Assembly: GCA_027625915.1 (NCBI GenBank)
Contig: JANTQA010000063.1
Coordinates: forward strand, 4,669,501-4,733,500
Length of the DNA stretch: 64,000 nt
Direction: 5' to 3'
DNA from: Anaeramoeba flamelloides
Taxonomy: Eukaryota > Metamonada > Anaeramoebidae
The translations under genes were made by a program, and so were the position numbers. How positions within the stretch are numbered: the first letter of the stretch is position 1; the number at the start of each line of letters is the position of its first letter. Positions 1 to 64,000 of the stretch are shown here, piece by piece. The notes under the pieces were generated by a model. The model ran no database searches, was not told the origin of the DNA, and saw nothing but the letters and a program-made list of their open reading frames with translations.

Positions 1-3000
1 TATATTAATCATCGATAAGCCAACTATAGATACCGACTTTAATCTCATTGATGTGGAACTCAGCAATCTGCTCGCCTGGTTATTTGGTGATGTGTAGACA
101 TTATTCAGATTGCCCCCATTGTTGTTATGGAATGAATCAATCATATTTTTTGTGGAATTAATCAAATTATAAACGATTTCAATGACAATTTTTGATTGTT
201 CGTCATCATTTAAATAATAATAATTTAATTCTTGAGAATACCAGGATAAAAATACACTCCGATAATTATTGTTATTTATATATTCACTCTTTGATAATTG
301 TAATAAAAATTTTAATTTTTCTAAATCAATTTGCTTGATCCCTCTTGGTATGATACCAAATATCGAAATAATAAATTCACAAACCAAATCAAATTCAAAA
401 TAGGTATCCAAAATTTGATAATAATTATAAATATTATCTAATATACCTAATTTAATTATTTGCATTTCATTTTCATTAATAATAATTAATTTGTCCACAA
501 ATATTTCAAAAAATGATATTATTTTTCTTTGAAATTGTTTTTTTAATTTTTTTAATACTTGGCTTAATCTGTTAACAATTGTATTAATTTTCGATCTCTT
601 TTTATCATTATTATTATTATCTTTTTGCTTTGTTTTATTTTCAATGGCTTTTAAAATTACCTTTTCTTCAAAAATACGTGATTTAATTAAAAAGTTGAAA
701 TAAATATCAAAGCATTTGATAATTTCTTTAATATCAATATTCATGAAATTATTATTATTATTATTATTATTATTCTGAACAAGATTTTTCTTCTGATCAT
801 TATCACCAGTATTTTTATTATTAAAAATTTGAATTAAAAATTTATATAAATGATGATAAAAATTAGCTCTGGATTTATATCTTTTTTTGTTAGTATTAGA
901 ATCAAAATCAAAATTATTGGCAAGATAGTTTTCTATAATTAATTTTGTTTTTGGTTGTGCGTCCATTAAATTAATCAGCGAATGGAAGGTTTTAAAAAAA
1001 GAATTTCTGGTTAGTTTATCTGAATAAGTAATAAAATAAATTAAACTATCGCATATCCGAGGAAAATAAATTGACAAAATATTTGTATCCAAATTAATTA
1101 ATTGCTTTAATATTGGCTTCAAAGTTCTTTGAAATGTTTGCCGATTTAAATGCGCCAATTTAGATAAATGATTTTTTTCACAACTGAATAATTGATGTAA
1201 TATTTGATTTTGAGAAAAAATTCTAGAGCACAAATTTAATTCAATTTTAATATGATGCTTTGTTAAATTACTCTCGTTTAATCGGAACAATAAGTCAAGA
1301 TTATCTTTATCACTATTTACATTGACATTGTTATTGTTGTACCTGTTATCCGATGTCAAAGGATTGTTTATCGAATTTTTGTTTTTAATTTTATATAACG
1401 GTATATTATATTTTAACCCTTCAATTAATTTTTTATTTTCAAAAAATTTTAATTTACCAAAAAATAGTAATTTAGGATCATTTTTTGTTTTAAGAGAATA
1501 ACATTGAAAAATTAAATAATAGTTTCCCTTTTTTAAATTATTTAAATCCAATTTTAAAGTTTCATTCCAAACCGGATCATTCTTATGATAATATACAATG
1601 CATTCATATTCTTTATAAGATAAATTCTTATCATTATTTTTATACATTTTAACTCGATTGAAATTTTCTCTGTTAATAATTGAAACAATTAATTTAATAG
1701 TCTTCTTTTTCTTTATTGAAGAGGAAATATTTGTTTTTTTGATAGTAATATAAAGATCATTTCTTTTTGTTAAATTATTTAGATTAATGCTTAATGATTT
1801 TTTATAAATTAGATTTAATTCATTATTTACTTTCATTTTCTTTTCTTGATCTTTTGAATTTTGTTTATTTTTATTTCCAGAAACTGAATAATCTTTTTTT
1901 TTTCCTTTTTCTTTTCCTCTTTCTTTTCCTCTTTCTTTCCCTCTTTCTTTTCCTCTTTCTTTCCCATTACTTTCCCCTTTTTGCTTTTCTGGTTCTTTAT
2001 TGAATTGATTAATTAAGCTTTTTAAAGATTGTTGATAATAATGAATTCTTACAGTAATCACTTCTTTTTCTGGAATGGCTGTTTTTTGCTTCAAATCTTC
2101 TATGATTTTTAAATGTAAATTCGGATAATCATTTTCAGAATTTAATATTACAATTGGCAAAAAATATTTATTTTGTTGTTGGGATTTGATTGGTGATTTT
2201 TGGAAAATGCTAGAAATCGGCCTTACACTACATCCATATGGTTTCCTAATATATGCATTCTCCGAGATTTGGCATTCTCTCGATTTGATATAAGATACAT
2301 ATTTATTAATTTTACACACCAAATATAAACTATTTATTTCATCTTGATTAAAATTAATGAAGAGCCCTTGTCGCTTTAAAAGTTTCTTTTTTTGTTCTTT
2401 GTTTGCTTTTTCATTGCCTTTCTCTTCTGTTTTCTTTTCTGGATTCTCTAACTGATGCTTTAAACCATTTAAAATAAATTCTTCACTAACCATTTGCTTT
2501 TTATTATCATCATAAATTGAAAAAATTAAGTCAAATGGATCACTTATTTCTAATCTGGATGCTAAATATGAGATATATAAATGAATTGGACCGTCTTTTG
2601 TTGTTTTTTCATTAATTGTCTGAATTGATGTGCTACTTTCTAATTTTGGAAATGGATTAAAAAATTGTTCTAAATCAAAAATGCTAGTTTCATTTGGATC
2701 GAAAAATCTTCCGGTAGAATCCCGAAAAAATATTTTATCAATTCTTTTACCTGCTTTTTTTAAAATTTGTAGAATTTTTTTCTTATAATGATATCTGTCT
2801 TTCTTTAAATTTATTTATTTGTTTGTTTTCAAAAGATTTTTAAAAATTATTTTGAATTAAAAAGAAATAATAATAGATGTTAAAAAATTTAATTGAATTT
2901 TTTTTTTTTTTTTTTGTCCCATTTGTAAAATAAAACCAAAACTGTAATTGAAGATATGATAATTTTCATTTAGAAAAACAAAAATTTTTAAATGGTGTAA

Positions 3001-6000
3001 ATTTGTAATATAAATGTATAATATTTCTTTCTGGTTATGTAAAATAATCCTCTAAGAAATAAATTTATCAAATTATGGATTTTTGAATTTCGAAGGACGA
3101 AAAAGTAACGATTTTTATTTTTATTTCCCAAATCTTGTTTGATCACAACAAGTAGAAATAATAAAATGATCTTTACAATTCAATTGAAAAGGTTAAATTG
3201 TTTTTCTTTGGTATTACTTGGACTCTTTCTGATTGAACTTTTGAGATTAAATTAAATTGTTTTTTCATTTGGAAATAATAGTCATAATTTGTTTATGGAA
3301 AATCAAATGAAAATTTTGTTCAACAAAATTTTCAATGAACAGTGGTGTGTTATTATTATTAAGTAAAAAATAAATTTTAAATTATTTTCAATTCCCAATG
3401 TAAAAAAAAAAAATAATAATAAAATATCGAAAATGTAAAAAAATCCAGTATCGACTTTTTAAAACACTTTGTTTATTAATTGTTAATTATGCCTTTGACT
3501 TTTTCTTTTTTAATAAAATAAAAATTTAATTTAAAATCTTTGTTTCAAAAAAAAATATTATCTCGATTGATAAAAATAAAAAATTAAAGAAAATTAATTT
3601 CAAAAAATTAAAAAACAATTTTGACTGACAAAAGAACGAGTTGTTTTTAATTTTAATAAAAAAAATGAAGAATTATTTTATTAAAAAATATATTTTTGGA
3701 ACAAAAATTAATTTCAAACAAAAATTAAAAAAATTAATGTCAAACAATGGTATAAATTAATAAAAACAACTCAATTATTGTATTTGAATTTATATTAAAA
3801 TATTGAGGCAATTAATAAATAAAATTAGAAGGCTTTGTGGTGAAATTATTTTAAATAATAACAATTTAGAAAATACTTATGTTAATTATTGCAAAGAGAT
3901 TCGTAAAAAACCTAAAATAAAAATAATAAAATTAATAAAGAAATAGTATTTTAAAATATTTGAAGAAATAAATCTAATAGAAACAAAAGATATTTTTTTC
4001 ATATATAAAATATTTATAATTTAATAAAATATAAAAAAAAATAAGTCAATTATTTTTTTTGATAAAATAAAATTTTACAAATTAGACCCCAGAAAAGAAA
4101 AAGGAAGAAGAACATTTATTTTCTTTAAAAAGAATATAAAAAATTTAATTTTAAATTGGATTAATAATCCTACCAAAGAAATAATAAATTTTATTTCAGA
4201 AAGAAAGATTTTATTTATTCATAAAATCTGGAGATGAAGGTAATTCCATTAAATGAAAGAAAAATCAATTAATTATACATTTAGTGAGATTTTCTTTCTA
4301 AAACTTATCTATAAAGGGATCATATACTATTGGAATTTGGTATTAAATTCTCAATTTGGATTTAAAAAAAAAACTCGTTACAAGAATTGTGGTGCTAAAT
4401 TTATTATTTGAACAAAAAAAAAACTCATAAAAAAATAATTGTTTTTATCTTTTTTTTTTTTTTAGACAATTGATATTAAAACAATTTTATGACACAATTA
4501 GTCATATATTAGTTCAGTATACTCTTGATAAATATATTAAAAATGAAAAAATCAAAATTTGGCGACAGAAATATTATACAAAAAGAAGTAATAGGAGTTT
4601 ATCAAGGAGATCCCATTTTCTATTTAATATTTGGATTTATCAGTCATTTTTTAATTGAAAAAAATTAAAGATTTAGTTTAAACAAATAAAAATATTTTGC
4701 AGATTGATTTAATTTTAATAATGGAAGGCACTATTCCAAAAATTCTCAAAAAGTTAATAATAATCTATAAAATTATTCTGGAATTTGGAATGAATCCAAA
4801 TAATGATAAAATATTAAAATCAAACCAGTTATATGAAATAAAATATTTAGGAATTTGGTTCGAAAAAGAAGAAGCATTTACAAACAAAACTTCAAAAAAG
4901 TAAAAGATAATTTTAAAAAAATCAAAATGATTTTTAGTAAACAAAAATTAGCAAATAAAGTAAAATTACAAATGTTCAAACCGATATGCATTAGCCAGTT
5001 ATTTTATGGATTAGTTATATTTAATCTAACTCAAAAAGATTTCGACTCAATTTAATAAATGTCTGGGACAAATAAAAAAAGTTCACAAAATTTTTGAAAT
5101 TAATCTACATTCTCCAAGAATAATATATTTAACTGAAGCAAAAAATTGATCAATTCAGGATTTTAATCAATAAAAAATGATATAAACCTTAAAATAAATT
5201 AAATTTCTGGGGTTTTGAGAACAATTCAAACAATTAAAATTTTTCAAAAAAAGAAAATGGAAATATTAATTGCAAAATATAAAACTTAAAATTATTAAAT
5301 GTAAATCAATTTAGAGAAAATATGATATTAAATAGTACCGGATGAAAAGGACAAGGATATTTTAAAATTATTAGTTCATATCACAATATAAATAAACGGC
5401 CGTGAAATAGAGCGTAGATTGCCGTTGAGTGCCTAGCATTTTTTTTAATTTATGAAATTAAAAGAAAATTTCAAAAATTTTCTGTTTATTACTAAAATTC
5501 AAAAAAAGCTAACGAAAGTGTTCGTCAATTGCCGTAGAGTGCCTAGCTTTTCCATAATTCAAATGAATGGAGAAAAATCAAAGATTTTACTCTTTTTTTT
5601 TTAAATTCTGAAAAAGCTAACGGCGGTTTTTTTTAATTTTTAAAAAAAACCTAAAATTGCAATATTATTTTTTTCTTTAATTCACTTTCTTTTAAATCAT
5701 TTTTTAAGACTCAATACATTGTATTTCAGCCCCCAGGGGACATAAAATTCGGATATTCCATAATTGATAAAGAGTCAAGTAAAATATCATACAAATATTA
5801 TGGTGAAACAAATGTTGAATTTTTTGGAGTCTATTTTCCCTTGAAAAATGATTTCTTGGATTAAAAGATTTTTTTTTGGAAAGTTTATACTGTTATTTGA
5901 AATATAAATGGGATTGAATTTTCACTTCCTTTTCTAGATTTTTCAATCCTAAATTGGGTTTCTCAATGAAGAAGTAGGTAGTAATTTGTGGCCTTATTTG

Positions 6001-6987
6001 AAAAAGAAATTGAAAATAAAGTGAAAATCTTTCCCATTTAAAATTCAAATACCAGTAGATAATTTTGTTCATTAACAGTCTTACAAACTGTTTTAACAAC
6101 TTTTTCTGTTCTCCTTTGTTACCGGTATTTTTGTAATAAATGGGAAAAAAATTTCACTTCATTTTCCTTTTTTGCTTTACATTAAAAGAATAAATTTTAA
6201 AGAAATAAGTTGGAAATTTGGGATCTTCTTTGTTTATTGCTTTATGCAATATTTTGGTATGGTTTGTGTGAAATAAAAATCCTAATTGAAAATTAGTTTG
6301 TGAAGATTTGTAAAACAAAAACGAAAGTGAGATGAAAATATTTCCCATTTAAATTGCAAATACATTTAATGAAATAAACCTTTTTCGGAGAGAATTTTTC
6401 ATTTGGAACGTTTGCTATTCTTTTGAAAGAAGAATTAATACACTCCTTTTTAACTAAAAAGAATTTTTAGTTTACAGTTGGTTTGGAGGGAGATAATAAA
6501 AAAAATTGTTTCCTCTTTCTGGTTAAAAAGAAAAAAACACGAAAATAATAGTTACCTTTTTTGTTTTCCTTGAAACAAAACGGGATCGTAATTTTAATAA
6601 GTCTTTGATTTCGTTTACAATTAATATTGTATCTTTTTGTTTCTTATTTTTTTTTTTATTCAGGAACGTTTTTAGTTTATAATGAAAATTAATCAGCGCA
6701 CTATCAAGTTCAATGATTGTGTCATCTAATTCGGGTACAGGAAAAAATGAACTTGAATTTTTTTGGGACTGTAGAGTGGGTATTTTTTTTTTCAATAAAA
6801 GAACCGAATTGTGAGGAAAGGCACCTTTTTGTTGGTTGTGATACTTTTTCCCATAATACCAACCCTTAGTTTTGTGGGTGATAATCACTTGTTCACGTAG
6901 ACCAAGTTCAAGACCGTCTGGTGATAAGGTGTGGTATGTATAGCGTGCAATTCCAAAACTTTGAAAGGGTTCCCAGTTTGTTGACAT
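1..6987 (-). CDS. DOCK-family Rho/Rac guanine nucleotide exchange factor (5' part, spliced, runs off left edge)
   Basis: DOCK proteins activate Rac/Cdc42 GTPases through a C-terminal DHR-2 domain (beyond this window) and bind phosphoinositides through DHR-1. Exon 1 is 6987-6556 (144 codons, ATG start) and ends at donor GTAACT. Exon 2 starts at 2802 and stays open for 934 codons to base 1. Residues about 10-68 form an SH3 domain (GWYYGKKY, KGAFPHNSV), as at the N-terminus of DOCK1-5. The helical region LIVNEIKDLLKLRSRF continues across the splice into RIDKIFFRDSTGRFFDPNET, colinear with DOCK1. Further on are SIYDDNKKQMVSEEF, YIRKPYGCSV, and DHR-1 from about residue 491 (RNDLYITIKK, YHKNDPVWNETLKLDL). 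A GKER repeat precedes DHR-1. Both splice ends are phase 0. Exon 2 has no in-frame ATG near its start, which requires the upstream exon. The acceptor (TTTAAAG) has a poor pyrimidine tract, so that boundary is the weakest point. Confidence 0.88.
3780..5390 (+). mobile_element. Decayed non-LTR retrotransposon (LINE) reverse transcriptase, copy 1
   Basis: Scattered frames encode reverse-transcriptase blocks in family order: ERKILFIHKSGDEGN (4199 on), TRIVVLNLLF, VIGVYQGDPIFYLIFGF (motif B, about 4585-4640), a remnant of the catalytic loop near 4700 (ADLILIMEG), then IKYLGIWF (about 4840) and the thumb-like ISQLFYGLVIF (about 5000). Frames are broken several times and the YxDD-type box is no longer intact. 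The same order occurs in the copy at 41040-43320. It lies in the DOCK intron, antisense to that gene. No endonuclease domain was seen. Confidence 0.7.
5399..5655. repeat. Modular hairpin cluster H1
   Basis: Two linker copies (GCCGTTGAGTGCCTAGC and GCCGTAGAGTGCCTAGC) introduce two different inverted repeats: a T-rich one (arms around AAAGAAAATTTCAAAAATTT) and one that pairs TTTTCCATAATTCAAATGAA with its partner ending AAATTCTGAAAAAGC. Both right arms end in CTAACG. It sits directly 3' of LINE copy 1 and belongs to the same family as five other clusters in the window. Confidence 0.75.
5894..6052. repeat. Short inverted-repeat (MITE-like) element
   Basis: The ends TTATTTGAAATATAAATGGG and, on the opposite strand, GTATTTGAATTTTAAATGGG form terminal inverted repeats of about 30 bases that continue into TTTTCAC. 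A sister element with the same termini lies at 6125-6363. No coding capacity. It is inside the DOCK intron. Confidence 0.6.
6125..6363. repeat. Short inverted-repeat (MITE-like) element, sister copy
   Basis: The termini GTATTTTTGTAATAAATGGG and, reversed, GTATTTGCAATTTAAATGGG match those of the element at 5894-6052, including the internal AAA-TTTCA block. It ends about 190 bases from the DOCK exon 1 donor. Non-coding. Confidence 0.6.
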
Positions 6988-7074
6988 ATTTAAGAAAAAA
7001 ATAAAAGATTCAAAGAGCCTTTCACAACGGCAAAAAATTAAAAATGAAAAAGCAAATTCTTTCTCAAGTAGTCT

Positions 7075-9259
7075 TTAATTTTGTAGAATTTCACCTAGAA
7101 TCATCAATTCTTTAGTTTGAGGGTTTAAAGAGTTTTCAACAACTGTATAATTATTCTCAGGGAATTCTAATAAACCCTTAGGGTAAAAAGCATAACACTT
7201 ATTTTGTTTGGGAAACCTACAGAAAAAGTAGAAGTAAAGATCTGCTCATTAAAGTTAAAATAAATGACTCAAGAAGAAAAAGAGGGTTCATACACAAAAA
7301 TATTTTTTATAACTATTATCTTCTGGGAGTATGGGTTATCCTGTGATCAATTTGTTACAACAAATTTGTTGAATTAATTGAACTTTTTTTGAGATTTCCA
7401 ACAAAACTCATCAGTTTTTGATATAAATGAAAAACAAGATTGAACTTGTTAATTAGATTGGATTTACTGGTTTCTAAAAAATAAACTAAAAAAAAATTTA
7501 CAATTCTTTTAACTGTTTATCTTTACTAAGAAATTTCAAAGGAAATAAATCGAAATTTAGGATCTCTCCTCATCTTTTATTTGATATTTTGTTGTCTTAT
7601 GTGATCAAAATAATGCGTGACAAAAGACTATAATCAGTGTTTCAAAATATAATCTGTGCTTTTTTTTTCTTCTTGTTTATATGGAACTTCCAATTCACTG
7701 TCCAGTGGTACACCTAAGTTCAAATTAATTTTGAAGGAAAATTATTGTTGTTTTGAGTATATTTTAAATTCGGAATTGCAAATTGTCAAAAATTTTTCGT
7801 AATATTCTTAATTTTTTTGTTTTTTTTCTGTTCTTTTGATTAACATTCTCTGCAAAATTACTCCTTTTTCGAATAACATTCAAATTTGTTCTTCATTTCC
7901 AGAATGTATTTTTTAAATAATAGAACTTTCAGAAACTTGTACTATACTTATTTTTTTTTTATTATCTCTTTCTTTGATTAGGTAATGTATAACCCTTCTC
8001 TAAAAACGAAACAGGTTTTTTATTTTGAAGCTTAGATAAAACTTATCTGACTGGGGTTATTTTGACAACAGCACATTGGGGTGTTTGTGAAATAAAAATC
8101 CGAAATGACAGATTCATAAGAATTGATGAATAAAAAAAAATTAGTAAAAAATACCTTATTTAAGGACTACATTTCCAATTAACCAATTTGCCTCTACACC
8201 TTATGATCCAATTTCATTAAAAATGTAAAAGAATGATCTTTAAAATATTCTACAATTCAAGATCAAAAATTATTTTATGTCATTTTTTTAATGAAAAATT
8301 CACTAAGAAATTTTGAGATACCGTAAACTCGAACACCCTTGTTAAGGATCGTGAAAATAAAAAAGAAAAATTATCACAATTTTTTAAACATTAAAAACAC
8401 TTCCTACATAACAACTTTAAAACTAAATGATCTTATTGTACATTGTTTGTGATCATTGAGTTTCATTGTTTTGTTACATTGTCTTCACAAACCAAAAAAC
8501 CGTTCCAATCCTACTATAAAAACTCTAAGACATAAAAATTGGTTGTATATTGTAAAATTGTGTTTTTTGAAATAGAAAATTCAATTTCCATCAAAAGATA
8601 AGATTTTCAACTCCACTGTACTTCACTCGAGTTAGTTTTAATTTGTAAAAACCAAGATAAAAATTAAATTTTCTCAATAAAAAAAAACCATGGAGACACA
8701 GAAAGCCTGAAAACTTGATCGTTTTGTTTAGAAATTGTTTAGATATTGTTTAAATCTGAGATTTTGGAATTTTGGAAATTGAAGATCTACATTGTGATAA
8801 GTTTTTTATAAGAATTTGTTTGTCAATTTCCAAAATCAAAAAATGGCTAACTTTTTTTAATCTTCTATTATAAATTTTATGGTTTATGTTGAGCTTTATT
8901 AATCATTTTACTGTTTTTTATACAAAATAAAATTTCAGAATAAAAAATAAATTTCAGGGTTTTTTTAAATTTTCATGGTAGGACTAGAAACGCTGTATCG
9001 ATTATTACAAGGTGGTAGTGATTTTGGTTTTTTCTTTTTTTTTTGTTTTTACTTGAATTAAATCTACCACCATAACTAAGGGAGTGTGTCTACCCGATTT
9101 TTTTGAGGTAAAAACAAGATCCATGTCAAAGGTACTTGCCGTTTTTAGTGCTTTTTTGATAATTTTTTTTTTTGGATAGTTTCTCTCAAAACCTAATTTT
9201 TTTATATCAAGAGTAATTGGTCTGAAGAAGTGGAGTAAAGTTTTTGAAGAGTTTTTCAT
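7075..9259 (-). CDS. Small three-exon gene of unknown function (131 aa predicted)
   Basis: I do not recognise this protein. Exons: 9259-9053 (ATG, 69 codons, donor GTAAAA), 7340-7294 (acceptor TCACAG, donor GTATGA) and 7216-7075 (acceptor CTGTAG, stop TAA). The phases agree (0, then 2) and each exon is open only in the chosen frame. Exon 1 is basic (FERNYPKKKIIKKALKTAS) and ends with HTPLVMVVDLIQ. The last exon reads KCYAFYPKGLLEFPENNYTV and ends ELMILGEILQN, with codon choice unlike the surrounding non-coding AT tract. The stop lies 87 bases upstream of the DOCK ATG on the same strand. The first intron (about 1.7 kb) contains a dispersed repeat. Additional small exons in that intron cannot be excluded. 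Confidence 0.55.
7610..8060. repeat. Dispersed repeat family R3, copy in an intron
   Basis: The sequence around 7640-7740 matches 46690-46800 in the same orientation and 36044-36160 in the opposite orientation. Shared blocks include a CTTCTT tract and, on the minus strand, the acceptor-like TTTGAACTTAGGTGTACCAC. The similarity continues about 300 bases further, to a block around TTTAAATAATAGAACTTT. This copy contains stops in the frame that is open at 36044-36157. Confidence 0.6.
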
Positions 9260-10609
9260 ATGAGGGTCTTGGGGAAAATTAAATTTCGAATTATTAGTCA
9301 GTTTTTGTTAAACAAATAAAAATATTGTGGTAGTTGAGAAAAAATGATCTTTTAATTTTAGGAATGTGAAATACCAGTGGATTTAATACAAGAAAAAACC
9401 AATTACCATAGCATTATTGGAAAGTCCCTTTGTTTCAAAATAACAAACATATAACTTATCCAAAAAATTCACTTTTCTCAATTTGAATATTTTAGAACTA
9501 TTTTTAGAACCCTTTCAGCTTATCTCAGATCTCAAAAAAAACCATTTAAAATTCACAAATATATATAAGTGTTCTAAAAATTGTTTAAAAATATTTTTTT
9601 TTTTCAAAAAGTCTGATTTTCTCCAACCTACTTTGTTATTTTTAAATACGATTTCTGGGAAATTCTAACATTTTTTAGCAAAAAATTCCATTTTTTCCTC
9701 ATTAGATGTCACTGATTAAATATTTGTGAGATTTTCCAATCACCCAACCCTGATAAAATATGCTAATCGGAAAAAATTCAATTACAAACATAACCATTAC
9801 ATATCAAATACAAATGACTACTATTTTTACAAAAATGATCAGATTTTAGAATTATCATATTTCTGTAAAAATAATCATTTAATCTGTGTTTTAACTGGAA
9901 TTTTTTTTTTTTATAACACAAAAAAAAGTCAATTTGAACAAAAACTACAATTTTCTCAGAACAAAAAGTAAAATTTCATAATTATAATAAATGAAAAAGT
10001 TCATTTTTTTTATTTCACAATTCTGAGAAATATTTGAAACAAAACCAAAACAAAAAAAAAAAAAAAATAATATTAGAAAAATAACAAAATTTTCACAAAA
10101 TGTTGGTATAAATCTGATAAAAAATCATTAAAGATCAAAAAAAAATAATGTATTATTTTGGTTAAAACCTTTTTGGTGAATTTTAATAATTGTATAAGGT
10201 GTAATATTTTTTTGGATTGATAAGGTATTCCCGAAGTTGATGAAATATCTCCCTAGTTAGTTTTCTTAAACTCTAGTATTGGAATTAACAACAACAACAC
10301 CAAAAATATAAATTGAGTTTTTTTATTGTTTTTTCATATTGATAATTTTCAAATTAAAAAAAATTCCTGTTAGTTAAAAAAATAAGCTAATAAAAATATA
10401 TGATTTTTTCCTTATTATACACGATTCTATTAGACTATAGGATGTACTAATGGTGAAAAATTTTGGGAGAGTATGACAAATATGTTATTTTCTGTCTTTT
10501 CTTATAAAAAATGACAAGATAATCAATTAATCTTTCAATTGTATTGTTTCTATTTTTTAGGGTTTTGTAAGGATTAAGGTAAGTTATTTATGAAAAATTG
10601 AAAAACATA

Positions 10610-10806
10610 CAGTCAGTTCCACTTTTAAATGCACAAACTTTAAACAAAATTTATGGTACAAAAAAAATTTATAATTAAGGCACAAAATTTGTAATTTTTT
10701 TTTTACTATTTATTTTACTAGAATCTGAATTTTGTGCCTTAATTTGAGATTTTTATTGAGCCTTAAATTTCGTTGTAGTTTGTGCCTATAAAAGTGGAAC
10801 TGTCTG
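10610..10806. mobile_element. Tc1/mariner-type MITE (197 bp) with TA target site
   Basis: The left end CAGTCAGTTCCACTTTTAAA and the complement of the right end, CAGACAGTTCCACTTTTATA, form about 30 bp terminal inverted repeats. Both are bordered by TA (10608-10609 and 10807-10808). A second internal inverted repeat pairs AAGGCACAAAATT with AATTTTGTGCCTT. No coding capacity. A partial copy lies at 39625-39757. The TA duplication and length are typical of non-autonomous Tc1/mariner elements. Confidence 0.82.
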
Positions 10807-10808
10807 TA

Positions 10809-11310
10809 ATCGTATTTTAGAGTATTGGTTACTTGGTATTTTTGTTCTTAACTCATCGATCTTGAACTTATATTGTATTTTAATAGGGGTTTAAAAATTC
10901 AATTTTTGACAATTTATGTATTTTTTTATTTTGAAATACAAATTGAAGAGTAAAAAGTTAAATAGATTGGTTGATATTTAATAAAAAATTTTTATTTTTT
11001 TGTTATAAATTGAAAATTGTATTTAGCTTTTACTTAATTAACTAAAAAAAAAAAAAAAAAAATTGTTTCAAAACCTTGAAATCAAACCAAACCCTAAATG
11101 AAAATTTCCATTTATAACCCATTAATCATATTTTATTTATAACTCATCTTTGAAAATATTATTTTTACACACTTTAAAAATTTTTTTAGAAGGTATATCT
11201 ATAAATTGCCAAAATTATCTTTTTAAACCACTATTAAAATTCATAATAAGTTCAAGATCGATGAACTAAGCACAAAAATAATAAGTTATCAACACCTAAT
11301 ATAACAGATT
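10809..11310. repeat. Foldback element with about 75 bp inverted repeats
   Basis: The block with TTAACTCATCGATCTTGAAC (about 10850) recurs inverted near 11250 (GTTCAAGATCGATGAACTAA). The matching extends from about 10815 to 10885 and from about 11230 to 11305, enclosing roughly 350 bases of AT-rich filler. The MITE at 10610-10806 ends at its left edge. Confidence 0.6.
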
Positions 11311-11929
11311 TTTTCATAAAAAATTTCGTTATTTCCAGCCTTAAATTACAAGAAAATACAATTCCACCATCCCAAAGTTAATAGAGCACTTATCTGTACC
11401 ATTATACTATTAAACTTGAGAAACCCACATATGTGTGAACTGTAGAGAAATGAACTAATTATTTTGCAACAAATTCATTTTTTCGAATTAAATTTTCACT
11501 AAAAAGTCCTCTTCTCTTTTTTTTTTTTTTTGTTTTTTTCAGATCGATTTAGAAAAAAGAAAAATTTGAAAATAATTTGTATTTTTTCAAAAGTCTTAAT
11601 TTTTTTTTTTTTTATTTTGATACTTTTTATTAATAAATAACATTTAAAAATTAATAATATTTTTAAAATAGAAAAAAAATAAATATAAATTTTGAATCTA
11701 AATAGTATCTAATAAAATTGATATTTATTTTATTTCCAATAATTGAATAAATAGATTGAAATTTAAAAGAATAATTGATTTTCGTTTTCGAATAGTAAGA
11801 ATATTTACTAGGAATTTTCATAATTTAAATTAGTTATTTAATATTTATATGATTTTTTTTTTTTGTTAGAATTATTAATTTAAATTAAGTTTTTTTTTGT
11901 TTCGAAATATTTCAAAAATTGAAAAATAA

Positions 11930-12720
11930 TAATAAAGTCTATTAATATTTTTAATCTTTGTGTTTTTAATAACTCACTGAAAAAACTAAGAAAATAACGA
12001 TAAGATAATTAATTATTGATTGTAAAATATTCAAATTAAAAAGTATTTACTCATATTAAAAGTAGAATTTCCCCGGTTCAAGAAAAGTGATTTTGGGAGA
12101 TTGTTTAATGTAATAATTTGTTTTTTTCATATTTTTATGTTGGTACAAAAAGGAAAAATTGATTCAAAAAATCCGAGTTGGAGAGAGAAACTAAATTTTT
12201 TTTCAAGTTCAAATGTCGATAATTTTATTGATATAATATATCTTTGTTATCAGGTGATGGAAAAAATAATTGGTTAAAGAATATAAAAATCTGTAGTTCC
12301 AATTAAACCAGTACTTTTTCCTCTTCTTGGGGGCATATCTATCACATTCCCTCATAATATACCAAAGACAAAATCAATTTCGAATCTAAATCCCTTGATA
12401 TTTAAAGTAATTTTTAAATTCGGATTAGAATTTGTTCTGATTTTTTCATATCTCTTTTAATTTGTCGATAATTTAAAGATTTAATTTATTTTCCAAAATT
12501 TACTCATTTTTTTTTTGAGAAAAAATTTGATGGTTGGTTACTTTATTTTTAGAATTTCTTTTTAAATAATAGAACTTTAAGAAATAAGTACCATTTTTAA
12601 TTTATTTTACATTGTTGAATTCTTTGATCGTTTAATTTTAAAAACCTTTGACTAAAAAGAAATATGTCTTTTAATTTACCAAAAAGGTTGTCATTTGTTA
12701 TTTAACAGCAGGAAATATAT
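11930..12720. repeat. Dispersed repeat R3, diverged copy
   Basis: 11930-12250 matches 35140-35430 in the same orientation (shared blocks AAAGTCTATT, GTTTTTAATAAC, TTTTGGGAGATT). 12370-12720 matches the other half of the 35-36 kb copy in inverted orientation (TTTTTAGAATTTCTTTTTAA, then ATAATAGAACTTTAAGA). It ends about 350 bases before the exportin-7 ATG. Confidence 0.55.
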
Positions 12721-13074
12721 TTTTTTGAGTTTAATTGTCCCCCAACAAAAAGTTTTCAATTTACCTCATTCTACATATACACATCCAACACCAACTTGAA
12801 TTTACATTTTATTCAAACCTTGATATGAACTATCTCAGGAAAAACCTTAGTTGATACTTAACTTTGAAACCAAATTTAATAACGATGGAGAACGTGTCCT
12901 TCTAAAAGACGAGATCTCTTTCAAAAACCTAAAAAAACATGACAACAAATTGAACTCTTTTCATTTTTTTTCGATTTTGATTTTTTGCTCTTTTTTTAAA
13001 AAAGTTTTTTAAAAAAACTCAAAAACCTTTCTTTTCGTTCCTAACTCAAAACAATATTTCTTTTTAATTGAAGA

Positions 13075-15723
13075 ATGAATCAAAAAGAATTTGAAGATCT
13101 ATCAAAAATCTTTTTTGAGAGCACAGATCAAAATGAAAGGATCTTGGCTGACAAAGAATTAAAAATCATTTTAAACGATCAAAACAGCTTGGTCCCGGTA
13201 TTTGGCATTTTATTTAAAAGCGAACACTACCAAGCGCAACACTTGAGCTTGCTTTTATTACGAGACTTGGTTGCGAGGTTTTGGGTGCAATTGGAACCCG
13301 GAACGCAACAAGAATTGCAGGGCAACTTATTAGATTATATTAGCGCAATAATTAACACCAAATATCGGGAATTGTTTACACCAGCGACGATAGTGTTTTC
13401 AAGGATTGTGAAATTTGGGTTACCAACTGGAACCAAGTTAAGCAAAATCGATTTGGTTGCGAGCATTCAAAAGGAATTTTTTGAAAACAACAAATCCTCT
13501 GATATTTTAATTGGGCTGTACCTGTTGACAAACCTGGTCACCGAATGCAACACGCCTGTTTCCCCGTGGGAGTCAAATGTCCACCATCGATTATTTTTGT
13601 CTTGGTTTCGTGACGAGCAATTATTTTCAATTTTCAGTTTTGCCATCCATTATCTAAGATTGTCTACGGTCGGCCTTGATCTCGACAAAGGGTTTAATTC
13701 CGAATTTATAACGGAAATTTCAAAAAATGAGCAGAAATTTAAGGAGCAAAACAGAAATTATTTCCAGAACAACGAGAACGATCAAGAGGGGATTGACAAT
13801 TATGATTTCCAAGATCAAAATATACCATTGAAAATATTCGACTCTTCTTTGGATTTAATTTTGTCTGTGTTAAATTTTAATTTTTATTTTATTAGCACCC
13901 TCTTGGACATGGATACAAGTTGTAACTTTACAATTAGGGTTCCAATTAAATGGTGCCGAGATTTTAAATTCAAATGTACGCATATTTTGCCTTCTTTAAT
14001 TAAGCAATATTTAGAAACAAGCAAGCATTACAACGCAAGTGAAAATAACAACAACAACAGCAGCAGCAATAATTTGAATTCGGTTAGTTTAGAAACCATC
14101 CGATTATCAAAAATCTTAAAATGCTTTTCTTTGTTGGCGTCCGTGCACTATTCGTTGTTTATTGGTAACAACATATTAATGAAACAATTCTTAAGGTATT
14201 TGCTAGGGTCTGTTTTGTTAATATCAAACAATCAAGAACAAATATTTCAAGAGGACACATTGAAAATTGGCTTTTCGCAATTAAATCAAAAAATTATCAT
14301 GAATTGGAATATTGCCAAATTAGAGACAAGTGGGTTTCTTGAAAATTGGCTGGATTTATTTTTTGAATTCACAATAGAAAATCTGCAAATCAATAAAATT
14401 AATGGAATAAACTCGAATGTTATTTATTATTTAGCATCATTTTGGGGCTGTGCCGCAACAAAATCTAAACAAAAATTAAACAAACACAAAAATTTTAAAA
14501 CCAAATTTAACACCAGCATTAGCGATCTTAGCAGCAATAACAACGGCACCCAGCTAAACGATAAAAACAAATTACAACTTTCAGAGAGTTTAATTGAATT
14601 GTTTTCTTTAATTTCGAAAAAAATAATTCAAATCAAAATCGAGCAATTGTCAAATGAAAATATCAATGAAAATGATAACTTTGAACAGTCTATTGAAGAC
14701 CTGTTTTTACCCAATTCAAGTTTTTTATCGGAAATTAAAGTCCTCAGAGATTTGGTGAGAATTGAATATCCCGAAACACAAAAATATATCATTAATCAAT
14801 TTGACAACTATTTCCAGTATTTACAAAATAATAATATTAATGAAGAAATAATACTTAAACTTTCTGTTATTATCATTATTTTCAGTAATTTAATTTCTCG
14901 ATTCCAAGTGGAAATAAATTTAATGAATAAGCAAGAAAGCAAAAAAACAAAAAGAAATCAAAATCGAAACCGAAACCGAGCAATATCCTTTATATTGGAA
15001 GAAAATAAAAACAATAATATCAACACTGTCAAGACAAGAGACTGGCAAGAGGACAAAGAAACAGAAATAGAAAATGGGAAGGGGGAAGAAAAACAAGAAG
15101 AATTTTTCCTTTGTGGGAAATTAGATATTGAATTAATATATAAAGTGATTGAACTAATTAAATGGAATGAAGGTTTATTTCTAAAAACAAATCAAAATGA
15201 AAGATATACAGTTTTAGAATTAAGCATTTTGTATTTTTTAAAAAAATTCCTAAACATTTATCATCCGACTTATTATAGAAAATCAAATATTTTTTATAAA
15301 TATTTGATCGAATTTATTCCCGATTTTACATATGAAAGTGATATTTTTTTGTTTTTATTTATACAAACAATTCAAAATTTAAAAAGTAGTTTTGTGCATG
15401 TAAATTTGATTCTTGAAAGTTTACGATTTTTAAAAAAGTTAATTAATACAAATGTTTGGCCAAAAGAGGTTTTCAATTCTGATCCTATTTTAGACTTTTT
15501 ATCAAATCATAATCAAAACGATTTCCCATTTTTAAATACTACATTAATGGGCCATTCAGAAAAAAAAATTAGATTCTTATTTTACCAATGTTTAACCAAA
15601 TTGTTAATTGCAGAAAAGATTGAATTAAAATTTTTAGAAAAATTTGAAAATTTCATTAATCCCTTCGATATGATATTTTTAAGAATTAAAGAATATTTAA
15701 CAACAATTGAGAATAATAATAAC

Positions 15724-15756
<33 letters not shown>

Positions 15757-16911
15757 CGCACCGATCGAAATGATGATAAAGAAATCACTGAAGACATAGT
15801 TATATTTCTATTCAATTTTAGAGGTATTTTTACTGAAATGTCAAAATCCAAATATTTTGTTTATTTATATGATTGGCTATTCCCAGAAAAAATAAAACTT
15901 TTTAATTTAATCTTTGAAAAATATTGGGAAAATACAGAAATAACCAATGCTATTTTACAACTATGGATCGAATTTGTTAAGGATAACACCCAATTAAGAA
16001 CATTGGATAAATCCGAACGAGTCAATGAAAATAATACAAATTTATTTATTCGTTGTAAATTTTGTTTACAAATTTTATCAAAATTTATAAAAAACTATTT
16101 TCAAAATATTAAATTAAATAATATTAATACCAATAACGTTAGCGTGAATCGAGAAGAGCACATAAAGACGTTAAAACTGTGCTTTGTATTATTGAAAAAG
16201 ATAATCAAATCCTTACAAATTCATTTGGGAATATTCGAGTGCTATCAGGATGACACCTTAGATGATTCAATTTTAAATACCTTATCATTGCTTTCAACAA
16301 ATTTTGCCCTGGAAAATTTATTAATTTATCCAAAGTTATCCAAGGCCTATTACTCGTTATTATCAATATTAACAAAAGAAAAAATGGCCTTTATAATTAA
16401 TGTAAATTCAGAAATGTTTGATCTCATTTTTTCTACATATAAAATGGGTCTAAATTCAAGAGATAAAACAATACTGAAAAAAAACTGCAAAATACTGGAG
16501 AGGATTTTAAAATTCTATTTTAAAAACTATAACAATAAATTTCTGAAAAATAAAATACAATTAGAACTTGCCTTAAATCTCCACAATACCCTAATTGAAT
16601 ACCAAACCGATTTAATTTCCATAATGTCAAATTTTTTCCAAATGATCATTTATGAAAACAAAGTTAATACTTGGATTCTTTCAAACCCGTTACTTATTTT
16701 GATTTGTTTATTTCAAAACCATTATATAGACATTAAGAATTCAATTATTAATTCCACTGATGACAATCAAAAGGGGGTCGAAATAAAGTATCTTTTCGAT
16801 CAATTAATGGAACCAATTGAAAACGAAATCAATTCCAAAAATAAATATAATTTTGCACACAATTTAAGTATTTTTAGGAAAAAAATTCGTGAAACTGGGT
16901 TTCTTTTTTAA
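13075..16911 (+). CDS. XPO7: Exportin-7 (RanBP16/17-type nuclear transport receptor)
   Basis: A single-exon 1278-residue HEAT-repeat protein of the importin-beta superfamily. These proteins bind RanGTP and carry cargo across the nuclear pore. The N-terminus (about residues 5-100) resembles the importin-beta N-terminal domain. The C-terminal third follows human exportin-7 closely: GIFECYQDDTLDDSILNTL, then LLIYPKLSKAYYSLLSILTK, FFQMIIYENKVNTWILSNPL and NKYNFAHNLSIFRKKIRETG. Human exportin-7 is about 1087 residues; the extra length here comes from low-complexity insertions, including an Asn run encoded by an AAT/AAC microsatellite at about 15711-15756, and charged loops near 14930-15110. The ATG at 13075 follows a stop-rich AT leader. 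The first 700 bases use visibly more G/C at third positions than the rest. I am confident of the family; assignment to exportin-7 over other exportins rests on the C-terminal matches. Confidence 0.92.
15711..15756 (+). repeat. AAT/AAC trinucleotide microsatellite inside exportin-7
   Basis: Uninterrupted AAT/AAC codons encode about 15 consecutive asparagines in a presumed inter-helix loop. It is in frame, so length changes by whole units would be tolerated. Confidence 0.85.
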
Positions 16912-18138
16912 AATCATAATTCTCATTCTCTCTTGAATTAGTCATCTAAAAATAATGTATGCTTTGAATAAATAGGATTGAGATATTATTAATATTTTTA
17001 CATCTTAAATATTAATAAATAAAAATAAAAATAAAAATAAAAATTATCATGATAATTATGTTTACATCTCTTTATTTTTTTTTATTTTTACAAAATGTTT
17101 GCGTAAGGTACTTATGATTACCATGTATTTTGAAAATATTGATGGGGGCGTTCAAGTTAATATCTTCTATATACTTTTACAAATTAAGAAGAACAAAAAA
17201 AAATTGGTAGAATGATTGAAATTTCACAAAAGATTATTGATCTATTACAATTTCGATATCACCAATTAATTCCTCAAAACATTTTTATGTTGTTCTCACT
17301 CGAAAATTGGTTACAGAACTTTTTTTATTTATTAGGATTTATTATTATTTATTTATTGTTTTGTGAGTATTGTAATTTATAAACAATTGCAAAAATTTCA
17401 ATTTATGAATCGTTCTCATTTGGTATTTCTTCTTTAGAATTGTTTAAATAAGATTTTTTTTTCAAAAATTGATTTTTAGTGTGTTTAAAATTTTGAATTG
17501 GAATTTGTCGTTAAAGGTGAAGTGCTAAAAACACTTTATCGATTAAAGATGGTATTTTGGAGTGAATAAATAAAGAACTTCCTATTCAAAGTGAGAATGG
17601 AAATAGTTATTGTCATTGAAACTTTTTTAAACTTGATTTAGTGTTGATAAAACAAAAGAGAAAAAAATAAAATAAAAAAAAATGGAATTAAAGAGTATGT
17701 AAATAAAAAAAATGAAAGAATAAAAAAAGAAGAAGAATAAACAATAAAGATTAGAACTTTATAGATATCAACCCATCTATAAATTTCTAAATCAAAAATT
17801 AATAAAGTAGCCGATTCCATTTGAGCTAGAGTTGTTCAAATATTTAGAACCCTCTAGTAAAAGAAATTATGATGTGATCCAAAAAAATCAACATAAAAGG
17901 AAAAACCCATCAACACTTGTGGTACAAAAAAAATCTTTTTTCACTGAAGTTTTTACTTTTTTTCTATTATTGCTTTTTTACTCTCTTTTTTTTTATTATT
18001 TTTTTCTCTTTTTCTTGTCTTTGTTAAGAAATTTATTTTTTTTTCTTTTCATCTTTTAAAGAAAAGATATCCTTTGAGTTGTAATCTTGTTTAAATTATA
18101 GTTAAGATCAAAAACTCTAAATACAATTTTATAGTTTC

Positions 18139-18475
18139 AGGAAGTTCCGTCAAGTGCCTAGGTTTTTTTTAATTTTTGAAATGTAAAGAAAATTTTATTC
18201 AATTTTCGGTTTATTTCAAAAAGTAAAAAAAACCTAACGGCTTGTTTCTTGATTTTTTTGGTTTTATTTAGTAAATCTAAGATTTTCGTTCGGTTTTTTT
18301 GAGTTTTCTATTTATTTTAAAAATTAAAAAAAACCTAGAACATTTCACAAGTAAACAGAAAACTCAAGAAAACCTAATTTCGGTATTCCAAAATTCAAAA
18401 GAATTGTGATAAATCAAAGATTTTACTCTTTTCTTTTGAATTCTGGAAAAGATAACGGTGGTTTTCTTGAGGTAA
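18139..18475. repeat. Modular hairpin cluster H2
   Basis: It begins with the linker CCGTCAAGTGCCTAGG, then a T-rich hairpin (AGGTTTTTTTTAATTTTTGA paired with TTTCAAAAAGTAAAAAAAAC ending CCTAACGG). Next comes a second hairpin type around GGTTTTTTTGAGTTTTCTAT and AGAAAACTCAAGAAAACCTA, then a third pairing ATTCAAAAGAATTG with TTTTGAATTCTGGAAAAG. All three hairpin types recur in the other clusters. Confidence 0.75.
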
Positions 18476-20700
18476 TTTAGTTGAATCACCTTTCTTCATT
18501 AATAAAAAAAAAAAAAATTAAGATTTTAAAAAATAGATAAAATAAATAATTAGAGTTAATGAAATTGATAAAAATTGTTTGGATTTGAGATCTTTTTCCT
18601 AAAATATGTAGCTTCATATTGATCAGTAAATATTCTATATTAACATTATAAATTTCTTCGATGTTCATTTTCCTCAGCAATTCATTTGTATCTTTTGTTA
18701 GTAATACTCTCACAATTAAAATATTTTGTTATTTTGAAGTATTTGTTCCTTTGTTTTCTGTTTTTTTCTTATCTTTTAGATCTTCATATGAAATAATCCA
18801 CCTCATTAATTAATTTTTTTACTAACAACCTGTGCATGTTTTGGAATTCACTCCCCTTTACCATTTATATACCTATCTTTTTAAAAAATTTAATTTAGAG
18901 CTTTTACAAAATATTTTACATTTGAATTGAGTTGTTGTTGATTTTTAGTTTAGGTATAGCTATTGTTCACCAAAGTAGTCTGGAAAAGGTACCAATATTA
19001 AGAGATCGTTTTAATTTCTATTTTTATTTTTCTTTTGAGGATTTTTCTTTGTCTTATATTGGTTAATTACGAGTCATATTATTTTTCCCTTGATCTCTTT
19101 TTTCTCTATTTTTTTTCCACGTTAATTTTTTTATTTAATCCAATTTTGGATCTTCTTCCCTATTTAACAGGTTTTTAATATTATTAATGCATTTTTTTTT
19201 TATTCTGAATTTTTTTTAGTTTTAGTCAAAGTTTGTAGAAAATACTTTAGAATGAGTTCTCGTTAGATACTTATTAATTTTAAATAAGTTGTTATTTAAT
19301 TTGTTTAAGGGTCGAGTCATTAAGGTGAAAAAAAATAATTTTCTGAAATGGAAAAAATAAATTTTCAATTTTTATGAGGACCTAATATCAATTTAAATCT
19401 AACCAACATGTGATATAAAATCGATCTCCAAAAATCAATAATCAAAAAAGAGGAAAATTTTAGAATAAACTGCCAAAGGGGAACACATAATTTTGTTTAG
19501 AATGGTTGTGATTTACAATTCTGAAAACAACTAAACAGTTGTATTTATCTTTGGTGTTTTTTGAGATCTTCTAAATTTTTTTGATTTTTTTTGATTTTTT
19601 CAAATGAGATATTTTATCTTAAGAATCTACTGAAAAATTTAGTTTGGGGAATTTAGAGGATTTTAAAAATATCAAAAATTTGATTTAATTAGATTTAATT
19701 GAATTGAAATAATTTGTTTTAAATTGAAGAAATTGTCCCCTTTGGAAATTTCAAATAAGAAAAATATTTTATTTCTTTTGTAAATTTAATGTTTTGAAAT
19801 TGAGAATGAGTTTTTGACTTTTTTAGATTGGATTGCTTGTCAATGAGGATCCTTAAGAAATTTTTAATTTGATATTTGAATTTTGTCATTGATAAATTTT
19901 AATAAACCTTTTTTAGGTTAATTTGAATTTTTTGTTATTAGAGATCCATATCAATTTTTATTTGTTCTTTTGAATTTTTTCAATAGAAATAAGTCGAATT
20001 ACGAAATATCTTTTTTTGGTTTCAATTCACTTCTTGAGTATGGAGCAAATTCATAGTAAATGATTAGAACCTTAAGAATATTTTTTTTAATAAAATAATA
20101 TTCTTTTTGGTAAAAATTTAGAAAATTGAAAATTTGCGAAAAAACTTTATCAAAGACAAAAAAAAATGAAAAAAAATAATAATTAATAAATAAATTTGTC
20201 AAGGATTTTAATAAAATTGAACATTATATACAATTGAAAATAAAAATAATGAACTTTATTTATATTATGAAAATTGTATTATTATAATTCAAAATATTCC
20301 TACAAAATACATTCAAAAAAGTCATTTCAAAAGATTATTTTTATTAAAAACGAAATCAAAACTCCCATTCTCAAATTTTAAAATACCAAAATTCAAATTT
20401 TTTTTTTTGAAAAAATAATCTTTGTTAGTCAATTCTAGAAGAAATACCAAATTGCAACCATTCACTAATTGAAATGTTAACATTTATTTATAGATCACAA
20501 TAATCACAAAAACAAAAATAATTAATAATTATCAATACTAATAAGTCAAGATTGTATCAAAAACTTTGGAGAGAGCAAAAAAAAAAAATAAATTGGCAAA
20601 TTCATCAAAATTCTAATAGTGATGATCAATTGATCAAATGATGAGAGACTATCAACTAATGTTATTTGGGTTCTTCTATTTTGAGGTAACCAGCTTTAAC

Positions 20701-20718
20701 ATATATATATATATATAT
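20701..20718. repeat. TA dinucleotide microsatellite
   Basis: An uninterrupted AT run. Comparable runs lie at about 26010-26047, 29832-29859, 35041-35071 and 58287-58306. Confidence 0.9.
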
Positions 20719-21059
20719 CAATCGTCCTAAAAAGTATTGATTAGTTAGAAAGATGTAATGTAATTCTACAAATGAAATGTTATAAAAAACTCAAAGATGA
20801 AAAAATTATTTTTATATTTTATACAAACAAAATTATTTCGGATTTGAATGAAATTGTATTAATGGAATTCTTATAAAATTTTTAACTGTGGATAAAATTT
20901 AAGAAATTTAATTTAGTATTCAAAGTTAAAATTGGGGATAACAGCCATTCTCAATTACCGGACTATCCCCAATAAACAAAAAATTTTAACATTTTTTCTT
21001 AAATTGTTATTTGCAAGAATTCTGGGTTTAGATAAAGTCAAGAAACAATTAGAACAAAT

Positions 21060-21800
21060 TTAAAATTAAAATACACAAATTACAGTTTATATTTAATATA
21101 TAAAATATTAAAACTTTTTTAAAGATAAAAAACAAACAAATATTTATATAGTAATAATTTTTATCAAAAAATATTTAGACTTTATTCATTATTCTTTGAT
21201 TTATCATCTATTTAAAAATTTACAAAAAAAAATTATAAAAAAAGAAATTATAAAAATAACCTACTCTTTTATTACTCAAAAGTGGGAATTGGTATTTATC
21301 AGGGAGGTCCATTATCTCCTATCTTGTTTCGTTTTATTGCTCGTTTTCTCTTAGACAAAATCAAATCACTTGTATTACATGTCCGAATGTTTGTAGATGA
21401 TCTGATTTTACATATGAAAGGATCATGTTTGATTAGATTAAATAACCAATTAAATATGTATATATAAAGTCATAAAAAATTTTGATATGAATCCCAAAAA
21501 CAATAAAACTAAAAAAACTTTAATTTCAAAGTAGGTTTTATATCTTGGTATTTGGGTCAATAAAAAATTTCACTTTTAAAAATTTAACCTTGAAACAGTT
21601 AAGACCATTTTAAAAAGTTAATCAATATCTAACAACAAAAAAACTTTTCTAATGGAGAGAAAATATTGGTAATTTCAAGTTTTTTTACATAGTTAATTAC
21701 TAATGGGTATGACATCCTTGACTTAACAAAAACTAATTTTAAAGACTTTGAGTTATGGAATAATAAAAAAAATTAAAGTAAATATCTATTTCAATTCTTC
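21060..21800 (+). mobile_element. LINE reverse-transcriptase fragment, copy 2
   Basis: The best-preserved stretch is 21282-21467: GIGIYQGGPLSPILFRFIAR (motif B) followed by MFVDDLILHMKG (motif C, FVDD in place of the FADD seen in copy 3). Upstream, a decayed motif A is readable (YIVIIFIKKYLDFIHYS); downstream is LYLGIW (about 21540). Several frame breaks and both ends missing. Same family as the copies at 3780-5390, 41040-43320 and 53630-54335. Confidence 0.75.
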
Positions 21801-22176
21801 AAATTGTATTTGCTTAAAATTAATTGAAAGAATGAAACAAAAAAGATAATTTCACAAAAGAATTTGTAAAAAAAACTTTTTTAAGATTTAAATTTAACTT
21901 TTCTATCTGCTGCTTGATGGAGAAAATTTAAATTTTGTAAATTAGAATATAGCTTTAATAGTATATACAACAATTTGTTTGAAACAAGTATCCCATTCCT
22001 ACTGAATGTTATCCATAAGTGATTCTCAACACAGGATAAAACTGCCTTAAATATGAAATTTGAAAATAGTTTATTGGTGTGAAAGTACTTTAGAATTAAT
22101 TGGTTACTTTCTTTTTCAGAATTTTTATCATTTTTTTTTTGTTTTTCTTTGTATACTTTAACAAATTTATTTTGAA

Positions 22177-23025
22177 ATGACAAGCCAAACCACAACTGTA
22201 ATACCAATAAATAACAGTAATTCACTTTCCGGACTCCCTGTGAACAATTCACAAAACTCAACAACAGCAATTGAAATCAAAAAAGAAAAAGAAAATGAAA
22301 ACGAAAAAGAAAAAGAAATTGAAATAAAAAAAGAATCTGAAAAAGAAAAAGAAAAATCTTCTAATACCAATAATGATGGCGACAACACTGAGAACAAAGA
22401 AACAACCAAACAAGATACGGCTGAAGTTATGAATGAAAACGACTCTGATTCTGATCAAGAAGAATTGATTTCAAAGCCAACACTTTATCAGCCGGATCTT
22501 GATCCTGAAGAAGTCCCGCCATGGACTCGGCCAGATGTAAATATCACGGATTATTTTAATTATGGTTTCACAAAGGAGACATGGGAATTGTATTCTGAAA
22601 AGCAAATGAGTATTCGGAATGAATACAAATCAAAATTAGGATCAAACAATCGTAACCAAAACAATATGAATGATCAAAACCAACAAGGAAAAAATCAAAA
22701 TTACAATTATAGACACTATGATTATAACCAAAATAGAGGTTACCAAAAAAATCGTAATAGAGGTGGGAGAGGTGGAAGAGGTGGCAGAGGCGGAAGAGGT
22801 GGCAGGGGCGGAAGAGGCGGAAGGGGTGGCAGAGGCGGTCGAGGCGGTCGAGGTGGACGAGGTGGCCGAGGTGGGATGATGAACGTTAATTATCTCCCAA
22901 ATATGAACCAACCTCAAATGAATATTTTTCCAATGGGCAACCCTAAACAAGAAGGCTACAACATGAATTGGATTCGACAAAACAACCCTTACTTTCCACA
23001 AAGTAATTCTCATACTTTTCATTAA
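22177..23025 (+). CDS. FIP1: FIP1-type pre-mRNA 3'-end processing factor with RGG tail
   Basis: FIP1 links poly(A) polymerase to the cleavage and polyadenylation specificity factor in the nucleus. This 282-residue protein has an acidic, Glu/Lys-rich N-terminus (about 30-95, KEKENENEKEKE pattern). The diagnostic FIP1 motif follows at about 115-147 (PWTRPDVNITDYFNYGF, then TWELYSEKQMSIR), which matches the core motif of yeast Fip1 and human FIP1L1. Next is an Asn/Gln/Tyr-rich linker and a run of RGG/GGR repeats at about 196-234. RGG repeats bind RNA and are targets of arginine methylation; here they replace the Arg-rich tail of animal FIP1L1. The ATG at 22177 follows a T-rich leader, and the gene appears intronless with stop TAA. 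The RGG block is a purine-biased GC-richer island against the AT-rich surroundings. Confidence 0.92.
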   Translation: MTSQTTTVIPINNSNSLSGLPVNNSQNSTTAIEIKKEKENENEKEKEIEIKKESEKEKEKSSNTNNDGDNTENKETTKQDTAEVMNENDSDSDQEELISKPTLYQPDLDPEEVPPWTRPDVNITDYFNYGFTKETWELYSEKQMSIRNEYKSKLGSNNRNQNNMNDQNQQGKNQNYNYRHYDYNQNRGYQKNRNRGGRGGRGGRGGRGGRGGRGGRGGRGGRGGRGGRGGRGGMMNVNYLPNMNQPQMNIFPMGNPKQEGYNMNWIRQNNPYFPQSNSHTFH

Positions 23026-25395
23026 TTAACTTTTACTTTCTTTTATCACCACCAAAACCATCTTTTGATTCTTTCGATCACTCTCCGATCTTATTTAGAT
23101 ATTTTTATTTTCACGTGATTATTATTGCAAAGAAATGCATAGAGGCACATGTTTGGTTTTCTTTTCTTTTCTTTGAATAGTCATTTTAAAAAAATGTGAC
23201 ATGAATAGTTTGCAAAATGTCTCATAAAAGAGATTACAAACTACAATAGAACTATTTTTAGTGATATCTTAAAAAAATTTTTGATAACACTTTTTTTAAA
23301 ACTGCTTCAAAGTAAACCGGGATACAAGTCGAATTAACAGTTCATTTTCCATCATTTATTTCAAAAATAATGAAAAAGTCATTTAAATAAACAGATTTTT
23401 ATTCTAAACTCTACTTTAAAAAAGAATTAAATCCGTTGGCAATTGAAAATTTAAAAAAATAAAGTTGGTAAAATGTGTAGATCAAACAATTTTTACAAAA
23501 CAAAATTTAATTTCTTCCAAATATTTTGGAGAAAGAATCAATATTTTCATCAAAGATATTTCCTAAAAAGCAAGGAAAATTTATTTTAAAATATCTTTAC
23601 TAAAGTCAATTCTAATATTGTTATTTAAATATCCAAAATTGACATTCGTCATTAATCGATCCTTCATAACAATTCAATTTGTTTATTTATAAGAAGTTAT
23701 ACTTTAAAGATATCAAAGTTTTCGAATCACATTTTTATATATTATTTTTTCACGATATAAAAAATTGGTGTTTATTTTTTTCTTCTTTTTGATACTAAAA
23801 ATTTATAGAGAGATTCAATCTCGATATAATTTCTGAATGGAAGAGAAATCTTATAAAAGTCTTTAATTGTTTAAAAAATTGTACTAAATCCTTTTTATAT
23901 TTCCCGTTTTTTTATTTAAATTGGTTGTGCCTCGATTTTTCCAAAAAAATTATCATTTTTTGATTTCATTTTTTGGAAATTCAGATTAAATATCTTCAAA
24001 TACATACCATAGACATTGATTTAATTATTAGTAATATCCCTCTTAATTTTATAACACTAATTTACTAATAGAAATACTTCCAAAGAGAATATTGTATGAA
24101 AAAAAAAAAAATACACTTTTTCGAAAATACCTTCATCTTTATTTTTCTTTTTTCTTGAAAATTTCAGAAATTTACAATTTTTTTTGATCTCTATAGCAAA
24201 AAGAAATGCTACAAGTTACACAAACAACGAACTATTTTTCTTTGAATTTTTAATGAGATTTTTCTTTGGCTTTAATATTAATCGAAAATTAACCTAAAAA
24301 TTATCTTCAAATTGTAATAACAAAACAGAAAATCAAAAAAGTTACATTCTGTAAAAAAAATTAAAAAATGAAGGGAAGTTCAAAAAAATAAGTTTAGCCA
24401 AAAGATATTTGATATGAAGTTAAAATGTATTCAAAAAAATTCACTATTGAATTCCTATCTTTTTGTCATCAGCTGCATCTTTTCTTTGGTATATTTCTTC
24501 AAACTTTTGAAATTAAGAAGGATTTTTTTTTTTTCACTTTAATTCAGAATAATAGATTATTTAAAATTCTTTAGAAATTATTTGAATTTTTTATTTTGTG
24601 TATTTCATTAAAACCTATGTGAATTTTTAAATTGAAAAAAAAAATATTTTTATACAGTCGTTTTAAAAAAGTGAAGACTTTTTTAAAACTTTTATCCAGT
24701 TTTCTGTTTTCAAAAATTAAAGAATTTTTTAGAATTAAAGAATTTTTAAAGAATTAAAAATTTTATCAAGTTTTCGATTTTAATAAAGTGAAAACCTTTT
24801 CAGAATTAAAACTTTTTGAAAGTTTTTTTGTTTTAAAAAGTGAATGATCAACCTTTAAATGTGTTGTAGAGGTTAGGGTGTGAAGGAAAGTAATTTTTTA
24901 AAAAAAAGTTTTCACTTTTTTGAAACACAAAATTTTAAAAAAGTTGTTATTCTGACAAAATCATAAATAAAAAAAAAAAGTTTTCACTTTTCTAAAATGA
25001 CAATCTGTAATAAAATGTGTGGGAATTTTACATTTAAAAATTCCATAGATTTATGATATTCCAAAAAATGTGTTTGCAATTTTTTTTACATTTCATAAAA
25101 TATTCTCTTTTCTTAGTATTCCAATTTGTAAATTGACAAAATAAAATTAAGAGGGATATCAAAATTAATTGAATCAAGTAACTATTGGTTTATTTTAAAA
25201 TATGTTCATTAAAATATTTCCAAAAAAAAAAAAAAAACAATATTTTTTTTCTAATAAACCTCAAATTGTTTTTTCGTAAATTCCAGAATAAAATATTAAT
25301 TTATTTAATATTATTTACTTTGATATTTTGTATATGTACTAAAATTATCAATTAATGTAAAAAAATATTTTTTTTTTTTTTTTGACAAAATAGTG
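23026..25395. other. AT-rich intergenic region between FIP1 and the RG-rich gene
   Basis: It holds a Tc1/mariner-type MITE (24655-25007). Short open windows with coding-like composition (minus strand near 24510-24447, plus strand near 24198) lack supporting exons. Nothing else is identifiable. Confidence 0.55.
24655..25007. mobile_element. Tc1/mariner-type MITE (353 bp) with TA target site
   Basis: The left end CAGTCGTTTTAAAAAAGTGA and the complement of the right end (CAGATTGTCATTTTAGAAAA then GTGAAAAC) are imperfect inverted repeats. Both are bordered by TA (24653-24654 and 25008-25009). The interior repeats the motif AAAGTTTTCACTTTT. Non-coding. Confidence 0.65.
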
Positions 25396-25815
25396 ATGGG
25401 ATTCCCGCCTTTTCAATTAAATCAGGGTAAAGCAAATCAATTTCCCGTTTATCCACAAATGGTTACAAATAATATGCACAAAATTCCAGAACATTTGCTA
25501 AATCAACAACGAAAACGCACAGGTAGTAATAATTCCTCTGATAATAATAAAACAAATTCCAAAAATGATCCAAATAATGAAAAAAATGCTCAAAATATGG
25601 ACAACAATTATCAAGATTTGATGAAAAGAAGTAGGGGGTTATATCAACCTGAAAATATGATGAGGAATGAAAATCCTAATTTTTTTTTATTAAATCAAAA
25701 TTTCCGAGGAAGAGGTAGAGGACGAGGACGAGGTCGTGGTAGAAGTTGGGGAAGAGGTAGAGGTAGAGGGCGTGGAAGAGGGCGTGGAAGAGGTAGAGGT
25801 ACTGGTGATTATTAG
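25396..25815 (+). CDS. Small RG-repeat protein, function unknown
   Basis: A 139-residue open frame starting at the ATG at 25396. The N-terminal part is rich in Asn, Gln and Met (GFPPFQLNQGKANQFPVYPQ). The C-terminal 35 residues are an almost pure Arg-Gly repeat with one SW interruption, ending TGDY and TAG. Such tails occur in RNA-binding and nucleolar proteins, but no RRM, KH or other folded RNA-binding domain is visible. An AG preceded by a long T-run lies just before the ATG (25392), so this may instead be the 3' exon of a spliced gene whose earlier exons I could not find. It lies 2.4 kb downstream of FIP1, which ends in a similar RGG-rich tail; relatedness by duplication is possible, but the non-repetitive parts do not align. 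Confidence 0.55.
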   Translation: MGFPPFQLNQGKANQFPVYPQMVTNNMHKIPEHLLNQQRKRTGSNNSSDNNKTNSKNDPNNEKNAQNMDNNYQDLMKRSRGLYQPENMMRNENPNFFLLNQNFRGRGRGRGRGRGRSWGRGRGRGRGRGRGRGRGTGDY

Positions 25816-26007
25816 ACTTTGAACTCTAAATTATTTTTTTTTTTATAATTTTATTGATCTGGCAATAATCAATTTTAATTCAGATCATCAAATTGTTTTT
25901 TAAATTTAATATTAATTTTTATTTTTTTATAAATCGTTTTTTTTTTTTTGTTTTTTTTTTATAAATTATTCAATTATTATTTTTATAATTAACACAATTT
26001 TTAAATT

Positions 26008-26049
<42 letters not shown>

Positions 26050-27430
26050 TAATTATTTATTAATAAATATTAAGTTTAAAATAAAAATTTTATCATTTTT
26101 TTTTTTAAATAAAGTTGAACTTGATTAATTATTTTTTTAACATTTTGAATGTGGAATTTCAATTATTCTCAAAATTAAATTAAAACTTTGAATATTTGTA
26201 AGAATAATAATATATCTATCTTTTAAAATTGTTTTTCAAATACTTTTTTATCATTTATGATACTTAATTTAAAGATCTTTTAAAAACTTCATCATGGCCA
26301 CTTTCAATTTCCATTTTAAAAAATATTTTTTTATTTATGTTGAAGATAGAAAATTATTAATCTCTGTATGTCATTAGGTTTTTCAGAATTAAAAAGAATA
26401 GAGTAAAATCCCAGATTTTTGTAAGATTCGTTTGGATTTGGTAAAACCATTGTTATTTTTTTTGAATCATTAAAAATAGACAGAATAATTCTTAAGTTTT
26501 CTTTTTATTTCTTTAATTAAAAAAAAAAAACATAGGTAGTATATGATACATGAAGAAATTTGATGGTACTTGGTGGTATTTCCCTAATTTATAATTTTTT
26601 TTTTTGAAATTTGGTTAAAGAAGCAATTTTTATTTAATATTCATAAATAGTGATATAAATGATGGAATATTTATATTAATTTTATCAAAGATATTATTAT
26701 TATGTTAGAATGTTGAAAAATATAACAGATATCATCGTTTTTCAATTTTTTTCATTTTCCAATCAGCCACAAAAAATAGATAAAACTATTTAAATTTTAA
26801 TTTTTTGTTTTACTTGATATAAAGCATGGTCTCCATTCTTTTTTTCAAAGTTTTTATTTTTTTAATAAGAAAATATTTTTAAAAAATGAGTAAATTTTCG
26901 AAATTTTAGAATTGTTTTTGAATTTTTTTTTTTGCAATATTTTTTGAAGTGGGATTTTCCAGGATTTAAAAGAATCAAGTATAATTAAAGATTTGGTTCC
27001 ATTCTTCTATATTATGGAACTTGCTTGATATATTTTATATGATTTTCCATTTATAATTTAAAAAAAAAAAAAATCTTTTTCAAAAATTTTGACTCACCTG
27101 AAATAATAAATTGAAAAAAAAAAATATCCTTTAGTATTCAAGAACAATTAATAACTAAATATGATTTGTAATTCTCTTTTAAGTCATTCTAAATCTATAA
27201 AAGCCTGATATATTAAAAATTAAAAAAAATAAAACCAAAAACTAAAAAAACGTGAGTCACAATTTTTGAAATAAGCATTACCTATTTTTTATTACTGAAC
27301 TTTCACTGAAAAAAAATTGAACAACAAGATTTTTTATGAATAATTAAATCCATTTTCAAAGACATTACAAAGTCTCAATTTTCTGAGTGATTATTTGTCT
27401 TTTCGAAGATCTTTTGTTTTTTCCACATGA

Positions 27431-27473
<43 letters not shown>

Positions 27474-27621
27474 AAAAGAAAAACAAAAGAAAAACAAAAA
27501 TTTGAAAAAGCAAAACTAAAATTTGCAAAATTAGAAAAAATGATTCTGATCCAAAAATCTGAAAATATTTTTTGTAAAGAATACTGGAATAAACCTTCAA
27601 AACAACTCCCATTAACATTAT

Positions 27622-28198
27622 AAAGTGAGTCAAAATTTATGAAAAATAGTTTAGTTTTTCAAAATAAAAAATGTCTCAAGAAAAACAATATTTGTTTTTT
27701 TTTTTAATTATTTTTTGGATTATATAAATTAAGATATTTTCGAAATACAATTAGAATTAAAAAAAAGATGCGCTCTACGTTACTTCTGTTTGAACTTTAA
27801 ATATTATTATTTTATTTTATTTTGATATTATTGGAGCTTTCAAACTAGACAAATTCAAATTTTTGTACACAGTTTAAACAGTTTGAAAGAATAATAATAA
27901 TACACTTTAATTCAATTTGGAAATAATTTTAATTTAAAAAATTTTTCATTTTTTTGTCTTTTTTTTTTTGTTTTCCTTTCCTTTTTTCAAGTTAGGTAAT
28001 CTGTTTCGTTAGATCTGGAATATTTTCCAATGGTTGATAAAAGGTTTATGTTAATTTTGTTAAATAGAAAAATCAAATGTAATTGTCTGATGGTATCTTA
28101 TCATTTGATCAATCAACAATTGTTGGTGAAATTTCAACAAATTTATCTATATAATTTGTTGTTCGGCTAATTTCATTATTTTGGACTCACTTATTTTC
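27622..28198. repeat. Possible inverted-repeat element with AAGTGAGTC termini
   Basis: AAGTGAGTCAAAATTTATGA at 27624 recurs inverted at about 28178-28197 (TCATTATTTTGGACTCACTT). A second GACTCAC/GTGAGTC pair lies at about 27090 and 27251. The inverted repeats are short, so this is a tentative call. Confidence 0.4.
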
Positions 28199-28374
28199 GG
28201 TTTTTGAGTTTTATATTGTTTTCTTAAATTTGGAAGAAAATAATAACTTATAAAAACATTAATACTCGGTTTCTTAAATATGTTTTTTATGATTTTTGAA
28301 ATAAAATAATAAATTGGGGTTTTTTATCTATTTTTGAAAATAGGTGTGTCTAAATTTTTGGAAAGGGGTTTATA

Positions 28375-28425
28375 TATATATATGTATGTATGTATGTATG
28401 TTGTATGTATGTATATAAACTCTTT
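28375..28425. repeat. GTAT/TA microsatellite
   Basis: A TA run followed by several GTAT units (28383-28400), an interrupting GTTGTAT and further GTAT units. Confidence 0.85.
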
Positions 28426-28675
28426 ATAGTCAAAGGCACCTGGTTTTTAGAATAATCAAAACATATTCTCCTGGCTTAATCCATTATTCTTCTTAAAATA
28501 AAATTTTAAAATTTAGATCAGAATCTTTTTTTTTATATAGTTTAGTAAAATTTTTCGTTTTTTACTTTTTTTCATTTTTCTTTTTCTTTTCTCTTTCTTT
28601 TCTTTATATTTTTCTTTTCTTTTTCTTTTCTTTTTTCTTTTTGAAAAAAAGTCAATTTCCAAAAAAAAAATGGGT

Positions 28676-29475
28676 GTTTGAAATATTCCCGAAAATACCC
28701 GAAAATCGAAAATACCCGAAAATTTTTTAACCACATAAAAACACACTATGTACAACTTCTAAAATTCATATGTGCCAATATACTCAGTTTAATGGTAAAA
28801 TAACAATTTTACTTTTGGTCAAAAGATTTTTTTTTGAATTTTCTACTTTAAACTACTCTAAAGAGTTTTTTGGAACCTTTTGAGAATATTTGAGTATGTT
28901 TTGGTACTTATTAGGGTACGTGTATAGTTATGTCATTGTATGCTTGGGTTGTGTATGGGTATGTCAGGGTACCTTTGGTATGTGTTGTGTTTGTATGTTT
29001 TGGTAAAACAGTTCCTTTTATAGAATGGGAAGTTAAATAAAGTTTGGTTTGGGTAACCTTATGTAGGATATGGGTATGTGCTTTACGATTAGATATTACT
29101 CAGTTATTTTAGGAAAACATTTAATATTACAAAATTATGGGTAATGATACACAATTAGAAATTTTCTTAACAAGGACATTTTCTCTCATTTAGTTAATAC
29201 CATTTCGAAATGATCAGAAATGTTACAGTCATCCAAGACACTTATTCCTTTCACACAAAAATGGTTGAATATCATTCCCTAAAAAATTTGTAATTTTTTA
29301 AATGAAGAAAATTTCAAAAAAAAAAATTTTTTCGAAAATAAAATTCCAAATTTACCTTTAAACTGAGTATATTGGCACGAGTGAATCTTATAAAAGTTGT
29401 TCAATAAGTGTTTTTTCGTGGTTAAAAAATTTTCGGGTATTTTCGATTTTCGGGTATTTTCGGGAATATTTGATA
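28676..29475. mobile_element. Foldback element FB, copy 1
   Basis: The left arm from about 28678 (TGAAATATTCCCGAAAATAC, CCGAAAATCGAAAATACCCG, TTTTTTAACCAC) recurs inverted at about 29345-29475 (GTGGTTAAAAAATTTTCGGG, GGAATATTTGATAG). Arm matching extends to GCCAATATACTCAGTTTAA near 28775 and its complement near 29356. The arms are about 120-130 bases and enclose about 550 bases with no open frame. A second copy, including the same interior, lies at 56833-57618. Confidence 0.72.
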
Positions 29476-30457
29476 GATTCAAAAAAAATTTTGAATACTT
29501 AAAATTAACTTTGGGAAATTTGAGGTACGGTAATTTATTTTCAAATGATATATATTATTGCAAAAAAATCTTATTGTCAACAATTTTAATTTTCCAAAGA
29601 AATTATAAATTTTGCATAAGACGTTCCAATGAAAATGGTCTGAAAAAAGTTTTTATTATTTTATTTTTTTTCAAAAATTTCTGTTTTGGTTAAAGTATTT
29701 CTTATACGAATATCAACTCTAATCTGAAGTTCATTATTTCTCTTATTTCTAAATAATTTTATGTTTGGTTGATTCTTAAATAAAAAAGTGAATTTTTCAT
29801 TTTTAGCTGATCCTCTTTAAGTGAAATGGAGTATATATATATATATATATATATATATTCGGAAAAGATGGAGTTTAATTTTCAACGGATTTTTTTGGTA
29901 TTTTTAAAAGAAAAAAATTATTTGATTATTCTGAGAATATCTTAATTTATTTTTTTTCTCTTTTCTTTTTGAATATATTTATTATTATACATTTATTACT
30001 TTTTAATGTATTGTTTCATCTAGTTGGTGTTAATTATAATATTTTCACTTTCTGTCATACCCAGTTTAAAACAGAGAAAATTCTTCTATTGCTGAAGGTT
30101 TGATATAATTTTTTTTTATTAGGAATGTTAAATTTTGAATTTTAAATTCAAATTTTAATGATTTTTCAATGATCTTAATGCGATATTGAAAAAAAAACAA
30201 TAATTCGAAATTTATGAATATCCTCAAAATAGTAAAATTTTCTCTATTCATTGATTTATTTTTGATATTTAATTTTTTATTAAAAAATGTTTATATTTAT
30301 CTAAATCCTATTATGAAAATAAAAAAAAAGAAAGAAGGAAAAAATAAAAATAAATCAAAAAAAAAAATAGGAGAAAGAAAAAAGGTATTAATAATGTTAA
30401 TTAATTGAAAAAGAAAAAGAAAAAAAAAAAGAAAGAAACAATATTGCGAGAATTTTC

Positions 30458-32352
30458 TTAATTTTCAAATATATTTGAACGGAAAGCAGAAACAGAGTTT
30501 GCTATTCTCCAAGTTGGCACTCTTTTCAAAGGCACGTTAAATGATTTTGATAAGTCTAATTCTGTTTGGCTCTGTTGTGCTTGTATATATTTATGGGGTT
30601 CGATGAATCCATCGTTTTTATTATTGGGCGAAATCATTTCCCTTCCCATGGCTTGGTTTAAAAAAATGGGGATTGGAACACTTCGGGCAATGTTCTCAAG
30701 CTCGTCTTTTTCATTTTGTTTTTTATTTTTTGATAACTTCTTTGGAGTTGATTTTATATTGTCGACTTTGGAAAAAATTTCATTAAATCTTTTCTCATCC
30801 TCGTCCTCGTCCTCATCATCGTCCTCATCATCGTTTTCAACCTCCTTGTTTTCTTCTTTTTCTTTGTCGGAATAAAATTTATCAAATTTTTTGTTGAAAA
30901 GTTGATTATCTTCCATTGAGAAGTTGAAATAAGGAATATAATTCGATTCATATTCATCAAATTTTTTTTTAAACTTTTTTGATCTTTGCTTTTTGTTGTT
31001 TTTTTTATTTCTTTTGTTATCATTTAAGCCATTATAATTCTGTTTAAAAATTATTTTTTTTCCTTTCATTTCAATTGTTTGTGGTTTTTGGAGATTTTTT
31101 GCCAATTTTTTATTTTTCTGTGGCCGCTGTTTGATTGACTTTCTAACCAATGTTGGTGATTTTTTTTTGGTATTATTGACTTTTTGAATGGTTTTGGTTA
31201 TGGTTTGTTTTTCTTTTTCTGTTTCTTTTTCTTTTTCTGTTTCTGGTTCTTTCTCTCTTTTTTTTTCAATGTTTTCAACAGATTCGGGTTTGTTTGTGGT
31301 TATACCCAATTTCTTTTTCATCTTTTGACTCATTAAAATGTTATTCCACAAATTTTTTTTTTCATTCTCGACATTCAATTTAAATTGTTCAAATTTTTTT
31401 TGTTGTGTTTGTTTAAAGTTTTCAAGTTCTTGTTTCATTTTTTCTTTTTCTTGGCTTAGAATTTGGTTCATAAGTTGATCTAATTTATTAAATTCTTTTT
31501 CAAATTGCACATTATTTTTCTTTTCTTCCTTAGAGATCCTATCTCTTTCAGTTTTGGTTGTTTCTTTGGGAAGAATTATTTTAAAGGTTTTGGAGTAGTT
31601 TTTGTTTGTTATGATGGTTTCAAGATCAATTTTGTTTTTCTGTGATTTTTTGAACACAAAGATATTTTTGAAAAATAAAAATAGTTGTTTTTTGTTTTTT
31701 GGTTTTTTGTTTTTTTGGTTTATGTTTTTTATTTTTTTTTGTTTTTTGGTTTTTTATGTTTTTTGTTTTTTGTTTTTTGTTTTTTGTTTTTTTGTTATTG
31801 TTGTTAATTGTTATTTTTAAATCAAAGAATAAAAAGGGTTGTTTTTAAGAAGAGCGAAATTGGCTGATTAGTTTTGAAAATTCAAGAACTTACAATAAAT
31901 TTTTTATTAATTAAATAATCTCTTGGGTTGGTTTGATCAACAGCAAAAACAACCGAATTACAATTAAGACACTTAAACAAGATCCAGTCTCCAATTTGTG
32001 TTTGAGAAGATAATAAATCATAATTCTAATTAAAGCAAATTTTTTGTTAATTTGGAGAAAGACAAAAGAAAAAATTTAAAAAAAAAATTTTTGTTTTTGT
32101 GTGTTTTTTTTTTAGAGAATCAACAAAAGCCTCAAAATAAGAAAAAAAAAAAATTCTAGTATTGTTTCACTGAATTTCGATTTGAAAACTTACAATTTTA
32201 TGGGTACTAATTGTTGCTTTTGAAAAAATTGGATCTTCGAGAATCCCAATTACTTCTTTATTTATCGTTTTTGTCATCTCTTTGAGGGGATATGTTTGTT
32301 GGATTTCTAAATGAAGATTCAAGCACGAACAATGAACATTTTGAGTATTCAT
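30458..32352 (-). CDS. Charged coiled-coil protein, three exons (490 aa predicted), function unknown
   Basis: Not recognised. Exons: 32352-32194 (ATG, 53 codons, donor GTAAGT), 32025-31894 (acceptor TTAATTAG, 44 codons, donor GTAAGT) and 31639-30458 (acceptor TCACAG, stop TAA). All junctions are phase 0, and the introns are 168 and 254 bases. Without the first two exons the long frame would have no ATG, which supports the join. The N-terminal 97 residues look folded and carry Cys pairs C8/C10 (VHCSC) and C72/C75 (FKCLNCNSVVFAVD), a possible zinc site. The rest is Lys/Glu-rich: a coiled coil around residues 135-210 (FEKEFNKLDQLMNQILSQEK), a KEKETEKEK tract, Lys-rich stretches, and an Asp/Glu block (about 370) encoded by a GAT/GAG repeat. 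The C-terminus contains ARSVPIPIFLNQAMGREMI and VPLKRVPTWRIANSVSAFRS, which may be short binding motifs. Confidence 0.72.
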
Positions 32353-33054
32353 TCAAGCGGTGTTTTTTTTCTATTTTGACAAAGAAATAATTTTTTATTT
32401 TTAGTTTGAAAAAGTTTTGGATAAAATGAATTTAAAAAAAATGAATTTCTTGAGAATAAAAAAAGGTTAATTCGTCAGAAAACAAAGATTTTTGAAATAG
32501 GTTTATTTAAACTGAAAATGTACCACTTCAATCTTTCTAGTTTTGTTTTTGCTTTTAAATTTCAACTAAAGGTCTTTGAAATTTAAATGGGATAATATTT
32601 CAACACACCCTATCAGTTATGAAAAATTAAAATTGAAATATTTCAAGTTAGATGAAACTTCTTCTTTTATTAATTCGCACTTCTTCCTTAATCAAGTTTC
32701 TTCACATATACAGCCAACATTCCAGAACTTAAAAATCAAGAGACTATTTTGTTTTTTTTTGTTAATAGTTTTACTATAATTTTTTAAAAGTCTCTATCTA
32801 AGAAAAGAATTTTTTTTTTGGAAGGAAAATTTTAAGTAGCTGGAAGGATGAATTTTTGTTCAATTCAACTTGGGGATATTTACTTTTGTAGATAATAACT
32901 AATAGTTTTGGAAAAATTGTACTTATTCTAAAAAAACTGAAATTTAGAAAAAATAACTGATTATAATTATTGTTGTTTCTTAGGTTTTTTAGAATTTAAA
33001 AAAAATTTTTTTTTTTTCGTTTTCAAACAATTATTTAAAAAAAATTCTAACAAA

Positions 33055-33455
33055 AGTATCCGGAGAGTGCCATAGAATGTCTAGGTTTTCTTGAGATTTT
33101 AAGTTTTATTTGTTAAGTTTTCTAGGTTTTTTTGAATATTCTATTTTATTTGTGTAATCTATCGATTTTCCTAATAAACAGAAAACTCAAGAAAATCTAA
33201 CCACGCTTTTCCAGAATTCAAAGGAATGTAGAAAAATCATAGATTTTACTCAATTCTTTTGAATTCTGGAAAAGATAATGGCATTTTTTTTTTTTACTTT
33301 TTGTAATAAAACGAAAATTTCATTAATTTTTCGGTACTTGACAAAAATTAAAAAAAAGCTTACGGAAGTGTGCTAGGTTTTCCAGAGTTCAAAAGAATTG
33401 AGTAAAATCTTTGATTTAACTCTATTCTTTTAAATTCTGGAAAATTTAACGAAAA
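33055..33455. repeat. Modular hairpin cluster H3
   Basis: It contains two full copies of the hairpin pairing TTTTCCAGAATTCAAAGGAA (and TTTTCCAGAGTTCAAAAGAA) with TTCTTTTGAATTCTGGAAAA. Also present are one copy of the T-rich hairpin around AATAAAACGAAAATTTC and one of the AGAAAACTCAAGAAAATCTA type. Diverged linker copies (GGAGAGTGCCATAGAATG, TGTGCTAGG) lie between them. Confidence 0.75.
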
Positions 33456-35036
33456 ATCAAAAAAAAATATTTTAACAATTTAAAACAATAAATAATTAGT
33501 TAACGTTCAAAATAATCGATTACTCAATTGAAAGATATATATTAAATTTGAAATTCTTTTTAAAGATAATAAAATAACCTATTACATGTAAAAAAAAAAT
33601 ATTATATTTTTTACTATGAAAATTGGAAAATTATCATATTGGAAAAATTGGATTTTTCAACTTAGATTGTTATAAATCATTAAAATTAATTATTCATCAA
33701 AAAAATCTTATTAAGTAATTAATTCTATTATTATAAATGAAGTTATTAAAAAGTGAAAATATTAAAATTTTTATTTTTTTTAAAAAAAAATGGTTTTTGA
33801 TTGGTTTTTAAAATGTATCGTTGTCAAAATTATACTTAGAGAAAAGTTTGATATATGTTTCAGAATAAAGAATATTTTAATTCTTTATTGAATAACAGTA
33901 CTTTTAAAGTTCAGAGGTTATTATAATAAATCATAAATAAATATACTATTGATTTCATCATTTTTATTATAAAAGAAGTCAATACAATTTTAAAATTAAA
34001 AAAAAAAAAAAATGTAAAAAGATTTCTGAAAATGGTCTTTTTGATACTAAGTAAATTGAAAGATTTAAAATAAAACTCAATATATAGTTTTTTTTGTGAA
34101 AAAAGTAAATAAATCAACATTAAATCCATAATTTTTCAATTTTTTAAACATTTTTTTTGATTTATTTTTATGGTTTAATTATTTAATTTTGTTAAACCGA
34201 GAGATATAAAATTGAGAATTCTTGAAATTCATAATAGAATAAAATATATAAAGAACTCGAAAGGATACATTTTTTAAATAATTCTTTTATGTGGGAATAT
34301 CACACAATAAAGATATATTCACAAAGAAATTTATTGAAATCAAAAATAAACAATATTCAACTATAGTATTTTATAAAAATATTTCTTCTGTTTTTTCTTA
34401 ATTTTTATTATTACAATCGAATCATTACTTTATATTTCTTGCCCTATTACTATTTATTATTATTTTACACAACATTTTTTACAAATTTGCTTTTCAATTT
34501 TCAAATATTTTTATCAAACAAAACAAAAATCAAGAATATTATTTTAAAAATTAAAATAGAGGGGTTGAATTCTTGGAATCAAAAAAAGGCTACTTAAAAA
34601 TTTTCAACCAAAAATAATTGAAAAATTAAAGAAAAAATTTCAATCCAATTTAGAATTATTTTGGGTTATCATTTTAAAACAAAGTTCATTTCTTCCAATT
34701 TTATATTTTGTCAAAAGATTAAGATCCTTTTGTTTGGTTTTTTGGATCAAATTAGAAAAAAAAAATTAGAAAAAAATTTTTTATTTTGAAGAAATCTCAC
34801 TTTTAGTTATTTCTGAGAATTTTTCTGAATAAGTAACCTTTGAACCCTTAATCTAATTTTAAAAATACAATAAAAATAAATTGAATATTGAATTCACTGA
34901 AGATCTAAAAAAAATAATCATTTTTTTATTTCGAAATATTAATTAGATTTCCTGAAATATAAATGACTAGTCAATTTCTTTATCAAATATTGAGAGTTTA
35001 AAAATGGAACTTTTGGTATTAAAATCATTTTTTTGA

Positions 35037-35074
<38 letters not shown>

Positions 35075-35139
35075 GTTTGTTTTTTTTATATTTATTTAAT
35101 TTAAATATGTTTTATTTGTTTGAAAATCTTTAAAAAATG

Positions 35140-36160
35140 GAGAAATAAGTGTAAAGTCTATTTATACTATTAATGTTTGGGTTGTTAATAACCCACTGAA
35201 AGAATTAAGATTAGGTAATTAAATAGTGATTATTAATAATCAAATTAAAAAGGATTTCTTGAGATTATCAGTTGAATTTTCAAGTTTTAAAAAGGTTTTA
35301 AAAAAGAATTTTGGGAGATTTTGTAATTTGATTATTTGATTTTTTTTTCATATTTTTTAATTTTGTAAAAAGAAAAGATTTGATTTGAACAGAACTTTCA
35401 ATCAAAAAATTATATTTTTTCAAGTTTAAAATAATAGTAATTTTTTTTTGAAATTAAGTAGATTGTTTATACTGGTTATTTTGAGAACTTTGTAATTTTA
35501 TTTTTAAACTAAATTTATTAAACTTCCTTGACAGACAATAAGATTTCAATCTTCTTTCAAAGAAAATATTTTTTTCTAAATAATCCAAAAATATGTTGAA
35601 TTGGGAACTTTTCCAAAATGAGAAATGTGGATATAAATAATAAAAACAATAATTCATTCTCTGAAATATTATTAAAAGTACTGTAGCCAAAATAAAGAGT
35701 GCAAAAAAATTTAATGTGTGTTTCAAAATAAAAAGTGTGTTTTTTTTGTTATAGAAGACCTATACATTAACTGATCAAAGAAACCAATAATAAGCCCTAA
35801 AAAAGTATGGTATTGGTATCTTAAAGTTCTATTATTTAAAAAGAAATTCTAAAAATAAAGGATTAAATTGCAAAATTTATCTCAAAAAAAGAGTAATTTT
35901 TAGTAAAATTTTAATATCAAAAAAAAACAAAAAAATTCAAAAAAATTGAGAATATTATCCAAAATTTTCAACTATTTGTATGAATAATTTAAATTTAACT
36001 TAAAATATCAAGGATTTTACTTTCAAAATTGATTTGAACTTAGGTATACTATTGGTTCGTTAGTAAATTGGATGTTGACTTGGAACAAGAAGAAAAAAAA
36101 GCAAGGATTTTATTTCGAAACAAGGATTATAGTCTTTGTGCCATTATTTTGATCACTGTA
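35140..36160. repeat. Dispersed repeat R3, longest copy
   Basis: The left half (35140-35430) matches 11930-12250 directly. The right half (about 35700-36160) matches 7610-8060, 12370-12720 and 46680-47140 in inverted orientation, with shared blocks AAGACCTATACATTAA, GTTCTATTATTTAAAAAGAA and TTTGAACTTAGGTATACTA. An open frame of 90 codons without ATG lies on the minus strand at 35726-35454 and is probably fortuitous. Confidence 0.6.
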
Positions 36161-36567
36161 AGTTTGATTTTTAGGTTATCATATTTTTACATCATTTTAC
36201 AATTTTAAGATGAGATAAATTTTTTTGAATTTGCTAATCGATTTACTTCAAGATTTTTTTTAGTTTTCTATTCCTTTAAATTATCAAAAACTCAATCTAC
36301 AAACGAGGAAATAAATTTTCTCCCTTCAGAAGTTTCAAAAGAGAATTTTTAACAAGAAAAAGTGCCTGTTATCTTTGGTTTTGGCTTTGGCTCAAAACTA
36401 TCCTTCACTTAACTTTCTCTCTGAAAGAAGAAAGAGAAAATCATTTTTCTTTATTTTTTTTTCAGCATTTTGAAAAACTGGAAATTTATTTCAATCCTTA
36501 CAACACACCAAAAGAGTTTATTGTTATCCATCAGAATTCCAAATTGTTTGAAAAATTTATTATTTGA
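36044..36567 (+). other. Exon-like pair at the edge of an R3 repeat
   Basis: 36044-36157 is open for exactly 38 codons between an AG (TTTGAACTTAG) and a perfect GTAAGT donor; it reads WFVSKLDVDLEQEEKKARIL and ends YSLCAIILIT. 36466-36567 follows a TTTTTTTTCAG acceptor in matching phase 0 and reads HFEKLEIYFNPYNTPKEFIV, ending FEKFII and TGA. Together they look like the 3' end of a spliced gene, but no upstream exon with ATG was found. Related copies at 7.7 kb and 46.7 kb carry stops in this frame. Alternatives are a decayed gene family or a chance frame within a repeat. Confidence 0.35.
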
Positions 36568-36661
36568 GAAAAAATTATTTTTAGATATTTTTTTTTTTTG
36601 GGTAATATTCTTTTTTTGCTTTTGGGATCTGTTTGTTGCGTTTTTTAATTGTAAATTGGTT

Positions 36662-38374
36662 ATGGCTGTAAATAATTCCCAAAAAATCATAACAATTGTA
36701 TCAATAATTTTCTTTTTTGTTTTACTGGTTACCTTCCAAAAAAAAGGAACTCGTACAATAAACAAACATAACGAAATCAAACAACAAGAATTTGAAAAAG
36801 AAAAAGAAAAGAAATTTGAAAAAGAAAAAGAAGAATCCGGAAACGAAAAAGAAGAATTCGAAAAAAAATTAGAAAAATTCAGTTACCTGAAAAAAGTAAA
36901 AGAATCAAAAGAACTTGAAAATTTTGAAAAGGATACAGGATCTGAGGAGCGAAATCAATTCCGTTTTCAAAAGAGAAAAAAAAATATCTTTGAAAAGAGA
37001 ACAAAAAAAAGAAGATTGTTCCATAAAATTGAAATCAAAAAAACTGATCTCAGACTTCAAAAAAAAAAATTTCAAAAAGAAAGAAAAGTTTATGCAAATT
37101 CCAAAATAATTCGATTCGAAGATGAAGAAGAACAAATCACAATTTATGGTGAAAGAGAAATTGAAAAAGCAGAGATCGAAATACGAAGAAAAGAGCTTTT
37201 GATCCAAAGAACTGAATTTGAAATTGAAAAAAAAAACAAAGAAATGGCAAAAAAAGAACGAGTAAATAACGAAAGGAAAAACAAAGAAAAAGATGAAAAA
37301 ACAAAAAAAGAATTGAAAGAAAATGAAACAAAAAAAGAAGAAAAAGAAGAAAAAGGAGACCAAATTTTCAAAAAATCTCGAAAACTAACTGTCGAAAAAC
37401 TCAAAAAAGAATTAAAAAAGGAAAAACAATATTTACAAATCAAAAAAGAGATCATCCAAGACGAAGGCAAAGTAGATCTCGTATATACTTGGGGAGGAAT
37501 CACGGGTTCCATGGACATTAGGAACAGATACAATTACGAATTGCAATTTTCGTTAAGGTCTGTTGACAAATATATGCCGTGGGCGAACAAAATCTATATT
37601 TTGATCAACAAAGGGACCACTTATCCGTATTGGTTAAAAAAACAAGAGGAACTCGAGAAAATTGTGATTCTTGATCGGTGCCAATTCTTCGAGAACCCTG
37701 AGCATTGCCCGACCAATAATTCATTTGCAGTCTATTCTGTGGCGCACAAGATCCCCGGGCTCTCCAACAAATTTGTTTTAATTGACGATGATTTCTTTTT
37801 CAACCAACCAGTCCCCGAAGACTATTTTTTCACAGCAAACGGCCTCCCCAAGGTTTACCATAAACGGAAGTTCCAGCAAACATATAAAGATGATGATGAG
37901 GCATTGCCCATTGCAAAAGAAAGGGGGTACCCATTATGGAAATATGCAAGGTTCTCACATATCCCGAAGTCAAATAGAAGGGATTTTATTCTCAAATTTG
38001 AAGAAAAATACCCAACATTTTTGGAATTTGTGCAGTCACACAGAGTAAGACATAACCGTTTAGCTGAGGATTTGTCCATGATTTATTTTGAATTTTACTA
38101 TCAAGAAAATTTAATGAAAAAATTATCAGTCGAGGAGTCTAAATTTCATCAACTACCACACAGGCACAAAAATAATATTGCACAGCAATTCAGAGACAAT
38201 TTCGAAACCTTATTATCAGAAGATATAATAGTTTTTAATCAAAATGATAATTACTCACCCGATCAAAGAATTTATAAAAAACAACGTAAAGTTTTATGGA
38301 AATTTTATAATAGATTATATCCTGAGGTTCCTGATTTTGAAATTCCTAATCCAGATCATGAGGCAAATTCCTAA
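36662..38374 (+). CDS. Stealth-family sugar-phosphate transferase, type II membrane protein
   Basis: Stealth proteins (including the GlcNAc-1-phosphotransferase alpha/beta subunit, GNPTAB, and bacterial capsule enzymes) move hexose-1-phosphate from a nucleotide sugar to a glycan. The ATG at 36662 gives 570 residues. A hydrophobic signal anchor at about 8-25 (IITIVSIIFFFVLLV) suggests Golgi/ER localisation with a lumenal catalytic part. Residues about 40-265 are Lys/Glu-rich and coiled-coil-like. CR1 begins at V271 (VDLVYTWGG). CR2 contains YNYELQFSLRSVDKYMPWAN, then PTNNSFAVYSVAHKIPGL and the acidic signature IDDDFFF at 374-380. A CR3-like block follows from H433 (HIPKSNRRDFILKFEEKYPT) to RHNRLAED. 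The frame is open 64 codons upstream of the chosen ATG but without another ATG, and an AG acceptor sits at 36464-36465, so an extra 5' exon is possible. The natural glycan acceptor cannot be told. Confidence 0.9.
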   Translation: MAVNNSQKIITIVSIIFFFVLLVTFQKKGTRTINKHNEIKQQEFEKEKEKKFEKEKEESGNEKEEFEKKLEKFSYLKKVKESKELENFEKDTGSEERNQFRFQKRKKNIFEKRTKKRRLFHKIEIKKTDLRLQKKKFQKERKVYANSKIIRFEDEEEQITIYGEREIEKAEIEIRRKELLIQRTEFEIEKKNKEMAKKERVNNERKNKEKDEKTKKELKENETKKEEKEEKGDQIFKKSRKLTVEKLKKELKKEKQYLQIKKEIIQDEGKVDLVYTWGGITGSMDIRNRYNYELQFSLRSVDKYMPWANKIYILINKGTTYPYWLKKQEELEKIVILDRCQFFENPEHCPTNNSFAVYSVAHKIPGLSNKFVLIDDDFFFNQPVPEDYFFTANGLPKVYHKRKFQQTYKDDDEALPIAKERGYPLWKYARFSHIPKSNRRDFILKFEEKYPTFLEFVQSHRVRHNRLAEDLSMIYFEFYYQENLMKKLSVEESKFHQLPHRHKNNIAQQFRDNFETLLSEDIIVFNQNDNYSPDQRIYKKQRKVLWKFYNRLYPEVPDFEIPNPDHEANS

Positions 38375-39624
38375 ATTATTATCGAAAATTATCATAATTT
38401 TATATTTCCCAAATCATTTGGATTTTGGATTCTTTTTTAAACCTTTTTTTTATTAAAATAAAAAATATTAACAAAATTATATTTTAAAATTTTCATCTTA
38501 TTCTGAAATTCATTGGATTTTCATATATAAACTTTGTATTTTATGGAACGAATCTTTTATTGTAACAAGATGGGCAAAATATTTAAATATCTTATTGGAG
38601 CTGTTCTCAACTTAGAAATTTTGTATATATACCAAGTATCAAAAATTTTGATCAACTCAAAAACTAAACAAGAATAAAATTTTATGAGATCCATCATTTT
38701 TTTCCATTTTTTCTGAAAAAGAAAACAATGAAATTCATTTTATTTTTCACATTATTTCCCGTTTTTTTTCCTTTTTTATTAACATTATCATCATTATTCC
38801 AAACTAACAAGTCTTTGTAACCATGAATATTAATATTAAGATTTTTTTTTCTTTTTTGAGATAATTCTTTTTGTTAACCGAAAAAAAAAAATGATTTTTT
38901 AACAGTTTGAAAAATAATGGTACTAATTTAAGAATTATAGTTACCATAATTCAAGTTTTAAAACGATTATAAAAATTTTACTCAGAAATTGTGTTTTTAT
39001 ATTAAGATAAAATTCGAACTTTTCAAAAGAAAATTTTGATGAAGATATTTGAGAATTAGAGTAATTTTATCTTCTAAATACGAAATCATATTTTTTTCCA
39101 ACAAAAATGATTTAAATTCTTCAAAGATTTATTTTGAATAAAGCCAAACAATTTATGAAAAAAATTTTTTTGAATTGAACATTTTTTTATTTTTTTTTCA
39201 ATTTTTGAAAATCAGAAAACAACTTTTTGAAAAACCTAAATGTAAAATTTTTTTTTTGCTGAATATATTCCAATTTAATTGAAAAAATTTGGTTAAATTT
39301 TTACCAAATATTCTTCTATTCAATCAGATATACTTGAATTAGTTTTATTAACCGAGGTTTCGATTGGAATATTAATTATTCAAAATTATGACCAAATGAA
39401 AAATTTTCTTTCAAAATCAAAACTTCCCAACATAAAACGAAAAATATATTTTCCATGTTTTCAAGAATTAAATTAATTGTTCATAAAAACAATAGGCTAC
39501 TTTTTTTTATTGATATTGGAAACATGTGAATTCCAGTTTTCAAAAAACATACTCAAATTAAGAAATTGTTTAGATGTTTTTAACTCACCGATTTCATAAA
39601 AGGTTAATTAAAAAATTTTTGTAC

Positions 39625-39757
39625 CGTAAGTTCCACTTTTAAGGCATAAACTTTCAACGAAATATAAGACACAAAAAAATATCAAATTTAGGCACAAAAT
39701 TCAGATTCTAGTAAAATAAATTGTAAAGAAAAAAAATTAAAAATTTGGTAATTTTTT
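39625..39757. mobile_element. Truncated copy of the 10.6 kb Tc1/mariner-type MITE
   Basis: Starts GTTCCACTTTTAAGGCATAA and runs through GGCACAAAATTCAGATTCTA and GTAAAATAAAT, matching the complement of 10610-10806. It stops before the second terminal repeat, so only one end is present. Confidence 0.7.
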
Positions 39758-40059
39758 ACTTTTTGATAACCTAAATTATAATAAATACTATTGGTTAATA
39801 AAAGATCTTGAATAAAGAATTATTATTCGAGATATTTTACAATTTAAATTTGAAAATCCTATTTCCCCATAAGATTTTTTTTCAGAAATAATTCTAAAAA
39901 AGTTGATTAATTTTTTTTTATACAGTTTAGAGGTTATTTTATTATTTTTTATTAGTATTTTAAATTTAATTAATTACTTTTAAATGGATAACAAATTATT
40001 TTGTAAAATAAAGAATTATTGATTCAAATTGAAAAAAAATATTTTTTTTTATTGATTTT

Positions 40060-40860
40060 TCGTTAGGTTTTTTTTAATTTTTATAATAAACAGAAAATTT
40101 TTGAAATTTTGGGTTTTGTTTATAAATTAAAAAAAACCTCCTTTATCTTTTCCAGAACTTAAAAGAATTGAGGGAAATCTTTGATTTTACTTTATTCTTT
40201 TAAATTCTGGAAAAACTAGGCACTTGGATGACACTTTCGTTAGGTTTTCTTGAGTTTTTTGTTTATTATGAAAATCAGTAGATTTTCGTTAGGTTTTTTT
40301 GACTTTTCTATTTATTTGGAAAATCAATAGATTTTCGTTCGGTTTTTTTTACTTTTTGAAATAAATAGAAAATTTCAATAATTTTTTGGTTTATTTCAAA
40401 AGTAAAAAAAAAAAAACTAGAACACTTCACAAATAAAATATAAAACCTCAAAAAAACCTAGAACAATTAATAAATAAAATACAAAACTTCAAGAAAACTT
40501 CCGTGAGATTTTTTTTAATTTGAGAGTTACAAGAAAATTTCAAATTTTTTTTTTTTATTTACAAATTAAAAAAAACCGTTCTTATCTTTTCCAGAATTCA
40601 AAAGAATTGAGTAAAATCTTTGATTTTTCTCCATTATTTCTAATACTGGAAAATTTTGGCACTCTACGGCACTTAACCGACACCCCCGTTAATTTTTTTT
40701 TTAATTTTTGTAATAAAACGAAAATTTATGAAATTTACAATTTATTTCAAAAAGTAAAAAGAAAAAAACTGTTAGATTTTCCAGAATTTATAAGAATTGA
40801 GAAAAAATTTATATGATTTTATTCGATTCCTTTTAATCCCCAAAAAAACTCGGACATTGC
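40060..40860. repeat. Modular hairpin cluster H4 (largest)
   Basis: It holds at least two pairs of the TTTTCCAGAATTCAAAAGAA type (about 40148-40215 and 40585-40640) and a decayed third (about 40775-40840). Several T-rich hairpins (GGTTTTTTTTAATTTTTATA with AAATTAAAAAAAACCT) and TTTTCTTGAGTTTTTTGTTT-type arms are also present. Linker copies are CTAGGCACTTGGATGACAC and GGCACTCTACGGCACTTAAC. The LINE copy 3 begins about 180 bases further on. Confidence 0.75.
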
Positions 40861-41039
40861 AATAATTATCTAAAGAATTTTATTTTTCTCTATATCAGTT
40901 TTATTAAATGATTATAACATTTTCAAATCTGATCGTTATTATCTAATAAAGTAAATTTACCCAAGTTGAATTAAACTAAAATTAACCCATCCTTTTTTTT
41001 CGAATTAATAATCCTTAAAAAAACCCTTTTTTAATTCAG

Positions 41040-43320
41040 AGTGGAATATTAAGGAAAAATATAAAATTATAACAAATAATAGTTATAAAAAATAATTTAC
41101 TCATTATTTTAAAGAAAAAAAATTCATTTTAAATACAAATACTAATAAAAAAATTTAAAACTAAATTTATTAAATATACAGATATAATTTATAAAGAAAA
41201 TAAAAATGACCAAAAAATTGCTCCATTAATTAAAAAATATTTTGTCTAACCCAAATTTAATTAATCGAATCAAAAAAAATAAACAAAGAAGCTTGGAATA
41301 AATTTATTGATGAAATAAACTTAGAATAATGGGAAAACAAAAAATTTTTGGAAAAAAATTAATTATATAAGGTCTAAAAAAATGAAAATGATTTTAAATA
41401 ATCAAAACATGATTGATGAATATTTTGGTTATATTAAAAACAATTCAATTGAACCAAGTAAAAATATTTTAAATTATATAAAAAATTTAAAAAATTTTAA
41501 AATTGATATTTTCTTTCCAATTCAAAATATTAAAAACACAATCAAAAATTTAAAAAATAAATCAGTTAAAGGATTTCAAAAAATTGAGAATTTAAAATAT
41601 ATTTGTGATGATGAAATCATTTCAAATCTTGAACAAATTGAAAATAAAAATTATGATAAATATTTAATTGCAATTCATAATATATTTAATAATTGGCTAT
41701 TTAATCCTAATAAGAATAATATTGAATATATTAAAAAAAGATCAATTTTATTTATACATAAAAAAGGAAATGAGGGGTAGCTTTGAATTATCGACCAATT
41801 TCAATTAATCAAAGTTTACCAAGATTATTTCTTAAAATGTTATATAAACTAATTGAACCTTGTTGGGAATTTATTCACAAATCACAGTTTGGATTTCGAA
41901 AACAATAAATGATACTCGAATTGCAGTTTTAAATTTCTTAAATACTTATAATAATATAAAATCAAATAATGAAAATGAAAATAATAAAACTTATATTATT
42001 ATGATTGATATAGCAAAATGTTTTGATTCAATCAGTTTTAAAATAATTAGAAAAACAATAAAAAAATTTATAATAAATAAATTATTCAAAATTTTAAAAT
42101 AAAATATTATCAAGGAGAAGGGCTAGGTATATTTCAAGGAGACCCATTGTCGCCTATTTTATTTGCTCTCATTTCACATTTTCTTTTATTAAAAATAATA
42201 TCTTTAACAGACCATTGTCAAATGTTTGCAGATGATTTAATCTTAATTATAAAAGGGGATAAAACATATTTAAATCAAAAATTAAATTCAATATATGAAA
42301 TTATAATTCAATTTAGGTTAAAACCAAATAAAGAAAAAACAGTTATTTCAAAAGATTTAAAAAAGATTAAATATTTAGGTATCTATTTGGATAAAATTTC
42401 ACATATAGTTTAGTATTTAAAAAAAGCTAAAGAAACATTTAATAACTGTAAACAATTATTTAATAACAATTCCCTCAATAATAATTTGAAAATCAGATTA
42501 TTTAAATCTTTTATATTAAGTCAATTAACATATGGATTAGAAATTTTTTAATTATGAAATAAAAAATTTAAATTATTTAAATTCTTGGATGAATACAGCC
42601 ATTACTGAAATATGCAAAATAAACAGAAATACACCAATTCTTATTTATAAAACAGAATTTAAAATTGAAAATATGGTAATTTCAGTAAATAAAAAAAAAT
42701 TTAAATTTAAAAAAAAATTAAAAAATTTATCTCTTCCTTTTTTAGAAAAATTAATAAAATTTAATCAACGAACCAACAATAAAATTATCTGGTATTCAAA
42801 ATATATAATTGAATTAAAAAAGGAAATCTATAAATACACATATAATGAATTATTGAATTCCAAGAGCTGGAAAGTGAAAAAATACTTCACAATATTAAGA
42901 AACCAAAATTCATTATTTACAACTCAAAAATATCTAAGCTATCCATCAAGTTCAACAATCCTAAAATTTAGGACATTTACCAATTGCTTAAACAGATATT
43001 ACTATGTAATTAATAAAAATTCAAATAAATTTTGTCCTTTATGTTTAAAAATACAAACAAAAGGAAGTTATAGAAAATATTGATCATTTTTTTGTGGGTA
43101 TGTCCTTCCTATGAAAATAATAGATTAATATTTCTGAATAAATTAAATGAAAAAAAAACCTCTATGAATTAATTTTAAACCATAACAGTTTATTATTATT
43201 TTCATTGATTAATAATCGTGAAATCTATGATTTTACGCTTAAATTTTGAAAGGAAATTTAAGTATAAAGGGCAACTAGAGTGTAATTTACACTTCTTCAA
43301 TAATAAAAAAAAAAAAAAAA
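41040..43320 (+). mobile_element. LINE reverse transcriptase, copy 3 (longest, with poly-A tail)
   Basis: Reading across several broken frames gives the reverse-transcriptase blocks in order. These are IKNLKNKSVKGFQKI (41540), RSILFIHKKGNEG then NYRPISINQSL (41740-41820), YIIMIDIAKCFDSIS (motif A, about 41995), GIFQGDPLSPILFALISHF (motif B, 42125), MFADDLILIIKG (motif C, 42222), KYLGIYLDK (42370), LSQLTYGLEIF (thumb, 42520) and a C-terminal CPLC zinc-knuckle start (about 43034). An A-run at 43304-43320 is the likely 3' tail. Motif order and tail identify a LINE. I saw neither an apurinic endonuclease nor a restriction-like endonuclease, and the 5' end is undefined. At least four frame interruptions; inactive. 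The host clade within LINEs cannot be set by eye. Confidence 0.82.
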
Positions 43321-43336
43321 ACCCTTTTTTTATATA

Positions 43337-43919
43337 AGGTATTTCCAAAAAAGTGGGGCATTTTTTTTTATATTTCATAAAAAATTATCTTTTTTAGTTA
43401 CGGTAATCATTAATCAACTATACCAAATTAAGTTTAATATTTATACCGATTGAATCAACCACTTATATATTTAATTCAAAGCATGTGGGTTGAAATATTC
43501 CCAAAAAATGAAAAAAAAAAATAGCACTTTTTTGGTTAAAGCAATGTACGACCAATTTCAATAAAAAACAGGAAATATGGAATGGGAACAAATGATTTTT
43601 TAAACAAGAAAACGCAGTTATACGTTTTTAATTATATTGTGAATTTTGTTGAGATTATACATGTTATGAAAAAATTTTTTTTCGATCAAAAAGAAAATAA
43701 TAAACACCAATTTTCACCATAAAAAAATATCAGATCAAATCGAGATTATAAATTTTAATAAATTTTTTTTCTTCAATACAATAATAAGAAACACATTGAA
43801 TTATTATCAAGAATCTATAAATGATGATTAATGATTTTATATATTTAAATCATATTTTGAAGAATGGGTTACATAAATATATTTTAAAATAAATTTGCCC
43901 CACATTCTTGGAAATAGCT
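43337..43919. mobile_element. 583 bp TIR element with TA target site
   Basis: The left end AGGTATTTCCAAAAAAGTGG (then GGCA) and the complement of the right end, AGCTATTTCCAAGAATGTGG (then GGCA), are 24-base inverted repeats bordered by TA (43335-43336 and 43920-43921). The interior has no long frame, so it is non-autonomous. It lies 16 bases after the poly-A end of LINE copy 3. Family assignment to Tc1/mariner rests on the TA target only. Confidence 0.7.
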
Positions 43920-45144
43920 TAGACTAGAGACTTTAAAAAAAGGTAATAGAACTATTAAACAAAAAATATAATAGACTCATGAAACCAAATTTCTCTAATT
44001 TTGATTATATTGTGAGTAAAATTTATTTTTCAAGATGAAAGGTTAATGCTCAAAGTAGTTTTGTCTAACCTTTTTTTTTTTTCAATTTTATTTTTTTATG
44101 GTAGTGAAGCTGAAAGACAAATTACAAAATTTTTTTTTCAAGATCTTTTTAGAATTTTAATTTTCTTTTTAAAAAATACTACTTGCTTAAATACAATAAA
44201 AATAAAAAATTAAGTTATAATACAAATAAAATTAATTTTCCACTTCCCACAAAAGCGAGGATTTCTTCACGTAAAAACTAAACAAAATTCCCAAACTCAA
44301 TTACAATTAAAGTAATTTTATAATTTTTGAAATTTTTCACAATAATTTTCATTGTAAATAACATCAAAATAAAAATAAATTCTGTATCTCTTATTACAAT
44401 CGTTTTTAAGAAGTTAGAGCCCAAGAGAACCCATTCAATTTTTTATAAACTAAAACATTTTTTTTTTTTTTTAGTCAGAGTTTTAGTGGATTCAAACCTT
44501 AATAAAAAAAAAAAAAAAAATAATTAACAATTTCTATTTTCTCAATGAAAAAAAAATATAACTTTAAAAAAATTGAATTTCATGTAAAAGCCATACGTTA
44601 TTGCAAATTGTAAGACACAACCCAGTAATTATAAAATATTGATTTTTTCTATTTTTAAAAATAGAAAATTATATACTACCAAAAGTATACTCTCTAACTT
44701 TAAACCTACAGATCGTATTGACATCTTTTTCCTAAGAGTGTATGATAACATCTTCTAACTTTACTTATTTTAAAAATTTTTCTTGTTAAAGATTTGAAAG
44801 AGATTCGAATTTTTCGTAATTTAGGTTTATGAAAATAAATATAGAAAATTCTCTTTAAGGTGTCTTCAAAAATATTATTATTATATGATTTTATTAATGT
44901 TCTAATCAATAAAACCTACCCATCTAAATTGAAAATTATTGTATCTGATCTTCTAAAAAAAAATTAAAGTCAAAAATCTTATTTTGTATAGGATTAAAAT
45001 TAACTTTTAAAATCAAGAACTGGCAACAATGACAAGAAAAATTAAAAATTTGAGAGAATTTTCAAAATAAATTCTAATAAAAAGATTTTTATAATTTCCA
45101 AAAATTGAAATATTTTTTTCTAATTTACTTATTATTCTAATTTT

Positions 45145-45989
45145 ATGGAGAGCAATTGTAACACCTTTCAAAAATATGAATCAGAAATTAATGAAATAAT
45201 TACAAAGACTGATCTGAACAGAGAAGAAGCTGCAATGTTTTTAGAATTAGTCGGTGGGAAAACACAAGTATTATTTCTTTTCTTTTTTTGATACCTTTAT
45301 TATTACTACTGATCCAAACCTTTGATATTTTGAAAAACAAATCAAACAATTTAAACTCTACACATAATCACTCTTTGTTATTCTTTTAAATAAACAAGGA
45401 AACATTAGTGGCATACACTTTATTTAATTTGTTACTCCAAAAGCAGAACAATATCAACAATTCTTGTACAATTAACAGAAAACCTAATTTGAAAAGGGTA
45501 TATCGCAATGAACCACTTCACCACAAACACTTCAATCTCTACAAAACGAGGAAAACAACCACTTGTCCACATAATGAGTTCTTTTTAGATCTTGAAAAAA
45601 GAGTGATAACAAAAGAACAACTGTCGTCAATTGTCAACCAATCTCCTTCTTTGGGCTGGAACGATCGTTTTTTAGCCTTTCAAAAATATAACCCCAAATT
45701 AATAATCAATTTCCCAGAAGGGCTATACAATGAACAAGGTGTTAAAATTAATAAGCAATTCTTTCAATTGTACCAAGAATTGAATCCCAATATTAAGATC
45801 AAAAATTTGCAAAGAGGAATAATATATTTTTTTCAAAGATTTAATTTGAAAAATTCAGCAAAGTTTGATCGAAATATGATGGTTTTTCGAAAAATTAACA
45901 AGTGTGAAAAGAAATATAAAATAAAAAGGAAGGGACAACAACAATTAAAAAAGAAGTCAAAACTATTGATATTCAAAAACAAAAAATAA
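45145..45989 (+). CDS. Two-exon gene of unknown function (237 aa predicted)
   Basis: Not recognised. Exon 1 is 45145-45267 (ATG, 41 codons, ending EEAAMFLELVGGKTQ, donor GTATTA). Exon 2 is 45399-45989 (acceptor AACAAG, starting ETLVAYTLFNLLLQKQN, stop TAA). The junction is phase 0, and the intron of 131 bases is visibly more T-rich than the exons. The second frame has no usable ATG, which supports the join. The N-terminal part is predicted helical. The middle has PSLGWNDRFLAFQKYNPKLI and NFPEGLYNEQGVKINKQFFQ; the C-terminus is strongly basic (KKYKIKRKGQQQLKKKSK). No membrane segment or known motif. The donor is not a strong consensus, so the exact boundary could shift. Confidence 0.68.
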
Positions 45990-46299
45990 TGCACTTATTG
46001 CCAAATATTTCTTTTTTCTGTCAATGTATATAATTCTTTTTCTTACACATAATTTTTGGAATGAAAATATAGTTATTTCTATTTTTATATTTGCAAAACA
46101 ATAACCAGAGTTATGTTTACTTTCTAATCACTGGATAAATTAATTCTTTGAATATATTAATTTTGGTCAAAAAGTTTTTTCTTTGATATTTCCTTTTAGT
46201 CAATAAAAATTTTGTTGTTCTGTTTTTGTTGATTATTTTTGTAAATTATTTCTAAAAAAATAGTTCTTTGAGTTCCAAAGAAAATGAGGAAAATAGTAT

Positions 46300-46650
46300 G
46301 ACAGTTGTGGAAAAAAATTGAAGTGAGGAAAAAAATCAAAAAATGATTTTTAATTGAAAACCTTATTGAAAATTCAAAGTAAGATCAATTAATATAAGAA
46401 AAATAAATAATGAAAGAGAAAATCGAATTTTAGATACAATAAGAGTTGTTCTAATATTATCTTTAAGTTTAGATTTTTATTTGGTTTATATACCATTAAA
46501 AAGGTGTTAAAAAATTTGATTATTTAGTAAGATCTCCAAAAAAAAAAAAAAAAATTGCATTTCAATAAACGAGTATTTCTTCATTTTGTTCTATTGAAAA
46601 TAATACAACGATGAATTACACTTTGAAATTAACCTTATTTTTTTTAATTC
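46300..46650. repeat. Dispersed repeat R4, copy 1
   Basis: Shares in order, with 48370-48810 and 52380-52840, the blocks TTATTGAAAATTCAAAGTAA, GATCAATTAATA, AGAAAAA, AAAATTTGAT and GATCTCCAAAA. All three are in the same orientation. No coding capacity. Confidence 0.55.
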
Positions 46651-46679
46651 CTTAATTTTACCAGGATTGAAAATATAAA

Positions 46680-47140
46680 TTACAAAGCTGATAATCCATT
46701 TTCTAAATACAATTTATGCTTTTTTTTCTTCTTATTCGACTGTGAAATCGAATTCACTACCCATAGTACACCTGAGTTCAAATCAATTTTAAAAGTGATT
46801 CCTGGATATTTTCATCAATATTTAAATAAGGAAGCTATTTGATCAAATTTTTCATAATATTTTTTCAATTTTTTTGAAATCTTTTGTATTTGTGATGTTA
46901 TTGATGAATAAAAATTTTATCAAAAATTTACTCTATTTTTTGAAATAAATTTTCAAATTTGATCCTTTGATTTTTATAATTTCTTTTTTGGAAATAGATT
47001 ATCGGGTACCAAATTCATATTAACTTAAAGTTTATTGTCAGTTTAATATGATCGATTAATGTATAGGTCTTCTATTACAACATATGAAACACACCACTTT
47101 TTATTTAGAAACCTGTATTAAACTGTTCTATACATTTTAT
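46680..47140. repeat. Dispersed repeat R3, copy downstream of the 237-aa gene
   Basis: Matches 7610-8060 in the same orientation (GCTTTTTTTTCTTCTTATTC, AGTACACCTGAGTTCAAATC). The shared block TTAATGTATAGGTCTTCTAT near 47056 is the complement of 35753-35772. Confidence 0.55.
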
Positions 47141-48369
47141 TTTAACAATGTACTTTTTAACTTCATTATTTTCGATTAAACAATTCATTTTAACTTTTTA
47201 CTCAGTTTTATTTTTATCCCGAAAGAAATGGGATATATTCTTAATAAAATATAGCATTATTTTTTTCTGATTAATATTTTTCGAAATATAGCTTATAACT
47301 TAATTCAATTAACCACTCGGATTAATTTTTTTTAGTATAAAAACACAATAACTTTTGAATATCGAAAATATAATTTGAAATTAATGTGTACTTTTTTATT
47401 TTTTTTTGAAAAATTGGGGTTGAGAAAATTTTGAAATTAAAGAATAAGTTAATATATTAAATTAGAATACTTTTCCAGACATTTTATCTTTTTTAAATAA
47501 CTTTTTTTTAATTTTACCCTTTAAAAATATTAAAAAACATATGAAGACCAAATTAGTACCTTTTGCGAAAAGAAAATTCCCTATAATTTCGAATTTATTT
47601 TTGTAAATGAGTAAAAATAAGATATTGTATATAAAAATACACATAATTTCAACTTTGAATTCAATGATTTCGGCTAAAAAATGTTTTCAAGGAAAAGTTG
47701 AATAAAAACTATATTTATGTTTATTTTTTCATTTTGTTTTTTTAATTTTTTTAATTGGAAGGTATTTGTTCAGTTTTCCATTTTTAAGGTTACTTGTGTC
47801 GTAGGAGTATATAATTATTTTCGAAATTTTATCGTTTCAAAGATTATTTCTTATGATTGAAAAAAAAAGTGTATTCAAAAATACTTGAATGAGCTGTTCC
47901 AAGACTACGGTGAAAATTTATCAATAACAAATTTTGATGTTGATATAGAACTTTAAATCTAAGAATATAAGAATAAGAAAGCTTATATTGAAAATATTTT
48001 TTTCATAAATGAGTTGATATGAAATATATTCTTCTTGATGTATCGAAAAATAAATTCATTTTTTTAAAGATTAAATTTTATATGGTTTCTAAATGAATTT
48101 TTGATGTTTAGAATCATTTTGGAGCCGAAAATTTATTTTTTGAAAAGCAGAAAAAATTCTTGAATTTTAACTCATTTGGGAAATTTTTTTTTCAATATGA
48201 GCTTTATTATTCTCATATTCAACTTTTTAAAAATTTATATCAACATCAAAATTTGATATTGATAAAAATTCACGGTAACTTTCGATTAACTGTTATAACT
48301 GAAAATGTTATTAACTTTATTATTAATACATATAAATATTTTCAAAATTTGAAAAATTCAAATCAATAG

Positions 48370-48810
48370 TTTTGGAAAAAATAGTGAAACAAAAGAAAAA
48401 AAGCTCAAGATGATTTTTAATTCTGAATCTTATTGAAAATTTAAAGTAAGACCAATTAAAAAAAGAAAAAATATAGGATTAAAGACAAAATGTAGGATTC
48501 AACCCAATAAAGGTTTTTTTATACTAACTTTTATCTGAGTTTTTTCATTGATAGATCAATTATTAAATATTATGGGTAAAAATTTGACTATTGTTGAGGA
48601 TCTCCAAAATAGTCAAATAATTTTTATAATTAATGAGATATAAATTGTTTTTTATAGATTTGTTGGGTTGATTTAATGGGGAAAAATTTAATGAAATCTT
48701 CTTTGAAATTAATTTGTTTCTTCTATTAATTGATTTAGTTTTTGGTAGTTGTAAGGTTCCCAATTATAAAACGTATTGTAATTTTTTTTACCTGTTTTAC
48801 TTTTGATCCA
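48370..48810. repeat. Dispersed repeat R4, copy 2
   Basis: Blocks TTATTGAAAATTTAAAGTAA, ATTAAAGACAAAATGTAGGA, TTCAACCCAATAAAGG and GAGGATCTCCAAAATAGTCA match the copies at 46300 and 52380 in order. Confidence 0.6.
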
Positions 48811-49250
48811 AAACGGTAAAGTACAAAAATTTAGATTATAAATCCTAATTTCCAATTTTTTTACTTCTGGAGAATCTTGGATTTTCTTGGTTTAAAGGTA
48901 AAGAAACCCAATAAATTATTTTTTTTTCATAACTTCCTTTAATACTAATCTTTTAAATGGGAATTATTGATTTAAAAAATCATATAAATTTATTAAATTT
49001 TTTCATACATTTTTTTGAATTTGATAAGAATAATCATCAAATTATTAAATATACAAAAACACAGAGATTATTATGTTTTATCAATTCTTGTCAACTCTAA
49101 TAGAAACCACAGTGTTGAAAGAAATGTTCTTATATTTTGATAATTGGGTTCAAATTAATTCCTCAAAACCGAATTGGGATCTAACGAAAATTACTCCAAA
49201 AAATCATTTTTTTAACAAATCCAACTTGTCTCTTTCTTTTTAATAAAAAA

Positions 49251-52200
49251 ATGGAATACAAAAGTAAAGAAGAAATACTGAATACATGTTTTGAAATCTA
49301 CAAGCAACAATTAAAGGAACAAATTTCTGATGAAGATGAAAAGCCAATGAATGAAAATGAACTTTTAGAAACTCACAATTTAGCACTAAGCACCGCGATC
49401 AGATCACTTCGGCAGCAAGCAGAAAACTCAAAATTCGGATTCAAAAAATTAAAAAAAGAGTTAACTGTACCGATTTTGTTTTCTTTCTTTTTCTTTTGTT
49501 GTTTTTTCGTTCTGATCCTCCTTTTGGATTAAAGAACAAAACAAGTAAAATTTCTTAATAACTTGTACCATTTTTCTTTTGGCTTCTTTTGTTTTCTTCA
49601 TAATTTTAATTTTTATATACAAAAAGGAATTAGCCTGCAAAAAACAGGATGAAGAAATTGTTGGGGGTCATTTTTATTCAATTCTTCGCTCTAACCGAGA
49701 AAGGAGTGTTAATTTTTGTTGCGAATACTTGAACCAGATCTTTGTTGATCCAGAAGACAAGAATTATCCGATCAAGATGTATCTTGAAGAAACACAAGAC
49801 TTACCTTATTCGGGTGAAGTTTTGAACAGATTTCTAAGGATCATGAAGCAACGAAAGCGTGACGAAGCAAGAGCGCGGTTAGAACAGAACTATGAACGCG
49901 AAATGGAATTACAAAAAAACAAAAAAAAAAAATCATCCTCGTCATCGTCGTCTGAAAAAGACAACCTAAACAATGGCCAAAACGAAAACGAATTAGAAAA
50001 AGATCCAAACCAAAATAAAGAGAACACAGCAGACCAACAGGAACAAGAACAAGAACAAAAACCCAAAACTCTATTATCAATTCTGAACAGCCAAGAAAAG
50101 AATAAATCTTCGACAGAAAGGAGACGCAAATCAAGAGGTGAAGGTGTAAAAGCTGGATACGGATTTGCCTTGTGGATAATTAGTTGGATTGGCTATGGTT
50201 TGTTTCTCGTTTTTAACTTTCCATTTTTATAATTTTTACATTAAAATTTTTTTTTTTTTTTTCTTCTTCTGTATGGGTTTTAATAAACTCTTTGATATTT
50301 TTTTTTTCAACATGGAAAAGTCCAAAAAGAAAGGCTCAATTGAAAGAGAGATAATTTTCAATTTGAATTAGACTTTTGAAGTTATTTGTAAACTCTTTTT
50401 CAAATAAAAGGGAACAAAAAATTTCAAGAATTATTCATAATTGAATCAAATTAATTGTAGTATCATTCCAAAATATAAGAAACTATTTAAAACAGAAAAA
50501 AACACTCGACTGAATCTTTAAAACTCATTAAAACAAAACAATAAAAATTAAAATTAAATATTTTAAAAATTGGTGTGCCCTTTTATATGAAATGGAGAAA
50601 TCTCGTTTTGTAAATTGTATGAGAAAAAAAATTATAAAATTAATAAAAACTGTTGAACAAGGTGAATTCGGAAAAAAATCTTTACATTATATTGATAACC
50701 CTTTGAACGTCAAACTTTTGTTCTTTAAAATCTCATATTCAATGTAAAGCCGCAATTCATCTGGGTATTTTGTTGTAACTGTTTTTTTCAATATTTTCTT
50801 TTTTTTTGTTACATGCATCAATCCAATAATTTGTCTTTCAAAATTCCTATATCTGGCTCATTCGGAATCAAACTTAAACGGTTTCCATTTTTATACTGTC
50901 AGATTATTTCCAAATTGTTTTCTTCTTATCTTGTTTTTTCATTTTCCAACTGTTCAATATCTATAATAATATAGAAACAAAAAATGAAAAAATGAATAAT
51001 TAAAATGAAAATTGCCAATAAGTAATTCCCTTATTAACAATCAAATTTAATAATATTGATGATTTGATAGCTGTACACTTTTGTTTGAAAAAGAGTTTAT
51101 TATTTACACTCATTGTGAGGAAATAAAAGATTTGGGAAATTAAAATACAATTTTTTCCTTTTTTAATTCGAAAATGAGAGTAGAGATGATTAAAACTCAT
51201 ACCTAAGAAAATAAAACCCCCTTTACCCCAACAAAATATACCTTTACCACCTGAAATTTATGTGGCAAACCAATCAAAAAAATGCCTAACAAATACTGAT
51301 ATTTTTAGATATATGTATTAAAAAAAATCCAGGAAATAAAAATAAGTCTGGACATCATTATTAATTGTTAATATAGTGGAAATTTTAAAATCAAAACCTT
51401 TTTATAACTAACGAATTAATTTTTTATGATCCCCGTAATAAACCTACACAAAGTTCATTAAAATGAGGCATTTATTGAATTATCATTTAATTATTTGATA
51501 GCCGTTAGTAGATCTACCTAAACGATTTTCCAGTCAAAGGGGCCCAGTTGAAATGGATTACATGTGTTTAAAAACATTTGAATCCATAATTGAATGAAAA
51601 TAATTGAATTCTTGGAAATTTCAAAATTGTTATCATTTTTTTACATTTTTGCATTTTTTGTTTTCATTTCTCATAATTTTTTTTTGACACATCATTAATT
51701 GCATTTACAAATTTTTTTTTTATATTACAAGATCTATTGTCCCTTGGTAAAAAGAGTAATATTTTAATGTTATTGAAAGTGTAAAAATGATTGTAGAAAA
51801 ATCATTTTGATTTATATTGGGATTTTACTTTGGATCTTCAATTGAAGATCAAAATGAACATTCTTGTTTTTCTCAATGATGTACTATGAATTTTTGGTTT
51901 TTCAAAATTTTTAAGAAAATCTATTAATTGATTGGATTTATTTCATACAGATACATCAACTATTCTCCGATGTCTATTATCTTACTTATTTCTTATTTCT
52001 TCTTCAAAGGTCAATTATAAAAAATAATTGATATTTGAAAAAAATGTTGGGCCACTTTGACAGGAACAAAGTTTATTTTTAAAAAAAATAAAATTTGGTT
52101 TTATAGAGGTTTGCAATGAATTTGGACAATTATATATTTTTATTCTTGTTTTTAATTGATTGAATGTTATTTTGAACAAGTGTAATTTAATTAACCATCA

Positions 52201-55143
52201 CTCTACTAAGTGAGGATGAGTTGTAATTTACAGAGTTTGATTCTTAAATAAAAGAAATTATTATTTAAATAAAAGAAATTACACAGCAATTTTTCCTAAT
52301 ATCAAAAAATAATAATGATTTCCTGACTTATTTTTATTTCCTGGATTGTTTTCAATACTATCACTGTGAAAAAATTTAACTTGACCATTTTGGAAAAAAA
52401 GTTCTGTACGTTTTTTAATTCAAAACCTTAATAGAACCTGAAAATGAAAAGCAAGATCAATTAATAAAAGAAAAAATTTACTTTGATAAAAGACAAAATG
52501 GAGGATTCAACACATTAACAGTTTTTTCTGAATACTATCTTTTGCTAAGAGTTTTTCGTGATTTATCTAATCATTTAAAAATTTGTTTCGAAATTTGACT
52601 ATTTTCGAGATCTTGAAAACAACCCCAACATTGCATTTCGAAAATAAAGTAGGACAACATTGTACTTGTTGATTTGATTCAAAATAATATGATTGAATTA
52701 TTCTTTGAAGTTAATTCGTTTCTTCTTTTTATTGATTTTCAGGTTTCTGTGAAGCTATTAAGGATTTTCCAATTAAAAATCGCGTTATAACTTTTTTAAC
52801 TGTTTCAATTTTTTTCCCAAATGGTAGTCTTTTTTTTTTTTATTTAAATGTTATTGTTTGTAATCTTAAAATTCCAACTTTAAAAAAACACACATAATAT
52901 ATTTATACAAACATCATATAAGAATTTCTGAAATTAAAATGAACAAACTAAAAGAATAATTGATTTCATGTAATAAAGATTAGAAGTAAATGAAAAAAAA
53001 AAAAAAAAATGGAAAAACTTTTTCCCATTTAAAAATCTAATATCACATATGTGCAAAAATCAATGCCTTAATTTTGTAAGTGTTGTTAATAAGTTTGTAA
53101 TTTTTCCAAAAACTATGATATTTTTTAGGTTCTTCCCATAGGGGAGTACCTAAAAGTTATCATCGTTTTTGGAAGTTAACGAGACGAGAGGTGGTTCAAC
53201 AAAAGTAACTGAGATTTACCGTTAGTTTTTTTTTAATTTGAGAAATGAAAAAAAAACTAGGCATTCTACTGCACTTGACGGACAGTTGACAGACACTTTT
53301 CGTTAGGTTTTTTTTAATTGTTGAAATGAATCGAAAATTTATTAAATTTTCTTTTCATTTCAGAAACCTCAAAAAACCTTGATTAATTATCCAGAATATA
53401 AAAGAATTGAGTAAAATCCAAGACTTTTGTCTATTCATTTAAATTCTGGAAAATCGTCAGTTAGCTTTTCTTGATTTTTCTACTTATTTGTAAAATCAAT
53501 AGATTTTCGTTAGTTTTTCTGGAGGTTTTCTATTTTATTTCTAAAGTAAAAAAAACATAACGAAAATCTATCGATTTTCCAAACAAACAGAAAACTCAAG
53601 AAAAGCTAACGACACTTCCAACTTTTGGAATTCAGCAACTCATTAAATGTGTACTTATATATTTCATTTTTCAATTCTTTTAAATCTTTTGAATGCCAGT
53701 TGATTTTATTATTTATTCTTTGATTAAATTTGATTAATTTTTCTAAATAAGGAAGAGATAAATTTCCTAATTTATTTTTTAATTTAAATTTCTTTTTATT
53801 TACTGAAATTATCATATTTTCAATTTTAAATTCTGTTTTGTAAATAAGAATTGGTGTATTTCAGTTTATTTTGCATATTTCATTAATGATATGAATTAAT
53901 CCAAGAATTTAAATAATTTATCGTTTTTATTTGATAATTAAAAATTTCTAATCCATAGGTTAATGACTTTTAATATAAAAGATTTAAATAATCTAATTTT
54001 TAAACTATTATTCAGAGAATTGTTATTGAATAATAGTTTGCAGTTATTATATGTTTCTTTAGCCTTTTTTAAATTATAAATTATATGTGCAATTTTATCT
54101 AAATAAATACCCAAATATTTAATCTTTTTTAAATCTTTTGATATAACTGTTTTATCTTTTATTTGGTTTTAATCCAAATTGAATAATAATTTCATATCTT
54201 GAATTTAATTTTTGATTTATATTCCCTTTTCTAATTAAAATTAAATCATCTGCAAAAATTTGACAATGATTAGTTATTGATATAATTTTTAATACAAGAA
54301 AATGAGGAATAAGAGCAAATATTAGAGTTTAACCCTCCTTAACAAACAATTTTTTGCAATGTTGGTTTGTCCTATATTCTAAAAGTTACAAAATCCACAA
54401 GCGATTTGATTTTAAATTGAAACAGTATAAACTAGAAAAAGAGGTGTACGCATTTGAAAAAATTACTAATTTTTCGAGAAATCTTCTTGACTGATTCATA
54501 TAAATTTTTAACTTTTTAATAATTCTCAATACAAATTGAAAAAAAATTCCTCTTAATTCAAGGATTGTAATAGATTCAATTATCAAGAGAATTGGCCAGA
54601 TTCACCTTTTCAATTTGTTCAAAAATATCTCTAGTTTCAAGTTCGTTAATGATTTGAACACATATATAATAATGTAATGTGTTGAAATTTTGTATAGAAA
54701 AAAATAACCATTCTTTATTTTTTTTGCTTTTTCTGATATCCTTATTTGAAATTTTTTTTATTATTAATTATTTAAAAACAATAAAAGGTGTTTATGTACT
54801 TTGGGCACTTGTTCCTTCTCATGTCTATGAATCATTGGGCGTTTCATATTACCCAAATCAATATTGGGCGATTACAATTCCAGTTTATATATGGGTATGT
54901 GCGCTATGTGTACTGTTTTGGGAATTTTCATTAAGCTTGGTTCAAACAAAATCTTTATCAGATTATCAATGTGTTACAGATTCTTCTGCAATTTTTAGAG
55001 AGGAAGAAAATGATCAATATAGCGAAATATTTAGATTTGAACATTCTTTGCCACTAATTGAAGATATACCCTTACAAACAATTAATAAACTACTTTTTGA
55101 TGATAAAATTAAGAAAATTGATTCAGATAATGAATCGGATTAA
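49251..55143 (+). CDS. PIGP: PIG-P, subunit of GPI-GlcNAc transferase, with long N-terminal extension
   Basis: PIG-P is a small two-helix membrane subunit of the ER complex that adds GlcNAc to phosphatidylinositol, the first step of GPI-anchor synthesis. Exons: 49251-49466 (72 codons, weak donor GTACCG), 49627-50197 (donor GTTTGT) and 54788-55143 (acceptor AAAAG, stop TAA). The last junction splits one Gly codon and restores the first helix without a gap: YGFALWIISWIGYG joined to VYVLWALVP, aligning with human [23 protein letters not shown]-type sequence position by position. Then come LGVSYYPNQYWAITIPVY (the family signature, about 279-296) and the conserved tail SLPLIEDIPLQTINKLLF. The predicted length is 380 residues against roughly 130-160 in animals. 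The extra 245 N-terminal residues are charged (EETQDLPYSGEVLNRFLRIM) with Ser and Glu/Gln-rich tracts and match nothing I know. The last intron is 4590 bases. Confidence 0.9.
51940..52110. repeat. Dispersed repeat R5, copy 1
   Basis: Shares with 60345-60545, in the same orientation, the order ATCA-CTATTCTC, TTATTTCTT, AAAGRTYAATTAT and a block ending in an AACAAAGTTT/AACATAGTTT variant. Weakly conserved and non-coding. Confidence 0.45.
52380..52840. repeat. Dispersed repeat R4, copy 3 (inside PIG-P intron)
   Basis: Blocks GCAAGATCAATTAATAAAAG, AAAAGACAAAATGGAGGATT, CAACACATTAACAG and TTTGACTATTTTCGAGATCT match the 48.4 kb copy in order. Confidence 0.6.
53215..53630. repeat. Modular hairpin cluster H5 (inside PIG-P intron)
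   Basis: It contains the linker CTAGGCATTCTACTGCACTT followed by GACGGACAG, a T-rich hairpin (GTTAGGTTTTTTTTAATTGT type), a pair with CCAGAATATAAAAGAATTGA and ATTTAAATTCTGG arms, and the AGAAAACTCAAGAAAAGCTA type. Its right edge ACGACACTTCC joins directly to LINE copy 4. Confidence 0.75.
53630..54335 (-). mobile_element. LINE reverse-transcriptase fragment, copy 4 (truncated at both ends)
   Basis: Read on the minus strand from 54335: LIPHFLVLKIISITNHCQ, then FADDLILIRKGN (motif C), IIIQFGLKPN, an EYLG-type block, and finally VNKKKFKLKNKLGNLSLPYL ending in NELLNSKSW. The last part is nearly identical to 42690-42880 of copy 3, which makes these two the closest pair. Several frame breaks. The 3' side stops abruptly at the hairpin cluster. 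Antisense to PIG-P, inside its last intron. Confidence 0.78.
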
Positions 55144-55286
55144 TATTTTAAATATTTTAAATTTTCATTTTTTTTTTAACAATAAAACATTGAAAATTTT
55201 ATATTTATTGATTTTGTTATTTTTATAAATATTTTGATGTTTTATTATTGGAGAAGGGTTATTCTACAAAATTACTTCTTATTTAC

Positions 55287-55640
55287 TGTTAGGTTTTCCA
55301 GAATTTAAAAGAATTGAGTAAAATCCAAGAATTTTGTCTATTCTTTTAAATTCTGGAAAACCGCCATTAGCTTTTTTTTAATTTGAGAAATAAAAAGAAA
55401 ATTTTTGAAATTTTCTTTTAATTTCTCAAATCAAAAAAAACCTAGGCACTCTACGACATTGACGGCACTTTCCATGAGGTTTTTTTTAATTTAAAAGAAT
55501 AGAGAAATTTCAAAGATTCTACTCTATTCTTTTGAATTCTGGGAAAGGTTCGTTGGGTTTTTTTTTATTTAAGAAATTAAAAGAAACCTAGGCACTACCC
55601 TACACTTTATAAACTCTACGGCACTTACTGAAACACGAAA
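55287..55640. repeat. Modular hairpin cluster H6
   Basis: Begins GTTAGGTTTTCCAGAATTTA, pairing with TTTTAAATTCTGGAAAACCG. Next is a T-rich hairpin (AGAAAATTTTTGAAATTTTC), then the linker CTAGGCACTCTACGACATTG and ACGGCACTTTCC, a third degraded hairpin and a final linker with CTCTACGGCACTTACTG. It lies 144 bases after the PIG-P stop. Confidence 0.75.
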
Positions 55641-56832
55641 TTTATTTCGAGTTTTTTATCCTAACTATTAGGTAGATAAGATTATAATTCATAGAATATC
55701 TTTTTTTCAAAAAAGAATGAAAAGAAAATGTATTTTTCAACAAAAAGAAGAAATGAAACTAAACAAATAAAAAAGAGTAAAAAATAAATAAAAAAAAGAA
55801 CAAAGTAATATTTAAAACTTTTTTTTTGTTCGTCAAATGTTGAATCTGTTGGTTGTTGGTGGTTCTTTCCGGTTATTTTAATTATGTTGAATTTATCTAG
55901 ATCAACACCATAATAGATCTTGGTTTAGTAAGTCAGTACTTTACTAAAGTTGATCTCCGTAAAAGATATTATTACCATACCCGCAAAAAGTTAATCTCGA
56001 TTAAAGCCAATTGTAAAAGATTTTAGATCAACCCCACCATAATTGATCTTTTTCAATAGTTTACCGACCAAATTAGGACAAAACCTTAAATTATGTTTCT
56101 TCTTCTCATCTTTTTTATAAAAAAAAACAAACAAATTCTCTTTGAAACAGAAAAACAAAACAAAAAAAAAAAAAAGGAAAACTCAAAAAAAGGAAAAAAG
56201 AAAAATAATAATATTTTAATCTTTTTGTCAATACAATGTATAAAAATACAAGAGAAGTTCTACAATATCCATAAGATATTTGTCCTCTTAATACTATCTG
56301 AATAAAAAAATATTTTTTTTTGAACTAAACTCTATTTTACAAAAAGTTACCAAGCCAAAAATGAAAAATTCATTTTTTTTTTTGAAAAATCAACTAAAAT
56401 AAGATTGTTAAGAAATATGGTAAATAATAAACTTCATATTAGAGTTGATATCACAAAAGAAATACTTGGACAAACAATAAATTTAAAAAAAAAACAAAAT
56501 GTTTAAAATAATATTTGTCCCCCTTTCATTGTAATGTTTCTTGCAAAAATTTCTCGATTTCTTGAGGATATTAAAATTATTGACAATAAGATTTTTCAAT
56601 AGGAAATGTATTAATTTTAAAAAAATTCTAAAACCTCAACTTTTCTTAAATTTAATTTTTTGATTTAAACAGTTTTTTTTTATTTTCAAATTAACTTTAA
56701 AAAAAAAGCAAAAGATATGAAAAGAAAAAAAAAGAAAAAAAAAGCAAAAAACATAAAAAAAAAAAAAATTTCACTAAATTAGAAAAAATGATCTGATCAA
56801 CAAATTAAAAATCATTTTTAAGAAAAATATAG

Positions 56833-57618
56833 TTATTTGAAATATTCATGAAAATACTAAAAAATCAAAAGCATTTGAAATTTTTTAACCACTAAAAAAT
56901 ATCTTTTGAAGAATGGAAATAGCCCCTCCTATTTAGAGATAAATTTTTCTGGTAAAACAACTATTTTCCTGAAGAGCAAAATATGTTTTTTGAATTTTCT
57001 TCTTAATACTCTTCAAAGTTTTTTTTTTTTTTTTTAGGGTCTTTTGAATCTATTTGTGGCTGATAGTACTTGTTAGGGTGGTTAATATGTATATATGTAA
57101 GGGTAAATTTTAGATTGGTATGGTGGGTGTTATCTGGTTGGATTAGATTTAATCAATTTCTCTTCTCGGGGTGGAAAGTTAAATTAGGTTTTAACTTTTG
57201 TTATCTATTCGTTTGTTATGTATACAGAATTAGATATTACTTGGTTATTCTTGGATTACATTTAAGATTGCAAAATTACAAGTAATGATATACAATAAGA
57301 AATTGCCTTTACAAAGATATTTTCTCTTTATTTTTTAAGACATTTAGTAATGATCAGAAATACCACATGTTACAATAATCAAAAAGACCAATTCTTTATA
57401 AATAAAATGGGCTTAATACTATTCCCCAAAATTTACAATTTTTTGAATAATGTATTTTTGGTCCAAAAAAAAAAAAAAAAAAAAAAATCCGATAATAAAA
57501 GTCCATTTTCCCTTTAAATAGAGTATACTGATACGATAGTTTCTTCAAAAAGGTTTTTTAAGTAGTTTAAAAAATTGTCTTGTATTTTGGATTTTCGCTT
57601 TTTTCGTTAATATTTATA
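56833..57618. mobile_element. Foldback element FB, copy 2
   Basis: Arms TTTGAAATATTCATGAAAAT (56833) with TTTTTTAACCAC, and their diverged complement at about 57490-57618, match the 28676-29475 element. The interior also matches in the same orientation (GAATTAGATATTACTTGGTT, TAATGATCAGAAATACCACA). More diverged than copy 1. Confidence 0.65.
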
Positions 57619-60344
57619 AGATCAGAAAATACTCAACAAAAATATTAGATTTAAAACTTGATAATTTATTTTGAGAAGAATATTGGATAAAAATCATAGA
57701 ATGTTGTCCATTTCTTCACTAAAAATTAGTCACTTTGACGAAAAAGGTGTTTACATTCTGAGATTTTTTGCAAAAAGTTACAAAAAAAACATTAATTTAT
57801 TGAAATGTAGAAAATTGATTTTAAATATAAATTTAGACAATTACAAACTCGAATGATAGGGTTGAAAATACTAATAGTTTTTCATTTTTCCACCTTAAAA
57901 AAATTATTTTTCGAAATTTTATTTACTCAAGAAATTTATATATCTTAAGCACACCATATTAGCCCAAATTTCATCAAGTTTAAAAGTTAAGATTGGAAAT
58001 TATATTGATGTACTGTATATATTTATTTTCTTATTTGTCTTTAATCCTTATTTGTATTCTAATAAACTGTTAAAATAGTTCTACTATAAATTAGTTATAT
58101 TTTGGATTTTTTTTTACTATTAGAAAAAAAAAAGAAATATTCATTTTTACATATTTTTTTAAAGATTTTTATTTTGTATTATATTTTTAAAATTAAAATT
58201 TTATTACAATAATACAAATTCAAAAAACAATACATTGATTTATTTATTATAACTATTAAGTAAAGTTGCTAATTTTTTGATTGTTAGATATATATATATA
58301 TATATGTATATAATATTGAGAAATTTTCATTTTTTTTTTTTTTAGATAAATTTTTCATAAATATAAAAATAAGAGAAAAATGTAATTCATTTCTTTAGGC
58401 CAAAACAAAAAGTTTAATATAAATCATTTTCAAAATCATTTATTCAAGCAATAAAAAATAATCTAAAAAACAAAAAAAAAATTGTTAAATAATTTCATTG
58501 GATACATTGAAATAAAACACATAAAAACCTTTTTAATAGATGAAGTATTAACACTTAATTTTTTTGAAAAAATAAAAAATAACTTTTAAATATTATTTAA
58601 TTATAATGAAATATTTTTTATTTATTGTTTTTTCTTGAATTTTTTTTTGTAAGAAAAAATTTGAAAAATATATTTGCGAAAATTGAATTTTTCAATCGAA
58701 ACTAGTACAGTTCTCGGGAAATAATTATTGATCAGATATGATTTCTTATTCAATAATATTGTTTATTTTATGTATAGATTAAAAAAAAAGTCAAAAATTA
58801 AAAAATTATAAAAATTAAAAAAAAAATCAAATTATTAAATTTACTGGTAATGTGAGCTAAATCATTTAAATTTGAAAAAAAATCTTGTTGAAAAAACTCC
58901 TAAATTTTATTATGAAAAAAATATTGATTTTTTTATTTTCAAATTTAATTGATATTTTTTTTTTTATTTTTAAATTATTTAGAATCACATATCTATATTG
59001 CAATTGGGTGGTAATCAGTTGATAAAACAAATTTTCTTTGCGGTGTCAAAATATCTTTTATATTGAATAAATTATTTAATCAAGTATTTTGGGCAATTTT
59101 GGGTATAAAGGGACCCAAAATATTTTCTGTAAATTGTGATGTTTAAATCATTAAAACTTGGAATTTTTTTGATGTTGAGACAATTTTTCAAAAAAAAAAA
59201 TGGATAAATTTACAATTCAAAAATGATAAAATCATAATAAACAAGAAAAATTTTACATGGTTAAAAATAAAATTTTTAGTTAATTTTTTATTGAGATTAA
59301 CTATAAAATTTTTAATTATAAAATTTTCTTTCTAAGATATTTTTTTATAAATTCTATATCTTAAAATCCTTTCATAACAATTCTAATTTAAAATTTTATT
59401 TATAAAACTTTTGGGATATTTGGGGTTCTAAGGGGTATAAATGTATATACTAAATTTCTATTATCTTTTGAATTTTTAAACAAATTTGTGTACTAAACAA
59501 ACAAATTGTTTTACTTTTTCATTTTTATCGATTTAAAGTTGAATTTTCAAGTGACATGGAATAATTGATTAAGTTGAAGGTTTACTTTGTATGGTTTAAA
59601 AGTGGAAAGTTAAGTAAAAAAATATCAAAAAGTTATTTTGTGAAAAGTTAATTAAAATATTATAAGTTTATTTTTTAATGTAAATTTTTTTTTAAAAAAA
59701 CTCATTTATCTTGTTTTTTGAGTAATAATTAATAGATTCTATTCTCATCATTTTCTTTTTGAATCATATTACTAAAAAGAAAGATAAAAAGAGTATCCAA
59801 AACGATTCCAATTTTTGGAATTTTTTAAATCTCAAAATTTAAAATATAAATCATATTCTAACACGATTCCAATTAAATGTGTTTTTATATACCTTTTCTA
59901 CTAACTTAAGACACTTTTAGAATTTTTTTCAAAAAAGTCAAACAATTATAATATCTTATTCCTGACAATCAAAAAAAGAATTTTTTATTACCAAAACTCA
60001 TTAAAAAAAAAAAAAAGATCTTATTGACTTAATTTCAAAGTAAAATTATTTTTTTATTGTAGAATAAACACAAAAACAAAATGATTGCTAAAAAGATGAT
60101 TAATACCAAAAATATCACTGAATAAATAGCTCCAATATTTATTTTTTTACTGAAAAATATTTAATTCTGTTTCTTATATTTTAAAAAATATTTTTATTAA
60201 ATTTTGAGAATGATCTGGAATCTATTAAAAACCAAAATTTAAGAAGAAATAATTTGAAACTAATAATTAAAATATAAAAAAGAATCATTTCATACCCTAA
60301 AATCAAAAAAAAAAAAAAAAATATTTGATGCTTTTTTTTCGAAA

Positions 60345-60545
60345 AAGAATCAAGATTGAACTCTGGATATCAGCTATTCTCTGATTAATATATTATTTTG
60401 TTATTTCTTGTTTACTTTTTTAAAGATTAATTATCTAAAAAAATAGTTATTGGGGTAAAGTTTTAGTCTCCTTTAACAGAAACATAGTTTAGTAATACAA
60501 AAATAGTATTTCTATAATATTGATTTAATAAGAAACTCCATTTCA
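60345..60545. repeat. Dispersed repeat R5, copy 2
   Basis: Same orientation and block order as 51940-52110. Similarity is patchy and limited to AT-rich words. Confidence 0.4.
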
Positions 60546-60966
60546 CTTAAAATCTCCCAGCGAAAAACGAAAAACTCACTTATCTTAAGAATGAAACAAA
60601 TTACAATTGTTTAGAAAGAAGAGAAATAATAAACTTTGGATCAGCGTTGAGGTTCATGAAAGAAAAATCAAAATAATATCATAAATTTTGGAAAAAAAAA
60701 ATGTTGGTACTGACTTATAAAAAGTGAAATTTATTAAATAATATTAATAATAATAATAATTCAAAGCACATTGATTATATTTTTTAAAACCATTCTTCTT
60801 GGATAAGTGTTTGTAAAAAGAGTATGTGATTATGTTAAATTTATTTTTTTTAACATTAGAAAAATATTACATCTCAAAAAAAAAAACAAAATTCCATAGG
60901 AATAAAAATAAAAACAAAAAGAAAAAGTTAAAAAAAAAACGAAAAACTATGAAATTCGAATTAATT

Positions 60967-62100
60967 TTATAAAATATCGTTTACATCTGAATTTTCTCGA
61001 TCAGTCTCAATTTTCAACGATTGTACATTTTCATCTTTAGAATTTAAATTTTCATGATATTTTGGTAATTCTCTATAAATGAATTGCCTTAATCTGGGAT
61101 ACAATTTCCAGCTATATTTCCATTCAATATTATTGTGAGTGGCGTCTTTGATCCATAAGGGCTCAACAGTATTTGGAAACAATTGGTGTAACTTTTTACC
61201 ATGTTTAATTTCCACAATTTCGTCCTTCTCGCCATGTATCAAAAGTGTCTTTATGTTGATCTTTGGTGCCTTTTCCCAATTTTCAAACATGTCTATCGAG
61301 CGTATGCATACATGCCTGTTTGGTACCTTGACACAAGACAGAAATGCAGACATCAAAACTAGCCCATAAATGTCTGGATTTCTGGACGCAAGATCGGTTG
61401 CAACTGCTGACCCCAATGAGTGGCCCATAATAATTATTTTTGATTTTGGTATACCTTTTTCTTCGTTTAGCCACCTCAGCGCCGCCTGTGAAGCTAAATA
61501 ACAGTTCTTCTCAGAAATCTTGCCCTGCGAAAAGGGGTATCCACAATACTCATAAAGGCATACGTTGACCTTTAATTGGTAGACAAAGTTTTGGGCGAAA
61601 ATTGGTAATTGGAAAATTGACTCCGCATTTGCGTGTGAAAATAAAATTGTGTATGGCTCTTTCTTCTTTACTGTTCTTGTATTATTGGATTTTGAATTCA
61701 ACTTTTTTTGCTTTTCTCCATTATTGCTTTTGTTCTTTTTCTTATTCTTATTTTTATCAGTCTTTTTACTAATTTCGTCACTTTCATTCACTATTATATT
61801 TTCACTTTCGCTTTCTTGTTTTTGTTTTTGTTCTTGTTCTTGTTCTTGTTTTTGTTTTTGTTTTTGTTTTTGTTTTTGTTTTTGTTTTTGTTTTTGTTTT
61901 TGTTTTTTATAGTTTTTCTTCTTTTTTGTAAAGATAGAACTGGCGTACTGATAATAATATTGTTGTGTATTGTATGGAAACCAAAGTAATGGTATCTTAA
62001 GATTATTAGATGTTGTAACATAATGCGTATTATTTAAACAAACCATATCAACCCCTTTTGGTGGTTGAAAGATCGTTTTTGATACAAGCTTTTGTCCCAT
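60967..62100 (-). CDS. ABHD17: ABHD17-type alpha/beta hydrolase (probable protein depalmitoylase)
   Basis: ABHD17 enzymes remove palmitate from membrane proteins such as N-Ras in animals. This 377-residue protein starts MGQKLVSKTIFQPPK, with Gly2 placed for possible N-myristoylation. The hydrolase fold begins at about residue 147 (YTILFSHANAESIFQLP, oxyanion region), then NVCLYEYCGYPFSQGK. The nucleophile elbow is GHSLGSAVATDLA (Ser at about 226), with the acid in LLIHGEKDEIV (Asp at about 291) and the histidine in IKDATHNNIEW (about 320), so the full triad is present. Between the N-terminus and the fold sits an insertion of about 85 residues, mostly Lys-Gln and Glu-Gln dipeptides encoded by a hexanucleotide repeat, then Lys/Asn-rich sequence. 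The N-terminal Cys cluster used for membrane anchoring in animal ABHD17 is absent except for one Cys near residue 21. Intronless; ATG at 62100, stop TAA. Confidence 0.9.
   Translation of the reverse strand: MGQKLVSKTIFQPPKGVDMVCLNNTHYVTTSNNLKIPLLWFPYNTQQYYYQYASSIFTKKKKNYKKQKQKQKQKQKQKQKQKQKQEQEQEQKQKQESESENIIVNESDEISKKTDKNKNKKKNKSNNGEKQKKLNSKSNNTRTVKKKEPYTILFSHANAESIFQLPIFAQNFVYQLKVNVCLYEYCGYPFSQGKISEKNCYLASQAALRWLNEEKGIPKSKIIIMGHSLGSAVATDLASRNPDIYGLVLMSAFLSCVKVPNRHVCIRSIDMFENWEKAPKINIKTLLIHGEKDEIVEIKHGKKLHQLFPNTVEPLWIKDATHNNIEWKYSWKLYPRLRQFIYRELPKYHENLNSKDENVQSLKIETDRENSDVNDIL
61816..61910 (-). repeat. Hexanucleotide repeat encoding a Lys-Gln tract
   Basis: AAACAA/CAAGAA-type units (TTTTTG on the plus strand) repeat about 15 times inside the hydrolase gene, encoding KQ and EQ dipeptides. 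It is in frame and separates the N-terminal anchor region from the catalytic fold. Confidence 0.9.
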
Positions 62101-63098
62101 CTAAAAAAAATGAAGAAACGACAGTTTTGTTTTAATTTGATTTGAAATTGGCTTTGTTTTGTGACCAGAAAAAAGGGGATTTATTTTTTGGAAAAAAAAA
62201 AAAAGGTTTGTGTTTTGATGATTGAAACAAAAGGAAGAAAAATGATAATTTGCGAATTAAATATCTTATTCGAAGGGATTATTTAAAGAGTGTTTTTTTT
62301 TTGAATTCTTGTGATTTGAGTTTCCTCTAACCTCAAAATAAAGGGATCAATATTTTTATTGATCTTTCCATGAGAAATGAAAAAATTCAAAATTCCAAAT
62401 CATTAAAGTTTATGGATTCTTAAAGGAAATTAATAATTTAAGCTGAATTTTACAGAAATAAAAGAATTAAATTTGACTTTTGTCTCTTCAATAATCTTGA
62501 GAAAGTTGAAGGAAACTATTGTTCGATTTATTTTTTAACAAATAACTAATGTCATTCAAAGGTTCAAACAGTTTTGGTTTTTTGAAATTGTTCCAAATTT
62601 TCTTGGGAATTACAAGATCAAAATTCAACTTCTCTCAATTTTGAAGTTTTTACATTTCAACCTTTTAAAAAGATATAATTTAAACAACTTAACACCTTTT
62701 TTTGTAATAAGAGTTTCAGGTTATTGAAAGTTAGCAAATATTTTTCTTTTTTATAAAACTTTTCAAAATTTCAATTAAATTCAAAAGGTTATCTTTTGTG
62801 AATTATATTTTTTACCTTTTTTTTGGCTTATAAAGGTTTGTAGAGATTTTGGAAATGTGTAAAATATAATTGAGTATCAGAGAACTGAAATCTTTTAAAT
62901 CGTAAGCCTGAAAGATGGAAATTGTCTTGAATCTTTATATGGTGAAGATTTTGCAATAAATCAAAAAAAAAGAAATTGTATGTAAGTAATTTTGTAGTGA
63001 TTCATTCTTGTGGTGTTTCTTTTTTCATTAAAAAAAGAATAGGTTTTAATAAGAAATTGACTATCATCTTGTTTTTAGATAAGAACAAAAAAAAAAAA
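62101..63098. other. AT-rich spacer between hydrolase gene and tRNA locus
   Basis: The upstream region of the hydrolase gene. No gene, repeat family member or structured element was recognised. The last dozen bases (63087-63098) are an A-run that serves as the T-run terminator of the minus-strand tRNA locus. Confidence 0.6.
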
Positions 63099-63250
63099 GC
63101 ACAAGAATGGAATTGAACCACTGACCTCTTTGCATAATGACCGTGTTTAATAGTCACTGCCCACCAGGGCGAAGGTTTGTGATGATGATAAACCTTCTAA
63201 GGATCGAACTTAGAAATTGCAAATTGCTCTACGGGCTGAGCTACTCGTGC
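63099..63250 (-). tRNA. tRNA locus with long internal insertion (possible nested or permuted second tRNA)
   Basis: Read from 63250 on the minus strand: acceptor strand GCACGAG, TA, D-arm GCTC-AGCCCGTA-GAGC (a good A box). At the far end come AGGTC, T-arm AGTGG-TTCAATT-CCATT (a good B box) and CTTGTGC, which pairs with GCACGAG over 7 bp with one G-U. TTTGC (63222 region) and GCAAA (63130 region) can form the anticodon stem. A T-run follows immediately (63098-63087), as expected for a Pol III terminator. Between the stem halves lies an insertion of about 80 bases that itself contains a perfect T-arm (CTAAG-TTCGATC-CTTAG) and a 7 bp hairpin AAGGTTT/AAACCTT. The anticodon cannot be assigned: the expected U33 is missing in the simple reading, and D-loop G18 is replaced by C. 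It may be an intron-containing tRNA, a nested pair, or a pseudogene. Confidence 0.6.
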
Positions 63251-64000
63251 TTATTTATATATTTTATTATTAAAAGTTTTTTTTAGCAAAAACTATAAAG
63301 AAGAACTTTCTGTTTAAGAAAAAAATTTTTTGTATAGTTATTTTGGTTTTTTGTCGTTCGTTTTTTTCTGATATTAAATCTGGAACAGAGCGTGAAATTT
63401 ATTTCTTCTGTTTGTTAACATGGTCCAATCTTTTTGAATTGATTCTGTTGTTTGAATATTAATTGGATCAAATTATTTTCTTTTTCTTACACTTATAAAT
63501 TTGCAAGAAATAGATTGATATTTTAAAATTGGTTTTTGTTGTTTTCTCTCAACTTATTTGTTTGGTTGTCATTTTTTGGTTATTTTAGGTATACGTTGTG
63601 TTCTAATAATCCTAAATCAAAAAAATATTTTAGACTTTCCAATAATAATAATCAAACAATATTTTTTTACCGATTTTAATTTCAAATACCTAGAACCAAC
63701 CATTCAATTTTTTTTGAGGAATTGGTTTGTAAATTGTTGTAATTAAATAAGGAGTCAGTTACAAAGGAAGCCAATAAATTGCTTTGTTGAGTTCAAATTT
63801 CTTTATTCGATTCGTAATTGAATTAAGTTTTTTGTTTTGTTTTTTTCATTAAAAGCATTTATTCAATTTTATCTATTTCTCTCATGATATAAAAATAAAA
63901 AAAGAAATAGAATAGTACTTTTGGAAAGATTAGTGAGATCCCATTGCAAAATAAACCAAAGTTGATTGTTGAGTCTACCATTTTTATCAATCAAAATGTT
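63251..64000. other. AT-rich right end of window, possible partial exon at the edge
   Basis: Mostly featureless. From 64000 to 63919 on the minus strand a frame reads ILIDKNGRLNNQLWFILQWD then LTNLSK, followed by GTACTA, which could be the end of an exon of a gene beyond the right edge. This rests on composition only. Confidence 0.25.

Follow-up and report, generated by a model that had tools for sequence, protein, structure and literature searches.

A 2014 review puts the number of known circularly permuted tRNA genes at 34, found in six algae and one archaeon (PMC3978253). It describes the promoter boxes of these genes as inverted and unsuited to TFIIIC, and both the origin of the genes and their transcription with inverted A and B boxes are left open there (PMC3978253). 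Excised tRNA introns of metazoans can be circular, in which case they are known as tricRNAs (PMC6614914).

The locus described here lies in Anaeramoeba flamelloides, in a stretch of 64,000 nucleotides that was analysed as a whole and is referred to below as the window. It is a tRNA-like Pol III unit of 152 bases on the minus strand, running from 63250 to 63099, and it holds one tRNA-shaped element inside another, with the inner one in permuted order. A sequence-only reading of the same DNA had described an outer 7-bp acceptor stem, an A box, a B box and a T-run, all of which are present on that strand. The same reading had reported a second, perfect T-arm followed by a strand, AAGGTTT, that pairs over 7 bp with AAACCTT, and this is present as well. 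The parts of the unit, followed by its terminator, are as follows:

63244..63250, minus strand: 5' strand of the outer acceptor stem, GCACGAG, pairing at 7 of 7 positions (one G.U) with 63099-63105
63226..63241, minus strand: outer D-arm and A box, GCTC AGCCCGTA GAGC, with a D-loop lacking the usual GG
63218..63224, minus strand: 5' strand of the outer anticodon-stem stub, ATTTGCA, pairing with 63128-63134, with an A27.G mismatch at its base
63197..63213, minus strand: inner T-arm, CTAAG-TTCGATC-CTTAG, which doubles as a B box and is backed by the T-arm rule, the shuffles and the family stems
63190..63196, minus strand: 3' strand of the inner acceptor stem, AAGGTTT, adjoining the inner T-arm and pairing with 63172-63178
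63179..63189, minus strand: 11-base spacer between the inner acceptor strands, ATCATCATCAC, placed where a permuted tRNA has its intervening sequence
63172..63178, minus strand: 5' strand of the inner acceptor stem, AAACCTT, pairing with 63190-63196
63160..63169, minus strand: degenerate equivalent of the inner D-arm, CCC-TGGT-GGG, a hairpin of 3-4 bp with GG still in the loop
63136..63158, minus strand: equivalent of the inner anticodon arm, AGTGACT-ATTAAACAC-GGTCATT, with a 9-base loop and a compensatory A-U to U-A change in L018 and L019
63128..63134, minus strand: 3' strand of the outer anticodon-stem stub, TGCAAAG, pairing with 63218-63224
63106..63122, minus strand: outer T-arm, AGTGG-TTCAATT-CCATT, a second B box whose stems are kept across 23 genes
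63099..63105, minus strand: 3' strand of the outer acceptor stem, CTTGTGC, pairing with 63244-63250
63087..63098, minus strand: T12 run, a Pol III terminator directly after the end of the unit

The last inner hairpin of the unit has a stem of 6-7 bp, and its putative anticodon loop, first given as 11 bases, comes down to 9 once a closing T.G or T-A pair is counted. Neither ARAGORN at its defaults nor Rfam at the gathering threshold returned a match anywhere in the 64-kb window. In a permissive scan, covariance scoring of the outer cloverleaf gave 35.9 bits with the Rfam tRNA model (gathering threshold 29) and placed an 86-base insertion in the anticodon arm. T-arms were recognised by a rule of 5 pairs, a TTCRANY loop and a G-C closing pair. 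On both strands of the 64-kb window this rule finds two T-arms, both inside the nested unit, of which only the inner one has an abutting stem. In 200,000 dinucleotide shuffles of the insertion a canonical T-arm appeared 41 times, and a T-arm with an abutting, closed 7-bp stem did not appear at all. Folded to minimum energy, the 152 bases of the unit take on the nested structure of the sequence-only reading (-41.8 kcal/mol, z -2.8), and 1 of 500 shuffles reached an energy as low. The G+C content of the window is about 19-27% in 4-kb steps. Elsewhere, the window encodes an exportin-7-like protein and a protein with a Fip1 motif, which mark the DNA as eukaryotic, and hairpins at 53459-53611 and 55354-55456 match several microRNA-precursor families, all below cut-offs; these are probably inverted repeats.

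The one genome compared is the 254-Mb assembly of 76 contigs to which the window belongs. A short 18S motif occurs in it once, and a longer form, as found in animals, fungi and plants, does not occur. A DNA search of it found the unit at 12 places, and a query with a distant copy returned the same 12. Nine are close copies (family A, L009-L017) and three are more distant (family B, L018-L020), one of which, L020, is broken and has lost its 5' end. With E up to 1, the Rfam tRNA model matches five of these 12 copies (L009-L012 and L018), and no other Rfam family matches within the 12 units. A search with the outer D-arm, allowing up to 2 mismatches, gave 24 places: 11 were units already known, 12 were new genes, and the remaining one was the inner D-arm belonging to one of these new genes. 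A look for other copies in the same genome, suggested along with the first description of the locus, has in this way yielded 12 copies and 12 genes with different insertions; the family size of 24 (one broken) is a lower bound that is tied to the outer D-arm.

All 12 new genes keep the outer frame, which is recognisable by GCxC at the start, an AGC-NN-GTA D-loop without GG, a TTTC...GAAA stub, AGGTC, the T-arm and a GCGC or GTGC end. Ten of them (family C, L068-L076 and L079) have the inner acceptor GCCCAAT/ATTGGGC and an inner D-arm that we take to be of the Leu/Ser type. The remaining two form family D. The payload of L077 reads ATGGG-TTCGAGC-CCCAT, AGAGGCG, a spacer, CGCCTCT, TA, GCTC-AGTCGGTA-GAGC, G and TCCAG-CTGTTAA-CTGTA, which by its sequence is a tRNA-Asn(GUU) body in permuted order, and L078 (G000:C29:9849389-9849470), which is related to it, has CTGTAAA, Tyr(GUA). 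When permuted order combined with TAGCTCAG D-arms was surveyed, L077 and L078 were the sole genes to turn up, and viral contigs scanned with an inner motif gave 0 matches. Representative outer frames of A/B, C and D are 69-85% alike and only 60-64% identical to the best of six ordinary tRNAs parsed, and the outer frame is therefore regarded as common to all of them. One shared outer frame carries three different payloads. A run of at least 6 T starts no more than 11 bases from the end of the unit in 23 of 23 units (one flank being read for units of identical sequence), and internal runs never exceed 5 T.

The payload runs in the order T-arm, 3' acceptor strand, short spacer, 5' acceptor strand, D-arm and anticodon arm. 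When family C and D payloads were made circular and then cut within the spacer, ARAGORN called a tRNA in 12 of 12 (nine distinct sequences), compared with 0 of 2,400 shuffled payloads and 0 of nine payloads tested in DNA order. Six of these circles, rotated through all positions, were called only if the opening lay in the spacer or at most 11 bases away from it. The nested permuted order proposed for the window locus is therefore also found in 12 other genes that share its outer frame. Reordering the payloads of families A and B alike gave 0 calls in 11, though the lengths of T-arm, acceptor and linker agree, and the circle of the window payload drew no call when rotated through every position. 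The expectation that the circularised insertion would be a tRNA in normal order is accordingly borne out for families C and D and not for the subfamily of the window copy (A/B). The order typical of a permuted tRNA, with the 3' half upstream of the 5' half and an intervening sequence at the acceptor, is seen in C and D; a tRNA recognisable after reordering is not seen in the window copy and its subfamily. ARAGORN, when allowed introns, also called 11 of the 12 whole C/D loci in natural order (L068 gave none). Seven of these calls were of one outer tRNA with a long intron and four (L071, L076, L077 and L078) of an intronless tRNA in the second half, and we take both kinds of call to show part of the nested gene. 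Circularisation would leave a variable region of 5 bases for family A, of 7 for B, of 13-18 for C and of 10-11 for D. On the 5' side, family D has CTTGA-AGGTC or TTTGA-TGGTC, which would leave a 5-base variable loop if the payload were joined in the anticodon loop. The inner anticodon loops of C and D have 7 bases and U33 in 11 of 12 genes, and that of L072 has 8 bases.

The explanation we favour, with somewhat better than even confidence, is that of a Pol III family in which the outer frame carries, in place of its anticodon loop, a circularly permuted tRNA body that would be excised and circularised. TFIIIC would use the outer A box together with the inner B box, so that the permuted tRNA would receive its promoter boxes in the right order. 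The spacing counted between these two boxes comes close to the A-B box distance usual in tRNA genes. Of the ten family C genes, seven (L068-L070 and L072-L075) have A instead of C56 in the outer T-loop, which then reads TTAAAAT or TTAAACT; their inner T-loop is still TTCGAAT, and for this reason the outer B box looks dispensable. The outer fold may then present the payload in the manner of a tRNA intron, the payload would be cut out at the stub, and its ends would be ligated into a circle. RNase P and RNase Z would finally cut the spacer out at the inner acceptor, leaving a tRNA in normal order. The spacer varies from 8 to 15 bases among the 23 genes. In L071 it starts, after the inner 3' acceptor strand, with ACCA, which would equal a discriminator and an encoded CCA; other spacers do not start this way.

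Textbook excision is opposed by two absences, that of a bulge-helix-bulge and that of an outer anticodon (in 21 of 23 genes). At the payload ends a 4-bp central helix can be formed, under lax rules, in 2 of 18 distinct insertions, and none is conserved. The outer RNA has the acceptor, D and T arms of an intron-containing tRNA, but its D-loops lack GG. A single excision leaving a 7-base loop with U33 and purine 37 is possible only in L077 and L079, and with the other 21 of 23 units offering no such loop, a single canonical intron was rejected; the earlier view of the outer RNA as an ordinary tRNA with an intron is not supported as stated. The call that ARAGORN makes on the whole window unit (Asn, with a 78-base intron) was also dropped, as it has C at position 33 and relies on a stretch that is missing in family B.

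If 7-base loops are assumed, the anticodon positions of family A read CUU or AUU, with eight copies giving CUU, and those of family B read CGU. Family C anticodons are read as UUU (seven genes, including L072), UCA, UUA and UAA, and those of family D as GUU (L077) and GUA (L078). Unlike in decoding tRNAs, the anticodon positions differ between near-identical copies. As the inner body of the window subfamily has no normal D-arm or anticodon loop, its RNA probably does not decode as a tRNA, whether it ends up as a circle or stays uncut, and the payload of this subfamily has probably moved to a non-decoding role with its fold kept. Ordinary-type Lys(CUU) sequences occur at 13 places in the genome, of which L025 reads as a tRNA, and Asn-type sequences at 26, of which L082 and L083 read as tRNAs. 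An intronless pattern found no ordinary tRNA-Tyr, and intron-containing Tyr genes would escape this pattern; the nested payload of L078 has the only Tyr(GUA) anticodon loop recognised so far in a tRNA context. Besides L078 there are 14 places with CTGTARA, nine of which were read (L080, L081 and L084-L090) without one being called a tRNA, and the remaining five are repeats of an 18-base match that had been read. The sequence AGAGCACAGGACTGTAAA, which resembles a Tyr D-stem and anticodon loop, has five exact copies (G000 C24:1324588, C33:9043012, C35:3093, C37:8263277 and C57:2205536); two were read (L080 and L081), neither was called a tRNA, and this is some other repeat. The loop of L071 (G000:C24:10280106) is CTTCAGC, anticodon UCA, and that of L076 (C72:1000447) is CTTTAGC, anticodon UUA; these would read the stop codons UGA and UAA. 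Tentatively, the outer frame may be a reusable tRNA-like carrier that serves as promoter and splicing scaffold and has been loaded with at least three unrelated permuted payloads, some of which would decode UGA or UAA or supply an isoacceptor such as Tyr, while the window payload would be a circular noncoding RNA.

Alternatively, the RNA may never be cut and may act as a stable noncoding RNA in the shape of two tRNAs, for instance as a decoy, a regulator or an RNP scaffold, both folds being kept for their shape. We regard this as possible but rather doubtful. The drifting anticodon positions, the lack of a splice motif and the outer anticodon missing in 21 of 23 genes are all consistent with it, as is the preservation of old duplicates in the window subfamily at 93-98% identity despite an inner D-arm and anticodon loop that are not tRNA-like. 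However, families C and D keep full tRNA bodies and, in 11 of 12 genes, 7-base anticodon loops with U33, and variable regions of class-appropriate length result only after circularisation. Vault RNA and other noncoding RNAs with tRNA promoters likewise have Pol III boxes, paired ends and a variable middle. An identification as vault RNA is unsupported, tRNA being the only Rfam family to match the A/B units; a search for vault proteins found no match, but its controls gave none either.

Pairing across the family was assessed in the 23 intact units (19 distinct sequences), with L020 left out. Counted over distinct stems, 55 of 56 cells are paired in the outer acceptor (8 stems), 25 of 25 in the outer T stem (5), 40 of 43 in the outer stub (7), 34 of 35 in the inner T stem (7), 40 of 42 in the inner acceptor (6), where the seventh pair is U-A or C-G, 13 of 13 in the inner D stem (4) and 32 of 36 in the inner anticodon stem (6). 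The outer D stem (4 of 4 cells) is invariant across the 23 units and is thus uninformative. Compensatory changes occur in the outer acceptor, outer T, inner T, inner acceptor and inner anticodon stems. The inner T-arm is kept in all 23 parsed units, so homologues without it, which would have spoken against the nested arrangement, were not seen. Across three unrelated payload acceptor stems there are zero bases between inner T-stem and acceptor, and the GG in the inner D-loop is likewise retained: all six kinds of inner D-loop in the 23 units have GG, and all four outer kinds lack it. An alignment of families A and B (11 units, 10 distinct) has 97.4% of 460 cells paired and three pairs changed on both sides, one each in the outer acceptor, the inner acceptor and the last inner hairpin. 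Here the number of paired cells, the number of cells changed on both sides and the covariation score all beat 500 of 500 shuffles. Two further measures did not beat shuffling: 134 of 500 shuffles had at least as many pairs with changes on both sides, and 468 of 500 did as well in pair types.

These counts bear on the suggestion that the locus is made up of two tandem tRNA genes with exchanged 3' halves, processed separately to chimeric or split products, so that the nested pairing would be incidental. Along the DNA the elements do follow each other as in a pair of tandem tRNAs, with A and B boxes in sequence, and the four intronless second-half calls among 12 C/D loci fit this. Read as tandem, however, the acceptor strands pair in only 148 of 322 cells (81 of 161 and 67 of 161), compared with 320 of 322 when read as nested (outer 159 of 161, inner 161 of 161), with changes on both sides, and we consider the tandem arrangement unlikely.

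The surroundings of the copies provide a separate line of evidence. Old duplicates in family A hold the unit at 93-98% identity in flanks that have decayed. In 100-base flank bins, with the incomplete bins at the ends disregarded, L009 and L012 are 55-87% identical around units that are 98% identical, L009 and L010 are 42-94% identical around 98%, and L009 and L014 are 42-85% identical around 96%, with homology stopping just downstream of the unit in the last pair. For L014 and L017, and within family B, flanks are about as alike as units and there is no unit excess. Four family C genes compared pairwise have units 78-94% identical and 300-base flanks 31-64% identical, where unrelated 300-mers average 37% and reach at most 47%. 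The approximately 1.3 kb upstream of the L009 unit is 61-94% identical to L010 or L012 and has no open frame above 120 aa listed.

A tRNA-derived SINE or a decayed tRNA dimer, spread by retroposition, would account for a dispersed multi-copy unit with tRNA promoter boxes, for the lost 5' end of L020, for the mostly unrelated flanks of family C and for the finding that L011, L016, and family B compared with A, have little in common beyond the unit. Against this, only 24 copies were found, their stems are kept by compensation, and flanking DNA is shared over 0.3-2.5 kb by several copies of family A, which are therefore segmental duplicates that spread together with their surroundings. This origin appears very unlikely. 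Least credible is one tRNA-Lys(CUU)-like gene in which an intron lies on either side of the loop CTCTTAA. Joined accordingly, the window copy would give 72 bases that ARAGORN accepts (as Asn, anticodon AUU), and eight family A copies would give CUU. This reading was rejected on the grounds that what would be the anticodon is the variable part, that ordinary-type Lys(CUU) sequences occur at 13 places and that families C and D do not fit, to which can be added C at position 37 in L019 and L020 and stem changes that favour the 9-base loop.

Because of the shuffles, the 24-copy family, the 12 of 12 ARAGORN calls, the pairing found only in the nested arrangement and the preservation of the unit relative to its flanks, we conclude that the nesting of a permuted tRNA in a tRNA-like frame is a genuine gene architecture, of which the window copy is a diverged member. 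If this is true, a permuted tRNA housed in the anticodon arm of a second tRNA frame would escape the promoter problem of inverted boxes, and the arrangement would suggest that permuted tRNAs originated when one tRNA was captured as an intron of another. A text search of the openly licensed literature found no earlier description of nested or embedded tRNA genes.

The arrangement would work like a permuted tRNA gene and is not a plain member of that class: families C and D have the order and not the junction motif, and the window copy is not recognisable as a tRNA after reordering. As in the circularly permuted tRNA genes of Cyanidioschyzon merolae, other unicellular algae and one archaeon, the 3' part comes before the 5' part and a short intervening sequence lies between the acceptor strands, so that termini are to be joined and the spacer removed (PMC3978253). 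Here, in contrast, the leader joins with the trailer to make a second tRNA-like frame, the A box of the outer frame comes ahead of the B box of the inner T-arm, no bulge-helix-bulge is conserved, and in families A-C the break falls between the anticodon arm and the T-arm. With intron-containing pre-tRNAs and tricRNAs the unit shares an insertion in the anticodon arm of a tRNA fold, but here the insertion is itself tRNA-shaped and the outer exons have no proper anticodon loop in 21 of 23 genes. The likeness to vault RNA and other tRNA-promoter noncoding RNAs extends to Pol III boxes, paired ends and a variable middle, whereas here that middle is a permuted tRNA body and the A/B units match tRNA alone in Rfam.
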